A stretch of 64,000 bases of DNA from a virus: IMG/VR virus record IMGVR_UViG_3300023178_000009, positions 99,707 to 163,706 of that record. One strand, written 5' to 3'. Of the stretch, positions 1-64,000 are shown piece after piece. The notes below the pieces were generated by a model. That model saw nothing but the letters and a program-made list of their open reading frames with translations. It had not been told where the DNA came from and did not search any database. Position numbers and translations under genes: made by a program. Position 1 is the stretch's first letter. Every line of letters begins with the position of its first letter.

Positions 1-1230
1 GCAGCACTAAAGATTGAATTGGACGATTTGCAACTCAATCAAGATTCATATGCCGAAGCTGTACAACTAATTGGTCGATTGCAAAAACAAGACACTGACT
101 ATGATTGGTTGGTGAAACAAACCGAAAAGTATTGTCAAGACAAAGCAATCTATAATGCCATCATGGAATCTATTCAGGTTATCGATGGTAAAGTCAAAGA
201 TAAAGATAAAGGTGCGCTGCCTCAGATCCTATCTGATGCGCTTTCGGTATCCTTTGATCAACATATTGGCCACGATTTTCTTGAAGACTATGAGGCTCGA
301 TATGACTTCTATCATAAAGTTGTAGAGCGTGTGCCATTTGACATCGAATATCTGAATAAGATCACTCGAGGTGGTGTTCCTCGTAAAACACTTAATGTTA
401 TCTTGGCTGGTACTGGTGTTGGTAAGACGTTGATGATGTGTCACTTCGCTGCAGCTAATCTTATGGCTGGTAAGAATGTATTGTATATTACATTAGAAAT
501 GGCCGAAGAACGTATCTCAGAACGTATCGATGCAAATCTAATGTCCATACCATTGAACGATTTGGAGACATACCCACGCGAAACCTATCAGACCAAAATA
601 CAACGAATACGGAACAAGACGTCTGGTAAATTGATCGTGAAGGAGTATCCTACGGCATCTGTTGGGTCTGGTCATTTTAGACATCTCCTGAATGAACTGA
701 AAATGAAAAAGAAGTTTATACCGGACATTATCTATATCGATTATCTAAATTTATGCACATCATCACGTATTCGTGGTGGCGCGAATGTTAATAGTTATAC
801 ATTGGTGAAAGCCATAGCAGAAGAACTAAGAGGACTTGCAGTTGAATACAATCTCCCGATCTTTACCGCAACGCAGACAAATCGTACAGGCTTCACGTCG
901 TCGGATGTGGGGCTTGAAGACACGAGTGAATCATTTGGATTGCCCGCTACTGCGGACTTTATGTTTGCCGCCATATCTTCAGAAGAACTTGAAAGCCTCG
1001 GCCAGCTCCTCATCAAACAACTCAAAAACCGATATAACGATCCTGGCCTCTACCGAAGATTCGTAGTTGGTGTAGATCGAGCTCGAATGAAGATATATGA
1101 TGTAGAACAGAATGCACAGGAAAACGTTGGACCTGATATCGATGATAAACCAATCATGGATAGCAGTGCATTCGGTGAAAGATTGAAAGCAGAAAAATTT
1201 GATAGGAATGTATTTGACTCATGGAAATGA
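1..1230 (+). CDS. 41: Replicative DNA helicase, T4 gp41/DnaB family (5' end outside window)
   Basis: RecA-type hexameric helicase that unwinds the replication fork 5'-3' with primase gp61 and loader gp59. The frame is open from base 1, so the true start lies upstream; the first in-window start-like codon (TTG at 19) is probably not used. Walker A GTGVGKT is at 409-429. It is followed by the gp41-type stretch LEMAEERISERIDAN, a Walker B region IIYIDYLN and the sensor-like TATQTNR. The sequence tracks T4 gp41 closely through YPT, FRHLLNELKMKKKF and AESxGLPATADFM-like segments. At least 409 residues are visible against about 475 in T4. It overlaps the next small gene by an ATGA. Confidence 0.95.
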   Translation, partial: AALKIELDDLQLNQDSYAEAVQLIGRLQKQDTDYDWLVKQTEKYCQDKAIYNAIMESIQVIDGKVKDKDKGALPQILSDALSVSFDQHIGHDFLEDYEARYDFYHKVVERVPFDIEYLNKITRGGVPRKTLNVILAGTGVGKTLMMCHFAAANLMAGKNVLYITLEMAEERISERIDANLMSIPLNDLETYPRETYQTKIQRIRNKTSGKLIVKEYPTASVGSGHFRHLLNELKMKKKFIPDIIYIDYLNLCTSSRIRGGANVNSYTLVKAIAEELRGLAVEYNLPIFTATQTNRTGFTSSDVGLEDTSESFGLPATADFMFAAISSEELESLGQLLIKQLKNRYNDPGLYRRFVVGVDRARMKIYDVEQNAQENVGPDIDDKPIMDSSAFGERLKAEKFDRNVFDSWK

Positions 1231-1394
1231 AGAAGATCGTGTATGAACACTGGAAAACTGGTGATCATCTAACCTGTATAGGTACTATTGCGCATGATAA
1301 TCCACAAAGTGATAGAATAGTTATACGTGAACCTGATGGAACTTTCGAAGATATTATTAAAAAAACAATAGTGAGTATTGAAGATTATGTTTGA
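1227..1394 (+). CDS. Small hypothetical protein (55 aa)
   Basis: The start ATG overlaps the gp41 stop as ATGA; an in-frame ATG at 1221 would add two residues. The product begins MKKIVYEHWKTGDHL and reads as a short mixed alpha/beta protein without cysteines, membrane span or a recognisable motif. Its stop overlaps the next start (1387) by 8 nt, so it is translationally embedded in the operon. Function unknown; the call rests on tight packing and lack of any other gene in this gap. Confidence 0.6.
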   Translation: MKKIVYEHWKTGDHLTCIGTIAHDNPQSDRIVIREPDGTFEDIIKKTIVSIEDYV

Positions 1395-1959
1395 ACCAAT
1401 ATTCCTATGTAATAAATTTGTGACAACACTTGAATTTGATAATGTACAACTTGCTAAAGATGTTTTAGAATTAAAAGATGATAAAGCTTTTAAAGATCCG
1501 AAGCATACGTTTTTCGAAGATAGTGATTATCCAACAACAAAATTAGGTAAAAAACTAATATCAGCAGTTGATCAAGTTATAAAAGAAAATATACATTCAG
1601 GATTTTCTACTCAACAAAAATGGTCTCATATTATTAATCCGGGTGAATCTACCGGACCACATCAACATAGCGATAGACAGAATCCTATGGCTCTATCTTG
1701 GGTATATTATGTAGATGCTGACGATAGTACTGGTGATCTTATCTTTAGTATGATGGCAGAAAAACGAAGAGTGATTGATTATGTGATTCCTGAAACAGGT
1801 AAGCTTGTTATTTTTCCTGATTGGATAACACATTATACTCAAAGAAATACGAGCGATAAAATTAGAATTTCAGTGAGTGGAAATGCATACGTATCTGATT
1901 ATGACCTTTTAGGGGATGGACAAAACTTTTGGACAGTTTATGGAATTGGAGATGATTGA
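1387..1959 (+). CDS. 2OG-Fe(II) oxygenase family protein (190 aa)
   Basis: Putative 2-oxoglutarate/Fe(II)-dependent dioxygenase with a double-stranded beta-helix. Visible signature: H92-x-H94 in the segment GPHQHSDRQN, strand SWVYYVD, an acidic SGDL-like turn, then GKLVIFPDWITHY with the distal ligand H149, and R160 (KIRISVSGN) placed to bind the 2OG carboxylate. This is the layout of the phage 2OG-FeII_Oxy_5 type, in which H-x-H replaces the usual H-x-D. I chose ATG 1387; an upstream TTG at 1378 is in frame but lacks support. It overlaps genes on both sides. The substrate is unknown. Base composition is more AT-rich than gp41, compatible with a mobile accessory gene. Confidence 0.8.
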   Translation: MFEPIFLCNKFVTTLEFDNVQLAKDVLELKDDKAFKDPKHTFFEDSDYPTTKLGKKLISAVDQVIKENIHSGFSTQQKWSHIINPGESTGPHQHSDRQNPMALSWVYYVDADDSTGDLIFSMMAEKRRVIDYVIPETGKLVIFPDWITHYTQRNTSDKIRISVSGNAYVSDYDLLGDGQNFWTVYGIGDD

Positions 1960-2224
1960 GTACAAATATAATGAACAGCAACTAATCGATGAACTAAAAG
2001 CATATGTTGATCAAACTTATGATGAACACTATGCACAAAACAAAGTTCAGACCACAGAGTTTGTTATTGATGCCGGTCATGGTGAAGGATTTTGTTTGGG
2101 AAATGTGATTAAATATACTCAACGTTATGGTAAAAAAGAAGGTAAGAACCGAAAAGATCTACTTAAAGTTCTTCACTACGCACTTATTGCATTGCACGTA
2201 CATGATTTAACAAATGAAAAATGA
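1952..2224 (+). CDS. DUF3310-like protein (90 aa)
   Basis: Small helical protein with the FCLGNVIKYTQRYGKKEG...RKDLLKVLHYALIAL pattern typical of phage DUF3310 (nucleotide kinase-like/SaV) proteins: a conserved xLGNxxKYxxRxGKK core and an amphipathic helix after it. The family has no firmly established activity; it is common in phage replication or nucleotide regions. ATG 1952 overlaps the preceding stop (1957-1959). An in-frame ATG at 1916 would cause a 44 nt overlap and is less likely. The 3' end overlaps the next start by 11 nt. Confidence 0.75.
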   Translation: MIEYKYNEQQLIDELKAYVDQTYDEHYAQNKVQTTEFVIDAGHGEGFCLGNVIKYTQRYGKKEGKNRKDLLKVLHYALIALHVHDLTNEK

Positions 2225-2912
2225 TGATTTACCTCATATAGACAAATTAGAATTAGGCTTAAACAAGCTTTTTTCTAATTTCCAATATCTAGATTTTAGT
2301 TTACCTATTCTTGCCGGCAAGCTTCATCCTGATATACACAATGATTTTTTAAGATTAGCTTATGAGTGTAGAGAAACCCTTAATCATCCTGATTTAGGTT
2401 TTCTAAAACATCATCATAATGTAGGTGCTAATGCAGGACAAACTGCAATTCCTATTACTAAAATTTTAGATTCAAACTTACATGCCTACATGATAGGTTT
2501 GGCTACCTATTTTATGCATCAACGAACTGATAAGTCTTATTCTGAATTATGGTCTGGTGCTGCTATTCAAATGGCAGCTGTTCCATATAATAAAGAATCT
2601 TCTTGGTGGTTCAATTTGGCAGATTCGTCTAGTGAAAATTTACCACATGTTCATCCATGTACATTCACAACAGTTGTCTATGTAAAAAATTGTCATGTAG
2701 CGCCTACAGTATTCTATGATTCAGAACGAAATGAAACATATGAACATTGGGGTAAAGATGGTGAAGTTGTCATCTTACCCGGTTGGGTATTTCATGGTGT
2801 AGGTAAATTTTCTTCAGATGAGACAAGAATTACAGCCGCCTGCAATATCAATAAGTATTCAGAAGATTCGGCGCTTTGGTCATTTTTAACTGATTTTGAA
2901 ACCATTTTATAA
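2214..2912 (+). CDS. Second 2OG-Fe(II) oxygenase family protein (232 aa)
   Basis: Putative non-haem iron dioxygenase. Motifs: H145-x-H147 in ENLPHVHPCTFTTVVYV, then EVVILPGWVFHGVG with distal ligand H194, and R205 in TRITAACNIN. Overall plan resembles the gene at 1387, but sequence similarity outside the motifs is low, so it looks like a divergent family member rather than a recent tandem duplicate. The N-terminal 110 residues are helical and of unknown role. It ends the helicase-side operon; the next 196 bp are non-coding. Substrate unknown. Confidence 0.75.
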   Translation: MKNDDLPHIDKLELGLNKLFSNFQYLDFSLPILAGKLHPDIHNDFLRLAYECRETLNHPDLGFLKHHHNVGANAGQTAIPITKILDSNLHAYMIGLATYFMHQRTDKSYSELWSGAAIQMAAVPYNKESSWWFNLADSSSENLPHVHPCTFTTVVYVKNCHVAPTVFYDSERNETYEHWGKDGEVVILPGWVFHGVGKFSSDETRITAACNINKYSEDSALWSFLTDFETIL

Positions 2913-2917
2913 GCAAA

Positions 2918-3089
2918 AGATCAAAAAGTTATATACTTAGACGAAAATAGTCTAAAAAAAGTGAAAAAAGTTCTTGAAAAAGTCTAATAAAATCAATAAC
3001 TTGCAAGTCTTCAAAAAGTCTTTATAAATCAATAACTTAGAGATGTACATTCCTGTCACCGCTTGATAGAATAGCACTTGTAAATTGGA
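2918..3089 (+). repeat. Duplicated 172 bp leader, copy 1 (AT-rich, iterons plus promoter)
   Basis: Non-coding. It aligns with 32029-32200 at a constant offset of 29,111 bases with no gap. Bases 2918-2973 are identical to 32029-32084 (56 of 56); the rest is partly conserved. Contents in order: a dyad AAGTtatatACTT, a 6 bp hairpin TTAGAC (2937-2942)/GTCTAA (2950-2955), two direct 12-mers AATCAATAACTT (2991-3002 and 3027-3038), then the -35 and -10 hexamers. A regulatory leader or origin-like element; role not shown. Confidence 0.85.
3044..3072 (+). promoter_or_regulatory. Candidate early promoter (TGTACA-17-TAGAAT)
   Basis: A -35-like TGTACA at 3044-3049 and -10 TAGAAT at 3067-3072 with a 17 bp spacer; TG one base upstream of the -10 gives an extended -10 flavour. 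The same pair recurs at five other positions in the window, always shortly upstream of a gene. It should drive the operon beginning at 3109. Confidence 0.75.
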
Positions 3090-3108
3090 AAAACACAGGA
3101 AAAAAGCT

Positions 3109-3423
3109 ATGGCAACATTCACTATTCACCAGCTCGACCGAGACCTCTCTGATCGAGATCTTGATACTTATCGTCGTCTGTCTTTCAATGATTCAGACTA
3201 TCAACCTCAAGATTTTCAATACTTCAATCCAGTTGCTCGGGTTGAAGCGGTTGACCTCGACGATGTGTTTCATCTCACAAATGCTTGGAACAATCCTGAC
3301 GCAGTTCGTCGATTTATGCCAATGCACTCACTGAGTGTTGGTGATATTATTGAGACTCACACTGACGGTCATCGATATTTCATGGTGGCAGGTTTTGGTT
3401 TTAACGAAATTGAAGTAGCTTAA
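3109..3423 (+). CDS. Hypothetical phage protein (104 aa)
   Basis: Starts MATFTIHQLDRDLSDRDLD; ATG 3109 follows CAGGAAAAAAGCT, a usable ribosome site, whereas an in-frame TTG at 3085 would fall in the promoter leader. No cysteine, membrane span or catalytic motif. The C-terminal half (SVGDIIETHTDGHRYFMVAGFG) looks like a small beta domain with SVGDII, a pattern seen in several phage YodL-like or ASCH-like folds, but I do not assign one. First gene after the early promoter, so probably an early takeover protein. Confidence 0.7.
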   Translation: MATFTIHQLDRDLSDRDLDTYRRLSFNDSDYQPQDFQYFNPVARVEAVDLDDVFHLTNAWNNPDAVRRFMPMHSLSVGDIIETHTDGHRYFMVAGFGFNEIEVA

Positions 3424-3434
3424 GGAGAATGACT

Positions 3435-4097
3435 ATGACCAATCCAGTATACAACACTGAAGCTTTCGAAAAAATCATCAACGGTGGTTACACTGCATTC
3501 GAATTCACTGACGAAAAATATTTTTGGTCATCAAGTGTAGTTACAGTCTATGCGCGAGTCGACTACAAATATACAAAAGATGATGATATCAAGTACGAGC
3601 TCAGGACCGAAATCAATCGATCGTCTGGTGGCGAAAATGGTTTGGACGCTATCGAAACTACCAATGCTTACATCAAACTACTTGGCGAAGCGTGCAACTT
3701 TGTCGAAGCCGTTCGCAATGACGAAGAAGCTATCATGACTGCTTTCGCAGATATCCAAGCAGAACAAAAACGTTTGCGTGATGAAGAAGAAGCCGAGCGT
3801 AAAGCGAGGATCGATGCTGATACCAGAATTGGTCATGAAAAAGCAAAAGCTATCGTCGGCGCAATGTTTGCAAATTGCAAACTCGCTTCTAACTATCTTG
3901 ATACCATCAAAGTTCGCGTACGTGGTAGTGATAAGACTTATGCTTTCTTCGCCGAGTGGACTGGTTCGATTGTGGCTTTTGCTGAACGAAGCAGATACGG
4001 CGGTTATACACGCATTCGTCGATCCGCGCTAATCAATAAGATCTCTGAGATGGCTGAAATTGTACCCATTGAAGTGGCTGTCGAAGAAGCAGCATAA
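3435..4097 (+). CDS. Hypothetical protein with central coiled coil (220 aa)
   Basis: ATG 3435 lies 7 nt after AGGAG (3423-3427); the in-frame ATG at 3429 is too close to that site. The N-terminal 75 residues form a beta-rich domain (TAFEFTDEKYFWSSS, VTVYARVDYKY). A charged helix with Q-R-L-R-D-E-E-E-A-E-R-K spacing (about 108-130) should be a coiled coil. A C-terminal domain contains RVRGSDKTYAFFAEW. No enzyme motif. Same transcription unit as 3109. Function unknown. Confidence 0.75.
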   Translation: MTNPVYNTEAFEKIINGGYTAFEFTDEKYFWSSSVVTVYARVDYKYTKDDDIKYELRTEINRSSGGENGLDAIETTNAYIKLLGEACNFVEAVRNDEEAIMTAFADIQAEQKRLRDEEEAERKARIDADTRIGHEKAKAIVGAMFANCKLASNYLDTIKVRVRGSDKTYAFFAEWTGSIVAFAERSRYGGYTRIRRSALINKISEMAEIVPIEVAVEEAA

Positions 4098-4100
4098 ATA
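4093..4100 (+). promoter_or_regulatory. Late-promoter-like CATAAATA box
   Basis: CATAAATA overlaps the preceding stop codon and lies 19 nt before ATG 4120. T4 late promoters consist of a TATAAATA -10 box read by the gp55 sigma factor. The recurrence of this box 19-32 nt before several starts here supports it. Confidence 0.45.
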
Positions 4101-4119
4101 AGGTTTGGAGGAACTTCCT

Positions 4120-4434
4120 ATGAAAAAATTATTCGCACTCGCATTGGTTCTCGTTGCTTTCGAAGCCAATGCACAGACAGAAGAAGAGAAAGTAGCAAAC
4201 AACTTGTTTTGTAAGAATTGCTACACTGTTACAGATCCACAAACCGGAGACTTTATTCCTAAGTCACAGGTCCTTCGTAATCAATGTGATCGAACAGCTA
4301 CCGGTACTGGTGCATTTTGTGGTATAGTAGAAAAGAATATTGATCGTACAGCATGGTATGCACGTCGATCGATTGATAATAAGGTACAGCGTACCATTAA
4401 TCGTAAAATTGATAGAATCATGGATAAACTATGA
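4120..4434 (+). CDS. Secreted or periplasmic cysteine-containing protein (104 aa)
   Basis: Typical Sec signal peptide: MKK, hydrophobic LFALALVLVAF, then EANA-QT as signal-peptidase I site (about residue 19/20). The mature part has CKNC, a later C and a fourth C (NQCDRTATGTGAFCG), suggesting two disulfides in the periplasm, and ends in a basic helix. ATG 4120 follows GGAGGAACTTCCT; an in-frame TTG at 4105 is not needed. Overlaps the next gene by ATGA. Possibly an envelope or superinfection-related moron; that role is inference. Confidence 0.75.
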   Translation: MKKLFALALVLVAFEANAQTEEEKVANNLFCKNCYTVTDPQTGDFIPKSQVLRNQCDRTATGTGAFCGIVEKNIDRTAWYARRSIDNKVQRTINRKIDRIMDKL

Positions 4435-4598
4435 ATAGATATGTAAAAATAGGTTTGCTTTATGGTATTGTTGTACCAGTAGCAATAGTTTGGGATTTGC
4501 TGTTTACTGCTATCGAATACGCCTATAAAGGCTGTGCTTGGGTAGATAAAAAAGGTGAAGCCATCATTGATGACATTCAAGATGATTTGAGGAAATAA
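4431..4598 (+). CDS. Small single-span membrane protein (55 aa)
   Basis: ATG overlaps the previous stop (ATGA). Sequence MNRYVKIGLLYGIVVPVAIV...FTAIEYAYKGCAW gives one N-terminal transmembrane helix (about 6-28), followed by a short charged tail. It is the first of four consecutive tiny genes, three of them membrane proteins. Function unknown. Confidence 0.65.
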   Translation: MNRYVKIGLLYGIVVPVAIVWDLLFTAIEYAYKGCAWVDKKGEAIIDDIQDDLRK

Positions 4599-4600
4599 TT

Positions 4601-4756
4601 ATGGAAAAAGTGGTTTTGATTGAAATTGACACAATGAATAAAATTCTCGCTGTTTTAGGTGCAATGCCTTACAATCAAGTTTCTGAACTAGTGGCTGAGA
4701 TTCAAAACAATACGAATATTATTGATCGACCTAGTGGAGAAGCTGAGGCTGAGTAA
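4601..4756 (+). CDS. Small hypothetical soluble protein (51 aa)
   Basis: ATG 4601 follows GAGGAAATAATT. The product, beginning MEKVVLIEIDTMNKILAVL, looks like two short helices with an acidic tail, with no membrane segment or cysteine. The stop TAA overlaps the next ATG (TAATG), which supports real translation. Function unknown. Confidence 0.6.
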   Translation: MEKVVLIEIDTMNKILAVLGAMPYNQVSELVAEIQNNTNIIDRPSGEAEAE

Positions 4757-4950
4757 TGGAACTTATTATCATGGCAATTGGTACACTCTATATTTTTGGA
4801 TGGAGTGTCTTTTGGCTCACGATCATTGGTTTAATAGTTTGGGCGATTTGCAAATTTGCAGGCGTTATTTTTAAGTTTGCTTTTTATGGACTCCTCGGCA
4901 TTTTAGCCTTGGGTTCTTTAATTAGTCTTTTGACATGGAGTTATGCATAA
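4756..4950 (+). CDS. Small double-span membrane protein (64 aa)
   Basis: Almost entirely hydrophobic: residues about 3-30 (IIMAIGTLYIFGWSVFWLTI) and 36-60 form two transmembrane helices. Coupled by TAATG at both ends (start 4756, stop at 4948-4950). A holin-like or envelope-modifying role could be imagined but nothing in the sequence proves it. Confidence 0.65.
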   Translation: MELIIMAIGTLYIFGWSVFWLTIIGLIVWAICKFAGVIFKFAFYGLLGILALGSLISLLTWSYA

Positions 4951-5240
4951 TGGTCACGCGTGATCCAATGAAACGAGCTGAAGGTAGACAAAAGCCTGAT
5001 CGCTCATGGTATCCAGAAAATTTTGATTGGTATTTGAAGTGGATCGCTTCAATCATGATTCTTATCTCACTTGCAATGAGATCTGCAGGACCAGATTATC
5101 GAATGTATGATTTGGTATTCGGTGTTATTGGCATCCTATTGTGGTTATGGGTTTCAGTCATCTGGAGAGATCGAGCTCTTATTATGTTGAATGCAGTATC
5201 TGCGTTCATGTTGGCATCAACTATATTACGAGAAATTTAA
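4950..5240 (+). CDS. Multi-span membrane protein, DUF6552-like (96 aa)
   Basis: ATG 4950 overlaps the preceding TAA; an in-frame ATG at 4935 would lengthen the overlap. A basic N-terminus (RDPMKRAEGRQKPD) precedes W-Y-P-E-N-F-D-W-Y-L-K-W, then three hydrophobic segments at about 27-42, 52-70 and 75-92. The ENFDWYLKW plus short-span plan resembles phage DUF6552 proteins of unknown function (recalled from memory, not searched). Inner-membrane location expected. Confidence 0.65.
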   Translation: MVTRDPMKRAEGRQKPDRSWYPENFDWYLKWIASIMILISLAMRSAGPDYRMYDLVFGVIGILLWLWVSVIWRDRALIMLNAVSAFMLASTILREI

Positions 5241-5530
5241 TGAAAAATAGATATAGTGATGATTATCATTGGGAAAAACTCAATGACAAAGAGTACAAGT
5301 TTGTGATGGAAGGCGACTCAATGAAGTACTGTCGTTATGGTGGTAAGGAAGGTCAAGAAAAACTGGATATAAATGATCTTGGTATGTTTGATCCGAGTGG
5401 CGGCCCGTATGTTGCAATTGGCTCTATAATTTTCTATGATGAGATTCAAGGTGGACAGAAGGGTGATGAACCACTGCTAGTAAATCATATTCGACTTGAT
5501 GGCGAAAATTTTATTATTAAGGTTGAGTAA
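5240..5530 (+). CDS. Hypothetical soluble protein (96 aa)
   Basis: Start at ATG 5240, again TAATG-coupled to the membrane gene. The longer frame open from 5141 would overlap that gene and is rejected. Product MKNRYSDDYHWEKLNDKEY is acidic, beta-rich in the C-terminal half (PYVAIGSIIFYDE, NHIRLDGENFIIKVE) and lacks membrane spans. Single cysteine. No family recognised. Directly precedes thyX. Confidence 0.65.
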   Translation: MKNRYSDDYHWEKLNDKEYKFVMEGDSMKYCRYGGKEGQEKLDINDLGMFDPSGGPYVAIGSIIFYDEIQGGQKGDEPLLVNHIRLDGENFIIKVE

Positions 5531-5535
5531 AATAA

Positions 5536-6198
5536 ATGAAAGTAAAACTAATTAGTCATAGTCAGGTACCAGTAGATGTAGTATTTGATCGTGGTGATTA
5601 TGCATCTGCCCTTGATCTCGTTGCTTTCTGTGCACGAGTCAGTAATCCTTCTAATCAGATGAACAAAGAGACATCTGAGAAGCTGGTTAAATATCTTATC
5701 AAGCATAAACATTGGTCACCACTCGAGATGGTATCAGTGTGTATGGAAATAGAAACAACTCGTGATATTGCTCGTCAGTTATTGCGACATCGATCGTTCT
5801 CATTCCAAGAATTCTCTCAACGATATGCAGATCCGACTGACATGGAAGAATATCCATTCGAAGTAAGAGAAGCACGTTTGCAAGATCCAAAGAATCGTCA
5901 GAATAGTATTGCATGCGATGATGAATATATTATGGAGCGATGGGAAGATGAGCAACTGGCTGTTATCAATAGAGCTCAACGAGCATATAAATGGGCTATA
6001 GATCATGGCATTGCCAAAGAACAAGCTCGAGCTGTACTACCGGAAGGTAACACAATTTCCAGATTGTATGTAAATGGTACACTCAGGTCATGGGTACATT
6101 TTATTGAGCTGCGATCCGCAAATGGTACACAGCTCGAACACATGGAGTTAGCGAAAGAATGTGGAAAAGTTATATCGGATATATTTCCGCTGGTTTGA
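5536..6198 (+). CDS. thyX: Flavin-dependent thymidylate synthase ThyX (220 aa)
   Basis: Makes dTMP from dUMP with methylenetetrahydrofolate and FADH2, feeding phage DNA synthesis. The ThyX signature RHRSFSFQEFSQRY is at residues 84-97; the conserved C-terminal RxxLPxxxxT-type region is visible as RAVLPEGNTISRLYVNGTLRSW, followed by RSANGTQLEHME, which carries the substrate-binding R and Q/E residues. Length is normal. T4 itself uses ThyA; ThyX is common in marine T4-like phages. Its 3' end overlaps a lipoprotein gene by 40 nt in another frame. Confidence 0.95.
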   Translation: MKVKLISHSQVPVDVVFDRGDYASALDLVAFCARVSNPSNQMNKETSEKLVKYLIKHKHWSPLEMVSVCMEIETTRDIARQLLRHRSFSFQEFSQRYADPTDMEEYPFEVREARLQDPKNRQNSIACDDEYIMERWEDEQLAVINRAQRAYKWAIDHGIAKEQARAVLPEGNTISRLYVNGTLRSWVHFIELRSANGTQLEHMELAKECGKVISDIFPLV

Positions 6199-6407
6199 TT
6201 CTCGCCGGTTGTGCTACAACAACGAAAGACGTTGAGCTAGAAGACATCGAGGTATCAGAAGCATATGAGCTTGAGTACGACTACGGCAACAGCTTCTGTA
6301 AGCGTTGGGAAAAAATCAGTGAAACTCGAAAGCGTTGTGAAATAATAAACGAAGAATTAGTTTGTGGCGATAAAGTATTTGAGATATACGAATGTACAGA
6401 TTGGTAA
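6159..6407 (+). CDS. Small lipoprotein (82 aa)
   Basis: N-terminus MWKSYIGYISAGLILAGCATT: short charged start, hydrophobic core and a lipobox L-A-G-C with lipidated Cys18, so a signal-peptidase II substrate anchored in the outer or inner membrane. The mature part is acidic with four further cysteines (FCKRW, KRCEI, LVCGD, YECTD), likely two disulfides. The 5' 40 nt lie inside thyX in a different frame, so this gene evolved by, or tolerates, overprinting. A superinfection-exclusion or lysis (spanin-like) role is possible but unproven. Confidence 0.75.
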   Translation: MWKSYIGYISAGLILAGCATTTKDVELEDIEVSEAYELEYDYGNSFCKRWEKISETRKRCEIINEELVCGDKVFEIYECTDW

Positions 6408-6562
6408 AACTTTGGAAAATTTGGCAGTATAGTCTGGGTGGTTATGATGACGATACCACAAAACCGTATGACAACTATATTACGTTTGTACGTACTATCA
6501 TTGTCGGTGTCAACTTCATGACCTGTTTTTTTATTATAGCAAATGTGGTGCATAACTGGTGA
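6392..6562 (+). CDS. Small membrane protein (56 aa)
   Basis: Starts MYRLVKLWKIWQYSLGGYDDD and ends in a transmembrane segment FVRTIIVGVNFMTCFFIIANVVHNW. The pattern of an aromatic/basic amphipathic N-terminus, YSLGG-DD, then one membrane span, is one I recall from small proteins of marine T4-like phages. ATG 6392 overlaps the lipoprotein gene by 16 nt. Function unknown. Confidence 0.6.
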   Translation: MYRLVKLWKIWQYSLGGYDDDTTKPYDNYITFVRTIIVGVNFMTCFFIIANVVHNW

Positions 6563-6564
6563 CT

Positions 6565-6699
6565 ATGAAAGATACGAAACGCTTGATTGACGATGGCATT
6601 CTGGTGTACAATTACGACGAAAAGAAGTACTATATTAATGTAACGCTTGAAGAATTCGAGCGTATCATTCAACAACTATATGATGGACATAATCAGTGA
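6565..6699 (+). CDS. Very small hypothetical protein (44 aa)
   Basis: Reads MKDTKRLIDDGILVYNYDEK..., a predicted beta-hairpin followed by one helix, without membrane span or cysteine. The start is 3 nt after the previous stop and the stop overlaps the next GTG start (GTGA). Support comes only from tight packing. Confidence 0.5.
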   Translation: MKDTKRLIDDGILVYNYDEKKYYINVTLEEFERIIQQLYDGHNQ

Positions 6700-7286
6700 A
6701 TAGATTTAGAATTGAACATACTCCACAGCAATGTGCTCAATCACATTGCGACAAGCATGTGCCTAAGATGTATGTCGAAGAAGCACAAATGCTCTGCACA
6801 GTTCATCGACTACTTGACGGTGAGTTGACAATGGTGCCTGCCCTTGATAAACAGGGGAATCAAGTCTATCTTAAATCAGGTGAGCCTCGCATGAAGAAGC
6901 ACTGGCGTCTGCCTGACGAGCGCGAAGATGTACTATATAAGGCTGCACACATGAAGCATCCATGCACAGAATGGGCAATGGAGACAGCTGGTAATTATCA
7001 GTGGGCATATCAAATGTTCCTGTATCTTGGCATCGAATACAACTATCGATATGGTAAAAGTCACAAGACTGATGCTTTGGATGGTTGGTTGTGTTATCCA
7101 CCAAATAACATTAATCCATCACAGGAAGTTACACCTATGCCATTGGCGATGGGTGCTGCACCTGAATGTATTGATCCGAACGATGTAATTGGCTCGTATC
7201 GAAAGTTCTATCAGACTAAACAACATCGTTTCAAGATGGTTTGGTCTAAACGTCCTGTACCACAGTGGTTCCAGTTTGCAGCATAA
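6696..7286 (+). CDS. Conserved phage hypothetical protein, CDKHVxKM family (196 aa)
   Basis: GTG start overlapping the previous TGA. The sequence shows the pattern QCAQSHCDKHVPKMYVEEAQML...HPCTEWAMETAGNYQWAYQMF...YNYRYGKSHKTD...PMPLAMG...YRKFYQTKQ, which I recognise from a widespread family in T4-like and other marine phages with no assigned activity. Conserved H, C, D, H and RYGKxHK residues look catalytic or metal-binding. Followed by a late-type promoter box, so it probably ends its transcription unit. Confidence 0.7.
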   Translation: MNRFRIEHTPQQCAQSHCDKHVPKMYVEEAQMLCTVHRLLDGELTMVPALDKQGNQVYLKSGEPRMKKHWRLPDEREDVLYKAAHMKHPCTEWAMETAGNYQWAYQMFLYLGIEYNYRYGKSHKTDALDGWLCYPPNNINPSQEVTPMPLAMGAAPECIDPNDVIGSYRKFYQTKQHRFKMVWSKRPVPQWFQFAA

Positions 7287-7292
7287 TAAATA
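7285..7292 (+). promoter_or_regulatory. Late-promoter-like AATAAATA box
   Basis: AATAAATA just at the end of the preceding gene and 21 nt before ATG 7314, with AAGGAG in between. Same geometry as the other late boxes, though the first base differs from TATAAATA. Confidence 0.4.
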
Positions 7293-7313
7293 GCCATAGA
7301 CAAAGGAGTTTCT

Positions 7314-8651
7314 ATGGCACTTGCAAAGCTTACACCAGCTGAACTTAAAAAGAAAAATAGCAATACAGGCGAGCAGCGTATCGATATTCTTGAACGCGCT
7401 ATAAAAGAAGGTATTGTATTACCACTGGTTGATGGTAGTGAACTCAAGCTTGATAAATCTAAAGAAAATTTAGCAGGCATAGAACAGTTTCGAAAAGAAG
7501 AAAAAGCTTTTGAACTGACTGCAGGTTCGCGAACTATTAAATCGTCAGATATCGCTAAAAGTGCGCTTTTCGGTGGAGGCGGCGGTGGTGCCGGCGGTGG
7601 TACTCTTCAAACTGCAGTTGTAGAATCGATGCAATGTGTATATTGTCAGGCTATGCTCGACAATCCTGGCAAAGATATTTCATTTTTTACACCATCTGTT
7701 TTGAAAAAAGCATATGCAAAATGTGAAGTTGGTAGTACGTCATTTGATGAAATACGAGATGCTGATTCTCTTTGGCACAACTCAGCATTTAAATCAAGCG
7801 AAATATTGATATCAAAAGGATATATTAATAAGAGACATGTGTTTCATCGCGATTCAAATGTAATGAAAAAAATATATTCTATGAAGAAAGAAGCATTTAA
7901 AAATTCAGGAATGGAAATCATGACTGATGATAAATGGAATCCTGGCGATATATGGGCCGTTGAAAAGAATTTTGATGTATCGAAGATGAGCACTCGTACG
8001 ATTCAAGAATATAATCAAGATATTGCTGCAGCATTTAAAAACAAAAACTGTGTTGGTATTTCTCTGAAGCAGGTAAAGAAAGTTGCTAAGTTATCAGTTC
8101 TCAATGAAGGTAATGCACGACCATCAAAATTAAAATTTGTTGAAGCTAAGACTCAAGGTCAGAATAGAAATAATACATTCTATTCTTCAAAAGGTGGTCA
8201 AATCATTTATTCTGATGGAAAGATGGAAGTTAGACCAAATTCAGGCTTGGCTATTATTAAAGCCGAGATTCTTGGAAAGACTGCACGAGGTGGTGGTGCA
8301 AGCTGGGGACCAATTACAGAATTTATCAATGATGTAACAGGCATAACTTTACCAAATAATTCTGCCATCGTAAATATGGCCAAAAATATAAAGAAGGGCA
8401 ATAAACAAGATCTTCAAAAATTTTGGAATATGGCTAAGATGGTAAATAATCAGATTAAAGAAAAAGAATTTAAAGCTGAAGTACCAAAGCAAGAAATTGA
8501 ATGGATACATGGAAAATTAGGAGTATGCACTTTATTAAGTATACTTGTGAAAAATAAAGGTACCAAAGCAAACAAGATTGTCAACTCTATACATAATTAT
8601 GCAGGTAGTCAATCTAAGTTGTCGAGTGTGTATATAAAGGTTTATGAATAA
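7314..8651 (+). CDS. Unknown 445 aa phage protein, possible nuclease fold
   Basis: Strong ribosome site (AAAGGAG, 7 nt). Three parts are visible: a charged N-terminal region (1-80), a glycine-only linker (GGGGGGAGGG, about 83-92), and a C-terminal body. The body contains ESMQCVYCQAM and W-N-P-G-D-I-W-A-V, followed about 40 residues later by G-I-S-L-K. A D-x-W strand followed by a strand ending x-L-K resembles the PD-(D/E)xK nuclease core with an altered acidic residue; this is inference from pattern only. I do not recognise the family. Behind a late-type box, so it may be a virion or packaged protein. Coupled by TAATG to iscU. Confidence 0.6.
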   Translation: MALAKLTPAELKKKNSNTGEQRIDILERAIKEGIVLPLVDGSELKLDKSKENLAGIEQFRKEEKAFELTAGSRTIKSSDIAKSALFGGGGGGAGGGTLQTAVVESMQCVYCQAMLDNPGKDISFFTPSVLKKAYAKCEVGSTSFDEIRDADSLWHNSAFKSSEILISKGYINKRHVFHRDSNVMKKIYSMKKEAFKNSGMEIMTDDKWNPGDIWAVEKNFDVSKMSTRTIQEYNQDIAAAFKNKNCVGISLKQVKKVAKLSVLNEGNARPSKLKFVEAKTQGQNRNNTFYSSKGGQIIYSDGKMEVRPNSGLAIIKAEILGKTARGGGASWGPITEFINDVTGITLPNNSAIVNMAKNIKKGNKQDLQKFWNMAKMVNNQIKEKEFKAEVPKQEIEWIHGKLGVCTLLSILVKNKGTKANKIVNSIHNYAGSQSKLSSVYIKVYE

Positions 8652-9037
8652 TGGCGTATAGTGAACAAGTAATGGATCACTACGAGAATCCACGAAATGT
8701 AGGAAAGCTCGATAAAGATGCACCTGACATTGGCACTGGTATGGTTGGTGCACCTGCATGCGGCGATGTTATGCAACTACAAATACAGGTAAATGACGAT
8801 GGAATTATCGAAGATGCTAGGTTTAAAACCTACGGATGCGGAAGTGCTATCGCTTCTTCCTCCCTCCTTACCGAATGGGTTAAAGGTAAGAGTCTTGATG
8901 AAGCTGGGAATATTAGAAACACCGATATTGCAGAAGAGCTCGCACTTCCACCAGTCAAAATCCACTGTAGTGTGCTTGCAGAAGATGCGATCAAAGCTGC
9001 GATAAAAGATTACAAGGAAAAAAATGAAAAAGTTTAA
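8651..9037 (+). CDS. iscU: Fe-S cluster scaffold protein IscU (128 aa)
   Basis: Scaffold on which [2Fe-2S] clusters are assembled from IscS sulfur and passed to target proteins with help of HscA/HscB. All key residues are present: Cys37 and Asp39 (GAPACGDVM), Cys63 (TYGCGSAIASSS), Cys106 (KIHCSVLAEDA). The HscA chaperone recognition motif LPPVK sits at 99-103. Length 128 equals E. coli IscU, and from memory the two are alike at roughly four of five positions, far closer than normal phage-host homologues. TAATG-coupled to the preceding gene; 14 nt overlap with the next. Recently acquired host gene, probably boosting Fe-S supply during infection (inference). Confidence 0.95.
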   Translation: MAYSEQVMDHYENPRNVGKLDKDAPDIGTGMVGAPACGDVMQLQIQVNDDGIIEDARFKTYGCGSAIASSSLLTEWVKGKSLDEAGNIRNTDIAEELALPPVKIHCSVLAEDAIKAAIKDYKEKNEKV

Positions 9038-10253
9038 TCAATTTATTATTGAAGCTAAGAATACCCACATGGAACACGTGGAAGATATGATGTTTAACGA
9101 GGGTGTGAATGGAACACGTAAAGCAATTATTTTTCTACGTTCTCTGCGAGATATGTTGGCGGGTCATACGAACAAAAATATTTCAAGGACTGTCAAATGG
9201 GACGGTGCTCCGGCTGTATTTGTGGGTGTCGATCCTTCAGATGGTAAGTTTTTTGTGGCTAAGAAAGGAGTGTTCAATAAGAATCCAAAAGTTTACAAGA
9301 CTCCCGCTGACGTTAAAGCTGATACTTCCGGAGATTTACAAGACAAGCTATTACAATCACTCGCAGAATTCTCAAAACTAGGTGTCAAATCAGGAGTATA
9401 TCAAGGCGACTTGATGTTTACAAAAGGTGATGTGAAGAAGGAAAAAATAGATGATCAAGTATATTACACTTTTCAGCCTAACACTATTGTGTATGCTATT
9501 CCCGTTAACACTCCACTCGGAAGACAAATTGCCAAAGCCAATATTGGAGTCGTTTGGCATACCACCTACACAGGTACTTCCTTTGAGACTATGTCGGCCT
9601 CTTTTGGTAAGGACATCGCCTCCAAATTTAATTCCTCTGCCAGTATCTGGCAAACTGACGCCACCTATCGCGACGAATCCGGGCGAGCTGTGTTCAGCGC
9701 GGCAGAAACAAAAGCTGTTACTGACGAATTGTCAAAGGCAGGAGTCTTGTTCAAGTCAGTTCCTGCTGGTTTGTTAAATGGTATCGCTAATAATGAAGAA
9801 CTTAAACTTCGTGTGAAGACGTTTAATAATACATTTGTACGTCAAGGTCAGCGCGCTAATCCTAAAACTCATGCCAAAAAATTGATTGATTATATTACTA
9901 ACTATTATGGTAAAGAAATGGATAAGCGATCATCTGATAAAGGTAAATCTGCAGTAAAAGCAAAGCAATCAGATGTTCTCAAAATCTTTACTCAATATAA
10001 AGCAAAAGACTTCGAGAATATGTTTAGACTAATGGTCATGCTTGCCGATATCAAACAGATGATTATCGATAAGATGAATCAGGCTGGCAGCATGAGCACA
10101 TTCCTTCGAACAAAGAACGGATTTAAAGTGACTGCACCTGAAGGATTTGTTGCTATCGATCACTTGAGTAATGATGCTGTGAAGATTGTGGATCGTATGG
10201 AATTTTCCAGAGCCAATTTCTCGCCGGAGGTAATCAAAGGCTGGGAAAAATAG
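9024..10253 (+). CDS. Ligase-like nucleotidyltransferase with capsid-targeting-like N-terminus (409 aa)
   Basis: N-terminus MKKFNQFIIEA closely matches the T4 capsid targeting sequence (MKTYQEFIAEA in IPIII), with I-x-E/A fitting the gp21 protease site. After it, K58-W-D-G61 is a K-x-D-G nucleotidyltransferase motif I. VAKKG (78-82), YQGDLMF (126-132, motif III-like) and VVWHTTYTG (176-184) continue a DNA/RNA-ligase-like core. I recall the family as DUF6267, found in T4-like phages. Inference: a packaged enzyme, trimmed in the prohead and delivered with the DNA, that adenylylates or ligates nucleic acid. C-terminal 200 residues are helical, without a known domain. TAGTG-coupled to the next gene. 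Confidence 0.7.
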   Translation: MKKFNQFIIEAKNTHMEHVEDMMFNEGVNGTRKAIIFLRSLRDMLAGHTNKNISRTVKWDGAPAVFVGVDPSDGKFFVAKKGVFNKNPKVYKTPADVKADTSGDLQDKLLQSLAEFSKLGVKSGVYQGDLMFTKGDVKKEKIDDQVYYTFQPNTIVYAIPVNTPLGRQIAKANIGVVWHTTYTGTSFETMSASFGKDIASKFNSSASIWQTDATYRDESGRAVFSAAETKAVTDELSKAGVLFKSVPAGLLNGIANNEELKLRVKTFNNTFVRQGQRANPKTHAKKLIDYITNYYGKEMDKRSSDKGKSAVKAKQSDVLKIFTQYKAKDFENMFRLMVMLADIKQMIIDKMNQAGSMSTFLRTKNGFKVTAPEGFVAIDHLSNDAVKIVDRMEFSRANFSPEVIKGWEK

Positions 10254-10939
10254 TGGATTATACCGTATTTGGTTTACAAAGAAGTGGCACTAATTTTTTA
10301 GAAACTCTTATTAAAAAATCTTTTAAAGACACAAATCTTTTATTGGCGTATGAGCATAATGGTGTTTGGAAACATGCTTTCGATATTCAACACGATATCA
10401 AAACACAAAAAGCCAGAGTTAAATATAACGACGATGGTAAAGTAGTTCATTTTAGAAGTAATGGTTCATATGTAGTAGAAACATATGACTATTGGATAAA
10501 TCGTTTAAGATCTATCAATGCAATTCTAATTACTAAACATCCATTTACTTGGATAGAAAGTGTACAGAAAAAAAATGTTGACATGAGAAGATTTAAAAAA
10601 TATAATGCTTCTCATAAATCAGAAATGTTTGCAGAAATATATCATGATCATGCATTGTTTTGGAAAGAACAAATGCGTTATCAAAACATATTACATATAA
10701 AATATGAAGATTTATTAGTATCAAGAGAATTGTGGTTAAATAAAATTAGCGAACATTTTAATGATGAATGTACACCATTTACCGGTGAGCTGACTAAAAT
10801 AAGTATGTCACCATCTTTTTCTGCAGATGATGTAAATAGATATAGAAACATAGAAACAAAATTATCTACTGAAGAAAAAAATAATGTTTTAGGCATTATA
10901 GGTGAAGACATAATGAAGATGTACAGATATGAGAATTAG
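10253..10939 (+). CDS. Sulfotransferase-like protein (228 aa)
   Basis: GTG start overlapping the previous TAG. The PAPS-binding loop is visible as GLQRSGTNFL (7-16) with R, S, G, T in the expected order. Second motif TKHPFTWIESV (about 92-102) matches the R/K-x-P sulfotransferase segment, and LHIKYEDLL matches the xxYExL strand typical of the fold. It likely transfers sulfate from PAPS to a surface glycan or protein, perhaps with the following glycosyltransferase. Distinctly AT-rich compared with genes on both sides, a sign of insertion as an accessory cassette. Confidence 0.75.
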   Translation: MDYTVFGLQRSGTNFLETLIKKSFKDTNLLLAYEHNGVWKHAFDIQHDIKTQKARVKYNDDGKVVHFRSNGSYVVETYDYWINRLRSINAILITKHPFTWIESVQKKNVDMRRFKKYNASHKSEMFAEIYHDHALFWKEQMRYQNILHIKYEDLLVSRELWLNKISEHFNDECTPFTGELTKISMSPSFSADDVNRYRNIETKLSTEEKNNVLGIIGEDIMKMYRYEN

Positions 10940-11636
10940 TAAGACATTTATCGTTCGACACGACAGTAAAATATCTAAAGAATATAGTGCATTTACTGCA
11001 AAAACTGTCGGTGAAGTTCAAATGAAATATGAATATTTAGATTGGGAATCTGATCCACAGAAAGCTTGGAATAGAATAGATCTAGATATAGAAAAGAAAT
11101 TTGATTATTTGCCTCATTACGAAAAATATCATATGGTAGAAGATGGGGCTGAATGCATTACACTTGCTCATATACATTTATGGGAATATGCTGCTAAACA
11201 TAATGAATGCATTGCAATTATGGAACATGATTTTTGTGTAAATCGAAGATATGATACCGTTGATATTCCTGTAGGTTTTTTTGTAGGTATGGGATACAAA
11301 CTCCGTGAACCGTGGAGAATGAATCTGAGATCTATTAATGGTCAACATTCTACACAATTAGTATTAGTAAAAACTATTCATGGCGCGCATGGTTATGCTA
11401 TTCATCCTGAGACTGCCAAAATATTATTAGAAGAAATAAAAGAAAAAGGTGTTAAAGGATATATAGATTGCTATTGGATGCAAAATACTTTCGGCGGCAC
11501 ACAAGTAAAAACATGCATGATGGATCCTATAGTTGGTGTCGGATATATTAGAGAATCAACAATATGGCACACGGCATCTGCTACAAATGGACCTATGACG
11601 CGTGGGTTTCAAGAAATTATAAATATACAATATTAA
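10929..11636 (+). CDS. Glycosyltransferase family 25-like protein (235 aa)
   Basis: Features of LPS/GT25 transferases: an early beta strand ISKTFIVRHDS, a sequence CITLAHIHLWEYA equivalent to the conserved SH-x-x-x-W helix, the acidic metal motif IMEHDF (97-102; E-H-D instead of E-D-D), and GAHGYAIHPETAK matching the GAxAYxxSP segment. ATG overlaps the sulfotransferase end by 11 nt, and both are AT-rich, so they probably arrived together. Target may be host LPS or a virion glycan; not determinable here. Confidence 0.7.
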   Translation: MRISKTFIVRHDSKISKEYSAFTAKTVGEVQMKYEYLDWESDPQKAWNRIDLDIEKKFDYLPHYEKYHMVEDGAECITLAHIHLWEYAAKHNECIAIMEHDFCVNRRYDTVDIPVGFFVGMGYKLREPWRMNLRSINGQHSTQLVLVKTIHGAHGYAIHPETAKILLEEIKEKGVKGYIDCYWMQNTFGGTQVKTCMMDPIVGVGYIRESTIWHTASATNGPMTRGFQEIINIQY

Positions 11637-11670
11637 TTTAACAACAAGAGTTAGGCTAAGGCAATCCTCT

Positions 11671-13053
11671 ATGAAAAAAATTGTACTGGCGTTCGGTCGG
11701 ATGAATCCGCCTACCGTTGGCCATCAAAAACTTGTTAACAAGATCCAATCAGTTGCTCGTAAAGAGCGAGCGACTCCTGCCCTATATTTGTCACACTCGC
11801 AAGACAAGAAAAAGAATCCACTTTCGTATGACGATAAAGTTCGATTTTCTACAAAAGCATTTGGTAAAATTGTCAAGCGAACAACTGCACGCACAATCAT
11901 TGAAGTATTAAAAGAACTCGATAATCAATACGACGAAGTCATCGTCATTGGTGGTTCTGATCGTGTAGGTGAATTCGAGACTCTACTTAAAAAATATAAT
12001 GGCAAAGATTATGCTTACGAAAAACTAGATGTACAGTCTGCTGGTGATCGCGATCCAGATGCTGACGATGTATCAGGCATGAGTGCATCTAAATTGCGTG
12101 GGCTTGCTCAGTCAGGTAAGTTTGAAGAATTTAAGAAAGGACTCCCAGCAAAATTGCAACGGGGCAAAGAGGCAAAAGAAATGTATGATAAAATTAGAGA
12201 GGCCGCTGGGATTACAGAAGATCTCACGCTCGATGAAGCTCTTAATCTTCAACAACGATTAAAGCGTAAGGCTATGATGAAGCGTATTAAGTCTAAGATT
12301 AAGTTAGGTAGACGCAGAGCAAAGTATAAGATTGCTGCTCCTGATAAACTTCAACGCCGATCACAAAAGAAAGCACGTGAACTTATTCGAGCTCGAGTCG
12401 CAGGACAACAAGGCAAAAACTATAAGAGTTTACCTCTGGCCGGCCGGATGCAAGTTGACAAAAAATTAGAAAAGAAAAAGGCGCTAATCGGTCGTTTAGC
12501 TAAGCGTATGCTGCCAAAAGTTAAAAAGGCAGAAATGGAGCGAGTAAAGAAAGCTCGATCGAATCGAAATGAATCATATGAGATGCTCTCAGTGATTGAG
12601 TCTGTATATGAAGTTATACAGAACGAAAATATTACGATGAAAGTAGAACAGAATCTCGCAAAGAAAAGTGTAAAGTATGGCGTAGATTTAACTGAGTTAA
12701 AAGAAAAATATTTAACATATCGTCAATGGGGCAGTGAGCAAGAAACATTCCAAGCGATCAACTCTGAGCTTGCGAATATTATTGAAGATGACAAGCCTAA
12801 TAAAAGAGGTGATGACGCTAAAGGACATAAGCGACCAACCGAAGATGGTGCTGGTTTGACTCGAAAAGGTGCGAAGGCAGCTGGTGTTAAGACCGCAGTG
12901 ACAACACCACCAAGTAAATTAGATCCTAATGGAAAAGCGGCCAAGCGACGTAAGTCATTTTGCGCTCGTATGAGCGGAATGAAAGGACCAATGAAAGATG
13001 AAAAAGGCCGGCCGACTCGTAAGGCTATGTCTCTGAGAAGGTGGAATTGCTAA
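11671..13053 (+). CDS. NMN adenylyltransferase-like domain fused to basic C-terminal domain (460 aa)
   Basis: N-terminal 1-175: cytidylyltransferase-like nucleotidyltransferase with GRMNPPTVGH (9-18, the T/H-x-G-H site), VIGGSDRVGEF and GMSASKLR (ISxTxxR equivalent), as in NadM/NMNAT enzymes that make NAD from NMN and ATP. Middle 190-305 is extremely rich in Lys/Arg. C-terminus carries GLTRKGAK...AKRRKSFCARMSGMKGPM...RRWNC, the signature of a phage domain I recall as DUF6321. Such long basic tails suit DNA binding and packaging in the head. Possible roles: NAD salvage, or a head-packaged effector. ATG 11671 follows a leader without a strong promoter. Confidence 0.75.
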   Translation: MKKIVLAFGRMNPPTVGHQKLVNKIQSVARKERATPALYLSHSQDKKKNPLSYDDKVRFSTKAFGKIVKRTTARTIIEVLKELDNQYDEVIVIGGSDRVGEFETLLKKYNGKDYAYEKLDVQSAGDRDPDADDVSGMSASKLRGLAQSGKFEEFKKGLPAKLQRGKEAKEMYDKIREAAGITEDLTLDEALNLQQRLKRKAMMKRIKSKIKLGRRRAKYKIAAPDKLQRRSQKKARELIRARVAGQQGKNYKSLPLAGRMQVDKKLEKKKALIGRLAKRMLPKVKKAEMERVKKARSNRNESYEMLSVIESVYEVIQNENITMKVEQNLAKKSVKYGVDLTELKEKYLTYRQWGSEQETFQAINSELANIIEDDKPNKRGDDAKGHKRPTEDGAGLTRKGAKAAGVKTAVTTPPSKLDPNGKAAKRRKSFCARMSGMKGPMKDEKGRPTRKAMSLRRWNC

Positions 13054-13880
13054 TGAAAGGTTTTAAAGAATTCATAGAAAGTACGGCTAGTCAAGACCAA
13101 GCTAAACAACGTATTAGTCGAGAAAAAAAACAAGATAAAATTAAGCATGATCGCATGATGGATCGTGCACGTATACGTGATACTAAAGCAATCAATCGTG
13201 CATCAAAACCTACTAATGAAGCAAAACAAGATCCGGATATCAAGGATCGCGAAGGTACACAGCCTGCCGCATACCATAAGGGTTTGAAAAAATCGACTAA
13301 AGCAAAACGAGATGCACACTTTAAGAAGCACGGTAAAAAAGCAGACAATGATGCATCGGCATATAAAGATGCACCGGGCGATAAGTCAGCCCGTCAGAAA
13401 GAAATGCCAAAATCTAAATATACTAAATACGTAGATAAGATGATGGATGAAGAGGTTGAATTTCATGTACGTCTAGATCATCTTGATGGAGATAAGAGGC
13501 AAAAGAAAGCTGGTGATGTTATGCGAAAACATGAAAAAGCCGGTCATATTAAATATGGTGGTTCTACTGATAAGGGTGTAATATTTACTGCAAAAAGTCG
13601 ACAACATGCTGACCGTTTACATCGCGAATTAAAGCCACATGCAACCGGTGTAGATATGAATGAAGAAATAGTTGCAGAAGAAGGTGGATTTGCTAAAAAG
13701 GCCGAGAAGTCAGGTATTTCAGCTTCTACACTTCGTAAAGTTTACAATAGAGGCGTCGCTGCATGGAAAACTGGTCATAGGCCAGGCACTACTCCACAAC
13801 AATGGGGTCATGCGCGTGTTAATGCGTTTATTGCAAAGAAAAAGAAAGGTGGTTTAAACCACGATAAAGATTTAACATGA
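13053..13880 (+). CDS. Basic head-packaged protein candidate (275 aa)
   Basis: ATG 13053 overlaps the previous TAA (TAATG); an in-frame GTG at 13041 is rejected. N-terminus MKGFKEFIES resembles the T4 capsid targeting sequence. The body is very rich in Lys/Arg/Asp (DRMMDRARIRDTKAINRASK). A C-terminal module runs SGISASTLRKVYNRGVAAW...HRPGTTPQQWGHARVNAF, a phage-specific domain (DUF5824/DUF5872 type, from memory) found in packaged or structural proteins. No enzyme motif. Inference: internal virion protein. Confidence 0.65.
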   Translation: MKGFKEFIESTASQDQAKQRISREKKQDKIKHDRMMDRARIRDTKAINRASKPTNEAKQDPDIKDREGTQPAAYHKGLKKSTKAKRDAHFKKHGKKADNDASAYKDAPGDKSARQKEMPKSKYTKYVDKMMDEEVEFHVRLDHLDGDKRQKKAGDVMRKHEKAGHIKYGGSTDKGVIFTAKSRQHADRLHRELKPHATGVDMNEEIVAEEGGFAKKAEKSGISASTLRKVYNRGVAAWKTGHRPGTTPQQWGHARVNAFIAKKKKGGLNHDKDLT

Positions 13881-13890
13881 GGACTATATA

Positions 13891-14175
13891 ATGGCTAGTA
13901 TCGAAGACACTAAAAAGATGGCAAATTTAAACAGCGCAGTGATGGATGTAATGAAGCAAAATCAAGATCTGTATCGACAAGATCTTGAAGCTCAATTCGC
14001 AAAATATATGATTGCGCCCGAAGCCGAAGCAGAAACACCAGATCCTGCAGAGGTAGAAGCTGCGTTGGCAGATAGATCAGTCGAAGTACCTGATCCTCTG
14101 ACCGGTGCAGAAGACGTAAATCCGGACGATATTATTCCGGGAGCTAGCGGAGTATCAGATGGCGAAGCCGAATGA
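13891..14175 (+). CDS. Small acidic hypothetical protein (94 aa)
   Basis: Starts MASIEDTKKMANLNSAVMDV; one N-terminal helix (to about 45) then a low-complexity acidic Ala/Glu/Pro tail (EAEAETPDPAEVEAALADR). Its acidity contrasts with the strongly basic neighbours, so it may be a partner or charge-balancing component. Overlaps the next gene by 17 nt. Confidence 0.6.
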   Translation: MASIEDTKKMANLNSAVMDVMKQNQDLYRQDLEAQFAKYMIAPEAEAETPDPAEVEAALADRSVEVPDPLTGAEDVNPDDIIPGASGVSDGEAE

Positions 14176-15712
14176 TCCAGATGGTCCACTTCATAAGTGG
14201 GGCGAGCCTGAAGGCGTCGCTGACTATATGAAGAAGACACCGGGCCAAAAGAAAAATAAAACCATTAAAGTCGGCGAAGATACTGTGCATGCTGATGATA
14301 CTCATTATGCTCTTGTTAAAAAGAGAAAAGTTATTGCAACTGGTACAAAAGAAGAGATGCTCAATATGCACCAAGAAAAAGGTGGAAGAGTATGGGTATC
14401 AACTAAGGGAGTTGGGGAGATTGTAGAAATGAAATCTTTTAAAGAAGCCAAATATTCTGTTGATGTGGATGGATTGCCACGTTTCTATATGGATGCTGAT
14501 AGTCCTGCAGAAATTAAAAAGAAACTTCGATCTCTACTTCGTAAAGCCTCGTCTATCGATGCAGTAGAACGTTCTAACGATGCAAAAATTAAAACGGATC
14601 TCCGTCAGCGCATAAAGGGTGCAGAAACAGATAAGCGACACGTTGATGAAAAACTTGATCCATCTAAGCATGACGCCGGCGATTATATTAAAGATTTTAA
14701 AGATTCAGATGCACCTCAGTTTAAAGGTAAGTCTGATAAGAAAAAACAAAAAATGGCAATTGCTGCATATCTATCAGCCCGCCGGGAGAAAGGAATGGAC
14801 GAAGAACGAGCATGGCATAAGAAAGATGATGAGCAGAAGTCAAAAAGCAAAGATCATCAGACTCTAAACTATACGACACGTGGCGGCCAAAAGATGAAGA
14901 CTGCAGTACATAAAGATAAAGCATTTGGAGCAGTTGGTCACTTCCGAAAGATGGGTCATACTGATGTTCATTTAGAAGGATATGAAGGCATGTCAAAGGA
15001 TAAAGAGAAACACGATACTGGTGGTTTCCGTATTTCTAATGCTGATGCCAAAGCAGCACGTGATCGTCTTGCCACAAAGCGAAAGCAGAAAGCACAAAAG
15101 TCTGCTTCTCAGAACAAATCCTTTGGTAACGTAAGATCGCGAATGGAAGAAGTCGAGCAGGTTGATGAAGGCGCTAAGCATAAGAAAGTGGCGAAAGATT
15201 TGCAGACATATGCCAAGAAACACGGCGGTATCGATAAAGATGATTTCTTGATGGCTGCACAATTAATAGGCGATGGTAAAATGCGAGATTTTAAAAAATT
15301 CTTGCGCTCTATGGATACAGATCCTCGCGATGGCGTTATTCAAATTCTACGACGAAACGGTTTAAAGGAGAGTTTTATGGATGTCGATGAAGGTATAGTA
15401 AACGCAGTATCAACTGCACGTCGTATGGCTGGTAATATGACTGGTGCCGCAAAGAAAATTGATAAAATGCGACCAAAGAAGAAAGGCGGCGATTTTTCTG
15501 AGAATCCTCGTGTTAAAAAGAAGCTACAAAAATATAATGAGGGTATGGAATCTTGGAAGCAATTCCTTGAGTCATCTTGTGGTGGAGGCCATAAGAAGAG
15601 AGTAAAAGAAGGTGAACTATCGCCTGCTCAAAAGAAGCACATGGATACTGACAAAGATGGCGACATCGATGGAAAGGATCTGGTTTCATTGCGTAACAAA
15701 AAGAAATCATAA
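14159..15712 (+). CDS. Large basic virion/internal protein with EF-hand-like loop (517 aa)
   Basis: Highly charged, Lys/Asp-rich, with short repeated modules (DKKKQKMAIAAYLSARREKG, KRKQKAQKSASQNKS). An in-frame ATG at 14429, 7 nt after a GGGGAG-containing leader, starts MKSFKEAKYSVDVDG, again like a capsid-targeting N-terminus. A second such motif, MESWKQFLESS, lies near residue 462. The extreme C-terminus has D-T-D-K-D-G-D-I-D-G-K-D, a good calcium-binding EF-hand or dockerin-type loop. So it may be a fusion of several head-internal protein units, or produce two proteins from two starts. No catalytic motif. Confidence 0.6.
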   Translation: MAKPNDPDGPLHKWGEPEGVADYMKKTPGQKKNKTIKVGEDTVHADDTHYALVKKRKVIATGTKEEMLNMHQEKGGRVWVSTKGVGEIVEMKSFKEAKYSVDVDGLPRFYMDADSPAEIKKKLRSLLRKASSIDAVERSNDAKIKTDLRQRIKGAETDKRHVDEKLDPSKHDAGDYIKDFKDSDAPQFKGKSDKKKQKMAIAAYLSARREKGMDEERAWHKKDDEQKSKSKDHQTLNYTTRGGQKMKTAVHKDKAFGAVGHFRKMGHTDVHLEGYEGMSKDKEKHDTGGFRISNADAKAARDRLATKRKQKAQKSASQNKSFGNVRSRMEEVEQVDEGAKHKKVAKDLQTYAKKHGGIDKDDFLMAAQLIGDGKMRDFKKFLRSMDTDPRDGVIQILRRNGLKESFMDVDEGIVNAVSTARRMAGNMTGAAKKIDKMRPKKKGGDFSENPRVKKKLQKYNEGMESWKQFLESSCGGGHKKRVKEGELSPAQKKHMDTDKDGDIDGKDLVSLRNKKKS

Positions 15713-15715
15713 ATA
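15708..15715 (+). promoter_or_regulatory. Late-promoter-like CATAAATA box
   Basis: CATAAATA at the end of the preceding gene, 32 nt before ATG 15748, with AAGAGGAAAA as ribosome site. Precedes a virion decoration-type gene, which fits late expression. Confidence 0.5.
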
Positions 15716-15747
15716 ACTAACAACCACCTAATTAAGAGGAAAAACAC

Positions 15748-16554
15748 ATGTTGTGGGGAAACAAAGACGATAAAACTTCAACTGGCACGATTGCAATCGA
15801 TGCTGCTGGAGCTGTCACCGGAACTACCACGGCCTTCACAACTGAGGCCCGTGTTGGCGATTACATCGTAGCTGATGCTACCGGAGAGCATTATCTTATC
15901 ACTGCTATTGCTGATAATACAAATGCCACTGTAGTCGCTGGTGTGCCCGGTGCCACTCTTACCGCAGTGACAGCAGGTGCTAACTATTCACTTAACGAAA
16001 AGCCTAAGTCAGTAACTACTGCTGAAACTGCAACATCAACTCATGGCGATCCTGAGTTGGTATTCGGTGTCGATACTGGTGAGCAAGCTGCTGCACGTGC
16101 TAACGGTACTCGTGGTGCTCACGCTGGTTGGGTACGCCGTGTCGAAGGTACAGGCGGTCGCGCCGGTCGAGTTCACGTAGAAACTTTGGTTGCTATGAGC
16201 TCTATTGCTGGTGATGCTACTGATGATACTGAAATCCCTGATTTCGTAATCAATGCACTATCAACTAGTCAAGATCCTGCCGGTGACATTACAGCACCTG
16301 CAGCTGTTGATTTCGTATTAGCCGCAGTAACTACTACGCCAACAGGTGGAACTACTTCAATTCAATGGGAAGAAGATCCAAACACTGGAACATTCGCTCC
16401 GTTGGCGAACGCAGGTGTATATAGTGGCGTAACTACAAATACGCTATCGATTTCTGATTCAACTGGTTTGAATGCTTATAAGTATCGAGCTGTTGTATCG
16501 GTAACCGGTGGCGCCGATGTTACATCTGACGCACTGACACTGACTGTAGTCTAA
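15748..16554 (+). CDS. Virion surface/decoration protein with C-terminal Ig-like domain (268 aa)
   Basis: Two parts. Residues 1-175 contain tandem beta segments and HAGWVRRVEGTGGRAGRVH followed by ETLVAMSSI, a pattern found in small abundant structural proteins of marine T4-like phages. Residues about 185-268 form an Ig-like domain (TPTGGTTSIQWEEDP, NTLSISDSTGLNAYKYRAVV, TSDALTLTVV), as in Hoc-type decoration proteins. Codons are richer in C/G-ending choices than neighbours, and a strong terminator follows, both typical of a highly expressed single-gene unit. Likely displayed on the capsid or tail. Confidence 0.7.
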   Translation: MLWGNKDDKTSTGTIAIDAAGAVTGTTTAFTTEARVGDYIVADATGEHYLITAIADNTNATVVAGVPGATLTAVTAGANYSLNEKPKSVTTAETATSTHGDPELVFGVDTGEQAAARANGTRGAHAGWVRRVEGTGGRAGRVHVETLVAMSSIAGDATDDTEIPDFVINALSTSQDPAGDITAPAAVDFVLAAVTTTPTGGTTSIQWEEDPNTGTFAPLANAGVYSGVTTNTLSISDSTGLNAYKYRAVVSVTGGADVTSDALTLTVV

Positions 16555-16560
16555 TTTAAT

Positions 16561-16578
16561 AGGGGGCTTCGGCCCCCT
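16561..16578 (+). terminator. Hairpin terminator with UUCG loop
   Basis: Perfect 7 bp stem AGGGGGC/GCCCCCT around a TTCG tetraloop, 6 nt after the stop of the decoration gene. The following TTAAGTTGTATT is only moderately T-rich. Same hairpin type as at 38995. Confidence 0.8.
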
Positions 16579-16589
16579 TAAGTTGTATT

Positions 16590-16979
16590 ATGACACCATT
16601 GACTGAGCAGAACTTTTTAATATATGCAGCGGCAAACTATACGAATACTTGTTATGATACCGAGGAATTTTTTGACGATCTTAAAAGATTTAAATATCTA
16701 AAAAGACTGTTTTCTCGATATCAAGAGCGAGGTGAGTTAAAAGAGAGATTGATATTAAATCATATCATCACTCTTTATAATGTATTTAAGCCAGATGCCG
16801 CAACAAGAATGTTGTTCTATCGTATTGATGAACGACACTGGAGAATACTAAAAACATTTCTTTTGTTTTTACAGTATATGCCAGATTTGGTGCAAGATTT
16901 AGAATATGAAGGTAATCACGTGAGATCAGAATTTATCTCTGTTGATTTGGATATAGCTGCAATTCTAAGGAAGATATAA
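16590..16979 (+). CDS. Conserved phage protein, DUF7207-like (129 aa)
   Basis: All-helical protein with NYTNTCYDTEEFFDDLKRFK, YLKRLFSRY, LKERLILNHIITLYNVF and RMLFYRID; this pattern is conserved among T4-like marine phages (DUF7207 from memory) with unknown function. Begins 12 nt after the terminator; TAATG coupling to the next gene. Probably middle or late assembly factor, by neighbourhood only. Confidence 0.7.
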   Translation: MTPLTEQNFLIYAAANYTNTCYDTEEFFDDLKRFKYLKRLFSRYQERGELKERLILNHIITLYNVFKPDAATRMLFYRIDERHWRILKTFLLFLQYMPDLVQDLEYEGNHVRSEFISVDLDIAAILRKI

Positions 16980-17494
16980 TGGCCAAAGGCGTCATTGACA
17001 TAGCACTTATATACAGCTTCCTGAAGAGGCTCGTAACACCGTTTGAGAAATGGGATGCCTATAGATTAGGCATGATCAATAAAGATGGACAGGTAATTAT
17101 ACCAAAAGATCAAAGAACGCCTGAACAAGATAGATCATGGGGTTATTTTGATCGATTGGTTGCTAACCTTAAAAAATTACTTGCCAAAGTTCCGTTTGGC
17201 AAGTCGCGTATCGCTTCATTCGCTGCAGCTTTATTGTTGCTAAAAGAAGAAAATATAGATCCAGATGACATGGATTTATTGCAGGAAAGATTGGACTTCT
17301 ATATGACTGAGGTAGATCTACTTATAGAAGAAGCTCCGACTATGTCTGCTGGTGGAGGTTCCATTGCAGGAATTGGCATTGGACCGGATGGTGAACCCGG
17401 TATTACAAGACGTAAACGTAAAACTAAAATGTTGACGCGTAACTATATTGAAGTAAACGGTCAACGTAAAAGACTTACAAAGGAGTATAAATGA
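16979..17494 (+). CDS. Conserved T4-like phage hypothetical protein (171 aa)
   Basis: Starts MAKGVIDIALIYSFLKRLVT followed by PFEKWDAYRLGMINKDG and SWGYFDRLVANLKKLLAKV, then KSRIASFAAALLLLKEE. This helical module occurs in many T4-like phages, usually unnamed. The C-terminal third has a Gly-rich segment (SAGGGSIAGIGIG) and a basic tail (RRKRKTKM). The N-terminus may associate with membranes or other helices. Function unknown. Confidence 0.65.
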   Translation: MAKGVIDIALIYSFLKRLVTPFEKWDAYRLGMINKDGQVIIPKDQRTPEQDRSWGYFDRLVANLKKLLAKVPFGKSRIASFAAALLLLKEENIDPDDMDLLQERLDFYMTEVDLLIEEAPTMSAGGGSIAGIGIGPDGEPGITRRKRKTKMLTRNYIEVNGQRKRLTKEYK

Positions 17495-17784
17495 TGGCAT
17501 CGCCTGAGCACGATGATCAGAATCGACGATTAGACAGAATCGAAACAAAAATTGATCAACTATCAGAAGCTATGATTTCCTTGGCCCGCGCGGAAGAGAA
17601 ACTTATAGGCATGGAAAAGAACCAACATATTGCCTATGACAGACTCAACAGACACTCAGAAAAGATTGATGAATTAGATGGTACCATCAAACAAATGCAC
17701 ACTCGGCAGGAAGTAATGATGAAGTTTATGTGGCTCATTACTACTGCTGTAGCAGGCACGTTGGGGTCTTATTTCTTTCTTTAG
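17491..17784 (+). CDS. Coiled-coil protein with C-terminal membrane anchor (97 aa)
   Basis: Residues 10-70 have heptads typical of a coiled coil (RLDRIETKIDQLSEAMISL), and residues 77-96 (MWLITTAVAGTLGSYFFL) form a tail-anchor transmembrane helix. The plan is that of XhlA/haemolysin-like phage proteins, which act with holins in some phages; homology is not demonstrated. Start overlaps the previous stop (ATGA). Last gene before the primase promoter. Confidence 0.6.
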   Translation: MMASPEHDDQNRRLDRIETKIDQLSEAMISLARAEEKLIGMEKNQHIAYDRLNRHSEKIDELDGTIKQMHTRQEVMMKFMWLITTAVAGTLGSYFFL

Positions 17785-17786
17785 CA

Positions 17787-17816
17787 TTTACTTTTTGTAG
17801 CATTCGGCGGTATAAT
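17787..17816 (+). promoter_or_regulatory. Candidate promoter (TTTACT-18-TATAAT)
   Basis: -35-like TTTACT at 17787-17792 and consensus -10 TATAAT at 17811-17816, spacer 18 bp, 32 nt before primase ATG 17849. The -10 differs from the TAGAAT used by the other early sites. Confidence 0.6.
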
Positions 17817-17848
17817 ACTATTGTGTCAACAATAGAGTTTATAATATT

Positions 17849-18850
17849 ATGTGGCTTGAACAAAAATATATTGGATTAGTTTCCAATAGACTCGAGCTCT
17901 TCAAAAGAACAAAGAAGAACGAGTATAACTTCCGTTGTCCTATCTGTGGTGACTCACGTAAATCAAAATACAAAGCTCGCGGTCATCTTTTTCCTAAAGA
18001 TAAAGGTGGGTATTTGTTTCATTGTTTCAATTGTGGTGTAACACTCGGCCTTGAGAAATTTCTTGAACAAATCGATCCTATTGTACATCAAGAATTTATT
18101 AAAGAAAAAATAATTGAAAAGATGGGTGATAGGCCAAAGACAGACGTCGAGATCTTCGCTGATAAAATGAAACCGCCTACTTTTATTAAATCAACACCAT
18201 TAAAGAAGCTGAAGAAGATATCACAACTCAAGTGGAACCATCCTGCAAAACGATATATCGATCGTCGTAAAATTCCAACACCATATCAGGCAAAACTATT
18301 TTATTGTCCACGATTTAAAGAATGGACGAATACAATACTTCCCGGTAAGTTTCCTGATACAGAATGGGATGAACCTCGATTGATTATTCCGTTTATCGAT
18401 GCCGATGGCAATCTATTTGGTTATCAAGGTCGATCGTTTCGTAAAGAAGGTATACGATATATTACGATCATGATCGATGAGAAGCAACCAAAAATATTTG
18501 GTCTAGATACATGTGATCGATCAAAACCACATTATATTTTCGAAGGTCCAATCGACTCCATGTTTGTTCCTAATTCCATTGCAATGGCAGGTGGTAGTAT
18601 TAAATATGAATGGACAAATGAACATTCTATCTTTGTATTTGATAATGAACCTCGTAGCCCAGAGACATGTGCCAAGATTGAGAAAATCATAAGTAAAGGA
18701 TACGAAGTAGTAATTTTTCCTGAGACGGTAAAGGAAAAAGATATTAACGATATGTTCCTCAATGGGGTGTCAATAGAAGACGTTTTGAGGTATAATATCT
18801 CTAGTGGTTTGGAAGCTAAATTACTATTCACAGCATGGAGAAAAACATGA
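17849..18850 (+). CDS. 61: DNA primase, T4 gp61 family (333 aa)
   Basis: Makes RNA primers for lagging-strand synthesis as part of the primosome with gp41. N-terminal zinc domain with Cys30, Cys33 (RCPICGDS) and Cys59, Cys62 (HCFNCG). A toprim-like core contains LIIPFIDADGNLFGYQGR, IFEGPIDSM and IFVFDNEP, the acidic residues of the catalytic site. Length is close to T4 gp61 (342). Start ATG follows a short leader from the promoter at 17787. Ends with ATGA overlap. Confidence 0.9.
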   Translation: MWLEQKYIGLVSNRLELFKRTKKNEYNFRCPICGDSRKSKYKARGHLFPKDKGGYLFHCFNCGVTLGLEKFLEQIDPIVHQEFIKEKIIEKMGDRPKTDVEIFADKMKPPTFIKSTPLKKLKKISQLKWNHPAKRYIDRRKIPTPYQAKLFYCPRFKEWTNTILPGKFPDTEWDEPRLIIPFIDADGNLFGYQGRSFRKEGIRYITIMIDEKQPKIFGLDTCDRSKPHYIFEGPIDSMFVPNSIAMAGGSIKYEWTNEHSIFVFDNEPRSPETCAKIEKIISKGYEVVIFPETVKEKDINDMFLNGVSIEDVLRYNISSGLEAKLLFTAWRKT

Positions 18851-19008
18851 GTGATCTAGAAAAAGATATGAAGGTAAATTTAATTATTGAAGAATATCGC
18901 GAAGGTAAATATTCTAAAGAATTAGTTGAGCGTGAACTAAGATTGATGGGTATGGATCGTTTCGAAATTCAAAAAGCAATAGGTGAAGTGGTGCAACTCA
19001 ATGGCTGA
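18847..19008 (+). CDS. Small hypothetical helical protein (53 aa)
   Basis: ATG overlaps the primase stop. MSDLEKDMKVNLIIEEYREG... is helical with a pattern KYSKELVERELRLMGMDR that resembles a short SHOCT-like or three-helix module, without a firm match. Overlaps the next ATG (19001) by 8 nt. Confidence 0.6.
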   Translation: MSDLEKDMKVNLIIEEYREGKYSKELVERELRLMGMDRFEIQKAIGEVVQLNG

Positions 19009-19231
19009 ATTACATTTAAGTGATTATTGGAATGAGACAAAAACACGACGCGCATCAATATCTCGCGACGAATATCATTATATTGTTCGCATGGAAGCCA
19101 GACATTATGGTATGATGAAACATTATCATACCGAACTTTTAGATAAAAATCTGCGATACGCCGAGGACTGTGCTGAAAATTTTGTACATGCAATTGGTAG
19201 TTTTCAGCATTTAGATTGGCCCGATCATTAA
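19001..19231 (+). CDS. Hypothetical protein (76 aa)
   Basis: ATG 19001; an in-frame upstream ATG at 18983 would overlap the previous gene further. Product MAELHLSDYWNETKTRRASI is a predicted helical, histidine-rich protein (Y-H-Y, RHYGMMKHYHTE, QHLDWPDH) with one cysteine. Location in the primase operon suggests a middle-period role. Family not recognised. Confidence 0.55.
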   Translation: MAELHLSDYWNETKTRRASISRDEYHYIVRMEARHYGMMKHYHTELLDKNLRYAEDCAENFVHAIGSFQHLDWPDH

Positions 19232-19239
19232 GGAAAAAA

Positions 19240-19449
19240 ATGGATAGCACAACACATACCCTAGTTTCGCTAGGGCTCTTAGGCATTGCCTATTACACAG
19301 GATACAGAATAGGTGGTGCAGAAGCATTTGGTGCTGGTTTTAGAGAAGGCGCGGAGAGTGCCATAGATAAGATCATGGCTTCACTCAAGACAGAGTTTGG
19401 TTTAAATATTTTTTATGATGTAAAAACAGGAGAAAAAGATGAGAATTGA
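19240..19449 (+). CDS. Small membrane-associated protein (69 aa)
   Basis: ATG 19240 follows AAGGAAAAAA. One hydrophobic, Gly-rich segment (THTLVSLGLLGIAYYTGYRI, residues 5-24) is followed by glycine/alanine-rich GGAEAFGAGFREGAE, possibly a membrane helix hairpin, then a soluble tail. Overlaps the next gene by 11 nt. Unknown function. Confidence 0.55.
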   Translation: MDSTTHTLVSLGLLGIAYYTGYRIGGAEAFGAGFREGAESAIDKIMASLKTEFGLNIFYDVKTGEKDEN

Positions 19450-19681
19450 TTTAGTCGACGCCCTTATTAGGCGTTATGAAGGTGAATTGTTAGCTGCACA
19501 AGCTAACGTTCGAACCTACGTAGAAAATCCCGTAGGCATTGGTGAACATCCGGATCTCGTCGATGCCATGCATGAACAAATGCAAAAAATAGCTGAAGCT
19601 CATGAATTACTTAATGTGTCGCGCGCTGTACGAGCCAGCTTAGTTCCTACCGAAGAACCCGGCGCGCCGAGCGATGTATAG
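19439..19681 (+). CDS. Hypothetical helical protein (80 aa)
   Basis: Two long helices (LVDALIRRYEGELLAAQANV and DLVDAMHEQMQKIAEAHELL) separated by a turn containing NPVGIGEHPD. No cysteine or membrane span. Overlaps SNase by 8 nt. This helical hairpin type is frequent in T4-like phage replication regions but unnamed. Confidence 0.6.
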   Translation: MRIDLVDALIRRYEGELLAAQANVRTYVENPVGIGEHPDLVDAMHEQMQKIAEAHELLNVSRAVRASLVPTEEPGAPSDV

Positions 19682-20111
19682 GTATAAGTGCGTCGTAAAA
19701 AGAGTCGTAGACGGCGACACAGTAGATGTAGATATCGACCTTGGATTTGGCATTTGGCAACATGGTGAACGTGTAAGAATTCACGGTATCGATACACCAG
19801 AATCGCGCACACGCGATAAAGTAGAAAAGAAGTACGGTTTACTAGCAAAGAAGTTTGTGCAATCATATCTAAAAGTCGGTAGTTCACAAACACTTGTAAC
19901 AGAAAAACCCGGCGATGATGCGAAGGGTAAGTTCGGTCGTATTCTCGGTAAGTTTGAGGTTTACGATGAAGTCACTGACAGTTATATGTTCTTAGGACAA
20001 ATCATGATTAGAGAAGGACATGCTGTTGAATATTTTGGCCAAAGTAAAGATGACATTCAAGAAGCACACTTGGCGAATCGAATCAAGCTACAAGAATCTG
20101 GACAAATTTAA
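19674..20111 (+). CDS. Staphylococcal nuclease-like (SNase/TNase) protein (145 aa)
   Basis: OB-fold Ca-dependent nuclease family. Motifs: VVKRVVDGDTVDVD (7-20, with the conserved D-G-D-T), RVRIHGIDTPE (33-43, catalytic Arg and Glu), and KGKFGRILG, equivalent to the second-Arg region (xYGRxLA). No signal peptide, so it acts in the cytoplasm, perhaps in host DNA breakdown that supplies nucleotides for the adjacent ribonucleotide reductase genes. Ends one base before nrdA. Confidence 0.85.
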   Translation: MYRYKCVVKRVVDGDTVDVDIDLGFGIWQHGERVRIHGIDTPESRTRDKVEKKYGLLAKKFVQSYLKVGSSQTLVTEKPGDDAKGKFGRILGKFEVYDEVTDSYMFLGQIMIREGHAVEYFGQSKDDIQEAHLANRIKLQESGQI

Positions 20112-22403
20112 ATGGAAATTTTTGTAACCAAAAGGAACGGTGATAAAGAGCTATTAGATCTAGACAAGTTTCATAAAGTTGCATCGTTTGCGTGTGAAGG
20201 TTTAAACGGTGTATCCGCATCAGATCTAGAAATTAAAACTCATATTCAGTTCTACAATAATATAAAAACACTTGATGTCCAAGAGACATTGATTAAGGCT
20301 GCCGCTGATCTTATCACAGAAGATGCACCGAACTACCAATATGTCGCCGGTCGTTTGATCAACTATGGTCTACGAAAAGAAGTATATGGCGATTTTCAAC
20401 CTATTTCTCTCGTACAACACGTTATTAATTGTGTAGGTGAAGGTGTATATGATGGTGTATTGATGGAGAAATATAGTCGCGAGGATATCGAGACACTCGA
20501 TGGTTATATCAATCATGATCGTGATTTTCTTTTGACATATGCAGCAATGGAACAGATGCGAGGTAAGTATCTGGTCAAAAACCGTGTCACTGGAAAAATC
20601 TATGAGACACCACAAATGGCGAATATGTGTATCGCCATGACTCTCTTCGCAAATTACGGTGAAGATAGACTTAAATGGGTAAAAGACCTATATGATGCAC
20701 TGAGTAACTTCGATATTAGTCTACCTACCCCAATTATGGCGGGAGTACGGACGCCTCAACGACAGTTCTCATCATGCGTACTTATTGAGACTGATGACTC
20801 ACTGGACTCTATCAATGCAACAGCATCAGCAATCGTCAAATACGTATCTCAAAAAGCAGGAATCGGTATTGGGGCCGGTCGCATTCGGGCTCTGGGCAGT
20901 CCTATTCGCGACGGCGATACTAGTCATACTGGTGTTATCCCTTTCTATAAGTATTTTCAAAGCGCTGTCAAATCTTGTTCACAAGGCGGTGTACGCGGTG
21001 GTGCCGCAACACTATATTATCCAATTTGGCATTATGAAATTGAAGATATGCTCGTTCTTAAAAATAACAAAGGAACAGAAGACAACCGAGTAAGACACAT
21101 GGATTATGGTGTGCAATTCAATCAGGTAATGTACGAGCGGCTGATTCGAAATGAGAACATCACACTCTTCTCACCTCATGATTGTAAAGATCTATACGAG
21201 GCATTCTTTGTAGACGTAGATAAATTTCGTGAGCTCTACGAAAAGTACGAGCGTAAGACATCGATTAGGAAAAAAACAATTAGTGCCCGTGAGTTGTTTT
21301 CTGCATTTATGCAAGAACGAAAGGATACTGGACGTATCTATTTGATGAATGTTGATAACGCTAATGATCATGGTGCGTTCCAAAAAATTAAAGCACCTAT
21401 TCGTCAATCTAATTTGTGTTGTGAAATTAACCTGCCGACAAAACCGTTAACAGACATCAACGATCCCATGGGTGAGATTTCATTGTGTACTTTAGCTGCC
21501 ATCAACTGGGGAAGTATTCGTAAACCTGCTGACTTTGAGAAGCCCTGTACCCTAGCCGTACGTGCACTTGATGCATTGCTAGATTATCAAGATTATCCAG
21601 TATTGGCGGCTCGTAAAGGCACAGAAAATCGACGGCCGTTAGGAATTGGCATTATTAACTTTGCACACTGGCTAGCGAAGAATGATACTAACTATCAGGA
21701 TCCTAATCTCGAACTCATTCATGAATATGCAGAAGCATGGTCATATTATTTGATTCAGGCATCAGCTGATCTCGCAGTTGAAAAACATGCATGTTTTCTC
21801 TCAAATCAAACAAACTATCATGAAGGTGTTCTTCCAATCGACACATATAAGAAAACAGTGGATGAGTTGGTTGCACCTGAATATAAGATGGACTGGGATG
21901 GTCTACGCGCGCAACTCGAGAACTTTGGAATTCGAAACTCAACATTGATGGCACTTATGCCGGCTGAAACATCAGCACAAATTAGTAACAGTACAAATGG
22001 TATTGAGCCACCGCGCTCTCTTATCTCTATTAAGCAATCGAAAGACGGCATATTGAAGCAGGTTGTTCCTAGCATTCAACGATTAAAGAATAAGTACGAC
22101 TTATTGTGGGATCAGAAATCACCTGAAGGTTATCTCAAGATTATGGCTGTATTACAAAAGTTTATTGATCAAGGTATTTCAGTCAATACTTCATATAATC
22201 CTTTACATTACGATGAAGAGAAGATACCATTATCTGTAATGATGCAACATATGTTGATGTTCTATAAGTATGGTGGAAAGCAATTGTATTATAACAACAC
22301 ATATGATGGTGCTGGAGAAATAGAAGAAGTACCACCTGTGCCTGAAGCAGAAGGCGCAGTATGTGATTTAAGTGATCCGGACTGTGATGCATGCAAAATC
22401 TAA
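20112..22403 (+). CDS. nrdA: Ribonucleotide reductase class Ia, alpha subunit (763 aa)
   Basis: Reduces NDPs to dNDPs with NrdB. A shortened N-terminal ATP-cone (VTKRNGDKELLDLDKFHKVA) is present. Active-site parts: FSSCVLIETDD (first redox Cys), SNLCCEINLP (catalytic Cys and Glu) and ALMPAETSAQISNSTNGIEP (phosphate loop). The C-terminal redox tail is C-D-L-S-D-P-D-C-D-A-C-K-I. Length agrees with T4 and E. coli NrdA. A 222-residue methyltransferase gene sits between nrdA and nrdB, overlapping the nrdA end by 13 nt. Glutaredoxin at 26315 may be the reductant. Confidence 0.97.
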   Translation: MEIFVTKRNGDKELLDLDKFHKVASFACEGLNGVSASDLEIKTHIQFYNNIKTLDVQETLIKAAADLITEDAPNYQYVAGRLINYGLRKEVYGDFQPISLVQHVINCVGEGVYDGVLMEKYSREDIETLDGYINHDRDFLLTYAAMEQMRGKYLVKNRVTGKIYETPQMANMCIAMTLFANYGEDRLKWVKDLYDALSNFDISLPTPIMAGVRTPQRQFSSCVLIETDDSLDSINATASAIVKYVSQKAGIGIGAGRIRALGSPIRDGDTSHTGVIPFYKYFQSAVKSCSQGGVRGGAATLYYPIWHYEIEDMLVLKNNKGTEDNRVRHMDYGVQFNQVMYERLIRNENITLFSPHDCKDLYEAFFVDVDKFRELYEKYERKTSIRKKTISARELFSAFMQERKDTGRIYLMNVDNANDHGAFQKIKAPIRQSNLCCEINLPTKPLTDINDPMGEISLCTLAAINWGSIRKPADFEKPCTLAVRALDALLDYQDYPVLAARKGTENRRPLGIGIINFAHWLAKNDTNYQDPNLELIHEYAEAWSYYLIQASADLAVEKHACFLSNQTNYHEGVLPIDTYKKTVDELVAPEYKMDWDGLRAQLENFGIRNSTLMALMPAETSAQISNSTNGIEPPRSLISIKQSKDGILKQVVPSIQRLKNKYDLLWDQKSPEGYLKIMAVLQKFIDQGISVNTSYNPLHYDEEKIPLSVMMQHMLMFYKYGGKQLYYNNTYDGAGEIEEVPPVPEAEGAVCDLSDPDCDACKI

Positions 22404-23059
22404 TACATTACAGAAAGTTTAGTGAAGTGCCTGATGAAAAAGACTGGACTGCCGATGAATATGAAGGTATTGATGGATTATTTTGGCTAATAAATGATAG
22501 TGGTGCATGGACCGGTCCTCTTAAAAATTGGCGTGAAGACTCGAAAGATTTTATGAGTCAAGTGAAAAACTTTGATGTTGTGATATGTGCTGGAGGAAAC
22601 TGCGGTATGTATCCTCGTTTCTATGCAAACTATTTTAAAAAGGTTTATTCATGGGAACCAGATCCGGATAATTATAAATGTTTACAAATGAATTGTGATA
22701 GTGAACAATTTGAATTATTTAATGGCGCTATCAGCAATACAACAGATAAAATCTATAAATTGTACAATAATAATAAGAAGAATGTAGGTACACATAGATT
22801 ACAGAAAGACGTCAAAAATGCCAATGTAGAAATGTATAGAATAGATGACTTAAATTTAGAAAAGATTGATCTTATACATTTAGATATTGAAGGACATGAA
22901 CCAATGGCCATTGAAGGTGCAAAAGAAACAATCAAAAAACACCATCCAGTTATTATTACAGAAAAAGCTAAGGGTCATCATCTTTTAATTGAACTTGGTT
23001 ATAAAGAATTTAAAAAATTAACAATGGATACAATTTACATATACGAAGGTAATTCATGA
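22391..23059 (+). CDS. FkbM-like SAM methyltransferase (222 aa)
   Basis: Rossmann methyltransferase: VVICAGGNCGMYPRFYANYF (SAM-binding loop, with C-A-G-G-N-C-G instead of D-x-G-x-x-G), VYSWEPDPDNYKCLQMN (acidic strand 2 residue), EMYRIDDLNLEKIDLIHLDIEGHEPMAIEG, the diagnostic FkbM strand, then HHPVIITE. Typical targets are sugar or small-molecule hydroxyls. It is inserted between nrdA and nrdB with overlaps on both sides (13 and 4 nt), and is more AT-rich than either. Role in modification of glycans or nucleotides is open. Confidence 0.85.
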   Translation: MQNLIHYRKFSEVPDEKDWTADEYEGIDGLFWLINDSGAWTGPLKNWREDSKDFMSQVKNFDVVICAGGNCGMYPRFYANYFKKVYSWEPDPDNYKCLQMNCDSEQFELFNGAISNTTDKIYKLYNNNKKNVGTHRLQKDVKNANVEMYRIDDLNLEKIDLIHLDIEGHEPMAIEGAKETIKKHHPVIITEKAKGHHLLIELGYKEFKKLTMDTIYIYEGNS

Positions 23060-24147
23060 GTGTATTTCACACTAAAAATATTGACACAACAGCACAGCCT
23101 GCATTTTTCGGAGCAGGCGTAAACATTGCTCGTTATGACAAACAACGTTATAGCATATTTGAGAAAATGACTGATAAGCAACTTGGTTTCTTTTGGCGAC
23201 CAGAAGAAGTTGATATCGCACGTGATAGTAAAGATTTTAAAGCTTTATCAGAACAAGAACAACATATCTTTACTAGTAATCTTAAACGACAAATTCTGCT
23301 TGACTCGGTACAAGGCCGCGGCCCTGTTGAAGCCTTTCTCCCGATTTGCTCTCTGCCTGAGCTAGAAAACTGGTTGGTCACTTGGTCATTCTTTGAGACT
23401 ATTCATTCTCGTTCGTATACACATATAATTCGTAATGTATATAATGATCCTAGTAAAGTGTTTGATGAGATGCTTGATATTAAAGAGATTGTGGACTGCG
23501 CTGGTTCTATTTCGAAATATTATGATGATCTAATTTCATATAATAATGATACAGAGAATCTAAAGAAGAGAATTAAATATGATCAATATAAACATAAGAA
23601 GTTATTGTGGTTAGCGATCAATGCAGTTAATGCGCTTGAAGGGATTAGATTTTATGTTTCGTTTGCGTGCTCGTGGGCATTTGCTGAATTAAAGAAGATG
23701 GAAGGCAACGCGAAGATTATTAAGTTCATTGCACGTGATGAAAATGTGCATATGGCTTCAACTCAACAACTTATAAAGATTCTACCAAAAGAAGACGAAG
23801 ATTTTAAAAAGATTGCTACAGAATGTGAAGACGAAGTTCGTCAAATTTTTAAAGATGTTATCGATCAAGAAAAAGCATGGGCTAAGTATCTGTTTAAAGA
23901 TGCGTCGATGATTGGTTTGAATGACGAGCTTCTATGCAATTATATTGATTGGTTAGGCAATAAGAGATTGTATGCAATTGGCCTCTCAAATGAACGTGGT
24001 GGTTCTGATCCATTACCGTGGACACAGAAATGGATCTCAGGTGCTGAAGTGCAAGTTGCTCCACAAGAGACCGAAATTACATCATATATAATTGGTGGTA
24101 TAAAAAAAGATATCGACGATGATACCTTTAAAGATTTTAAATTATAG
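23056..24147 (+). CDS. nrdB: Ribonucleotide reductase class Ia, beta subunit (363 aa)
   Basis: Di-iron, tyrosyl-radical subunit. Visible metal-ligand helices: SFFETIHSRSYTHI (Glu and His), ALEGIRFYVSFACSW (Glu plus radical-transfer environment) and ARDENVHMAST (Glu and His). The C-terminal tail DDDTFKDFKL should dock into NrdA. Length near that of E. coli and T4 NrdB. ATG overlaps the methyltransferase stop by ATGA. Iron demand of this enzyme is relevant to the phage iscU. Confidence 0.97.
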   Translation: MSVFHTKNIDTTAQPAFFGAGVNIARYDKQRYSIFEKMTDKQLGFFWRPEEVDIARDSKDFKALSEQEQHIFTSNLKRQILLDSVQGRGPVEAFLPICSLPELENWLVTWSFFETIHSRSYTHIIRNVYNDPSKVFDEMLDIKEIVDCAGSISKYYDDLISYNNDTENLKKRIKYDQYKHKKLLWLAINAVNALEGIRFYVSFACSWAFAELKKMEGNAKIIKFIARDENVHMASTQQLIKILPKEDEDFKKIATECEDEVRQIFKDVIDQEKAWAKYLFKDASMIGLNDELLCNYIDWLGNKRLYAIGLSNERGGSDPLPWTQKWISGAEVQVAPQETEITSYIIGGIKKDIDDDTFKDFKL

Positions 24148-24158
24148 GAATAAAAAAA

Positions 24159-24773
24159 ATGAATACTGTTGATATCATGCTATTAAGAAAAATGTATATG
24201 TTTTCTGATAGCTTTAAAAACATTTTGATAATTGGTGACAATACAGAGATTGAAGATTGGGAAGCTGTAGAAAAATTATGCACTGAGTTTAATATTAAAG
24301 GTCGTCCTAATTGTTTTGCAGATGTATTAGAAGCTTTTGATGTGGATTCCGGAATCTTTTGTCCGGGAGATAAATTTCTAAAAACTAAATTTGAAAAAGA
24401 TACAGAATACGACATTATATGGAATCGAGGCGGTTCAATGAAAGTTTTCGATCAATATAATTTCTTTAAAAAGATACATGCGTTAACTCGAGTTAAGGGT
24501 TTGATTTGCAATACTAGTATATGGCATATGGGACTAGATAATAATTATTTTAATTATCAACCTAATTTTTGGCCTAAACTTCTCGGTCAAAATCAATATG
24601 GTCTTGTTCGTTGTTATAATTCTTGCGGGTCCGATTTTGATGATATAGAGCTAGATTACGAAGAAACTCGCTATCATTATTTAACTTCTGACATTGCAAT
24701 ATCTGATAGTAGACCATCATGGTTACACGTTATCAGCAGAACAACCGCAAAAGAGGAATTTGTAGGTGTTTAA
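24159..24773 (+). CDS. Methyltransferase-like hypothetical protein (204 aa)
   Basis: Segments FKNILIIGDNTEIEDWEAVE, YDIIWNRGGSMKVFDQY and FKKIHALTRVKGLICNTSIW follow the order of a Rossmann methyltransferase (loop, strand 4 with W-N-R-G, then a helix and strand 5 K-G). The canonical glycine-rich SAM loop is replaced by I-G-D-N-T, so binding may be lost or unusual. AT-rich, 11 nt after nrdB. Tentative assignment. Confidence 0.5.
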   Translation: MNTVDIMLLRKMYMFSDSFKNILIIGDNTEIEDWEAVEKLCTEFNIKGRPNCFADVLEAFDVDSGIFCPGDKFLKTKFEKDTEYDIIWNRGGSMKVFDQYNFFKKIHALTRVKGLICNTSIWHMGLDNNYFNYQPNFWPKLLGQNQYGLVRCYNSCGSDFDDIELDYEETRYHYLTSDIAISDSRPSWLHVISRTTAKEEFVGV

Positions 24774-24927
24774 AACTACTATTAATTGCCGCGGGTGCGA
24801 AGTGAAATGCGACGTAATTATACGTCAAACTAATTATGAGCATGAAGAAATAGAAATTGCTTTTTGTCCTATTTGTAGTGCGAATATTGAAGATAATGAG
24901 GACTATATACCGGATTATGAAGAATAA
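24766..24927 (+). CDS. Small zinc-ribbon protein (53 aa, GTG start)
   Basis: GTG 24766 overlaps the previous stop by 8 nt. Cysteines are arranged C-x2-C-x3-C near residue 8 (INCRGCEVKC) and C-x2-C near 34 (FCPICSAN), a zinc-ribbon plan, followed by an acidic tail. The ribbon suggests protein or nucleic acid binding. No ATG is available, so the start is inferred. Confidence 0.5.
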   Translation: MFKTTINCRGCEVKCDVIIRQTNYEHEEIEIAFCPICSANIEDNEDYIPDYEE

Positions 24928-25498
24928 TGGTTATCCAGAAGATTGGAAAATAGATCCAGCAAATATTGATGTATCAAATTTATTATTAGATAAAGTCGAT
25001 AATAGAGTAGCTATACCTGATAAAAATACAATTTTTTCTGATATTCAAAATTCTGACTTTAAACTAGGTTGGAAAGATTCAGATTGGGATAAAGAAGTAT
25101 TTTTATATTCCACTTGTACAGAATCTAGAATGTGTCAAATAATTGCTCATTATGCGATGTCTATTTGGCCTCAACATCTTGATAATCATCGAATCGTTAG
25201 AACTGTTCTAAATGCAGGAGTGCCTGGTTCTGTATATCGAAGTCATGCTGATGATGTAGATATGTCTAAAAATACAAAAACTGTTTTGTATATGGCCAAT
25301 CCAACATGGGAACATGGTTGGGGTGGTGAGTTCAAATTTTATGATCCCTATGTACGAGATCTCGTAGGTATGTTAGAATATAAACCTGGGCGAATGATTA
25401 TATTCGATGGAAATATTCAACATACAGCTGCGTGCATTGCGTATCATGCTAGCATGTGGCGATTTACGGTAGCACAAAATTATGTACCTATGGGATAA
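24917..25498 (+). CDS. Prolyl-hydroxylase-like 2OG-Fe(II) oxygenase (193 aa)
   Basis: Non-haem iron dioxygenase with classic ligands: H110-x-D112 (YRSHADDVD), GGEFKFYD strand, then GRMIIFDGNIQHTA with H169 and R182 (WRFTVAQNY). The plan GxVYxxHxD...TVLYMANPTW is that of P4H-like phage oxygenases. ATG 24917 overlaps the zinc-ribbon gene by 11 nt; upstream in-frame starts would overlap it much more. Substrate unknown. The 3' end overlaps dCMP deaminase by 17 nt. Confidence 0.8.
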   Translation: MKNNGYPEDWKIDPANIDVSNLLLDKVDNRVAIPDKNTIFSDIQNSDFKLGWKDSDWDKEVFLYSTCTESRMCQIIAHYAMSIWPQHLDNHRIVRTVLNAGVPGSVYRSHADDVDMSKNTKTVLYMANPTWEHGWGGEFKFYDPYVRDLVGMLEYKPGRMIIFDGNIQHTAACIAYHASMWRFTVAQNYVPMG

Positions 25499-25952
25499 AA
25501 GATTTTTAGAATTAGCTAAACACATTTCAACTTGGTCAAAAGATCCATCACGAAAAATTGGTGCCGTAGCAATAAGAGATAGACAAGTGTTGGCTACTGG
25601 ATATAATGGCTTTCCAGTTGGTGTGATTGACGATGAAGATCGTTATAATGATCGCGACCAAAAATACGAGCTCGTGGTGCACGCGGAGATGAACTGTATC
25701 TATAATGCAGGTCGCAATGGTATGTCGCTTAGGGACGCCACAATGTACGTATATGGTTTACCTGTGTGTCATGAGTGCGCTAAAGGAATCATACAAACAG
25801 GTATTAAACGTGTAGTTATACATGATACAAAATATACTGATGCAAGATGGATAAATAGTTTTGGAAAGACATTGAATCTATTTAATGAAGCAGGTATAAT
25901 TTGTGATGCAGTCGAGCTACCCGAATCCGTGGATATTACAGACTACAGGTAA
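25482..25952 (+). CDS. cd: Deoxycytidylate deaminase (156 aa)
   Basis: Converts dCMP to dUMP, substrate for ThyX at 5536. Zinc site: H67-A-E69 (VVHAEMNC) and P94-V-C96-H-E-C99. The N-terminal DPSRKIGAVAI and GYNGFPVG motifs are family signatures. Shorter than T4 Cd (193 aa), lacking its extra zinc-binding insertion. Flanked by overlapping genes. Confidence 0.93.
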   Translation: MYLWDKRFLELAKHISTWSKDPSRKIGAVAIRDRQVLATGYNGFPVGVIDDEDRYNDRDQKYELVVHAEMNCIYNAGRNGMSLRDATMYVYGLPVCHECAKGIIQTGIKRVVIHDTKYTDARWINSFGKTLNLFNEAGIICDAVELPESVDITDYR

Positions 25953-26337
25953 ATCTTTAGAATCTGAAGATTGTGAAAATCATGTTGGAATGGTCTATCT
26001 CATTGTTAATAAAAAGAACGATCGCAAATATGTTGGCAAAAAGTTCTTTTATTCTACTCGCAAACTCCCTCCTCTCAAAGGTAAAACTCGCAAACGCAAA
26101 AAAATCGTCGAATCAGATTGGCGCGATTATTGGGGATCGAGTAATGAACTTAAAGATGACATTGCTAAATATGGTCATGATAATTTCGAACGATATGTAC
26201 TACGTATATGTGACTCAAAGACAGAGTTATCTTACTACGAACTCAAAGAGCAAGTAGATCGCGGTGTACTTTTGACCGAAGAGTATTATAATGATTTTAT
26301 TGGTGGTAAAATAAATGGAAAATTCCTCAGATCTTAG
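25906..26337 (+). CDS. GIY-YIG-like putative endonuclease (143 aa)
   Basis: N-terminal half contains MVYLIVNKKNDRKYVGKKFF, a variant of the GIY-(10-12)-YIG signature (V-Y-L...Y-V-G), followed by a Lys/Arg-rich stretch, ESDWRDYWGSSNELK (GSS/N after YIG as in Seg-type enzymes) and ELSYYELKEQ with a possible catalytic Glu. The protein is short, lacks a DNA-binding tail and is similar to small standalone phage GIY-YIG genes. ATG 25906 overlaps the deaminase by 47 nt; GTG 25903 also possible. Confidence 0.65.
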   Translation: MQSSYPNPWILQTTGKSLESEDCENHVGMVYLIVNKKNDRKYVGKKFFYSTRKLPPLKGKTRKRKKIVESDWRDYWGSSNELKDDIAKYGHDNFERYVLRICDSKTELSYYELKEQVDRGVLLTEEYYNDFIGGKINGKFLRS

Positions 26338-26560
26338 GATACTTGTTTTCACACTTGAAGGGTGTGAACCTTGCATGTTTTTAAAACAATATCTAGATCA
26401 AAAAGGATATGAATACACAAAAGTAGAAATTGGTGATGAAATACCAATTGAAACTTTTAATAAAATCTATCCTGACGCGAATGGATTCCCACATACTATT
26501 GTAAACGGCGAACCTGTTTTTGATTTGATGATGTACTTAGAAAGTGGACTAGAACTATGA
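26315..26560 (+). CDS. Glutaredoxin (81 aa)
   Basis: Thioredoxin-fold dithiol protein: redox motif C17-E-P-C20 (LEGCEPCMFLKQYLD) and GFPHTIVNGEPVFD with the cis-Pro (P), the normal glutaredoxin plan. Probable electron donor for NrdAB in this nucleotide operon. Overlaps neighbours by 23 and 4 nt. Confidence 0.85.
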   Translation: MENSSDLRILVFTLEGCEPCMFLKQYLDQKGYEYTKVEIGDEIPIETFNKIYPDANGFPHTIVNGEPVFDLMMYLESGLEL

Positions 26561-26733
26561 TGGACGTAACACGTATTAAGAAAACAAAACAAATTGTATA
26601 TCCTCTTGGAGCAAAAGATACTCAATATACTTGGGTACTTTTTCCTCTCGGTCATACAAGTAAAAAAGGCAATCGAGCTGATTTGAGAATCGTGCGAAAC
26701 GATAATTTAATAAAAGATAAGGAAGTACTATGA
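26557..26733 (+). CDS. Small hypothetical protein (58 aa)
   Basis: Begins MMDVTRIKKTKQIVYPLGAK, basic, beta-strand-rich (TQYTWVLFPLGHT), no cysteine or membrane span. Start overlaps the glutaredoxin stop (ATGA) and its stop overlaps the following ATG (26730), supporting translation. Unknown function. Confidence 0.6.
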   Translation: MMDVTRIKKTKQIVYPLGAKDTQYTWVLFPLGHTSKKGNRADLRIVRNDNLIKDKEVL

Positions 26734-27758
26734 CAGCTATTATCGATGGCAAATATCACTATCTTTGGTCATCAAAAGAAGTACCAGATTCCAGAGGTGG
26801 CACCGAACGATTAACAGAACGATTGAGTCAAGAAATTGATCAAGAACTTTTGTCTAAGTTTATTATTATTTCTTCGCGTTTGCATCCGGATGAGAATGTA
26901 TTTTTAAGAGACGATAAGATTCGAATCTTTTGGGCCCATGATTTGCCAGGAGATCCAGCAATGGATTTTCTTAAAACCAATAAGAAAGATTGGTTTCACA
27001 AATATGTTTTTGTAAGCACGTGGCAAATGCAACGCGCTATTGAAATGTATAATCTACCTTGGGAAAAATGTATTGTTATACAGAATGCAATTGATCCAAT
27101 TAATATATCTCCTAAACCTAGTATTAGTGAAGGAATTAGATTTGTATATCATTCAGTGCCTCGTAAAGGTTTGAACATTGTTATTGCTGCTTTTGAACAG
27201 CTGGCAAAAAAATATCCAAACGTACATCTTGATGTGTATTCTTCATATAATTTGTATGGATGGCCTAATGCAGATGAAGAGTTAGGCTTTAATGATTTGT
27301 TTACAATGATTGATGAACATCCTCAGATGACCAATCATGGTGCAGTAGAAAATGATAGAGTACGAATAGCATTGAATGATGCCCATGTTTGGGTACATCC
27401 TGCATCATTTGCAGAAACATCATGTATGTGTTTAATGGAAGCTATGAGTGCAGGCGCGGTGTGTGTTCATTCAAATTATGGTGCGATGTATGAAACGGCA
27501 GCAAATTGGACACAAATGTATCAATTTTCACCTGATCAGCGCGCGCATGCTGGTATTCTATTGGCCAACTTGGAAGGTGTAGTACAAAATATTGAACCAA
27601 TGCTAGCAAATACTGGATCTCAAAAAGCTTTTGCTGATGTGTTTTATTCATGGACGAATAGAAAATTGGAGTGGAATGCTCTACTTCAAGGTTTGGTAAA
27701 TACTATTAAGGACACTAGTGTTCCTCAAGAAATGTTTACTATTAAGACAGGCACATGA
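26730..27758 (+). CDS. Glycosyltransferase, GT4-like (342 aa)
   Basis: GT-B fold. GGTERLTERLSQEI is the first-domain acceptor-side loop; VVIQNAIDP and RKGLNIVIAAFEQLAKKYPN are the linker and donor-domain start. WVHPASFAETSCMCLMEAMSAGAVCVHSNYG contains the E-x7-E nucleotide-sugar motif (E-T-S-x5-E) and second-domain G residues. Likely transfers a sugar from a nucleotide donor to DNA base, LPS or a virion protein; no evidence for which. Confidence 0.85.
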   Translation: MTAIIDGKYHYLWSSKEVPDSRGGTERLTERLSQEIDQELLSKFIIISSRLHPDENVFLRDDKIRIFWAHDLPGDPAMDFLKTNKKDWFHKYVFVSTWQMQRAIEMYNLPWEKCIVIQNAIDPINISPKPSISEGIRFVYHSVPRKGLNIVIAAFEQLAKKYPNVHLDVYSSYNLYGWPNADEELGFNDLFTMIDEHPQMTNHGAVENDRVRIALNDAHVWVHPASFAETSCMCLMEAMSAGAVCVHSNYGAMYETAANWTQMYQFSPDQRAHAGILLANLEGVVQNIEPMLANTGSQKAFADVFYSWTNRKLEWNALLQGLVNTIKDTSVPQEMFTIKTGT

Positions 27759-28087
27759 CAAATATAATTCAATTCCCGTTAGATCGAAGAATGGATGAAA
27801 TGTTATGGCAGGAATTAGAAAAAGAATTAGTTGAAAATAATGACGAACAAATTATTGTTGAAGAATTACTATCTGATTTTATTTCTTGCCTACACGACAT
27901 GTCATTTCCAATAGATGATGAAAAATTTGTATATGATATTTCGTTTTTGTATGAAAGTATGAAATCTTTAATTTTAAAATTTCATGACAAAAATCATCCA
28001 ATTCAGAATTTCGCACATAATTTATATAATGAACAGATAGAACATGCTAAAGCGGCTCAAAAACAACTGGAATTGAATTTCGATTAA
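27755..28087 (+). CDS. Hypothetical protein (110 aa)
   Basis: Starts MTNIIQFPLDRRMDEMLWQE; acidic, helical, two predicted helices with long acidic faces and hydrophobic segments but no membrane span. The opening T-N-I-I-Q-F-P is common in T4-like marine phages' small proteins. Overlaps the glycosyltransferase stop (ATGA) and is followed by an early promoter. Confidence 0.6.
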   Translation: MTNIIQFPLDRRMDEMLWQELEKELVENNDEQIIVEELLSDFISCLHDMSFPIDDEKFVYDISFLYESMKSLILKFHDKNHPIQNFAHNLYNEQIEHAKAAQKQLELNFD

Positions 28088-28090
28088 CTG

Positions 28091-28119
28091 TTTACAATGA
28101 TGTGAAAATACTGTAGAAT
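28091..28119 (+). promoter_or_regulatory. Candidate early promoter (TTTACA-17-TAGAAT)
   Basis: TTTACA 28091-28096 and TAGAAT 28114-28119, spacer 17 bp, 29 nt before the rnh start. Matches the shared motif of this phage. Confidence 0.7.
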
Positions 28120-28148
28120 ATAGTATTAGATTGTGATTGGAGATAACC

Positions 28149-28997
28149 GTGATTATCCTAGACTATAACCAAGTAGCTCTTGCTAACTTGATGGTGACAG
28201 GAACAAAGAACCTCGAAATAAACGAGAACTTACTGCGTCATATGATTCTAAACTCGATTCGTATGAATAAGGTCAAGTTCGAAAAAGAATTTGGTGAGCT
28301 AATCATCGCCTGCGACGCTACGTCTAACTGGCGAAAACAGTACTTTCCTTATTATAAAGCGAATCGTAAGAAGAGCCGCGATGACTCTTCTCTTGATTGG
28401 AATGAGATCTTTCGTATTCTTAATCAAGTGCGCGATGAGCTCACTGAATATTTTCCGTACCCTACTATTCGTGTAGAAACTGCAGAAGCCGACGATGTTA
28501 TTGCTACTCTTGTACATGAGCATGGACGTGAACTAGGTGGTGAGCCCATTCTAATCCTCTCTGGTGACAAAGACTTTCAGCAATTGCAAAAATATGCCAA
28601 CGTACAGCAATACGATCCAACACGTAAGCGATGGATTCGCTGTCAAGATCCTGAAACGTTTTTGATTGAACATATCTTCAAAGGCGATGCGAGCGATGGC
28701 ATTCCAAATGTCCTCAGTGAGGATGATACCTTTGCAGTCGGTGGACGACAAAAACCATTGCGCGCTACTAAGTTGTACGAAATGAGAGATTCATCGCCTG
28801 ATTCTTGGCCTAGAGAAATTCAGCGCAATTATAAACGCAATCGTATGATGATCGATCTGTCTAATGTGCCAGGTGATATTCGTAATCAGACAATGACTGA
28901 TTATCGTAAACAACAATCAAAAGATAGATCAAAACTCTTTAACTACTTTATTAAGTATAAACTCAAAAATTTGACTGAAGCAATAGCGGAGTTCTAA
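28149..28997 (+). CDS. rnh: T4-type RNase H, 5'-3' exonuclease/flap nuclease (282 aa)
   Basis: FEN-1 family enzyme that removes RNA primers on the lagging strand. GTG 28149 lies 7 nt after GGAG (28138-28141), better than the TTG at 28137. The acidic site residues are visible: D5 (IILDYNQ), ACDATSNWRKQYFPYYKANR, ETAEADDVIATL, LSGDKDFQQL and GDASDGIPNVL. Length close to T4 RNase H (305). First gene after an early promoter. Confidence 0.9.
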   Translation: MIILDYNQVALANLMVTGTKNLEINENLLRHMILNSIRMNKVKFEKEFGELIIACDATSNWRKQYFPYYKANRKKSRDDSSLDWNEIFRILNQVRDELTEYFPYPTIRVETAEADDVIATLVHEHGRELGGEPILILSGDKDFQQLQKYANVQQYDPTRKRWIRCQDPETFLIEHIFKGDASDGIPNVLSEDDTFAVGGRQKPLRATKLYEMRDSSPDSWPREIQRNYKRNRMMIDLSNVPGDIRNQTMTDYRKQQSKDRSKLFNYFIKYKLKNLTEAIAEF

Positions 28998-28998
28998 A

Positions 28999-29430
28999 AT
29001 GCCACAACCAAAAATGATCAGTGCCATCCTTAAGGAAATCGAGGATACACCGGGTCGAAAAGAAAAAATTAAGAAACTACAGGATCAATCATCTAATGGT
29101 CCTTTAAAAGCTGTTCTACAGGCTGTTTTCGATGACCGTATTATATTTGAGCTTCCACCCGGTGATCCACCATATAATGAACCGGAAGATATGCTGGACA
29201 ATACTGGAGGTTTATATCAAGAGTTTAGAAAGTTTTATATCTTTACGAAAAATCAACGCAGTGCTCAAATGCGTCAGATGAAACGTGAACAAGCATTTAT
29301 TCAGATGTTGGAAAGTGTTCATCCAGATGATGCTAAACTATTGTTGTCGATGAAAGATAAGAAGATGCCATATAAAGGTATTACTAAAAAACTTGTATGT
29401 GATGCGTATGGAGAGGATTTTGTCAAATGA
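28999..29430 (+). CDS. Conserved phage protein, DUF6433-like (143 aa)
   Basis: Sequence pattern PLKAVLQAVFDDRIIFELPPGDPPY...NTGGLYQEFRKFYIF and MKREQAFIQMLESVHPDDAKLLLSMKDKKMPYKGITKKLV is conserved in many T4-like phages. I recall it as DUF6433. It is helical with a conserved LPPGxPPY loop; no enzyme motif. Location beside RNase H suggests a replication or repair accessory role. Confidence 0.7.
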   Translation: MPQPKMISAILKEIEDTPGRKEKIKKLQDQSSNGPLKAVLQAVFDDRIIFELPPGDPPYNEPEDMLDNTGGLYQEFRKFYIFTKNQRSAQMRQMKREQAFIQMLESVHPDDAKLLLSMKDKKMPYKGITKKLVCDAYGEDFVK

Positions 29431-29594
29431 GTAAGTCTAAGCGTGATCGTAATCATCGTCGAGAAGAAGCTCGTTATAGTGACGGTAATAGGAAGAACGT
29501 AAAAGAAAATAATCAACGCGTCGAAAAAAGAGTAAAAAATCTTTTTAGAAGTGGTAATATTGAGCAGCTTGTAGAAGCCGAAATTTATAAATAA
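29427..29594 (+). CDS. Small basic protein (55 aa)
   Basis: ATGA overlap with the previous stop. Very Arg/Lys-rich (KSKRDRNHRREEARYSDGNR), helical C-terminus (NLFRSGNIEQLVEAEIYK). Possible nucleic-acid binder. Its stop lies in a TATAAATA sequence (29586-29593). Confidence 0.55.
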   Translation: MSKSKRDRNHRREEARYSDGNRKNVKENNQRVEKRVKNLFRSGNIEQLVEAEIYK

Positions 29595-29598
29595 AATC

Positions 29599-29835
29599 AT
29601 GCCAACCTATGTCTATCGAAATACTGAGACTGGTGAGCTAGAGGAGCACATCCACAAGATCTCAGAAATGGATTCGTTTACAGCAGCGAATCCTCATCTT
29701 ACGCGGCAAATTCAATCATTTGGAACTATTCGTGGAACCGGCGTCGGGAAATCAAAACCTGACGACGGCTTTCGTGATGTCCTGAAATCTATTAAAAAGG
29801 CTTCAGGAAAAGGCTCAACTATAAACACATTTTAA
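29599..29835 (+). CDS. FmdB-like small protein lacking zinc cysteines (78 aa)
   Basis: Starts MPTYVYRNTETGELEEHIHKISEMDSF, the opening MPTYxYR of FmdB/CxxC zinc-ribbon proteins, but the C-x-x-C pairs are replaced (N-T-E-T-G). So the zinc site is lost and the fold may be kept. C-terminal part is flexible and basic (KSIKKASGKGSTINTF). Function unknown. Confidence 0.6.
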   Translation: MPTYVYRNTETGELEEHIHKISEMDSFTAANPHLTRQIQSFGTIRGTGVGKSKPDDGFRDVLKSIKKASGKGSTINTF

Positions 29836-29846
29836 GGAGGCTATAC

Positions 29847-29893
29847 AACCCTTATATTATGATAACTTAAATTCACTAACAACAAAAAGGGTT
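29847..29893 (+). promoter_or_regulatory. Possible RBS-sequestering stem in the phoH leader
   Basis: AACCCTT (29847-29853) is the exact complement of AAGGGTT (29887-29893), which contains the ribosome site AAGGG 6 nt before ATG 29898. The 33 nt loop is AT-rich. Could lower phoH translation until melted or bound; weak (7 bp). Confidence 0.35.
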
Positions 29894-29897
29894 ATCT

Positions 29898-30677
29898 ATG
29901 CAACTTTCAAAAAGACAAAGACGTCAGCTCAAGAAACAAGGAATCCTCGATTCCAATGACATGACTCGAGTACCTCAGAAAGGCATGAAACTAGCAACGA
30001 TTCATCCTAAAACCGAAAATCAGCAAAAGACTTTCGAAGCATATGATGAAGGACAACATTTGATCCTACACGGTTCACCGGGAACTGGCAAAACGTTCCT
30101 CTCCCTTTACCTCGCACTCTACGATTTGTTTGAATATAAGGAGAATACATACGAAAAAATCGTAGTCATTCGTTCAGCTCAGCCATCTAAAGACATGGGG
30201 TTTCTGCCAGGATCAGAAGCACAGAAGATGGCAAACTATCAAGCACCTTATAAAGCAATTGCATCTGAAATTTTTGGCCGTGGTGACGCCTATGAAATAC
30301 TTAAACAAAAGATGCTAATAGAATTTCAATCAACATCGTTTCTTCGAGGCACTACAATTGACAACGCGGTCATCATCCTCGACGAAGCACAAAACCTCAG
30401 TTATATGGAGCTAAAAACAGTACTCACTCGCGTTGGAGAAAACAGCAGAATCATTATTTGTGGCGATGTTTTACAAGACGACCTTACAAGCACAAGATAT
30501 AATCAGCAATCTGGTCTAGTCCAAGCTATGAACGTATTTAAAGATGTACCATCGATGACATTAATCGAGTTTGACATAGAAGATATTGTACGTTCAGGAT
30601 TTGTGAAAGAATTTATTATCGCTGAGAGTAATCTCTATGATCGATCTCACATCGTGGATATTCGGGCAGTAGCATAA
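29898..30677 (+). CDS. phoH: PhoH-like ATPase (259 aa)
   Basis: P-loop NTPase with Walker A GSPGTGKT (59-66) and Walker B VIILDEAQN, followed by the PhoH motifs RVGENSRIIICGD and LIEFDIEDIVRSGFVKEF. The N-terminus is basic (KRQRRQLKKQ). PhoH is a common auxiliary gene of marine phages; proposed roles in phosphate stress or RNA metabolism are not settled. Followed by CATAAATA and an early promoter for the exonuclease gene. Confidence 0.92.
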   Translation: MQLSKRQRRQLKKQGILDSNDMTRVPQKGMKLATIHPKTENQQKTFEAYDEGQHLILHGSPGTGKTFLSLYLALYDLFEYKENTYEKIVVIRSAQPSKDMGFLPGSEAQKMANYQAPYKAIASEIFGRGDAYEILKQKMLIEFQSTSFLRGTTIDNAVIILDEAQNLSYMELKTVLTRVGENSRIIICGDVLQDDLTSTRYNQQSGLVQAMNVFKDVPSMTLIEFDIEDIVRSGFVKEFIIAESNLYDRSHIVDIRAVA

Positions 30678-30682
30678 ATATA

Positions 30683-30711
30683 TGTACAAATCGAATATGA
30701 TGTGATAGAAT
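30683..30711 (+). promoter_or_regulatory. Candidate early promoter (TGTACA-17-TAGAAT)
   Basis: TGTACA 30683-30688, TAGAAT 30706-30711, spacer 17 bp with TG upstream of the -10; only 9 nt to ATG 30721, implying a very short or absent leader. A CATAAATA late-like box lies just upstream at 30673-30680. Confidence 0.65.
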
Positions 30712-30720
30712 CTTTATATT

Positions 30721-31392
30721 ATGAAAACATTTATACACAAACCATTTGAGCCTAAGACACTCAAACAAATCAACGAAAATGGCCAAAGGCTGTATGTAAC
30801 CGAAAGTGGAGAAAAATACCCATCGGTTACTACGGCCCTTGGTGCTCTTAATCGTAAAAAAATCTATGAATGGCGCAAACGCGTCGGCGCTGACGTAGCC
30901 AATAAGATTTCAACACAGGCATCACGTGCTGGTACTGCAGTGCACCATGTTGCTGAGGATTATGTCCTTGGCCAAATGAAAGAAGATGTCAATCCTATTG
31001 CATTGAATACATTTAGAACCATTCAACCACAATTAGATCAGAACGTAGATGAAATCTATGGTGTTGAACTTCGTATGTATTCTGATGTACTTAAGACTGC
31101 TGGCACAGCCGATCTTATTTGTAGATATGCCGGTAAAAATACTGTGCTAGATTTTAAAACATCGAAGCGATGGAAAACAAAAGAAGAAATTACTACTTAC
31201 TTTATGCAAGGCGCAGCCTATGCACAAATGGTCGAAGAACACTACGGCATGAAGATCGATCAGATTGTTGTTCTTATGGCAGTCGGTGGTGGTGAAGGTT
31301 CATTGGTATTCATTGAAGAACTTGATAATTGGAAATCAATGACTCATAAATTCTTTGATTTATATCATAAAGGTAAACTAAAGGATTTTTAA
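30721..31392 (+). CDS. PD-(D/E)XK exonuclease (223 aa)
   Basis: Cas4/RecB-like nuclease fold: RAGTAVHHVAEDYV (H75 motif), AGTADLICRY (D131), TVLDFKTSK (D144-F-K146) and YFMQGAAYAQMV (Q/Y motif after the core). This MGME1/exonuclease type is widespread in T4-like marine phages; it may resect DNA ends in recombination or degrade host DNA. Promoter at 30683 directly precedes it. Confidence 0.88.
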   Translation: MKTFIHKPFEPKTLKQINENGQRLYVTESGEKYPSVTTALGALNRKKIYEWRKRVGADVANKISTQASRAGTAVHHVAEDYVLGQMKEDVNPIALNTFRTIQPQLDQNVDEIYGVELRMYSDVLKTAGTADLICRYAGKNTVLDFKTSKRWKTKEEITTYFMQGAAYAQMVEEHYGMKIDQIVVLMAVGGGEGSLVFIEELDNWKSMTHKFFDLYHKGKLKDF

Positions 31393-32030
31393 TGCATAAG
31401 AACGCTTACGCGGTATCACCTGCAGCAGTTGCAAATGATGTGTGCGACGAAATTGTTCGAATAGGTGAAATGCTTGATGATATGCAAGCTAAAGTCGGCC
31501 GCAAAGATGCTACAGCAGGAATTACTCGATTATCGACAGTAACATGGTTTTCTCCTGAACAAGCTGAGAAATATGATTTAAATTTTGATGGAATTTATAC
31601 TTCGTTAAATTCTGTAATGGGTCAAGCTGCTGAAGCTGCTGGATGGGGTGATTGGAAAATTAACACCGTACAACCTTATCAATACACTCAATATGGGCCC
31701 GGTGGTCATTATGATTGGCATCCGGATTCTTTTGCAGATCCAATGCCTGAAGATGATGAGAATGCAGGTTTGATTCGAAAGCTGAGTTTTACACTTCTAC
31801 TCAGTGATCCTACTGAATATGAAGGTGGAGAATTGCTTATTGAAGATCATCAGCGCTCCGGTCCAAATGAGATCTGGCATCGCATTACCAATATGTCTCT
31901 AGTCCCTGAGTATACTCAGAAAGGGACAATGGTTGTATTTCCAAGCCATCTATGGCATAGGGTAATGCCTGTCAAAAGAGGCGTCCGGCGCTCTCTGGTG
32001 GGCTGGTTTATGGGCCCGCCGTGGACTTAG
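31392..32030 (+). CDS. PKHD-type 2OG-Fe(II) hydroxylase (212 aa)
   Basis: Ligands H106-x-D108 (GGHYDWHPD) and H189 (VVFPSHLWHRV), and R199/R200 (RRSLVGWFMGP), with EGGELLIED between them, as in PiuC/PKHD hydroxylases. These oxidise prolyl or other residues or small molecules with O2 and 2-oxoglutarate. Overlaps the exonuclease stop by one base (TAATG). Last gene before the duplicated leader. Confidence 0.88.
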   Translation: MHKNAYAVSPAAVANDVCDEIVRIGEMLDDMQAKVGRKDATAGITRLSTVTWFSPEQAEKYDLNFDGIYTSLNSVMGQAAEAAGWGDWKINTVQPYQYTQYGPGGHYDWHPDSFADPMPEDDENAGLIRKLSFTLLLSDPTEYEGGELLIEDHQRSGPNEIWHRITNMSLVPEYTQKGTMVVFPSHLWHRVMPVKRGVRRSLVGWFMGPPWT

Positions 32031-32200
32031 ATCAAAAAGTTATATACTTAGACGAAAATAGTCTAAAAAAAGTGAAAAAAGTTCGAAAAAAATCGTAACA
32101 AAATCAATAAGTTACAACTCTCAAAAAACTCCTTTAAAATCAATAACTTAGAGGTGTACATTTCCATGCCTGCTTGATAGAATAGCACTTGTCAAATGGA
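32029..32200 (+). repeat. Duplicated 172 bp leader, copy 2
   Basis: Aligned with 2918-3089 without gaps. Contains the same hairpin TTAGAC/GTCTAA, AATCAATAAGTT (32102-32113) and AATCAATAACTT (32138-32149) 36 bp apart, then the promoter hexamers. It starts within the last 2 nt of the hydroxylase gene. Lies upstream of a small membrane protein operon. Confidence 0.85.
32155..32183 (+). promoter_or_regulatory. Candidate early promoter (TGTACA-17-TAGAAT)
   Basis: TGTACA 32155-32160 and TAGAAT 32178-32183; 17 bp spacer, TG one base upstream of the -10. Identical hexamers and spacing to the copy at 3044. Confidence 0.75.
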
Positions 32201-32207
32201 GATAAAC

Positions 32208-32372
32208 ATGTCAGTTATGAAAGATTACGCTAAAAAAGACTACCGCACGGTAGCACAAACCCGAGGTGAAAAAGTGCTCAAAGATTTCATTCTTGGTATC
32301 CTTGCGTGTAGCGCAATGGGTGCGCTGCTTGGTTTACTACTCGGCTACGGCCTTCTCTACACAGGAGTTTAA
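32208..32372 (+). CDS. Small membrane protein (54 aa)
   Basis: ATG 32208 is preceded by TGGAGATAAAC. Soluble basic N-terminus (MSVMKDYAKKDYRTVAQTRG), then a Gly-rich transmembrane segment (FILGILACSAMGALLGLLLG). First gene of the promoter copy 2 operon, so probably early-expressed. Unknown function. Confidence 0.65.
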   Translation: MSVMKDYAKKDYRTVAQTRGEKVLKDFILGILACSAMGALLGLLLGYGLLYTGV

Positions 32373-32374
32373 TC

Positions 32375-32671
32375 ATGAACTTTATTCAAGATTCTACAAT
32401 TTGTGGTACTTCACTTCAAGGTTATGTTGCGGCTACTATTCATCAGCTCGAAGCTGTATTCGGTCATCCTACGTATGACGAAACCTCAGGCGATGATAAA
32501 GTCGATGTTGAGTGGAACCTGCGATTCGACGATGGTACAGTAGCTACCATCTACAATTGGAAAGATTATGATGGTGGCCAACGTGTTCGCAGTGGTGTTG
32601 AATACGAATGGCACATCGGCGGCAAAAATCGAATTGCTGTCGCTAACGTTTTAGAAGCATTAGGAGTTTAA
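32375..32671 (+). CDS. Conserved phage hypothetical protein (98 aa)
   Basis: ATG 32375 lies 9 nt after CAGGAG. Compact alpha/beta protein: helix YVAATIHQLEAVFG, then strands VEWNLRFDDGTVATIYNWKDYD and VEYEWHIGGKN. The D-G-T-V-A-T-I-Y-N-W-K-D-Y segment and Y-E-W-H-I-G-G ending recur in small early proteins of many phages. No assigned function. Confidence 0.65.
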   Translation: MNFIQDSTICGTSLQGYVAATIHQLEAVFGHPTYDETSGDDKVDVEWNLRFDDGTVATIYNWKDYDGGQRVRSGVEYEWHIGGKNRIAVANVLEALGV

Positions 32672-32672
32672 T

Positions 32673-32891
32673 ATGATTGCACGTTTGAAAGAGTACGATG
32701 GTTACACCGAGCGAGGTATCCTCGGTAACCCTGATGTCACCTATGAGCAGGCCGTTGGCTATTTTGCTCGCGGTGCAACAGGCCGTGTTTGTCTCGTCTT
32801 GCTAGACGAGTTAAAGGAGGGTATGCAAATTTCTACCCTCGCTGAAATCAGCGATTGGGCTGAGCAAGGAGGTGGTTATCTTGACTACTGA
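32673..32891 (+). CDS. Hypothetical protein (72 aa)
   Basis: Starts MIARLKEYDGYTERGILGNP; helical, with conserved-looking aromatic residues (SDWAEQGGGYLDY at the end). ATG 32673 is 9 nt after AGGAG. An AAGGAGG sequence near the 3' end serves as ribosome site for the next gene. Unknown function. Confidence 0.6.
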   Translation: MIARLKEYDGYTERGILGNPDVTYEQAVGYFARGATGRVCLVLLDELKEGMQISTLAEISDWAEQGGGYLDY

Positions 32892-33186
32892 AATGCCGAA
32901 TCTCGAATCGAAGCTTCGAGCACATGATTGGTTTTACAACTATGCCGATGACCACCGAGCTTGGACACGCGGTAATATGCAATCGCGAGAAATAAATAAT
33001 CTCATGGAATTGGCTCGTATTGCCGGCGACGGCGCGGCCGCGGCTGAGTTGTATAATCAGTACAATCCACACGCACAAGAAACTGCATTCAGTCATGCTG
33101 AGAGAATCAGTCGTATGTACCTCGATGAAGATGGTACTTATTCAGTAAAATGGTATACTAAGGAAGAATATGAAGCGAAGAACTAA
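32881..33186 (+). CDS. Hypothetical protein with TTG start (101 aa)
   Basis: TTG 32881 is chosen because AAGGAGG (32866-32872) lies exactly 8 nt upstream; ATG 32893 would be 20 nt away and the in-frame GTG 32872 overlaps the site itself. Product begins (M)TTEMPNLESKLRAHDWFYNY and has DWFYNYADDHRAWTRGNMQ, a pattern I recall from many marine phages (unassigned). Overlaps the previous gene by 11 nt and the next by 17. Confidence 0.65.
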   Translation: MTTEMPNLESKLRAHDWFYNYADDHRAWTRGNMQSREINNLMELARIAGDGAAAAELYNQYNPHAQETAFSHAERISRMYLDEDGTYSVKWYTKEEYEAKN

Positions 33187-33535
33187 ATTGAAAATTGACG
33201 TCGATCATGACGAAATTTTGGCGCCTGATTTCAAGCAAGAAACTATGATCATGCAGCTACGTAAGATCGTCGATTCAATTGGCAATCCGAGTCCATTGCA
33301 TTGGGTTCGAACTGATAATGGTCGTAACGTATGGATAGCTCATAAGCATGCCAAGACTATCGTCAATCTTTATGATCGCCTGACATCCCGCGAAGCCAAG
33401 TCTTCGTATGTCGACAATCGTATCGATCCTGCTATCAATGCTACAATGACTCGAGCTAAGCAACAGCTTGTCGAATCACTTCAAACGACTGATGGTCTCA
33501 ACAACCTTATCAAAGAATTACGTAATGCTTCTTGA
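33170..33535 (+). CDS. Hypothetical protein (121 aa)
   Basis: Begins MKRRTKLKIDVDHDEILAPD; basic N-terminus then mostly helical with HWVRTDNGRNVWIAHKHAKT and a C-terminal helix bundle (RAKQQLVESLQTTDGLNNL). No enzyme motif or membrane span. Overlaps its neighbours (17 and 11 nt). Confidence 0.55.
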   Translation: MKRRTKLKIDVDHDEILAPDFKQETMIMQLRKIVDSIGNPSPLHWVRTDNGRNVWIAHKHAKTIVNLYDRLTSREAKSSYVDNRIDPAINATMTRAKQQLVESLQTTDGLNNLIKELRNAS

Positions 33536-34265
33536 AGGTAAATTTAATTTAAATATCATCACCAAATGCAATTTACATTGTGTTGGCTGTAGTACTTTAG
33601 ATTATCCTGATAGAGGAATCGCTATTAGTGACATGTCACTCGATGATGTGCAGCAATTCTGTAAAGTTTTAAGTGATAATGATATTATTTTAGAAGAAAT
33701 TTTATTGATGGGCGGCGAACCAACATTACATCCACAGTTCAGTGAAATTGTTGATTATTTAATGTTGAGCGATAGATGTCATTATTTGTCTGTGGTTACT
33801 AACGGAACAAATCTAACTTCAAAAAATATGAAGATACTTGAAAAGTTAGATCGGGTGTTTATTACTGATTATTTACTGGCAGCACCTGAATCAAAAAAGA
33901 TATCAGATTATGAATGGCCTGAAAATTTCGAAATTTGGACTAGAGATAGCTTTAATACGCATGGCATCCGAGAAGAATGGGCAGAACCAAGATTCAATTG
34001 GGATAATTGTTATATGAAAGATGATTGTCGTGTTGCTACAACTGAAGGCGTATATAGATGTGCAATTACACATGCAGAAAGAACTAACATGGCAGAATGG
34101 ACTGATCATGCACAAATCGATTCTATATTTGGTGATGAACCTTTCGAACGATGTGGTACATGTAATATCGGTTATGCTCCATATTATCAGTGGAAATCTC
34201 ATAAGCCAGAAATTGATCGATCAAATTATATTAGAGGAATTAAATTAATAGATGAAAATTCTTAA
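33525..34265 (+). CDS. Radical SAM enzyme (246 aa)
   Basis: Binds a [4Fe-4S] cluster and SAM. Cluster motif C15-N-L-H-C19-V-G-C22 (C-x3-C-x2-C); GGEPTLHP (GGE) and SVVTNGTNL follow as the next TIM-barrel strands. C-terminal cysteines (DNCYMKDDCRVATTEGVYRC and RCGTCNIGY) may hold auxiliary clusters as in SPASM/Twitch proteins. ATG 33525 overlaps the previous gene by 11 nt. No substrate peptide or pathway partner is obvious; AT-rich compared with neighbours. Confidence 0.88.
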   Translation: MLLEGKFNLNIITKCNLHCVGCSTLDYPDRGIAISDMSLDDVQQFCKVLSDNDIILEEILLMGGEPTLHPQFSEIVDYLMLSDRCHYLSVVTNGTNLTSKNMKILEKLDRVFITDYLLAAPESKKISDYEWPENFEIWTRDSFNTHGIREEWAEPRFNWDNCYMKDDCRVATTEGVYRCAITHAERTNMAEWTDHAQIDSIFGDEPFERCGTCNIGYAPYYQWKSHKPEIDRSNYIRGIKLIDENS

Positions 34266-34467
34266 AGAAATTACCGAGTGGAACGAGACTGAATACACGG
34301 TCCCTAATCATACATATGCTATCAACGACGCAGGCAAAATGGTTGCTTATCGTAAGACTGGCACAAAAGAATGGATTGTCTTTCCGAAAGCACGTATGTT
34401 TGATAGAGCTCGCCGTAAGTTTGTCACCCTAGCTAAAGATGTAAATAATTCATATTTTGCGAAATAA
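34252..34467 (+). CDS. Hypothetical phage protein (71 aa)
   Basis: Starts MKILKEITEWNETEYTVPNH; pattern V-P-N-H-T-Y...DAGKMVAYRKTGTKEWIVFPK...RARRKFVTL suggests a small beta barrel that I recall from several T4-like phages. Overlaps the radical SAM gene by 14 nt; followed by promoter at 34471. Confidence 0.6.
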   Translation: MKILKEITEWNETEYTVPNHTYAINDAGKMVAYRKTGTKEWIVFPKARMFDRARRKFVTLAKDVNNSYFAK

Positions 34468-34470
34468 CTG

Positions 34471-34499
34471 TGTACATCTCTTCTAAAACGTAGTAGAAT
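34471..34499 (+). promoter_or_regulatory. Candidate early promoter (TGTACA-17-TAGAAT)
   Basis: TGTACA 34471-34476 and TAGAAT 34494-34499, 17 bp spacer. Its leader (TGTAAATTGGAAAACACA then CAGGAAAA) resembles that of promoter 3044. Confidence 0.75.
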
Positions 34500-34544
34500 G
34501 GTACATGTAAATTGGAAAACACACACAACACAGGAAAATATATT

Positions 34545-35540
34545 ATGGCACATAATCTCGAAATCATCAATGGTCAAGCTCAAATGGCATACGCTGGTGA
34601 AACTCCTTGGCACGGCCTCGGTGTTCGCGTATCAGACGACCTGACTCCAAAAGAAATGCAAGTTGCAGCTGGTCTGGATTGGTCAGTATCGAAGGAAGAC
34701 ATGTACGTTGGTGACATGAAAGTTCCGGGTAAGCAGGCACTTGTACGTTCATCTGATAATAAGATCCTTGACGTCGTCGGCGATCAGTGGATTCCTGTTC
34801 AGAACGATGATGCCTTTAACTTCTTTGACGATTATGTCAAAGCCGGTGGTATGGAAATGCATACCGCTGGTTCACTTCAGGATGGTAAGATTGTCTGGGC
34901 TTTGGCAAAAGTCAACGAGACGTTTACGTTATTCGGTGGCAAAGACGAAGTCGAATCTTACCTCCTGCTTTCTAATCCTCATAACTATGGTCGCGGAGTC
35001 GATGTTCGATTCACTCCCACTCGTGTGGTGTGCAACAACACCCTGTCAATGGCCTTGGACGGCAAGGCTTCACTTGGTATCTCACTAAATCACCGTCAAG
35101 AGTTTGATGTTGAGAAAGTACAGATGGCCTTGGATCAAGCTTCGAAGCAAATGAATACCTATAAAGAAGCTGCTGAGTTCATAGGTTCTAAGCGTTATAC
35201 TGAAGAGAAGTTGTTCGAATACTTCAATCGTGTATTCCCAATGACAACTAAGAATAATAACGTTGTCTCTTTCGAAGAGTTAATGAACTCCTTTAAATCT
35301 GGAAAAAATGCAGGTGTTTCACGTAATGCGCGCGAAGCACTTGAAGTGGTCAACACCCAGCCCGGTGCTGAGTTTGGTCGCGGTACTTGGTGGTCAGCGT
35401 ACAACGCTGTAACTTATATGACTAACCACACTCTTGGTGTCTCTAATGACTCACGTCTAAAGTCAACTTGGTATGGTTACAACAAGAACCGCAACATCGA
35501 AGCACTGGGTCTGGCTGTTGAATATGCGGAGGCTGCTTGA
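34545..35540 (+). CDS. DUF932 phage/plasmid-like protein (331 aa)
   Basis: N-terminus MAHNLEIINGQAQMAYAGET-PWHGLG is the signature of TIGR03299/DUF932 proteins (M-A-Y-x-G-x-x-P-W-H-G-L-G). Body SLGISLNHRQEFDVEKVQMA and conserved FTPTRVVCNNTLSMAL also fit. Often next to DNA metabolism genes in plasmids and phages; biochemical function not known. ATG 34545 is preceded by CAGGAAAATATATT; TTG 34512 lies in the leader and is unlikely. Relatively GC-rich codons imply high expression. Confidence 0.88.
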   Translation: MAHNLEIINGQAQMAYAGETPWHGLGVRVSDDLTPKEMQVAAGLDWSVSKEDMYVGDMKVPGKQALVRSSDNKILDVVGDQWIPVQNDDAFNFFDDYVKAGGMEMHTAGSLQDGKIVWALAKVNETFTLFGGKDEVESYLLLSNPHNYGRGVDVRFTPTRVVCNNTLSMALDGKASLGISLNHRQEFDVEKVQMALDQASKQMNTYKEAAEFIGSKRYTEEKLFEYFNRVFPMTTKNNNVVSFEELMNSFKSGKNAGVSRNAREALEVVNTQPGAEFGRGTWWSAYNAVTYMTNHTLGVSNDSRLKSTWYGYNKNRNIEALGLAVEYAEAA

Positions 35541-36559
35541 ATAAAAGAATATTAGTAACGGGTGGTGCCGGTTTTATCGCGCACCACTTTATTTTTGAAG
35601 TATTGATACGAACAGATTGGGATGTAGTTACCATTGATCGATTAGATTATAGTGGTAACTATAATCGCTTGCAAGAAATTTTAGAAGGTTTAAATCCTGC
35701 TGAAAGAAAACGAGTAACAATACTATATCATGATTTAAAAGCTGAAATCAATCCTCATATTGCATCAAGGATTGGTAAGATTGATTATGTTGCACATATT
35801 GCAGCAGCTAGTCATGTTGATCGTAGTATTGAAGATCCGATGAGTTTTGTAATGGATAATGTGGTTGGCACTACAAATATCCTGAACTATGCACGACAAT
35901 TGGACAGTCTAGAAAAGTTTATCTATTTTAGTACGGACGAAGTGTTCGGTCCAGCACCAGAAGGTGTCTCATATAAAGAGAATGATAGATATAATTCTAC
36001 TAATCCATACAGTGCAAGTAAAGCTGCCGGTGAAGAGATGGCCGTTGCTTTCGAAAATACTTACGGCATGCCAATTATCATCACTCACACGATGAATGTA
36101 TTTGGTGAACGGCAACATCCAGAAAAGTACATTCCAATGTGCATTAGAAAGATTAGAGATGGTGAAACTATCACTGTACATAGTAATGCAGAGAAAACAA
36201 AAGCTGGAAGTAGACATTATATTCATGCACACGATGTTGCTGACGCATGTTTGTTTTTACTTTTAAATGATTTTGAAGTACAATATGACTATGGTCATGC
36301 TAAATGTCCAAAGTATAATATTGTAGGACCAACAGAACTTGATAATCTTGCGCTAGCACATCTAATTGCAGATTATCAAGGTAAACAACTTAGATATGAG
36401 ATGGTCGACTTTCATAGTGCACGACCTGGTCATGATTTAAGATATGCTTTGTCAGGAGAAAAACTTGCGAAGCTTGGTTGGAAACCTAAACCTACACACG
36501 ATCGTTTGATGCAAGTTGTAGATTGGACTCTTAAAAATCCTCATTGGATGGAAGTATAA
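35537..36559 (+). CDS. dTDP-glucose 4,6-dehydratase-like SDR (340 aa)
   Basis: Extended short-chain dehydrogenase: NAD-binding TGGAGFI (8-14), VDRSIEDP, FSTDEVFG (131-138, Thr/Asp/Glu of RmlB active site) and Y158-S-A-S-K162. Converts a nucleotide-sugar to its 4-keto-6-deoxy form, providing donor sugar for a glycosyltransferase. TTG start overlapping the previous stop (TTGA). AT-rich accessory gene. Confidence 0.88.
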   Translation: MNKRILVTGGAGFIAHHFIFEVLIRTDWDVVTIDRLDYSGNYNRLQEILEGLNPAERKRVTILYHDLKAEINPHIASRIGKIDYVAHIAAASHVDRSIEDPMSFVMDNVVGTTNILNYARQLDSLEKFIYFSTDEVFGPAPEGVSYKENDRYNSTNPYSASKAAGEEMAVAFENTYGMPIIITHTMNVFGERQHPEKYIPMCIRKIRDGETITVHSNAEKTKAGSRHYIHAHDVADACLFLLLNDFEVQYDYGHAKCPKYNIVGPTELDNLALAHLIADYQGKQLRYEMVDFHSARPGHDLRYALSGEKLAKLGWKPKPTHDRLMQVVDWTLKNPHWMEV

Positions 36560-36562
36560 ATA
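36555..36562 (+). promoter_or_regulatory. Late promoter TATAAATA
   Basis: Exact T4-late box TATAAATA overlapping the dehydratase stop, 32 nt before ATG 36595, with CAGGAGAA as ribosome site. Confidence 0.6.
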
Positions 36563-36594
36563 TTATCACCCGCTAACACACACAGGAGAATATT

Positions 36595-36849
36595 ATGGAA
36601 TTTGTGTTGCTACTTCTATTGGTTGCGTGCGTCGCTTATGTCGCCCTTCCAACACTCGTCGACTTTTGGACTGATTCTGAACCACCTGCAGAAGAAACAC
36701 CAGAAGAATCTCAACTCGAAGTACCTAATCTAGGTAAGATGACAAAGGTACAGATTGAAGAATGGACTCGCGAAAATCTTGGTGTTGATCTCGATCGTCG
36801 TATGACGAAAGCGAATATGATCAAGGATATTCAGAGTCGAGTAAAATGA
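36595..36849 (+). CDS. Membrane-anchored HeH/LEM-like protein (84 aa)
   Basis: N-terminal transmembrane helix (EFVLLLLLVACVAYVALPTL), acidic linker, and a C-terminal helix-extended-loop-helix segment LGKMTKVQIEEWTRENLG...DRRMTKANMIKDIQ, as in HeH/LEM-like or Rho N-terminal domains that bind nucleic acid. Could tether DNA to the membrane; that role is inference. Ends with ATGA overlap. Confidence 0.65.
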   Translation: MEFVLLLLLVACVAYVALPTLVDFWTDSEPPAEETPEESQLEVPNLGKMTKVQIEEWTRENLGVDLDRRMTKANMIKDIQSRVK

Positions 36850-37085
36850 TGGCCCAGACGATAGACGATTCGGCTGGCTTAAAAGATATATTACAAGAAA
36901 TAGAAAAGATTAGAGAGGGTGGCGTCGATTATATGGATGCCATCATTCACTATTGCGATAAGCATGAGGTGGAGATCGAATCTATTGCGAAATATATTAA
37001 GAAGAATGTGGTCCTCAAAGCCAAACTACAAGAAGAGGCTGAGGAATTAAATTATTTACAAAAAACTTCAAGGCTACCAATTTGA
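36846..37085 (+). CDS. 33: gp33-like late transcription coactivator (79 aa)
   Basis: Small acidic helical protein: ILQEIEKIREGGVDYMDAII-HYCDKHEVEIESIAKYIKKN, VLKAKLQEEAEELNYL, LPI. The pattern Y-x-D-A-I/V...C-x-x-H-x-I/V-x...I/L-K...L-K-x-K-L/I-x-x-E-A-x-x-L-N matches what I recall of gp33 in marine T4-like phages, which links the gp45 clamp to RNA polymerase on late promoters. Directly before gp59/gp32, as in related genomes. Moderate certainty, no search run. Confidence 0.55.
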   Translation: MMAQTIDDSAGLKDILQEIEKIREGGVDYMDAIIHYCDKHEVEIESIAKYIKKNVVLKAKLQEEAEELNYLQKTSRLPI

Positions 37086-37660
37086 TTTATATGGACGCGT
37101 ATGATGCTTATAAGAAGTTTCTTGCCATCAAGCTCCATTTCAAAAACGAGAAGTACGATTACTTTAAATATCGTGGCAGTGTCAAGGTCACGAGAACGTC
37201 TTTTGAAACGCGCAATGACAAGTACCACTTTCATAAGCTAAGTAAGAAACCTGATTTAGAATTATTCTTAGCGTGTAACATTCGTGATGACAACGATGTC
37301 TGGGTCGGCAATCTATTTGATGACAAATGTCTACATAGATTCCGTGATACACAGAAAAAGCTTCAGTCACTCGAATACATGTTCAAGAATGACATGTCTC
37401 AGTTCGATTCGCTCGATGAGGCATTCGTGGTACAGAACGGTGACTATCCTAAGTTGTTGAATATGTTCAATCGTGGAGAGGTGATGACCGAAACAATGGT
37501 CATACTCAATGACACGTGTAGAATATTTGATTACTGGGATCAACATATTTCTGATACCATACTATGGCCGAAGATCAGACAACGTATTGAAAAATACTCT
37601 GGCTTCATGAACTATGACAGAGTCAAGTATAATAATATACTCAAGACTCTTTACACATAA
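37082..37660 (+). CDS. 59: Replicative helicase loader, T4 gp59 family (192 aa)
   Basis: Loads gp41 helicase on gp32-covered DNA. Similarity to T4 gp59 (217 aa) is visible in order: DAYKKFLAIKLHFKNEKYD, a KYRG-SVKV segment, RNDKYHFHKLSKK, DVWVGNLFDD and the C-terminal helical domain (TETMVILNDTCRIFDYWDQH). TTG start overlapping the previous stop (TTGA); in-frame ATG at 37091 is the alternative. Sits two genes before gp32, its partner. Confidence 0.85.
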   Translation: MIYMDAYDAYKKFLAIKLHFKNEKYDYFKYRGSVKVTRTSFETRNDKYHFHKLSKKPDLELFLACNIRDDNDVWVGNLFDDKCLHRFRDTQKKLQSLEYMFKNDMSQFDSLDEAFVVQNGDYPKLLNMFNRGEVMTETMVILNDTCRIFDYWDQHISDTILWPKIRQRIEKYSGFMNYDRVKYNNILKTLYT

Positions 37661-37670
37661 GGACACACAC

Positions 37671-37943
37671 ATGTCAAACTCAACACCTTACGAATTAAGA
37701 TTTAAAGTTCTCGAAATGGCTCGCGATTTATGCATGGACGAGTATCATCAACAATCAAATGCATTCTGGCAGCTTCATTTAAAAATGGAAGAAATTCTGG
37801 AAAAAGTTTCAATGAATGAGGTAACTGTTTCTAAACTTAAAGAACTCTCAGATGAATTGAAAGTAGCTATTCCTGAAGCACCTGATACAAATGCTATTAA
37901 TAAAAGAGCAAAAGAACTTTATGAATTTGTATCCACAAAGTGA
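37671..37943 (+). CDS. Hypothetical protein between gp59 and gp32 (90 aa)
   Basis: ATG 37671 follows AAGGACACACAC. Helical: ELRFKVLEMARDLCMDEYHQ, then EEILEKVSMNEVTVSKLKEL and a flexible tail. A related small helical gene often lies beside gp32 in marine T4-like phages; function unassigned. Confidence 0.6.
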   Translation: MSNSTPYELRFKVLEMARDLCMDEYHQQSNAFWQLHLKMEEILEKVSMNEVTVSKLKELSDELKVAIPEAPDTNAINKRAKELYEFVSTK

Positions 37944-37965
37944 TATAAATAATACTCTGCAGCGG

Positions 37966-37994
37966 TGTACTTTCGAGTGCACTTGCTGTAGAAT
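37966..37994 (+). promoter_or_regulatory. Candidate early promoter (TGTACT-17-TAGAAT) for gp32
   Basis: TGTACT 37966-37971 and TAGAAT 37989-37994, 17 bp spacer, then a 65 nt leader to ATG 38060. An exact TATAAATA is at 37944-37951, so gp32 may have early and late inputs. The leader includes TGCACTTGC and repeated TGTTA; no clear pseudoknot operator like that of T4 gene 32 was found. Confidence 0.65.
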
Positions 37995-38059
37995 ATAAAC
38001 TGTTACATTATGAACAACGTGAATAAACTGCTCATACACTGTTATACAAGGAAATACAT

Positions 38060-38974
38060 ATGAACGATTTCGCATCGCTAAAATCCTCTCGCAAGTCACA
38101 ATTCGACAAACTCAGCGCAGCTGCTGAGAAAGTTAGTGGCAATCAATCTCAATCCAATGGACCAGACGAACGATTCTGGAAACCAACAGTCGATCAGGCT
38201 AAAAATGGTTCCGCAATCATTCGCTTCCTACCTGCACCAGCTGGTGAAGACGTACCCTTTGTTCGTTATTGGGATCACGGCTTTCAAGGTCCTGGCGGTT
38301 GGTACATTGAAAAGTCTTTGACTTCGATTGGTCTCGACGATCCTGTCGGCGAGTATAACTCCAAACTGTGGAACTCTGGCCTTGAGTCTGATAAAGAGAT
38401 TGCACGTAAGCAGAAGCGCCGCCTTCACTACGTTGCCAATATCTTGGTTGTCTCTGACCCTGCGGCACCACAAAATGAGGGCAAAGTGTTCCTCTATGAG
38501 TTTGGTAAGAAGATCTTTGACAAAATCAATGATCTTATGCATCCTGCCTTTGAAGACGAAGACGCAATAAATCCTTTCGACTTCTGGGAAGGTGCTAACT
38601 TTCGATTACGTATTCGACAAGTTGAAGGATATCGCAACTATGATAAGTCTGCGTTCGACTCACCATCTGCAGTATCTGATGATGATGCCGAGCTCGAGGC
38701 ATTATGGAAGCGTCAATATCCTCTTGCAGAATTGATCGATCCCAAAAACTTCAAGTCATATGAAGAACTTCAACAGAAGTTGAATCGTGTACTTGGAGGC
38801 CAGCAGGTTAATGCAGTTGCTGAAGATGTACCTAGCGCAGCTCCTGTAGCCCCATCCGAGGCTCCTGCTTGGCAACCTCCTGTTGATGATGTTGTGCCTC
38901 AGGTAGAAGTTAGTACATCATTCGATGACGATGATGAATCACTTGACTTCTTCCGTAAGTTGGCTAATGAATAA
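38060..38974 (+). CDS. 32: Single-stranded DNA-binding protein gp32 (304 aa)
   Basis: N-terminal basic B-domain (LKSSRKSQFDKL, LAST-like) for cooperativity, an OB core (RFWKPTVDQAKNGSAIIRFLP, YWDHGFQGPGGWYIEKSLTS, VYN-type strand YVANILVVSDP, FEDEDAINPFDFWEGANFRL) and an acidic C-terminal tail (SFDDDDESLDFFRKL) that recruits gp59/gp43. The entire protein has no cysteine, so the T4 zinc finger (His-Cys3) is absent; the segment L-D-D-P-V-G-E-Y stands where C-P-V-C would be. Followed by a strong terminator. Confidence 0.93.
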   Translation: MNDFASLKSSRKSQFDKLSAAAEKVSGNQSQSNGPDERFWKPTVDQAKNGSAIIRFLPAPAGEDVPFVRYWDHGFQGPGGWYIEKSLTSIGLDDPVGEYNSKLWNSGLESDKEIARKQKRRLHYVANILVVSDPAAPQNEGKVFLYEFGKKIFDKINDLMHPAFEDEDAINPFDFWEGANFRLRIRQVEGYRNYDKSAFDSPSAVSDDDAELEALWKRQYPLAELIDPKNFKSYEELQQKLNRVLGGQQVNAVAEDVPSAAPVAPSEAPAWQPPVDDVVPQVEVSTSFDDDDESLDFFRKLANE

Positions 38975-39099
38975 GCTTGGGAAGCTGGTACTCTGGGGGC
39001 TTCGGCCCCCTTTTTTATGCAGGTACCACAACCGGTACCAATAAGATGATAACGATCTACTTCTGATTCTCTAACTGCATGACATATACACAGATACAT
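38899..39099 (-). CDS. Bfd-like [2Fe-2S] ferredoxin, short phage form (66 aa)
   Basis: N-terminus MYLCICHAVRESEVDRYHLI then GTGCGTCIKK: C4-x-C6...C24-x-x-C27, the cluster pattern of bacterioferritin-associated ferredoxin with a shorter middle. Bfd binds a [2Fe-2S] cluster and helps mobilise iron. ATG 39099 overlaps the TAA of the tape-measure-like gene (TAATG), so it belongs to the minus-strand late operon. Residues after 30 are encoded by the gp32 terminator and antisense gp32 tail (Ser-rich), so only the first half looks selected. Possibly a virion component or a regulator of cell iron. Confidence 0.75.
   Translation of the reverse strand: MYLCICHAVRESEVDRYHLIGTGCGTCIKKGAEAPRVPASQAYSLANLRKKSSDSSSSSNDVLTST
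38995..39016 (+). terminator. Rho-independent terminator after gp32
   Basis: GGGGGC-TTCG-GCCCCC followed by TTTTTT (39011-39016): textbook intrinsic terminator. Reading the other strand, it lies within the coding region of the convergent Bfd-like gene and is followed there by CAGAGT, so it is one-sided. Confidence 0.95.
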
Positions 39100-41786
39100 T
39101 ATGAGTATAGACGACCAGCACCATCGAGGAAATGATCTGCTGTACTGATAGATGATACTGCGGTCCCTATTGCTTTCTTTGCAGTATTACCCGCGGCTTC
39201 ACCAATTGTTTGAGTACCTTGCATTACAGGCATCATGATAGGAATAATTTTTTGAGCTGTTTCTCGTGTCTCACCTTCAAGTTCTGGCATTACTTCATTA
39301 TTAAGTACGGCTTTGATCATACGAGTAGTGTCGCCACCACCACCAGCAAAATCTATGGATTCGCGAATTACACTTTGACTGACACCGGTTTCATCAGAAA
39401 TTTTACGTCTTACAACACCACCTTTAATAATACGATTTAATTCTGCTTTAGCGTCGCCACCACCTAGCAAAACATTAATACCACCCATTACACCTTGGCG
39501 CATTAATGGATCTTCGAAACCAATATTTTGATTAGCAACCTTACGCGCAACTCGGACACTAGATCTTTCATCTTCAGCAATAAAATCTGCTATAGCATCA
39601 TCTTCTAGAAGATCTTGCATCAACATTTGTGCTGCTTTATTAGGTGTCTTCTTCGCTGATGTCACGGGAGTGCTAGCTGGTAGTTCTTCTAACTCAGCCT
39701 GCGTGACTCGGACACTAGATCTTTCATCTTCAGCAATAAAATCTGCTATAGGATCATCTTCTAGAAGATCTCGCATCAACATTTGTGTTGCTTTATTAGG
39801 TGTCTTCTTCGCTGATATTTCTTCTTGTGGTTCGGGCTCAGCGAAGTCTACACTTTTAGTTAGCTCTTTTTCTTGAACAACTTCTTCCTGAACTTCATCA
39901 CTAGTACTAAGAGGTGGCTCAGGTATAACACCAGATCCTATTTTTGGCGTTTCTTCTTTTACGACTAATTCGACCGGCTCGTCTTTATTGGCTTCCACAG
40001 TTTGCAAGTGTTGCTGTACATCTTCTACACTGGCATTTTCAAAGTCTGAAACTTCATCTTCTGTTATATTTAGCATTGAGGCAGCTACCGTACGACTATC
40101 AGGTTTTCTTGCCCATGCAACCCAAGCATCTATTTCCGCTTGGCTTATTTCTTCGTCTTCATTGGTTTCCACAGGAGCAGTAGAAGGTATTTCAGCACCA
40201 CGCAATGGTGCACCTCGTTCTACACTACCAATTTTCCATTCATCACCATATTGATCTACAAAAACACTTTCTTTTGGTGCTGGTGCACTATCTTTTGGTT
40301 CTCTATTTTCAATATATTGAGCAGTTAGCATATCCATAATGCTTGTCATACCGTCTGTACCTAATGCATCAGACAGCGCATATACGATAGGACGATCATA
40401 TTCTGCTTTATATTCATCGTCTAATTTTAGAAAATCATCATATGTTTTTACTTTCTTAAAGAATGATACAATGTCTTCTGGATCTTCGGCTGTATCAAAA
40501 TAACCTTCGCCTAATAGATCTCCAAGTAATTCTGCTCCTTGTTTATTACCATATTTTTCACGCATGGCTGCATCATCAGTGCCATTCGCAACATCAATTT
40601 CTTCACCTCTAAAGTGAGCAGCAATTGCACCTTCGATTGCATCTCCAAGTCCAGTGTGCTCATACAAGACTGTACCGGCAGTATATCCACCAACAAAAGC
40701 ACCGGTTACTGCTGCGACTGGAGCTGCTAGAGCACCGGCTACTGTAGCACCAGCTGCAACCGCACCACTTCCCAATGCACCAGTTGATGCTAAAAGACCT
40801 GCACCTTGAACGGCGGCGGCTCCTAATGCAACATCACCAATAATTCCTGTTTCTTCGTCAGCGCGAACTACAGTATCTAATATAGATTCTTCGCTTTCTT
40901 CTTCACTTAGACCAGTATCATCGAATTCTGGTGGATCATCTATTTCTTCCTCGCCATCATCAGAATCATCAAGTAAAAGTGATCCGACTGCAATACCCAT
41001 AACACCGAGTATTCCCATACCCAACGTTGTAGTTGCAACTGCAGTAAAAGCTTTAGACGCGTCTAATAATGCCGAACCGCCTATACCGTCTTTTCCTTCA
41101 GCTTCTTCTTCATCACGACGTCTTTCATTGTCTCTTTTAGTTTTTTGATTTTCTTTTAATACTAATCCAAGTTTTTTAGCAATCATTGCTAAGTTTTCAT
41201 TGGTAGTATCTAGATCTGCGGTAACGATTGTCAGTTGTTGACGAAGATTATCGATGAGGGCATGAATATTACCAAGTTCTAATATTCTGCTTGAAATGAA
41301 TGTACCTGCTTTGATACGAGGATTTAAATCTTCCTGCAGATCATCTAATTCAATTGAAACGTCTTTTCTAATAATAAGACTTGAAAGATTCGCATCTGAT
41401 CGATTAGCAGTAGATTCCAAACCTTCTAGGCTTGGCATTGCTCTAGCAAAAGCTTCCTCTAATCCTTCGAGTGTAATTACAGGATCATCTTTAGGTATTG
41501 GTTGTCCGGCTGTTTTATTACCCTGTGATGCACCTAATTTACCAGCTTTTGCATCCGCGGCACTACCACCTGCTGACTTGCCACTAAATAATTTGCCCAT
41601 GATTCCGCCGATCGTACCAAATGCACCGGCGCCAACCATTTTTTTGACTTTATTTTTTACGGATTTTTTTGCAGCTTTACCAGCTTTTTTAGCACCTTTA
41701 CCTGCAGCTTTACCCATCCATTTAGCGGCTTTGCCTGTCCAGCTAGCAACTTTTGATCCAACGCTTAAAATTCCTCCGACTGCCAT
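39099..41786 (-). CDS. Tape-measure-like tail protein (895 aa)
   Basis: N-terminus is Gly/Ala/Lys-rich and hydrophobic (SWTGKAAKWMGKAAGKGAKK, GAGAFGTIGGIMGKLF). A coiled-coil region (LGNIHALIDNLRQQLTIVTA) and two long hydrophobic Ala/Gly segments (FTAVATTTLGMGILGVMGIA, GALGSGAVAAGATVAGALAA) are typical of tail tape measure proteins that later enter the membrane. Then acidic, low-complexity, repeat-containing C-terminal part. Position directly after the gp26/gp51 chaperone pair supports the role (T4 equivalent gp29, with no clear similarity seen). A 37-residue unit is duplicated near the C-terminus. Confidence 0.6.
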   Translation of the reverse strand: MAVGGILSVGSKVASWTGKAAKWMGKAAGKGAKKAGKAAKKSVKNKVKKMVGAGAFGTIGGIMGKLFSGKSAGGSAADAKAGKLGASQGNKTAGQPIPKDDPVITLEGLEEAFARAMPSLEGLESTANRSDANLSSLIIRKDVSIELDDLQEDLNPRIKAGTFISSRILELGNIHALIDNLRQQLTIVTADLDTTNENLAMIAKKLGLVLKENQKTKRDNERRRDEEEAEGKDGIGGSALLDASKAFTAVATTTLGMGILGVMGIAVGSLLLDDSDDGEEEIDDPPEFDDTGLSEEESEESILDTVVRADEETGIIGDVALGAAAVQGAGLLASTGALGSGAVAAGATVAGALAAPVAAVTGAFVGGYTAGTVLYEHTGLGDAIEGAIAAHFRGEEIDVANGTDDAAMREKYGNKQGAELLGDLLGEGYFDTAEDPEDIVSFFKKVKTYDDFLKLDDEYKAEYDRPIVYALSDALGTDGMTSIMDMLTAQYIENREPKDSAPAPKESVFVDQYGDEWKIGSVERGAPLRGAEIPSTAPVETNEDEEISQAEIDAWVAWARKPDSRTVAASMLNITEDEVSDFENASVEDVQQHLQTVEANKDEPVELVVKEETPKIGSGVIPEPPLSTSDEVQEEVVQEKELTKSVDFAEPEPQEEISAKKTPNKATQMLMRDLLEDDPIADFIAEDERSSVRVTQAELEELPASTPVTSAKKTPNKAAQMLMQDLLEDDAIADFIAEDERSSVRVARKVANQNIGFEDPLMRQGVMGGINVLLGGGDAKAELNRIIKGGVVRRKISDETGVSQSVIRESIDFAGGGGDTTRMIKAVLNNEVMPELEGETRETAQKIIPIMMPVMQGTQTIGEAAGNTAKKAIGTAVSSISTADHFLDGAGRLYS
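39550..39816 (-). repeat. Tandem 111-nt repeat in the tape-measure-like gene
   Basis: Units 39550-39660 and 39706-39816 are 111 nt each, 156 nt (52 codons) apart, differing at only a few bases. They encode KKTPNKA-x-QMLM-x-DLLEDD and x-IADFIAEDERSSVRV. The high nucleotide identity indicates a recent in-frame duplication or homogenisation. Confidence 0.9.
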
Positions 41787-41983
41787 TATAGATCCGCCAC
41801 GCTAGTTTGATTTTTTTCTTTTTGTTTTTTTACTTTTGCCACAAGCATTTCTAAATACAACTCCCTTTCGAAAGGTATCATACTCTCTACTTCTGTCAAG
41901 GAAAACTTGTGGTACTGAGTTATATCAAAGCTTAGCTTATAATATGTGTAGAGGTCTATGTAACTCAGCCCAGCGTAAAAAAA
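41786..41983 (-). CDS. 51: gp51-like baseplate hub/tail assembly ORF, expressed by -1 frameshift (65 codons)
   Basis: Open in the -1 frame relative to gp26 from its last codons to a TAA that overlaps the next ATG (TAATG). Translation: FFYAGLSYIDLYTYYKLSFD, ITQYHKFSLTEVESMIPFER, then ELYLEMLVAKVKKQKEK; the S-M-I-P-F-E-R-E-L-Y core matches gp51 proteins of marine T4-like phages as I recall them. There is no ATG, GTG or TTG before that core; the first ATG in frame is at 41881. Expected product: a 296-residue gp26-gp51 fusion made by slippage at 41977-41983. CTG at 41968 as an unusual start is the alternative. Confidence 0.75.
   Translation of the reverse strand, partial: FFYAGLSYIDLYTYYKLSFDITQYHKFSLTEVESMIPFERELYLEMLVAKVKKQKEKNQTSVADL
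41915..41983 (-). promoter_or_regulatory. Programmed -1 ribosomal frameshift signal (slippery T-TTT-TTT plus stem)
   Basis: On the minus strand, the gp26 codons GAT TTT TTT form the heptamer T-TTT-TTT (41983-41977). After 8 nt (ACGCTGGG) comes CTGAGTTA (41968-41961), exactly complementary to TAACTCAG (41922-41915), giving an 8 bp stem with a 38 nt loop. The loop itself contains AAGC-TAA-GCTT. Distance and order fit bacterial -1 frameshift sites. The 0-frame stop TGA is at 41967-41965, inside the stem. Confidence 0.75.
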
Positions 41984-42675
41984 TCAGTGATACTCCTAAA
42001 CACAACTCTTTTCTCTTTTCCTTGACTATTTTCGTACGTAACAACATGTTCAATTTTAGGTGAAGTCTCAAAAAAAGCACTTATCTTTTGATATGATTCG
42101 ACGGGCAATGTATCAAGAAACATTGCTTTTTCATCATCTGGATAATTGTGCCATTCATAAATTTCATCATTATCAAATACTAAATCGATGCAGTGTAAAA
42201 TAGTTTCATACAAAATATCAGTAAAGTTTTTTAAATCTTTTAGTTTTTCAGATAGTGATGGTGTAGGTGATTTTAAAGTTACACCGATTGTATCAGTAAT
42301 CATGATTTTATTTGTATGACCTTCAGGAAAAATAACCTCAACATCATCCAAGTTTGTTTCTAAATCATACACGATACCGTCATCACTATCTTCTACAGAA
42401 AATTTTACGATATTACTTACCGAATACGCCCGAAGTTTAATAAACAAATATTCTAAATCATATACAGGAATATTTTCAACATTAAACTCTTCACTAAGTA
42501 CACAGTTTTGTACTACTTGTTTTACTGCTGCATAGATATCCTTATCTTCCTTTGACTCTTTTGAGATAAGTAGAATCTTTTCTTCTTTAACCAAAAAAGG
42601 TCTGATAAGTATTTCTTTTTGTGTCGACGGTTGTACGATTGCAAAAGTCGGCGACTGTATTAATGGTAAACCCAT
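41965..42675 (-). CDS. 26: Baseplate hub/tail assembly protein gp26 (236 aa)
   Basis: N-terminal MGLPLIQSPTFAIVQPST and KEILIRPFLVKEEKILLISK are the gp26 (T4_baseplate family) signature; FTDILYETILHCIDLVFD and a WHNYPDDEKAMFLDTLP helix follow, and the end is SITDFFTLG. T4 gp26 is 208 aa, described as a hub assembly protein. Its last codons carry a slippery sequence leading into the gp51 frame, which resembles tail assembly chaperones. Encoded 13 nt after the tube-like gene. Confidence 0.88.
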   Translation of the reverse strand: MGLPLIQSPTFAIVQPSTQKEILIRPFLVKEEKILLISKESKEDKDIYAAVKQVVQNCVLSEEFNVENIPVYDLEYLFIKLRAYSVSNIVKFSVEDSDDGIVYDLETNLDDVEVIFPEGHTNKIMITDTIGVTLKSPTPSLSEKLKDLKNFTDILYETILHCIDLVFDNDEIYEWHNYPDDEKAMFLDTLPVESYQKISAFFETSPKIEHVVTYENSQGKEKRVVFRSITDFFTLG

Positions 42676-42688
42676 AATCTAACTCCAA

Positions 42689-43207
42689 TTAACTAATTTC
42701 AAATCTCGTAAATCTATAACTAACATTCAGTTTAGCAATATCATCTGTTTGACCCCAATTTAATGCTATAGGTTCAACAACTGTAGGAAATGCTTCAATG
42801 AATTTAATCGTTTTTGCTAAATCACCCTTTCTATTATATACGAACACATTCATATCAATAGCATATTTAGCTAAATATTTTGCACCAAATTTTTGAGCTC
42901 CATCTAAATCAACAATTTCATTTGCCCATGCTCTATAGATTGCATATAAATCTGCTTTCTCATCCAAGAAATGATTCATCGAAACTTCTTGTGGCATATA
43001 CTTATATGGAATATTATAGATTTTACCATTGCCATATGGAGAAAAATTATCTACCGACATAAATGCAACACCTGGCAGATTTACGCCTTCTGTTCTCAAT
43101 TGCAATTCTTCTGTGCCACCGATTGGCGGTGCAATATTTACAGTAAAGGAATGTGAAGGCAAGGTGTCTTGCAATCTAGATTTCCATTGACTGAGATTAA
43201 TGGCCAT
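42689..43207 (-). CDS. Tail-tube-like (gp19/gp54 family) protein (172 aa)
   Basis: Beta-rich fold with motifs SFTVNIAPPIGGTEELQLRT-EGVNLPG, YNIPYKYMPQEVSMNHFLDE, YAIYRAWANEIVD and LNVSYRFTRFEIS, the pattern of the T4 gp19 tube superfamily that also includes gp48 and gp54. Size equals a tube protein (gp19 163 aa); its place before gp26 and a tape-measure-like gene suggests either a tube-initiator (gp54-like) or an extra tube protein. Overlaps the upstream gene by one base. Confidence 0.65.
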   Translation of the reverse strand: MAINLSQWKSRLQDTLPSHSFTVNIAPPIGGTEELQLRTEGVNLPGVAFMSVDNFSPYGNGKIYNIPYKYMPQEVSMNHFLDEKADLYAIYRAWANEIVDLDGAQKFGAKYLAKYAIDMNVFVYNRKGDLAKTIKFIEAFPTVVEPIALNWGQTDDIAKLNVSYRFTRFEIS

Positions 43208-43812
43208 TATTGTTGCCCTAAAATAAGTTTCTTAGAATCACGATATACACGTGATTTCTTACCTTTTCTAAATCTCTCTGTTGGTAACATCAGAGCGATA
43301 TCCCATTCTTCATACGGTATCCATAAAAAGCGTGATCTAATATGGTTATTTAGATACCGTTTGACAGTAGGTCTAAAGTATTTATATCTAGCTACGGAAT
43401 TTAATAAACCATAACTTAGACGTAGTTTTTTTGATTCGCGAACTTGATCCATTCGTTCTATGGCATATAATCTATCCATCAACCGAGCTCGGTATATCGG
43501 TGGCAAATAATGTAGATTCATACCAAGAAAACCATCATTATATCTTTCGAGAACGAAGATAAGAGGAAAGATGTCATAGTAGGGCAATGTTTCTTTGCCC
43601 TTTGGATCGTATTGAAACATATACATACGACCAACATCAAGCTCGGTCATTTTTTGAAATAGCCGTTCTTTGTTTCTTAATTCGCGGCGTGTATTAACTT
43701 GTTTGACTGCACCTGCTGTATCTCTGTACCAGTCTCGTGCTTCTTCGTCACCAGGAAGTTGACCTTCGGCTTTACCTTGTTGTGCTATCTGTTGAAAGAT
43801 ATATGTTGCCAT
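43207..43812 (-). CDS. Conserved T4-like virion assembly protein (201 aa)
   Basis: Sequence contains RMYMFQYDPKGKETLPYYD, IFPLIFVLERYNDGFLGMNL-HYLPP, RARLMDRLY, YKYFRPTVKRYLNNHIRSRF and IPYEEWDIALMLPTERF, strongly conserved among marine T4-like phages in my recollection, but of uncertain name. It sits beside gp4, where T4 has gp2 (DNA end protector), so a gp2-like role is possible; I could not confirm sequence relation. Translationally coupled to both neighbours (stop/start overlaps). Confidence 0.6.
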   Translation of the reverse strand: MATYIFQQIAQQGKAEGQLPGDEEARDWYRDTAGAVKQVNTRRELRNKERLFQKMTELDVGRMYMFQYDPKGKETLPYYDIFPLIFVLERYNDGFLGMNLHYLPPIYRARLMDRLYAIERMDQVRESKKLRLSYGLLNSVARYKYFRPTVKRYLNNHIRSRFLWIPYEEWDIALMLPTERFRKGKKSRVYRDSKKLILGQQ

Positions 43813-44255
43813 TAGAATTTAAGTCCTAGTTCTTTTTCTGTAATAATCACAAAATCCCATCCTCTACCCTTACAATATTTTCGAGCTTCGGTCCATTTCG
43901 CACTATTTACACCCCACGTCTTCACTTCATATAAATACTTTTTAGTGAGAGTTTTTTGCGGAGTTGGCTCTATGGTTTCTTTGAAAGGTTTAATTTCAAC
44001 TACGACCACATCAAGTTTGCCTTCTCTGTTAATCTTTTTCACCCAAAAATCCGGATAGTATCGATGCATACGACCATCAATAGGAGATCGATAAGGAATA
44101 ATTAGTTCTTCACTTGCCCACTCATGGACATCAGGGTGGTCATCTAAATATTTCATGAACACCAGTTCCCATCGACTTCTATAAATAATATTGTGAGCGT
44201 CTCCTTTATACTTTACCGGATTACGAGGCTTGAAGATGCCCTTATAAGTCTTCAT
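43812..44255 (-). CDS. 4: Head completion nuclease gp4 (147 aa)
   Basis: T4 gp4 (gp50/64) family, an endonuclease-fold protein needed for head completion before tail joining. Landmarks: GIFKPRNPVKYKGDAHNIIY-RSRWELVFMKY, WASEELIIPYRSPIDGRMHRYYPDFWVK, VVVVEIKPFKETIEP and EVKTWGVNSAKW-x-EARKYCK. PDFW...EIK reflects the PD-(D/E)xK active site. Length matches T4 (150). First gene of the minus-strand block; starts 23 nt from the divergent gp48. Confidence 0.9.
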   Translation of the reverse strand: MKTYKGIFKPRNPVKYKGDAHNIIYRSRWELVFMKYLDDHPDVHEWASEELIIPYRSPIDGRMHRYYPDFWVKKINREGKLDVVVVEIKPFKETIEPTPQKTLTKKYLYEVKTWGVNSAKWTEARKYCKGRGWDFVIITEKELGLKF

Positions 44256-44278
44256 ACAACTATTTATAGGACAAAATA
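44256..44278. promoter_or_regulatory. Divergent intergenic region with late-type box
   Basis: Only 23 bp separate gp4 (minus) and gp48 (plus). Minus-strand TATAAATA lies at 44268-44261, 5 nt before the gp4 ATG, which would give a nearly leaderless gp4 mRNA; the plus strand reads TATTTATA. Both late operons must start from here or by read-through from elsewhere. Confidence 0.4.
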
Positions 44279-45547
44279 ATGCCTACAAACGATAAGATAA
44301 AATCTGCGGCAACGAAAGCACTGAATACGAAAATAAAAAATGTTGGAGCCGGTGCTGCGCAATTATCGAGTAAACTATCTTTTAATGAAAAGACACAAAT
44401 TAATGCCATTAAAGACTTAGGTAGTCCATCGACGACAGCCGGTAAGTTACAATCAGATTCTACTGCTGCATTAAATAAATTGTCCAGAACTCAAAACTCT
44501 GCCATGAATATCGGCGCCGACATTGCTGGTAAATTAGAATCTCAAGGCGTTTTCAACAAGAATACAAAAGCTTTATTGAATGGATCATTACAAAGTAGTG
44601 TACAAAATAAGATACCTTTGACTCAAGAATTTCCAAAGTTACCTGTTGATTTGTCAAACTGGAACAATCGTATCCCCAGTAATTTTAAAACACCTCAAGA
44701 AAAAATGAAAAACGCTAAAGAAGCGCTTACTGGTATCTCAGACTTTAGATATAACGGTGTCATTTATCCTGCAGATCTTGTACAAGAAGCGGCTGCATAT
44801 GTAAAATTACAATTCTTTACTTATACTCGCGGCGATCCGTTTGCAGCTGGCTCAGTCAATCCTGCGGAATTTATATCACTACCTTTGCCTGACAATCTTA
44901 GTTTTGCATTTAATGTCAAATATCAAGAGCGTGATACTGGTATTATGGGAGATGTGATGAATTCTTCTGTTGCTCAAGCTGCTATTAATGAATCTGCCAA
45001 TAAGAAAGGTGCGGAAAGAATGAAATCTGCAGGCAGTGCACTCATTAATAGTTTATCTGAATTGACAGGCGATGATGCAACGTCGGCGGCTGGTCAAGTC
45101 GCGATGCGAGCAGGATTCGCTGCATTAGAAAGTGCAAATGATATAGCAGGAGGATTGGCTGGACAAATTGTTGGATCTATTCCTAATCCACATCCAACGG
45201 TATTTTTTAAAGGCATGGAACTTCGACAATTCCAATGGTCATGGAAGTTTGTACCAAGAAGCGAGCAAGAAGCTAACGATTTGACTCAGGCATTGACTAT
45301 GATTAAGAGATTTATTTTGCCCGAGAAAGAAAATAATTTTCTTAAGTATCCAAAAATGGTTCAACCTATTATTGAGGGTGACAACGTTGCAATGTATGGT
45401 ACATTTAAAAAGGCTTTAGTGAGTGCTTTTAGCGTTAATTATACAGGCGAAGGTCAATCTGCTTTCTTTGTAGATGGTCAACCAGTTTCAATTTTATGTA
45501 ATATGACTTTCCAAGAAGTTGAAAATTACACATCAGGCGACGCATAA
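44279..45547 (+). CDS. 48: Baseplate tail-tube cap gp48 (422 aa)
   Basis: C-terminal region carries the gp48/gp54 cap signature: VFFKGMELRQFQWSWKFVPR-SEQEANDLTQALTMIKRFILPEK, then ALVSAFSVNYTGEGQSAFFV and PVSILCNMTFQEVENYT. Middle LPLPDNLSFAFNVKYQE matches tube-superfamily strands. The N-terminal 120 residues are low complexity, helical and unique. T4 gp48 is 364 aa. Caps the baseplate hub and starts tube polymerisation. First gene of the plus-strand baseplate operon. Confidence 0.85.
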   Translation: MPTNDKIKSAATKALNTKIKNVGAGAAQLSSKLSFNEKTQINAIKDLGSPSTTAGKLQSDSTAALNKLSRTQNSAMNIGADIAGKLESQGVFNKNTKALLNGSLQSSVQNKIPLTQEFPKLPVDLSNWNNRIPSNFKTPQEKMKNAKEALTGISDFRYNGVIYPADLVQEAAAYVKLQFFTYTRGDPFAAGSVNPAEFISLPLPDNLSFAFNVKYQERDTGIMGDVMNSSVAQAAINESANKKGAERMKSAGSALINSLSELTGDDATSAAGQVAMRAGFAALESANDIAGGLAGQIVGSIPNPHPTVFFKGMELRQFQWSWKFVPRSEQEANDLTQALTMIKRFILPEKENNFLKYPKMVQPIIEGDNVAMYGTFKKALVSAFSVNYTGEGQSAFFVDGQPVSILCNMTFQEVENYTSGDA

Positions 45548-46407
45548 TGAAACATAATCAATATTTCAGAAAGTTTCCTCTAATCAGCTATAATGGAATT
45601 CCATCAGTTGATATCTTAACACGCGTAGATTTTCAATCTACTGTTAGAAAATATTTTGATGCTTTTTTTCAATACACAATGCAAGATGGCGAGAAGATAG
45701 AAGACATCTCATTTAATATGTACGGGGATGTTGATTTAGATTGGTTGTTATTGCATGCTAACGATATCATTGATCCCTATTACGACGTACCTCTTGATAA
45801 TCAAACATTTGATAGTAATATTCGAAAAAAATATGGATCAATTGAAACAGCTTTAAGATCTGTATATGCGTATAGAAATAATTGGAGAAGCGACGAAACA
45901 ATATTATCTGTCGCAGCATATAATGCATTGCCAGGTGAAAGAAAAAAATACTGGCAACAGGCACAAGGTGCGTTAGGCATGACTCTAGGTTATGAAAGAA
46001 GTAGAGAAGACTTTTTAACCTCTACAAATATAATCATTTCTCTTAGCTATGCTGATGGAGAAGAAGATGAATTCGAAGTAGGTTCATATGTATCTAGTGA
46101 TACGGCTACCGCTCAGGTCGCAGGATCTTTAAATGGCATAGTAACGTTACAACATATCAATGGTGATTGGGACAGACAATCTGATTTTGTTGTTAATGCA
46201 GTGGATGGTTCAAAGTCAATAACTTTAAAAGCTAATTCATATAAAAAATTATATGACGTAATACCAGAAGTTGAGCAAATATATTACTCACAATATAGTG
46301 TATATGATTATGAATTTGATATAAACGAAAGAAGAAGAGACATATATTTGGTGCAAGATGCATCAACGTCTATCCTTAATAAACAACTTACAGACTTATT
46401 GAAATAA
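45547..46407 (+). CDS. 53: Baseplate wedge gp53-like (286 aa)
   Basis: N-terminal two-thirds fits T4 gp53: YFRKFPLISYNGIPSVDILT-RVDF, then FNMYGDVDLDWLLLHANDIIDPYYDVPL (the conserved W-x-L-x-x-x-N-x-x-x-D-P-Y-Y segment) and RKKYGSIETAL. An additional 90 residues at the C-terminus (DEFEVGSYVSSDTATAQVAG) form a beta domain absent from T4 gp53 (196 aa). Overlaps the gp48 stop by one base (TAATG). Confidence 0.85.
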   Translation: MKHNQYFRKFPLISYNGIPSVDILTRVDFQSTVRKYFDAFFQYTMQDGEKIEDISFNMYGDVDLDWLLLHANDIIDPYYDVPLDNQTFDSNIRKKYGSIETALRSVYAYRNNWRSDETILSVAAYNALPGERKKYWQQAQGALGMTLGYERSREDFLTSTNIIISLSYADGEEDEFEVGSYVSSDTATAQVAGSLNGIVTLQHINGDWDRQSDFVVNAVDGSKSITLKANSYKKLYDVIPEVEQIYYSQYSVYDYEFDINERRRDIYLVQDASTSILNKQLTDLLK

Positions 46408-46410
46408 ATC

Positions 46411-47694
46411 ATGGCTGATCCTTCTGAATTTGATGTATCTGATGTAATTATTCCGAATAAAGAGGTTATGCTTTATTCGTTTAATAAATCAAAAAAACTA
46501 AACATCTATCCACAGGTCACTGGGATCGATATTTTCGAATCCCTTGACAATTATACTATCACAGCAGAAATTTATATTGCTGATGGTATAGAACTAATGA
46601 ATGAATTTCCACTAGGTGGAGAAGAAATAGTCGAAATTACTTTGCAAACACCTAATCGCGATTCACTTACGTATGAATTTTTTGTCGAAAGTATTCAGGG
46701 TTTGACTGTTAACACACAACAGAATTTACGTTCATACAGATTACGTTGTGTTACAAAAGATTTTCTTAAAAACTCGTTTAAAGTATTTACACGTAGATAT
46801 AAAGATTTAAAATACGATGAAGCATTACAAGAACTATTAAATACGGATTTAGGTTCTGAAGTATCTCTTATGACAACAGAAAGTACAAAAGGAAAATTTG
46901 ATTATGTTGTCAATAAAGTCAGACCCTTTCAAGTGATAGATATAATAAAAGAAAGAGCTGTATCAGCTGAAGGTAATAAGTCTTCGGCATTTGTTTTCTA
47001 TCAAGACTCTAAAGGATATCATTTTCAAACAATTGAAAAACTAATAAAAGATAGAAAAGGTGGTGCTAGCCAAAAAGAATTCTTTTATGATACATCAAAT
47101 AGAGCAGCAGAATATGATAAAGTAATTAATGCTAGAAATATGTTGGCTTATGAAATTATGAAACAAGGTTCTTCTATTACGAAAGTAAAAGATGGCGCAA
47201 TGAGATGTCAATTTCGTGAATTTGATATTTTACGAGGAACATATTGGCCAGTACAAGAATATAATAATCCATCGGATCAAGCTTTGTTTGAAAAAACTGA
47301 TGATTCGAATGATTTTAATAGCGCAGATTATAATTCATTTACTACTGAATTGCCAGCTGTTACAAGAATGATGGTAAAAGATGGATTGCGTCCTGAAATG
47401 GAACATAATAAAAATGTACATTATCAGAGACCGTTTATACAACGTATGCAACAATATGGTGTAAGAGTAAAAGTATATGGTGATACTGGAATAAGGGTTG
47501 GTGATGTTATTAAATTAAATATACCAGATATATCAGGCACAACTACGACACCGAAACAAGCTCAAATTTTTAGTGAAAACTATATCGTAGTAAATCTAAA
47601 ACATCAACTTGAAAAAAGATCTAATTCTGATTTCGAGCATTTTTTAATAATGGAAGTGACGAAGCCAAATCAATACAGCAAGTCATTGGGGTAA
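46411..47694 (+). CDS. 27: Baseplate hub gp27-like protein (427 aa)
   Basis: Resembles the gp27/gpD hub family: YPQVTGIDIFESLDNYTITA-EIYIADGIELMNEFPLGGEE, QGLTVNTQQNLRSYRLRCVT, KDFLKN, and a C-terminal RVKVYGDTGIRVGDVIKLNI with SENYIVVNLKHQLEKRS-x-x-DFEHFLIMEV, typical of hub domains that trimerise around the gp5 spike. T4 gp27 is 391 aa. Located immediately before the spike gene, which supports it. Confidence 0.8.
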   Translation: MADPSEFDVSDVIIPNKEVMLYSFNKSKKLNIYPQVTGIDIFESLDNYTITAEIYIADGIELMNEFPLGGEEIVEITLQTPNRDSLTYEFFVESIQGLTVNTQQNLRSYRLRCVTKDFLKNSFKVFTRRYKDLKYDEALQELLNTDLGSEVSLMTTESTKGKFDYVVNKVRPFQVIDIIKERAVSAEGNKSSAFVFYQDSKGYHFQTIEKLIKDRKGGASQKEFFYDTSNRAAEYDKVINARNMLAYEIMKQGSSITKVKDGAMRCQFREFDILRGTYWPVQEYNNPSDQALFEKTDDSNDFNSADYNSFTTELPAVTRMMVKDGLRPEMEHNKNVHYQRPFIQRMQQYGVRVKVYGDTGIRVGDVIKLNIPDISGTTTTPKQAQIFSENYIVVNLKHQLEKRSNSDFEHFLIMEVTKPNQYSKSLG

Positions 47695-47697
47695 ATT

Positions 47698-49389
47698 ATG
47701 TCATATTATTCTATGGGAGATTCTTTTAAATGGTTCATGGCTCGGGTCATCGATATTAAAGATCCCGAATCATTGGGCCGTGTAAAGATTCGAGTGATTC
47801 ATGATCAAACTGGTGAACTAGGTAAAAAGACAAAAACATTTGGCATTTTAGATGACGATTTATTGTGGGCATATCCAATATCTGCTATTCAATCTGCCAG
47901 TTTATCATGGAAAAAAGTAGTAGAGCTTGAAGAATATCCAGTGCCCGATTGGATTGATGCTGTTGGTTTATCTCCTACCGGTATAGCAGTTGGCTCGTAT
48001 GCATTTGGTTTTTATTTAGATGGTCATGAAGGAAACATTCCACTCATCTTTGGTACGTATCATAAAATCTCTGCATATCCTGAACCACCTACAGATCCAC
48101 AAACTGGTGAGATGCTGCAAATCAAACCACCGGAAGAAGATAAACCATATTATGATGTTGCTGCTTTAGCTAAAGGATTCTTATTCGATCCTGAAGCTGA
48201 GGAAACGCGGCCTGGTCAAACATTACCAAAAGAACCATATTCTATAAGCTCGTTATGGAAAGAGAACGAGACCGATCTGGCACCGGTTGATGAGTTTGTA
48301 ACAGCATATAATGCAGAATATCCATATAATTTGACTTATACAACAAAAGCCGGACATGCCATTGAATTGGATGATACCATTGGTGCAGAAAGAATTCATA
48401 TCTGGCATAAATCAGGTAGCTATGAAGAAATATCATCGGGTACTAATCCAACAATCGATGATGATGATTCTAAGGAATGGCCACTCGATGGCCCAGTAGG
48501 ATATAGCTATAAAACGGCAGGCGGTGTAGATGAGAATGAATATGATGGTCGACGTAATCGAAAGACAATGGATTCATTTTTTGATACAGTAATTAAAGAT
48601 AAGAACGAACTTACTTTACGTGATCATAATACCGAGGTTGCTAATACCGAATCAATAAAAATTGGCAACACACAATTTGTAACTATAGGTCATAAAGTAT
48701 GGCCAGGCAATCGTATTAATGATAATGGCGAGACTGATTATGAGGGCGGTGGTCTTGCTGAATTAAATTCATATTTTGATGTAGCTAATAATACATCAGT
48801 CACAACTGGTAATAATTATCTTTTGCAAGTAGGATATGTTCCTGATGCAGAACGTAGATTCAGAGATACAGGTGATCCTATCGATGAATTTAATTATCTG
48901 GTTGATGTGGCAAATAATGTTGAATGGACATCGGGTAATAATTTTAATCTCGCTATAGGATATGGACATAAAGGTGAAAGAGACTTATTAAAAGAAGATG
49001 AATTTAATCTGATTATTGATACTGCTAATAATTCAGTATATACATCTGCAAACAATTCTCAAAGATGGGTTGGATATGGTAAAAGCTCGCGAGTACAATT
49101 AGGAGAATTTGAAGATAGAACAGATGTTGCAAATAATCAGTATTTAAACGTAGGTAATAATCAAATAATTACAATTGCCAATAATCAGAATGTTTCTGTT
49201 GGTGCAAATTGTGTGGTAGCTATAGCTGATAACTGTACAGTGACTATTGGTCAAAATTGTAGTATTACTGTTGGAGGCAATGCTACGATTTCAGTGTCTG
49301 GTACTATGGATATGAATTCAGGTGGTGCTATGAATATTAGTAGTGGAGCATCTATAACGATGTCCGCACCAACGATTGATATCAACTAA
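47698..49389 (+). CDS. 5: Baseplate central spike gp5-like without lysozyme domain (563 aa)
   Basis: N-terminal OB-fold: ARVIDIKDPESLGRVKIRVI, YPISAIQSASLSWK, GSYAFGFYLDGHEGNIPLIF-GTYHK. The middle has no E-D-T catalytic lysozyme region (T4 gp5 carries one); instead KAGHAIELDDTIGAERIHIWHKSG is the VgrG-like strand before the shaft. Four units at a spacing of about 40 residues (V/T-A-N-N...G-N-N) occupy about 361-500, then a triple beta-helix stretch with N-N-Q, V-T-I-G and T-I-S-V-S-G repeats. ATG 47698, 3 nt after the gp27-like stop. Confidence 0.85.
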   Translation: MSYYSMGDSFKWFMARVIDIKDPESLGRVKIRVIHDQTGELGKKTKTFGILDDDLLWAYPISAIQSASLSWKKVVELEEYPVPDWIDAVGLSPTGIAVGSYAFGFYLDGHEGNIPLIFGTYHKISAYPEPPTDPQTGEMLQIKPPEEDKPYYDVAALAKGFLFDPEAEETRPGQTLPKEPYSISSLWKENETDLAPVDEFVTAYNAEYPYNLTYTTKAGHAIELDDTIGAERIHIWHKSGSYEEISSGTNPTIDDDDSKEWPLDGPVGYSYKTAGGVDENEYDGRRNRKTMDSFFDTVIKDKNELTLRDHNTEVANTESIKIGNTQFVTIGHKVWPGNRINDNGETDYEGGGLAELNSYFDVANNTSVTTGNNYLLQVGYVPDAERRFRDTGDPIDEFNYLVDVANNVEWTSGNNFNLAIGYGHKGERDLLKEDEFNLIIDTANNSVYTSANNSQRWVGYGKSSRVQLGEFEDRTDVANNQYLNVGNNQIITIANNQNVSVGANCVVAIADNCTVTIGQNCSITVGGNATISVSGTMDMNSGGAMNISSGASITMSAPTIDIN

Positions 49390-49676
49390 TGCCAGCTGCA
49401 GCAAGAAAAGATGATGCGATCGCATGTGGTTCTAAGATCAATGCGGGTTCTGGTAACGTTAATATAAATGGTAAAGCTGCAGCCAGAAAAGGTGATGCAT
49501 GTGTTGAACCGGGTTTTTCTGACCATGTTATAGATGAGGGATCAGGCACAGTAAACATTAATGGTAAAAAAGCAGCGCGTGTCGGTGATAAGGTTACGAC
49601 TCATACGAAGTCTCCACCTGAACACGTTACACCAGCAATTAGTGCTGGTTCTGGTAATGTAAATATAGGCGGATAA
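49389..49676 (+). CDS. PAAR-repeat spike tip protein (95 aa)
   Basis: Three repeats of the form x-G-S-G-N-V-N-I-N-G-K-A-A-A-R-x-G-D (AGSGNVNINGKAAARKGDAC, EGSGTVNINGKKAARVGDKV, AGSGNVNIGG) and conserved H/C residues. PAAR proteins cap the spike as a sharp cone, usually binding one metal ion. TAATG-coupled to gp5, functionally the T4 gp5.4 equivalent. Confidence 0.93.
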   Translation: MPAAARKDDAIACGSKINAGSGNVNINGKAAARKGDACVEPGFSDHVIDEGSGTVNINGKKAARVGDKVTTHTKSPPEHVTPAISAGSGNVNIGG

Positions 49677-49679
49677 ATA
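49672..49679 (+). promoter_or_regulatory. Late-promoter-like GATAAATA box
   Basis: GATAAATA overlapping the PAAR stop, 23 nt before ATG 49703. Would give an internal promoter for gp25-gp6-gp7. Confidence 0.45.
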
Positions 49680-49702
49680 AGAAAAATAAGTAGGACACTT
49701 AT

Positions 49703-50137
49703 ATGGGCGTCAGAGTAGCAAAACAAAATGAAGAGTATAAATTATCAGGTCGGGTAGATGATATCTATTCCGATTTTAATCATACTTTTCGAGCACACCC
49801 AAACACTGGTCAAATCGTAAGAAAAACGAATGTTGATGCAGTGAAATTGGCTTTGCGCAATTTGATTTTGACTAATAAATATGAGAGACTACGCAATCCT
49901 CGTTATGGTGGAAATATACGACGATATCTGTTTGAAACAATTGAACCGCGTATTGAATCAGAGATTGCGCAAGAAATTGAATATATGGTTCGAAATTATG
50001 AACCACGAGTTCAGTTAGTAGAGACAAAAGTAAAAGCATCGGAAGAAGATCAAGCTGTTTACGTAAGATTAATATTTTATACAGTAAGCGCTAAAGATCA
50101 ACAAGAAATTGATTTAGTATTGTATAAGGTAAGATAA
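49703..50137 (+). CDS. 25: Baseplate wedge gp25 (144 aa)
   Basis: gp25/GPW family wedge protein binding the sheath and gp6/gp53. Landmarks: DIYSDFNHTFRAHPNTGQIV, AVKLALRNLILTNKYERLRN, RYGGNIRRYLFE with the E-P-R motif (TIEPRIESEIAQEIEYM), and NYEPRVQLVETKV. Length close to T4 (132). Confidence 0.93.
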   Translation: MGVRVAKQNEEYKLSGRVDDIYSDFNHTFRAHPNTGQIVRKTNVDAVKLALRNLILTNKYERLRNPRYGGNIRRYLFETIEPRIESEIAQEIEYMVRNYEPRVQLVETKVKASEEDQAVYVRLIFYTVSAKDQQEIDLVLYKVR

Positions 50138-50280
50138 TGGCAAAAACAAAAGCGGGCTTCGGTGTAGCCGTACATGAAAGAACACCAAAAAGCACTTCTA
50201 TTGGTAGAGGTAAAATCAAAATGTCGTCCATGAATAAAAAGAAGAAAGCGTCTTATAAAAAATATAGAGGACAAGGCTAA
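50137..50280 (+). CDS. Small basic protein between gp25 and gp6 (47 aa)
   Basis: TAATG overlap with gp25 and TAATG overlap with gp6 indicate that it is translated. MAKTKAGFGVAVHERTPKST, then a Lys-rich end (MNKKKKASYKKYRGQG). Related small basic genes often lie at this place in marine T4-like phages; possible linker or chaperone. No family assigned. Confidence 0.65.
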   Translation: MAKTKAGFGVAVHERTPKSTSIGRGKIKMSSMNKKKKASYKKYRGQG

Positions 50281-52079
50281 TGGCCACTAGTAACGATCTA
50301 ACATCATTAGATTTCGATTCGATCAAGGAAAACTTGAAGACTTATATGAAGTCTCAAGATATTTTTCAAGATTATGATTTCGATGGATCTAATCTTAATG
50401 TGCTGCTCGATGTGTTATCATATAATACGTATTTAAACGCTTTCTATTTAAATATGATTAGTAACGAAATGTTTCTCGATACAGCATTATTGAAAGACTC
50501 TATTATTTCGCATGTAAAAGAATTGAATTATATCCCTCGATCATTTCGATCTGCCGTTGCCGAAGTTAATATTACATTAGTCGATTCATCTGATGATGCT
50601 ACTATTCTTTTACCTCGAGGTACTACATTTACCGGCACATCAGGTAATCGAAATTTTACTTTTACTTTAGCAGAAAATGTACAAGCTATTAGTACTAATG
50701 TAAATAATGAATTCGTCGCTTCTAATGTAATTATTCATGAAGGAGATTATGTAAGTGATTCATATGTTTCGAATGACTTAAGTCCAGTCAGATATGTAAT
50801 TAAAAATAAAACCGTTGATACTAATAGTATTCGCGTAACTGTAATTGAAGATAATGGTGCTGTTGTAATTAATTATACTATTAGAGATAGTCTTTTTGGT
50901 ATTGATTCGACAGATACGGTATTTTTCTTACAAGCTATGGAAAACGATACTTATGAAATTTTATTTGGGGATGGTGTAATTGGCCGGCCGCCTAAAAACA
51001 ATTCAATTGTTTTAATTGAATATCGAACATCTAATGGTGAATTGCCAAATGGTATTGCAACATTTGTAGCAGATGACGATATTGGAACGGCTACAGTTAC
51101 TAAAATCGAAACATTATCAAAGGCATCAGGTGGTTCAATTCCGGAATCACTGTCATCAATTAAATTTAATGCGCCGCGCGCCTTTACAACTCAAGAACGT
51201 GTAGTAACGGCGGGTGATTATTCAACATTATTAAAAGCAAATTTTTCAGAAATAAATGATGTACTCGCCTATGGTGGAGAAGAATTTACACCACCACAGT
51301 TTGGTAAAGTTATTGTAGCAGTAGATTTAAATAATACAGATGAATTACCACAAACTTTTAAAGATAAGTATTATGATTTCATTAAACCTAGAAGTCCTCT
51401 ATCTATCGATCCAATATTTGTAAAACCTGAATACACATATGTGAGTGTAAAAACAAACGTTAAATATGATATTGGTCAAACATCTTTGAATGTTGACGAT
51501 ATTCGCAGTCTTACTATTTCTGCTGTACAACAGTATAATGATGAATTTTTAAATGGCTTTGGTAAAACATTACGTTTTAGTAAATTAACTGCTGCTATCG
51601 ATGATGTACAACCTGCCATTATTAGTAATGATACAACAGTTGTTGCTACTAAGTTTATTCCATATGATGAGAATAGACAAAACTATACGTTAGATTTTTC
51701 TATGCAAATTGAAGATAATCGTGGACAGAAACGAGGTAGGCATGCTTCAAAACAATTGTCAGCTGTTTATAGTTCAGCATTCCAATTCCAAGGCGATGAG
51801 TCTTTCATAGAAGATGATGGTGAAGGCAATTTGTGGGTTGTAAGAAACGTAACAGATAATGATGATATTATTGAACATGAACAAGTCGCTAAAATTGGTT
51901 CTGTAGATTATACTCAAGGTTTAATTATTATTGAAAACTTTGCTTCATCACAAGTATATGGTGGTAATTTAAAGATTTCAGTTATACCAAAAGATAGCGA
52001 TATCGAAGCACAGAAGAGATCTATTCTTCGTGTTCTCGACGAAGATATTGTAGTTAACGTGCAACAGGTTCGAATCTAA
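50280..52079 (+). CDS. 6: Baseplate wedge gp6 (599 aa)
   Basis: gp6/gpJ-type protein forming the inner ring dimer. N-terminus SLDFDSIKENLKTYMKSQDI-FQDYDFDGSNLNVLLDVLSY, then NTYLNAFYLNMISNEMFLDTA is a clear gp6 signature, followed by RGTTFTG, YEILFGDGVIGRPPKNNSIV, a baseplate_J-like strand block and PQFGKVIVAVDL. T4 gp6 is 660 aa. Overlaps the neighbours by one base at each end (TAATG). Confidence 0.95.
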   Translation: MATSNDLTSLDFDSIKENLKTYMKSQDIFQDYDFDGSNLNVLLDVLSYNTYLNAFYLNMISNEMFLDTALLKDSIISHVKELNYIPRSFRSAVAEVNITLVDSSDDATILLPRGTTFTGTSGNRNFTFTLAENVQAISTNVNNEFVASNVIIHEGDYVSDSYVSNDLSPVRYVIKNKTVDTNSIRVTVIEDNGAVVINYTIRDSLFGIDSTDTVFFLQAMENDTYEILFGDGVIGRPPKNNSIVLIEYRTSNGELPNGIATFVADDDIGTATVTKIETLSKASGGSIPESLSSIKFNAPRAFTTQERVVTAGDYSTLLKANFSEINDVLAYGGEEFTPPQFGKVIVAVDLNNTDELPQTFKDKYYDFIKPRSPLSIDPIFVKPEYTYVSVKTNVKYDIGQTSLNVDDIRSLTISAVQQYNDEFLNGFGKTLRFSKLTAAIDDVQPAIISNDTTVVATKFIPYDENRQNYTLDFSMQIEDNRGQKRGRHASKQLSAVYSSAFQFQGDESFIEDDGEGNLWVVRNVTDNDDIIEHEQVAKIGSVDYTQGLIIIENFASSQVYGGNLKISVIPKDSDIEAQKRSILRVLDEDIVVNVQQVRI

Positions 52080-55000
52080 TGGCTATAGATTTTACAAAAA
52101 ATATAAGCAATCTTGTCGCTGATCAATTTCCTGCGTTTTATCAGGAAGAAGGCGAAATGTTTATTGCTTTTGTAAAAGCATATTATGAATGGATGGAAAC
52201 TGAAGGTCAGGTTCTGTATGGTGCACGAAGATTATCAGAATTTAGAGACATCGATAAAACTGTCGATGATTTTATTCTACGATTTAAAAACAAATATCTA
52301 GCAAACATTCAATTTAACGTTGCAACTAACAAGCAGTTATTCATCAAAAATGCTTTGGAATTTTATCGAGCCAAGGGTTCTGAGCGCGCCGTTGATTTAT
52401 TCTTCAAACTCGTATATGGATTAGAAGCACGAGTTTATTATCCCGGTGATGATCTATTTAAATTATCTGATAACACTTGGCAGAATGAACGCTATCTTGA
52501 AGTCATTCCAAATAGAGATAACTTAAATTTTGTAGGACAGCAAGTATTTGGAGCAATCTCCGGTGCGACGGCTTTTGTAGAAAGATTAGTGCGAGTAAAA
52601 AAAGGCTCGCAAATGATAGAAGTTTTATATCTATCTGGTTTAAATGGAGATTTTCAAACAGCAGAAAATGTTATCACTCGAAATTTAGGTGATAATAATG
52701 TAACAGCTCGAATAAATGGCTCACTTACAAGCTTTGAGATTTTAACTTCTAGTGGCGGATTTGATGTAGGTGAACAGGTATATGTTGTAGATGGTCGAGG
52801 AAAGAAAGCAAGAGCCTTCGTAAAACAAACCACTGACTATGTAGGTATCGTAGAATTTAAACTTATCGACGGTGGTTGGGGATATTCTAACGAAGCACAA
52901 ATTATTGGTTCAGAAAGATCATTCAGATTTGATAATATAACATTTGAAGACACAGATTATTTTTATCATACAGATTTAGAAAGACAATTTCAATTAGTTA
53001 CACAAGACTTGGCTCTTATCGACTTAGATCCAAATTCTGTTAATACTGAAACAGCATTCCAATTGAGTATTGGTACAAAAATATATGCATATGAGAATAA
53101 TGATCCATCAACCTATCCAACACCTTTATTTGAAGCAAAAATTGTAGAAAAAAACTCTACTTCTAATACAATGGTAATTAATTATATTGAAGCAGATTAT
53201 ATCGATGCGAATGGTGATATTATTTTAGATTCGAATAATAATATTGAATTATTCGGTAATACTGTCACAGAATTCTATACATCGACAGATTCAGCTGGTA
53301 CAGGCGGTGCAAACACAGATCTGACAATAAACATTGATAGTAATGCGGCTGCTATCACAGATGTAAAAGCACAAGCAAATATTATTGCATGGGGTGATAC
53401 TTTTACAATTGAATATACTGGCGGAAATTTAAATGCTGGTGATGTATTATATCAACACGAAGATATAGCAGAACAAAGATATAGTTATTATAGTGTAGCA
53501 AATACATACGCAATTGTTGATGACGGAAGTCAAAAACAATATGCTAATGTAAAACGCAGTGTAGGTTTTCCGCGAACTAATAGAATATCATATCGCGAAA
53601 CTGATGGGCTTGAAATTAGTATTGTTGATATTTCAAATGTAGAAGCCGGTGCTATTAGTTTTGGTAATGACTTAGTTAATCAGACTCCATTTAAAGATTT
53701 TGCAAATACATACAGTTCGAACACTGGTTTTCATTCTGCAAAAAACGATAGCTTTACATATACTCAGGCGGCCATATTTGAAATAGATGAAAGATCTGAA
53801 TTGCAAGGTTTAACACAATGGGCATCTGGCGAAGTCATTAATACCGAAGCAAATCAAATTATTCATGGTGGTTCAGCATCGGCTAATTTGACAGTCGCAA
53901 TCGATTATGTCAATGAAAATGGACTAGGCAGTGTTGACTTTGCTAATACTACACTTGCAGATGCTTTGTCGATTGATACCAATTTACAAAAAGAATACGG
54001 TTCAATACAGGCGATTGTAACCACGGCACAAGGTCGAGAATACTCACGTGACCCATTCTTTATTGTATATGAACCTGATTTTTATCATTGGGACCGATAT
54101 GATTTTTATATCAAATATAAGTTAGAACCACAAGTAAAAGCTTTTCGAATCGGTGAAAATATTGTTACACTAAACGGAAATCCAGAAGCAAAAGCTCGTA
54201 TATACGAACATAACCCAACAACCGGTGAAATTAAAGCCCGTCGAATTAAAGTATCTGATTATGATGATGTTAGAAATATTAGTTTGATTACCGGTAATAG
54301 TGGTAGTGGTACTGTTACAGTAACTGTTACTGCTAAACATACTATAGAAGATGGTGATGTAGTTTCGATTACAAATACAACCAATTTTAATGTTGCTGAT
54401 GTGGTAGCTACGAAGATAGATGAGTTTACATTCGAATATGCAGCAACCATTGTAGCTGCAGATGAAACAACTGGTAACATAACTGGTAATATTGAAGATC
54501 ACGTTTGGTTAAGTGATGACTTTAGAATTGGTGATACAATTACTGGTGAACAATCAGACGTCTCAGCTGATATTGAAGTTGTAGATGAAATGCGAATGCA
54601 ACCTCGCACGGGTTTAAATGCAGACGTCGACGCTAGAGCATTTAGTGGTAGTGGTTTTGCGACTGAGATCGAAGTATTAGATTCTGGTTTTGGTTACTTT
54701 GGTAAAAGATATGCTGCAGGCGTATTAACAGAACAAGCTAATAGACCTGCGATTCCTGGCGAAACTTTAAATTTAAAATCGGCTGTTGACGAAGATAGAA
54801 CTATTCAAGCTTATGGTTTCCTTGGTAAACAAGGTGTAGCTCCGGGTGTACATCCAAATCGAAAATCATTTTTAAGTGAAGACAAATATCTAGCTGATAA
54901 TGATTTCTATCAAGAATATTCTTATCAGGTATTAACAGCCTTGCCGTTCGATAAATATAAACAAACGTTGATCGATGTGTTACATGTTGCCGGCACAAAA

Positions 55001-55135
55001 CCATTTGGTGGTTATGTAGGAACATCTATATCAAATTTAAATATTCAGACGTCGACTTCGATGGCTCAATATACAATTAAGCAATTCCCGATGTTTGTTA
55101 ATGATCAGTCCTTCTTTACACATACGGCGACATAA
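52079..55135 (+). CDS. 7: Baseplate wedge initiator gp7 (1018 aa)
   Basis: N-terminus FTKNISNLVADQFPAFYQEE-GEMFIAFVKAYYEWMETEGQ, then NALEFYRAKGSERAVDLFFKLVYG, is typical of gp7-type wedge proteins in marine T4-like phages. The rest is beta-rich repeats (GFDVGEQVYVVDGRGKKARA), with an apparent inserted Ig/receptor-like part near 54300-54480 (SGTVTVTVTAKHTIEDGDVV). Length nearly equals T4 gp7 (1032). Confidence 0.85.
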   Translation: MAIDFTKNISNLVADQFPAFYQEEGEMFIAFVKAYYEWMETEGQVLYGARRLSEFRDIDKTVDDFILRFKNKYLANIQFNVATNKQLFIKNALEFYRAKGSERAVDLFFKLVYGLEARVYYPGDDLFKLSDNTWQNERYLEVIPNRDNLNFVGQQVFGAISGATAFVERLVRVKKGSQMIEVLYLSGLNGDFQTAENVITRNLGDNNVTARINGSLTSFEILTSSGGFDVGEQVYVVDGRGKKARAFVKQTTDYVGIVEFKLIDGGWGYSNEAQIIGSERSFRFDNITFEDTDYFYHTDLERQFQLVTQDLALIDLDPNSVNTETAFQLSIGTKIYAYENNDPSTYPTPLFEAKIVEKNSTSNTMVINYIEADYIDANGDIILDSNNNIELFGNTVTEFYTSTDSAGTGGANTDLTINIDSNAAAITDVKAQANIIAWGDTFTIEYTGGNLNAGDVLYQHEDIAEQRYSYYSVANTYAIVDDGSQKQYANVKRSVGFPRTNRISYRETDGLEISIVDISNVEAGAISFGNDLVNQTPFKDFANTYSSNTGFHSAKNDSFTYTQAAIFEIDERSELQGLTQWASGEVINTEANQIIHGGSASANLTVAIDYVNENGLGSVDFANTTLADALSIDTNLQKEYGSIQAIVTTAQGREYSRDPFFIVYEPDFYHWDRYDFYIKYKLEPQVKAFRIGENIVTLNGNPEAKARIYEHNPTTGEIKARRIKVSDYDDVRNISLITGNSGSGTVTVTVTAKHTIEDGDVVSITNTTNFNVADVVATKIDEFTFEYAATIVAADETTGNITGNIEDHVWLSDDFRIGDTITGEQSDVSADIEVVDEMRMQPRTGLNADVDARAFSGSGFATEIEVLDSGFGYFGKRYAAGVLTEQANRPAIPGETLNLKSAVDEDRTIQAYGFLGKQGVAPGVHPNRKSFLSEDKYLADNDFYQEYSYQVLTALPFDKYKQTLIDVLHVAGTKPFGGYVGTSISNLNIQTSTSMAQYTIKQFPMFVNDQSFFTHTAT

Positions 55136-55138
55136 ATA
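55131..55138 (+). promoter_or_regulatory. Late-promoter-like CATAAATA box
   Basis: CATAAATA overlapping the gp7 stop, 23 nt before ATG 55162; geometry equal to that at 49672. Confidence 0.5.
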
Positions 55139-55161
55139 TAAATTTAGGATTAAAATAAGTC

Positions 55162-57369
55162 ATGGCAAAGACACTCATACCATCAGAATTTAAGACTCAT
55201 ATAATTGATCAGCTGATCGAGTCTGTTACTGAATCTGCAAATACAGTTTATTATGCATTTATCGGTGATCATATCGCTGCAGGTGCAACTGAGGAAGAAG
55301 TTGATCAGCCTGTTCAAAACTATAATTCAATTCAAATACAAACATATCGAAATATGTTAATTGGTAAAAGAATGAGTTTTGATGATATTAAATTTATGAT
55401 TCCTCGTTATGACTGGGAAACAGGTACAGTATATGAAATGTATGATGATACTGTAACTAATCTACTCGACAAAAATTTCTTTGTATGTGTTGATGAGAAT
55501 GCATATAAGCATGTTTACAAATGTCTCTATAATGCCAATGGCGCACAAAGTACATCCAAGCCATTATTTAAAGATGCACAGTACGATGCAGAATTATATG
55601 AAGAAGGCGATGCATATTATGAAACAACAGATGGTTATCAATGGAAATATATGTATTCTATTGATTCGCGTACTTTTTCTAAGTTTGCTACTCAAAAATA
55701 TATTCCAGTAACAGCTAATACTACTATTGAAGCCAATGCAAGTGAGGGATCGATCGACGTAATTAGAGTTATATCTACTGGAAAAAACTATAGAAATTCA
55801 AAATCGGGTCAATTCATTGCTGAAGATTTTAATCGTATTACAACCACGATTGCCGATGGAGCAGGCATTGCTGATCCGACTCTATGGTATCGTATTCGCG
55901 AAGCTTCGCAGGTAGAAAATTTCTATGCCAACACTGTGATGTATCTTACGAGTGGCACTGGCTCCGGAGAATATAGATCAGTTGTACAATCTAAATATGT
56001 TACAGGCGTTGGAGTTGTTGTAAAAATCGAACAGCAATGGACACTAGCACCTGATGATACTACTACATATGAACTATCACCAGAAGTTAGAATTACCGGA
56101 AATGGTGATGAATCAGTAAAAGCCATTGCACGTGCCGTGATTAATACTGCAGCTGCAGATAGTATTGATCGAATCGAAATGTTAGAAAATGGAAGAGGAT
56201 ATACATACGCAGTAGCCGATGTCTTAATTGGTGCACCTGCAGATGAAGATCTCGAACAATCGGGTGTGTTAATTGAAACTACACCTGCACAACTTAGACC
56301 AATTATTTCTCCTCAAGGTGGCCACGGCGCAAATACTGCAGTTGAATTGGGTGCTAAACATCTAGCGATGTACATGAAATTTAATAGAGACGAAACTGGT
56401 TTGATTGCAACAGAAAATACGTTTGGTCAATTTGGAATCGTAAGAGATCCAATGTATGCAAACGTTGAAATATATTATACATCTCCCACTGGTATTTTTA
56501 TTGAAGATGAAGACGTCGAACAATTTATACCATTAAAATTAAATGGAACGTTTAATGCAAACACTACATTGCAAGATGGAAAATTTGTGCAAAGAACAGA
56601 CGGATTAGAAGATAATTACGCTGAATTTTTTGACACAGGCGATAAGATCTATATAAAGAATGCAGATAATACTGATCAAGTTTTTATGACAGAAGTTGCA
56701 GTGGGTTCAAATACTACCGCGATTTCATTGAAAGATGAAATCGCTTTTCTTGTTGATGGATTTGATTTTAATGTTGAAGTCTTTAGGTCTAAAACAGTTG
56801 CAACTGCAAAAATTACAAACACAAATCCACCTGTAGCATCACCGGGTGCTACTGCGTTCTTATGTGATAAGGTAGAACCTAATTTTGTGGTCGGCGAATT
56901 AGTATATGGTAGAACATCGCGAGTCGTAGCAGAAGTCACTGGTATTGATATAAATAATAGGATTAATAGTAGTACTGCAACATTTAACTTTGCTGATTAC
57001 AATCAAATGTTAAAAATTCAAGGTACTACTACTGATACACTAGAATATAATGAAAAAGTAAGACAAGTACCTTTTAATACTGCTGAAATTCAAGGTGCTT
57101 CTCCCATCGATGCAACTGGATTTATACATTCGTGGACAAGCGATCAAATAAATCTAACAAGAGTCGAAGGTGATTTTCAATCCGGAGGAAATGAAATTAC
57201 TGGAGACAACAGTGGTGCAGTTTTTGAACGAGTGCCAGGTGATAACTTCGATATCACATACGGAGATCTAGATCCAAATGAAGGATCGATCATATATATA
57301 CAAAATGATATACCTGTTTCCAGAGAACAGAATCAATCAGAAGAAATTCGAGTAATCTTGGAGTTTTAA
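55162..57369 (+). CDS. 8: Baseplate wedge gp8-like (735 aa)
   Basis: N-terminal gp8 features: VYYAFIGDHIAAG, IQTYRNMLIGKRMSFDDIKF-MIPRYDW, YKHVYKCLYNANGAQSTSKP and DGYQWKYMYSIDSRTFSKFA. T4 gp8 has 334 aa, so the 735-residue protein carries about 400 additional C-terminal residues made of beta domains, as in other marine relatives. Links gp7, gp6 and the peripheral fibres. Confidence 0.82.
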   Translation: MAKTLIPSEFKTHIIDQLIESVTESANTVYYAFIGDHIAAGATEEEVDQPVQNYNSIQIQTYRNMLIGKRMSFDDIKFMIPRYDWETGTVYEMYDDTVTNLLDKNFFVCVDENAYKHVYKCLYNANGAQSTSKPLFKDAQYDAELYEEGDAYYETTDGYQWKYMYSIDSRTFSKFATQKYIPVTANTTIEANASEGSIDVIRVISTGKNYRNSKSGQFIAEDFNRITTTIADGAGIADPTLWYRIREASQVENFYANTVMYLTSGTGSGEYRSVVQSKYVTGVGVVVKIEQQWTLAPDDTTTYELSPEVRITGNGDESVKAIARAVINTAAADSIDRIEMLENGRGYTYAVADVLIGAPADEDLEQSGVLIETTPAQLRPIISPQGGHGANTAVELGAKHLAMYMKFNRDETGLIATENTFGQFGIVRDPMYANVEIYYTSPTGIFIEDEDVEQFIPLKLNGTFNANTTLQDGKFVQRTDGLEDNYAEFFDTGDKIYIKNADNTDQVFMTEVAVGSNTTAISLKDEIAFLVDGFDFNVEVFRSKTVATAKITNTNPPVASPGATAFLCDKVEPNFVVGELVYGRTSRVVAEVTGIDINNRINSSTATFNFADYNQMLKIQGTTTDTLEYNEKVRQVPFNTAEIQGASPIDATGFIHSWTSDQINLTRVEGDFQSGGNEITGDNSGAVFERVPGDNFDITYGDLDPNEGSIIYIQNDIPVSREQNQSEEIRVILEF

Positions 57370-57372
57370 TCA

Positions 57373-60300
57373 ATGCCCCTTACTACAAATTTATCGGTTT
57401 CTCCTTACTTCGACGATTACGATACAAATAGCGAATACTATCGTATCTTATTTAAGCCAGCAACGGCAGTCCAAGTACGTGAGATGAATCAATTGCAGGC
57501 TATGCTGCAACACCAGATTGAAGAATTTGGTGATCATATATTGAGATCCGGAACGATTTTATCAGGATGCCAATTCTCATTTAAATACTCAATGCCATAC
57601 GTTAAGATTCTCGATAATGCAGAATCTGGTGCAGCGGTTGATGTAGCTCGATATACTGGTTACTTTGTTGAGGGGCAAACAAACAAAGTAAACGCACGAA
57701 TTACTCATACAATTGCAGGTTTTGAAGGATCTGATCCTGATCTTAACACCCTATATGTTGAATATACTGATTCCGGTACTAATTTCGATATTGATGGTTT
57801 TGTAGAAGACGAAGTATTAAAAATTTATTCTGCGGATAAAAGACTACACGATATTATTATTACCGACCCGTCATCAGGCTTTGCTAACTCAGATACTGTA
57901 GTTATTTTGTCTGCAATTGAAGTATCAAACGTAACATCTGGTACATCTGAAGGTATATCATTAGGATCATCTGAAGTATTATTGGATGACAGTGGCACAC
58001 CGACGGTTCGTGTTGAAACATACGCTGCACAAGAAGTATTAGAAGAAGAAAATACTGTATTACTTCGTATTAAACCAGTTGATTCTGATTTGGCGCCAAC
58101 GCCAGATGCTACATTCTGGGAAAATTTGGAAGAAGGTACAACTCTTATTGGTCAAACAACCGGTCAAGAAGTAAAAGTTGTTAAGATTCGAGGAACTGGT
58201 GCAACAGGCAAAATTACTACAACTCGTACTGGTTCTATTGCATCAGCAGAAATTTCTACTGGTGGTAAAGATTATGATATATTACCATATGTAACTCTTT
58301 ATTCTACAACTGCAACTACACTTCAGGTTGGCCAATTAACTCTTACTGCACAGGATTATGTAACTAGAGTTAAAGTTGCATCATCTGCACAGTTTACTGA
58401 TCCGATTGGTTATGGTTTTGGCGTTAATGTAACTGAAGGTAAAATTTATCAGAAAGGTCATTTTCTAAAAGTTGATACTCAATTTGCAATTGTCAGCAAA
58501 TATTCTAATACTCCATCAGATTTGTCGGTTGGTTTCGATACAACTGAATCGATTGTAAACGTTTTTACAGATTCTACGTTGTATGATAATGCACAAGGTT
58601 TTTCAAACGAAGGTGCACCGGGTGCTAACAGACTTAAATTAATACCAAGATTGGTTGCTAAAACATCAGCTGAAGAAGAATCTGATGCTGCATATTTTCC
58701 AATTATTAAATTTAATAATGGTCGACCTTTTGCTATTAATGAACTGACACAATACGGTAAGTTAGGTGATATGATTGCCCGACGTACCTATGAAGAATCG
58801 GGTAACTATACTCTCGATCCCTTCCGATTGGCCACTAAATCATCAGAAAATATTGCAAATACAGATACACATTTTACATATGTAATTGATCCCGGTCATG
58901 CATATATTAATGGTTATCGAGTAAAAACAATTGCTAACTTCATTAAAGAAGTACCTAAGGGATTGGAGGTTTTATCAGAAACCGCCCTTGGTCGAGATAT
59001 GGAATATGCTAACTACATCATTGTTAATAATTTAACTGGTGTATTTGATTTTAAAAATGCAGATGATATTGAATTATATAGTACTGCTGCATCGAAGTTA
59101 GATGATGCAAATGGTCCTGCCAGTGGAACTGCCGGCATGGGTACACAGGTTGGTTCTGCTAAAATTAGAAGTATTGTATTAGAAAATGGAACACCGGGCA
59201 CACCATCGGCAACATATAGACTTCACTTATTTGATATTACAATGCAATCCGGTAAAAACTTCCAGCGCGATGTACGAAGTGTATATTCATCTGCTGGATC
59301 ATTATTTGGTGCTGCAGATGTTGTTTTGACATCTGGTAGTGAATATACCTTACGTGAACTAAAGAGCACAGGAACTGGTGATGCTAACGGCGAGTTTATA
59401 CCAGCATCATATCGACAAAAAGCAGATATCTATGGATCAACAAATCAAAGTCTAATCGTAGATACTGGTCGAGCCACAACTCTTGATGGTGATGCAGCTA
59501 ATAATGTTACATACACATATCGTACTAGTACAGATGATTTGACTGTAGGTTCTGCTGGTACAATTTCTATCAGTGCTGCAGCTTCTACGATATTTCCATA
59601 TATTGGAAATCTTACAGATGCTGAAAGAAAAGAACTTATACTTGTACCTAATCAAGATTTAGTTGCAGGTTCGACTTTTGCATCTGGTTTGACGTTTACT
59701 ACTGATACTTCAGGTACTTATACTCTTCTAACTGCAACAGCAGGTACACCTAATTTCTCTTCGAATGTTCAAGCAGGAGATTGGATTACAGATGGTGTAA
59801 ATACTTCGCTCATCATTGAAGTAGTAGGACAAGATGCAATTAGAGTAATTAAAAATGGATCTTATCCTACAGCTGGCACACTAAAGCGCGTATTCCCCGC
59901 GTATGTTCCTATTAATAGATTTACTGCATCATCTACGGCACCTTATTCTTCGTTGATTGTAGATCTCGGTATTACATTTAGTTCAGATATTACTAATGCA
60001 CTAACTGCAACATATAATTTAAAGAGTGAAAATACTTCACCAATAGCGTTTACTGTACGAAGAAAAAGATATGTCAAATTAACGACTGCAGCTGGTTTTA
60101 CAAAAGAAGCAAATAGATCATTAGGTATACCGGGTATCTTTAGATTGCGCGCCGTATATAATGGTACGACAACAGCGGCAACAGATATTACAAATGAATT
60201 CTTTGTTGATATGGGTCAGACTGCTAATTATTGGGGTTTAGGATCACTTCGAAAAAATGATACATCATCTGTGTCATTAGCAGCAACGATTTTGGTCGAA

Positions 60301-63132
60301 GTAGATTATTTGGAACCAGCTGCCCGCGGCGGCTTAAAAACTGTTGACTCATATCCTATTGATGATGAAAAAGATTTAGATGCATTGACCACAGCTGGCA
60401 CGAATATTCATAATCTTGAAATTCCTGTTATTACAGTACAAGGCATTACGTATGATTTACGAGAAGCATTTGACTTTAGACCATTTGTAGATCAAACTGC
60501 TGCTGATGCTACCACAGATGCAACAGCATCAACCGATCCGAGTGGAACAATTGCATTTACTGGTCTCAGTGGTCTAAAATTCCCACGGCCGCAGGGCGAT
60601 ATTATATACGATATAAGATCATATAAGGGAAGAACAGATGAGATCATGATCGATATTGATGGTGATTTTCATATTGCTCAAGATACCAACAAATTAGATA
60701 AATCAGATCCAAACGCGATTGTCTTATATAAGGTAGATGTTGCTCCCTATCCTAGTTTACCACAAGTATTGTCGACAGACATAACTACAATTCTATACAC
60801 AAATGTCATCAGCGAACGCGATACTTCAGGATATCGTGGTGATCGATATTCTATCAAAGCTACCAGAATTGACGATCAAAATGAAGGTTATACAATGTCA
60901 GACATCGCAAAATTAGAGCGACGTCTAGAAGCATTAGAATATAATCAAAATATATCAGAACTTGAAGACTCAGTTAAGAATAGAAAAATCCCAAGTTCGG
61001 TAGATTCTACACTTGAAAGATTTAAGTTTGGTTTCTTTGTTGATAATTTTGAAAACTATGATCTGGCAAATATTCAAAATCCTGAATATAATGCATCAAT
61101 TTATGAATATGTATTGCAACCAGCTCGTGGTACATCTACAATTGATTATAAGCTCGATGCACAGTCAGGACCATATAGAACAGGAAATAAAGTTACTTTT
61201 CCATTTTCACGCAAAAGATTATTATCACAAAAATTTGCTACTTATGGACCATATATTCCTGAGCCACAGCCACCTGCCATTACTGATGCATGTCAATTTG
61301 TATCGAATAGAAATACAAAGAATATAGGAGATTCAACGGGTAGTTGGTCTAAACTACAAAATGTTTGGGAAGAAGCTAGTTTCTTAGCACCCGATTTTAC
61401 TGATAATTCAACTAGAAATATCGATCTTACTTTTTATATTCCGAGGGGCAAGGTTGCATTTGAAATTATTCAATCATCTACTAAGCCTACGCGTGGATTG
61501 GAAAATGCAAATATAGTTTGGTCAAGTGCATCACAAACACCAGTCGCCGTAACACCGCCTGATGCAATTGCTCTTTATAAAAAATTATATCCTGTTAAAA
61601 ATAGTAGAAATTCAGCTATTTCATATGCCGATAATCCGTGGTTTGTAGCATTGTCTGCAGCCGGAACTATAACCTTGACCGGTTCACCATCGGGCACTAT
61701 TAATTACAATTGTTTTAAAGGTGCTGGAAAAATTTCCATTCCTTATGATTATACAAAAGGAAAATGGATCACAGTACGTGCTATTAAGGGTGGTGAAATA
61801 TTTAACTATGAAATCTGTTATCCTACAATTACAGTTGCTGATCCAATCTTTGACACAGGTGCGACCGAAAGAAATACACGACCACCTTCATCAGCTAAAG
61901 GCACATTCCTCTATACTAAATGTATTGGTACAACATTAGTAACATATGTTTCTGATGGCAATTATGGTACTCAAGTTGGTAATAGGGCTCCTAATTCAAC
62001 TAAATGTGGTTATGTAATACCTGTTCCTAATCCGGTACCAGTGCCTGAACCTGTTATTCCTGCTCCACCTGCGTGTCCTCCATCTGGCACAGTAGCAAAA
62101 ACATTTTGTACGGCTACTATTGATAAAACATTAAATACATTTGTTTTTACTGGTAAAAGAGGAACAAATGGTAAGTGTGCCATTAAATTGTCGACATCAG
62201 ATCCAAATAATGTTCCAGTATGTAAATATGTGGCACCAAAACCACCACCGCCTGTTTGTACGAGTCCTGTACGACCAGCACCAAAACAAGACGATGGCTG
62301 TGATAATCCAACACCAACAAATCCGGATTGTTCAATTGCAGTAGCGCCACCGGTGAAACCAGCTGTACCTCCGGTAGTTGTTAGGCCACCAATCATTCGG
62401 GGAAGTCCTCCGCCCGTAGTACCTCCGGTGAAGGCACCACCAAAAGTTCCGCCGCCTATGCCGGATCCTTTGCCTGTGCCGCCTAAAGTGATTAAGCAGC
62501 CGCCAAGACAGCCAGCACCTAATCCAATACCGGATAAGGTACCTACTAGAAGGCCGCCGTATAGATCACCTTCGGTGCCGCCTAGCATTCCTCCGATTGC
62601 AACTAATCCGGTGACGCCGGCTACACCAGATCCAGCACCAAAAACAACACATGGTGGTCATGGATGCTTTGTAGCAAATACGAAAATATTAATGAGTGAT
62701 TTCTCTTATAAGAATATTCAAGATATTGTCGTAGGCGATGAAGTTGTAGGTCAACATGGCGAGTTTAATGATGTTGTAGAATTGTTCCCAATTCCAGTTG
62801 AATTGAGACCGATGGCTACTATCAATGATAAACTAACATTGACAGCATATCATCCTATTTTAACCTCAGAAGGATGGCGAGCAGTTGATGCAGTTAAAGC
62901 AGCACAAATGCATCCTGATATGGAAATATCACAACTAGAAATTGGTGATACAATTATAACGTTAACTGATGCTGGTATGACATCTTCTGAAGTTGTAATA
63001 AATATTCATAAGTTTGATGATAGTATTGAAGTGTTTAACTTCCACGTTGATGGTGATAATACTTACACAGCCGACAACGTCGTTGTACATAATAAACTAA
63101 CCAGACATATTAGAACTACTAGACTACATTAA
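57373..63132 (+). CDS. Giant baseplate/fibre structural protein, DUF4815 type, with Pro-rich linker and Hint domain (1919 aa)
   Basis: N-terminus MPLTTNLSVSPYFDDYDTNS, then LFKPATAVQVREMNQLQAML-QHQIEEFGDHIL, fits DUF4815 phage structural proteins; the body to about 1540 is beta-rich. Residues 1549-1760 are a Pro-rich linker with several Cys. Residues 1765-1907 form a Hint (hedgehog/intein) domain: Cys1765 (GCFVANTKI), VVGDEVVG, T-A-Y-H block B (LTLTAYHPIL) and H1906-N1907, then only 12 residues starting with Lys. Cys, block-B His and C-terminal His-Asn are intact, so self-cleavage is likely; splicing is not, because the +1 residue is not C/S/T. Role of cleavage unknown. Confidence 0.85.
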   Translation: MPLTTNLSVSPYFDDYDTNSEYYRILFKPATAVQVREMNQLQAMLQHQIEEFGDHILRSGTILSGCQFSFKYSMPYVKILDNAESGAAVDVARYTGYFVEGQTNKVNARITHTIAGFEGSDPDLNTLYVEYTDSGTNFDIDGFVEDEVLKIYSADKRLHDIIITDPSSGFANSDTVVILSAIEVSNVTSGTSEGISLGSSEVLLDDSGTPTVRVETYAAQEVLEEENTVLLRIKPVDSDLAPTPDATFWENLEEGTTLIGQTTGQEVKVVKIRGTGATGKITTTRTGSIASAEISTGGKDYDILPYVTLYSTTATTLQVGQLTLTAQDYVTRVKVASSAQFTDPIGYGFGVNVTEGKIYQKGHFLKVDTQFAIVSKYSNTPSDLSVGFDTTESIVNVFTDSTLYDNAQGFSNEGAPGANRLKLIPRLVAKTSAEEESDAAYFPIIKFNNGRPFAINELTQYGKLGDMIARRTYEESGNYTLDPFRLATKSSENIANTDTHFTYVIDPGHAYINGYRVKTIANFIKEVPKGLEVLSETALGRDMEYANYIIVNNLTGVFDFKNADDIELYSTAASKLDDANGPASGTAGMGTQVGSAKIRSIVLENGTPGTPSATYRLHLFDITMQSGKNFQRDVRSVYSSAGSLFGAADVVLTSGSEYTLRELKSTGTGDANGEFIPASYRQKADIYGSTNQSLIVDTGRATTLDGDAANNVTYTYRTSTDDLTVGSAGTISISAAASTIFPYIGNLTDAERKELILVPNQDLVAGSTFASGLTFTTDTSGTYTLLTATAGTPNFSSNVQAGDWITDGVNTSLIIEVVGQDAIRVIKNGSYPTAGTLKRVFPAYVPINRFTASSTAPYSSLIVDLGITFSSDITNALTATYNLKSENTSPIAFTVRRKRYVKLTTAAGFTKEANRSLGIPGIFRLRAVYNGTTTAATDITNEFFVDMGQTANYWGLGSLRKNDTSSVSLAATILVEVDYLEPAARGGLKTVDSYPIDDEKDLDALTTAGTNIHNLEIPVITVQGITYDLREAFDFRPFVDQTAADATTDATASTDPSGTIAFTGLSGLKFPRPQGDIIYDIRSYKGRTDEIMIDIDGDFHIAQDTNKLDKSDPNAIVLYKVDVAPYPSLPQVLSTDITTILYTNVISERDTSGYRGDRYSIKATRIDDQNEGYTMSDIAKLERRLEALEYNQNISELEDSVKNRKIPSSVDSTLERFKFGFFVDNFENYDLANIQNPEYNASIYEYVLQPARGTSTIDYKLDAQSGPYRTGNKVTFPFSRKRLLSQKFATYGPYIPEPQPPAITDACQFVSNRNTKNIGDSTGSWSKLQNVWEEASFLAPDFTDNSTRNIDLTFYIPRGKVAFEIIQSSTKPTRGLENANIVWSSASQTPVAVTPPDAIALYKKLYPVKNSRNSAISYADNPWFVALSAAGTITLTGSPSGTINYNCFKGAGKISIPYDYTKGKWITVRAIKGGEIFNYEICYPTITVADPIFDTGATERNTRPPSSAKGTFLYTKCIGTTLVTYVSDGNYGTQVGNRAPNSTKCGYVIPVPNPVPVPEPVIPAPPACPPSGTVAKTFCTATIDKTLNTFVFTGKRGTNGKCAIKLSTSDPNNVPVCKYVAPKPPPPVCTSPVRPAPKQDDGCDNPTPTNPDCSIAVAPPVKPAVPPVVVRPPIIRGSPPPVVPPVKAPPKVPPPMPDPLPVPPKVIKQPPRQPAPNPIPDKVPTRRPPYRSPSVPPSIPPIATNPVTPATPDPAPKTTHGGHGCFVANTKILMSDFSYKNIQDIVVGDEVVGQHGEFNDVVELFPIPVELRPMATINDKLTLTAYHPILTSEGWRAVDAVKAAQMHPDMEISQLEIGDTIITLTDAGMTSSEVVINIHKFDDSIEVFNFHVDGDNTYTADNVVVHNKLTRHIRTTRLH

Positions 63133-63144
63133 TAAGGTACAATA

Positions 63145-64000
63145 ATGGCTCGTAAAAGATTAATAGGAAATTTAGCAGCTTTAAAGCAAAAAGATGATAA
63201 TTTCTTTTCATTGCCTGAAAAATATGAGTTGAATCATGTGCCAGGTGGTTTAACTAAAATCAAAGCGGCTGGGTTAAAACCTAATACTCGTTATAAGGTA
63301 ATGTTAGATAATAAACCCGGTCAACAATTTGAAGATGTGACTGATTTCTCTTTACCTATCGGTGAATCTATAAAAAATAATTTACACCGGGCTGGCAATA
63401 GAGGCATACTGACATATTTAAAAACTGATGATGCTGGTAAATTAGATTTAACGGTAATGAACTTTGGCGGCGATGCTATTAGTACTGTCGGTACTCCTAC
63501 GGCTGGTCAACGTAGTGCAGTCGAACTGTGGAAACAATATCGGCAGCGTAGTAAGAGTCATGATAAAGGTCGGGAAAAAATTAAACTTATCGAGTATTCA
63601 CAAGTTAATAATCCTGATTCTGATTCAAGAATTAAAACTGTAAAGTTTCAATATAATAGTAGTACAATTGATGACGAAGCTAATATTGGTGATGACGCGT
63701 TACCTCCGGGTATTATTGCAGATGCAACACTGCCAAAAACAGGTAAACATCGACCAAGACGACCAACCGAAACAACTGGTGCATTTTATCAAACGTTTTT
63801 CATTAATTCCAGACTTGTCGGTGGATCAAAAACTGTCGATATCACAGATGTAGTTTTATATTTACGAAGAAAGCCTGGCCAAACAGGTAATAGAAGCGGC
63901 CGAAAAAATCCGGGCATTAACGTTATTTTGTTGGAATGTAATGCAGATGGAAGTCCAAATATCAGTGGTCGATTTGAAGACGGTGTCGCTCGAGCAGAAT
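63145..64000 (+). CDS. Structural protein, 3' end outside window (at least 285 aa)
   Basis: ATG 63145 follows ATTAATAAGGTACAATA (AAGG). Frame stays open to the last base. Starts MARKRLIGNLAALKQKDDNF; contains LTKIKAAGLKPNTRYKVMLD, TYLKTDDAGKLDLTVMNFGG (Ig/fibronectin-like strands), and later AFYQTFFINSRLVGGSKTVD-ITDVVLYLRRKP. Such beta domains after a DUF4815 protein suggest another baseplate, whisker or fibre component. Name unknown. Confidence 0.75.
   Translation, partial: MARKRLIGNLAALKQKDDNFFSLPEKYELNHVPGGLTKIKAAGLKPNTRYKVMLDNKPGQQFEDVTDFSLPIGESIKNNLHRAGNRGILTYLKTDDAGKLDLTVMNFGGDAISTVGTPTAGQRSAVELWKQYRQRSKSHDKGREKIKLIEYSQVNNPDSDSRIKTVKFQYNSSTIDDEANIGDDALPPGIIADATLPKTGKHRPRRPTETTGAFYQTFFINSRLVGGSKTVDITDVVLYLRRKPGQTGNRSGRKNPGINVILLECNADGSPNISGRFEDGVARAE

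Follow-up and report, generated by a model that had tools for sequence, protein, structure and literature searches.

A 2022 study of T4-like phages is said to have found frameshifting conserved in several of their groups, with T4 itself reportedly using genes 26 and 51. That study (Vladimirov, Gautam and Davidson 2022, Virology 566:9-15), as cited in the PRFect paper (PMC10885494) and the Adele paper (PMC12846349), describes gp26/gp51 as the tail assembly chaperones (TAC) of T4-like phages, which are frameshifted in some groups. According to the same citing papers, poly-T runs serve as slippery sites in the TAC-N genes of T4-like phages, and some of these phages carry a short and a longer TAC gene in place of frameshifting. 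The mechanism was therefore already proposed for T4-like phages in 2022, and the phage analysed here adds a well-supported further case. A preceding sequence-only reading of this DNA had predicted the frameshift and stated that no description was known for T4 gp26/gp51, a statement that does not hold in view of the 2022 study as these two papers cite it. The Shine-Dalgarno-like element, the covarying stem and the internal codon control reported below are additions made here, for which we do not claim priority.

The locus shares with the T4-like TAC-N/TAC-NC genes (Vladimirov et al. 2022) the families PF12322, phrog_150 and phrog_634, the -1 joining and a poly-T slippery site, but the phage is divergent, uses T_TTT_TTT rather than the commoner T_TTT_TTC, and has a long-loop covarying stem and a Shine-Dalgarno-like element. 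In T4, the products of genes 26 and 51 equal the short and long forms; there they come from two paralogous genes without a frameshift, whereas here a single gene is frameshifted. The lambda G/GT system likewise makes a short form and a rare -1 long form, the slip lying close to where the short gene ends, as outlined in PMC5009743. Compared with lambda, our protein is larger and the heptamer is different. In lambda the gene next after G/GT is the tape measure, whereas the gene 3' of gp51 in our phage is a tape measure candidate by position. Escherichia coli dnaX resembles the locus in having a Shine-Dalgarno-like element upstream, a slippery heptamer and a stem-loop downstream, and its Shine-Dalgarno spacing resembles the AGGAG-to-heptamer arrangement described below, but the gene, its function and the heptamer differ. 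The dnaX stem-loop and 5' Shine-Dalgarno stimulator are both mentioned in PMC5009743. Finally, the TAC frameshift of Vandenendeviridae and Andersonviridae, as presented in PMC12846349, is also a conserved -1 slip on a T-rich site at the end of TAC-N; the motif there is GTTTTT and the phage families are other ones.

In the window (the whole stretch of 64,000 nucleotides that was analysed), the short and long forms are both encoded through a -1 frame overlap within one gene, and the features of the locus are as follows.

42689..43207, minus strand: tail tube-like protein directly upstream of gp26, 172 aa (phrog_45, E 2.7e-18)
42675..41965, minus strand: gp26-like ORF, short form (TAC-N), 236 aa (PF12322, phrog_150, AlphaFold2 model with pLDDT 91)
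41993..41997, minus strand: Shine-Dalgarno-like AGGAG, probable 5' stimulator (sequence, anti-Shine-Dalgarno pairing, set-wide excess)
41977..41983, minus strand: slippery heptamer T_TTT_TTT in the gp26 frame (sequence; in-frame heptamer in 132 of 132 dereplicated sequences)
41961..41968, minus strand: 5' arm of the downstream stem, CTGAGTTA (fold, covariation in 37 relatives)
41965..41967, minus strand: gp26 stop TGA, inside the 5' arm of the stem (sequence and ORFs)
41915..41922, minus strand: 3' arm of the downstream stem, TAACTCAG (fold, covariation in 37 relatives)
41786..41977, minus strand: gp51-like C-terminal extension (TAC-C) in the -1 frame, with 63 residues and a stop following the slip (phrog_634; -1 frame in every assessable frameshift-type relative)
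39099..41786, minus strand: gene 3' of gp51, 895 aa, candidate tape measure by position (its ATG overlaps the gp51 stop)

The gp26 frame ends ATC ACT GAT TTT TTT ACG CTG GGC TGA, with 12 nt from the end of the heptamer to the end of the TGA. Read with a -1 slip, the sequence becomes TTT TTT TAC GCT GGG... (DFF-YAGLSY...), the continuation in the -1 frame being YAGLSYIDLYTYYKLSFDITQYHKFSLTEVESM..., and this frame stays open until TAA 41788-41786, which shares TAATG with the ATG of the next ORF; the -1 fusion of gp26 and gp51 comprises 296 aa. An 8-nt spacer (41976-41969) separates the heptamer from the stem, whose 8-bp arms, CTGAGTTA and TAACTCAG, are perfectly complementary and enclose a nested AAGC/GCTT hairpin. 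The -1 frame lacks ATG, GTG and TTG throughout its first 13 codons. The sequence-only reading had given the heptamer, spacer, stem, nested hairpin, -1 frame and TAATG correctly base for base; the 296-residue fusion that it predicted is confirmed from the sequence, and its analogy to lambda G-GT is supported.

Since T6Y runs are common in the window (74 found against 82 expected by chance) and the element's own fold stands out only to a moderate degree (z -1.8 to -2.6), the claim needed testing by comparison with relatives. Among the first-round relatives, 79 of 80 have gp51 in the -1 frame after T_TTT_TTY beside the gp26 stop, and among those of the second round 79 of 80 have the heptamer followed by a long open -1 frame. 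The first-round exception, contig L072, has a gp26 frame broken by an early stop and lacks the site, possibly through an assembly error or degradation of the gene; in the second-round exception, L161, T_TTT_TTC is present and the contig ends just past the heptamer. When the two rounds were pooled and dereplicated at 90%, all 132 sequences showed an in-frame heptamer beside the stop codon of gp26 and carried gp51 in the -1 frame, in a set for which a site was required for entry and from which only L072 and L161 were dropped for want of one. T_TTT_TTC accounts for 94 of these, T_TTT_TTT for 37 and T_TTT_TTA for one. Measured against codon usage, T_TTT_TTY was observed in 61 of 61 sequences where 29.6 were expected, and at a conserved FF(E) lying 31-32 codons upstream, taken as the internal control, a heptamer occurs in just 1 of 49 sequences, the codons being mostly TTC TTT. 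The same -1 arrangement is found in Kyanoviridae isolates (cyanophages), KVP40, VH7D, Aeromonas phages AS-zj and phiWae14, ACP17, IC12 and phiN3. KVP40 (L086, 2300-2340) combines T_TTT_TTC with a TAATG overlap, so that frameshifting and reinitiation could coexist there. In SD25 (Ackermannviridae; L096, 3250-3275) the heptamer is absent, GTT TTT CGC TAATG stands in its place, and the downstream ORF has no PHROG match. The gp26 of the window also holds a second in-frame T_TTT_TTT at 42070-42076 (minus strand; GCT TTT TTT GAG), where a -1 slip hits TGA immediately; because the matching FF(E) site forms a heptamer in so few relatives, this one is probably due to chance.

Over the 66 nt directly 3' of the slip, the mean fold z was -2.34 for 61 sequences and -2.63 for the window, against values between -0.75 and +0.46 at eight other positions in gp26 and beyond in the same comparison. 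A 50-nt fold window gave z +1.2 for our sequence, compared with -2.6 for 66 nt, because 50 nt cut the stem. Within the 37 sequences of the window's clade the stem extends to 9 bp, with 90.1% of cells paired as against at most 33% after sliding the partners. Five of the nine pairs have changed on both sides, with 14 double changes, and covariation reaches 0.268 compared with 0.179±0.016 in shuffles, a level attained by 0 of 500 shuffles, although shuffle counts and P values overstate significance here, as the sequences are related. RNAalifold returned no consensus structure for the window-clade alignment, so that the covariation result rests on the named stem taken from the window. Both arms also encode residues of the -1 frame, and their freedom to vary is limited accordingly. 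The comparison of related phages that the sequence-only reading had proposed as a check thus came out in its favour, with the heptamer in 132 of 132 and compensatory stem changes in the window's clade, and the programmed -1 mechanism that it put forward agrees with the conservation of frame, heptamer, spacer and stem.

Hairpins differ by lineage. Many cyanophage-like contigs have one of 9 bp (92% paired), and another contig group has a hairpin of up to 18 bp (90% paired, at most 52% after sliding), for which a search for covariation within the group found zero double changes. Contigs L006, L011 and L013-L016 show a near-perfect 17-18 bp hairpin straight after the slip (about 2208-2273; z -7.5 in L006), far stronger than the hairpins of other lineages. 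At the level of sequence, it is conservation across relatives, namely the heptamer in 132 of 132 against 1 of 49 for the control together with the covarying stem, that makes the signal certain.

The signal extends upstream as well. The AGGAG at 41997-41993 (minus strand) lies 9 nt 5' of the heptamer and has an anti-Shine-Dalgarno pairing energy of -6.8 kcal/mol, which was reached by 0 of 200 synonymous recodings of the gene. Over the relatives, the strongest anti-Shine-Dalgarno pairing in the stretch 6-13 nt upstream comes to -6.17 kcal/mol, compared with -4.59 in synonymous recodings; by class, the values are -6.33 against -4.68 kcal/mol recoded for T_TTT_TTC, and -3.11 against -1.71 kcal/mol recoded for T_TTT_TTT. 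In many members of the window's clade the motif is weak (mean -3.1 kcal/mol). Where codon -5 is Glu, GAG outnumbers GAA by 51 to 16 (51/67), whereas elsewhere the counts are 820 and 2135 (28% GAG), an excess with a P value of 7e-16 if the relatedness of the sequences is ignored. AGGAG is likely a second stimulator of the frameshift, acting from the 5' side. The earlier description of the signal was right about the slippery site and the stem, but had overlooked this element.

The two parts of the fusion belong to known families. The gp26 ORF matches PF12322 (E 3.7e-50) and phrog_150 (E 2.1e-53), the extension matches phrog_634 (E 1.9e-18), and the fusion aligns with positions 6-278 of the 282 of phrog_150; the PF12322 gene is present as a single copy across the 163.7-kb record. 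T4 gp51 (249 aa) aligns with almost all of phrog_150 and with phrog_634 as well, T4 gp26 (208 aa) with the short part only; the former is therefore the counterpart of the shifted product, the latter of the unshifted one. The label 'gp51' given earlier to the -1 frame is therefore apt in that the extension is gp51-like, but the extension is only the C-terminal part, T4 gp51 being homologous to the whole fusion. Genes 26 and 51 are divergent and on opposite strands in T4, as they are in phiAS4 and KARL-1, and in RB43 (L184, 1801-3094) a long gp51-like gene is followed in tandem by a short gp26-like gene on one strand, an arrangement consistent with tandem duplication. In a 26-sequence tree, a single branch (support 94/85) has all the frameshift-type proteins to one side of it, and another (99/98) all those of the gp51-type, while two changes are required for the gp26-type owing to the placement of the long RB43 branch; the tree has several long branches and does not fix the number and order of duplications.

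AlphaFold2 modelled gp26 alone with confidence (pLDDT 91), and the BFVD matches of the model are members of the gp26 family from T4-like, Campylobacter and Bacillus SP-15 phages. Against the PDB nothing was significant among the best 50 matches listed, of which the HK97 tail assembly chaperone 2ob9 had the highest probability (0.28) and was third by E-value (E 0.47-2.8, non-significant). PMC3004832 lists T4 gp26 and gp51 among the hub assembly chaperones, with gp51 required for assembly and absent from the particle. The gp26 products of our phage would probably serve as chaperones. The 895-aa protein encoded next contains basic stretches and alanine/glycine-rich stretches, and fits a tape measure protein by its position. 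A search of 50,697 phage records found no homologues of it, the only ones being in two near-identical contigs (L186 and L187), and the T4 tape measure family was not found in this genome in a search without a positive control.

The best explanation of these data, to which we give a probability of about 0.93, is that a programmed -1 frameshift in gp26 yields a short and a long tail assembly chaperone, in the manner of lambda G/GT. It rests on sequence comparison: the elements, the frame, their conservation and covariation, and the homology to T4 gp26 and gp51. Public annotations, on the other hand, give gp51 its own gene, as if a separate small protein were made by internal initiation or by termination-reinitiation near the gp26 stop, and TAATG at that stop in KVP40 and SD25, an ATG shortly past it in P-SSM2, and an ATG within the first 13 codons of the -1 frame in 35 of 132 sequences would all suit such a protein. 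However, 55 of the 132, our phage included, have no ATG, GTG or TTG in those codons, and the annotated starts vary among relatives and often cut into the conserved part, there being no conserved start codon. A separate gp51 would also leave the constrained heptamer, the stem and the single-frame T4 gp51 unexplained, and we consider it very improbable.

Slippage could instead occur during transcription of the T run, giving a mixed mRNA pool from which both frames would be read by ordinary translation. The seven-T run in the window would allow this, and slippage on long runs of about 9 A or T is known in bacteria according to PMC5009743, but 94 of the 132 dereplicated relatives have only six T before a C, X_XXY_YYZ is the phase in every case, and the conserved Shine-Dalgarno-like motif and the covarying stem point to ribosomes, which makes transcriptional slippage less probable still. 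Nor does the classic suspicion raised by a frame break at a homopolymer, namely that a sequencing or assembly error has split a single-frame gene, survive comparison: the break falls at the same codon in every assessable relative, independently sequenced isolates among them, which refutes such an error and leaves it a negligible probability.

Under a programmed frameshift, the majority of ribosomes would end at TGA 41967-41965 and yield the 236-aa short form. A minority would pause at T_TTT_TTT (41983-41977), detained by the hairpin in front and probably also by base pairing, to the rear, between AGGAG (41997-41993) and 16S rRNA; these would then move back by one base and read the -1 frame, giving the 296-aa long form with the gp51-like extension. 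We infer from the sequences that this slippage occurs, as well as its efficiency. If the analogy to lambda G/GT holds, the two forms may together cover the tape measure protein and bring in subunits of the tail tube.

For the T4-like phages more widely, we tentatively suggest, at somewhat below even odds, that the chaperone frameshift uses a three-part, dnaX-like signal (Shine-Dalgarno-like element, T_TTT_TTY and hairpin) whose parts have been re-weighted between lineages: phages with T_TTT_TTC would combine a strong Shine-Dalgarno-like element with short hairpins, and those with T_TTT_TTT a weak one with a long-loop covarying stem, all perhaps adjusting one and the same short-to-long ratio, for which the T4 group would rely on duplicated genes.

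The comparison corrects the annotation of 17 frameshift-type isolate records, in which gp51 is missing or separate with varying starts and is joined to gp26 in none. The gp51 frame goes unannotated in the public records of L083, L084, L090, L100, L098 and L097 and is started at various internal codons in other records, never being joined to gp26. The same pair of products is reached in two ways, by a frameshift or by duplicated genes, and the locus offers well-supported stimulatory elements with which to examine how the ratio between the two chaperones is tuned in phages.
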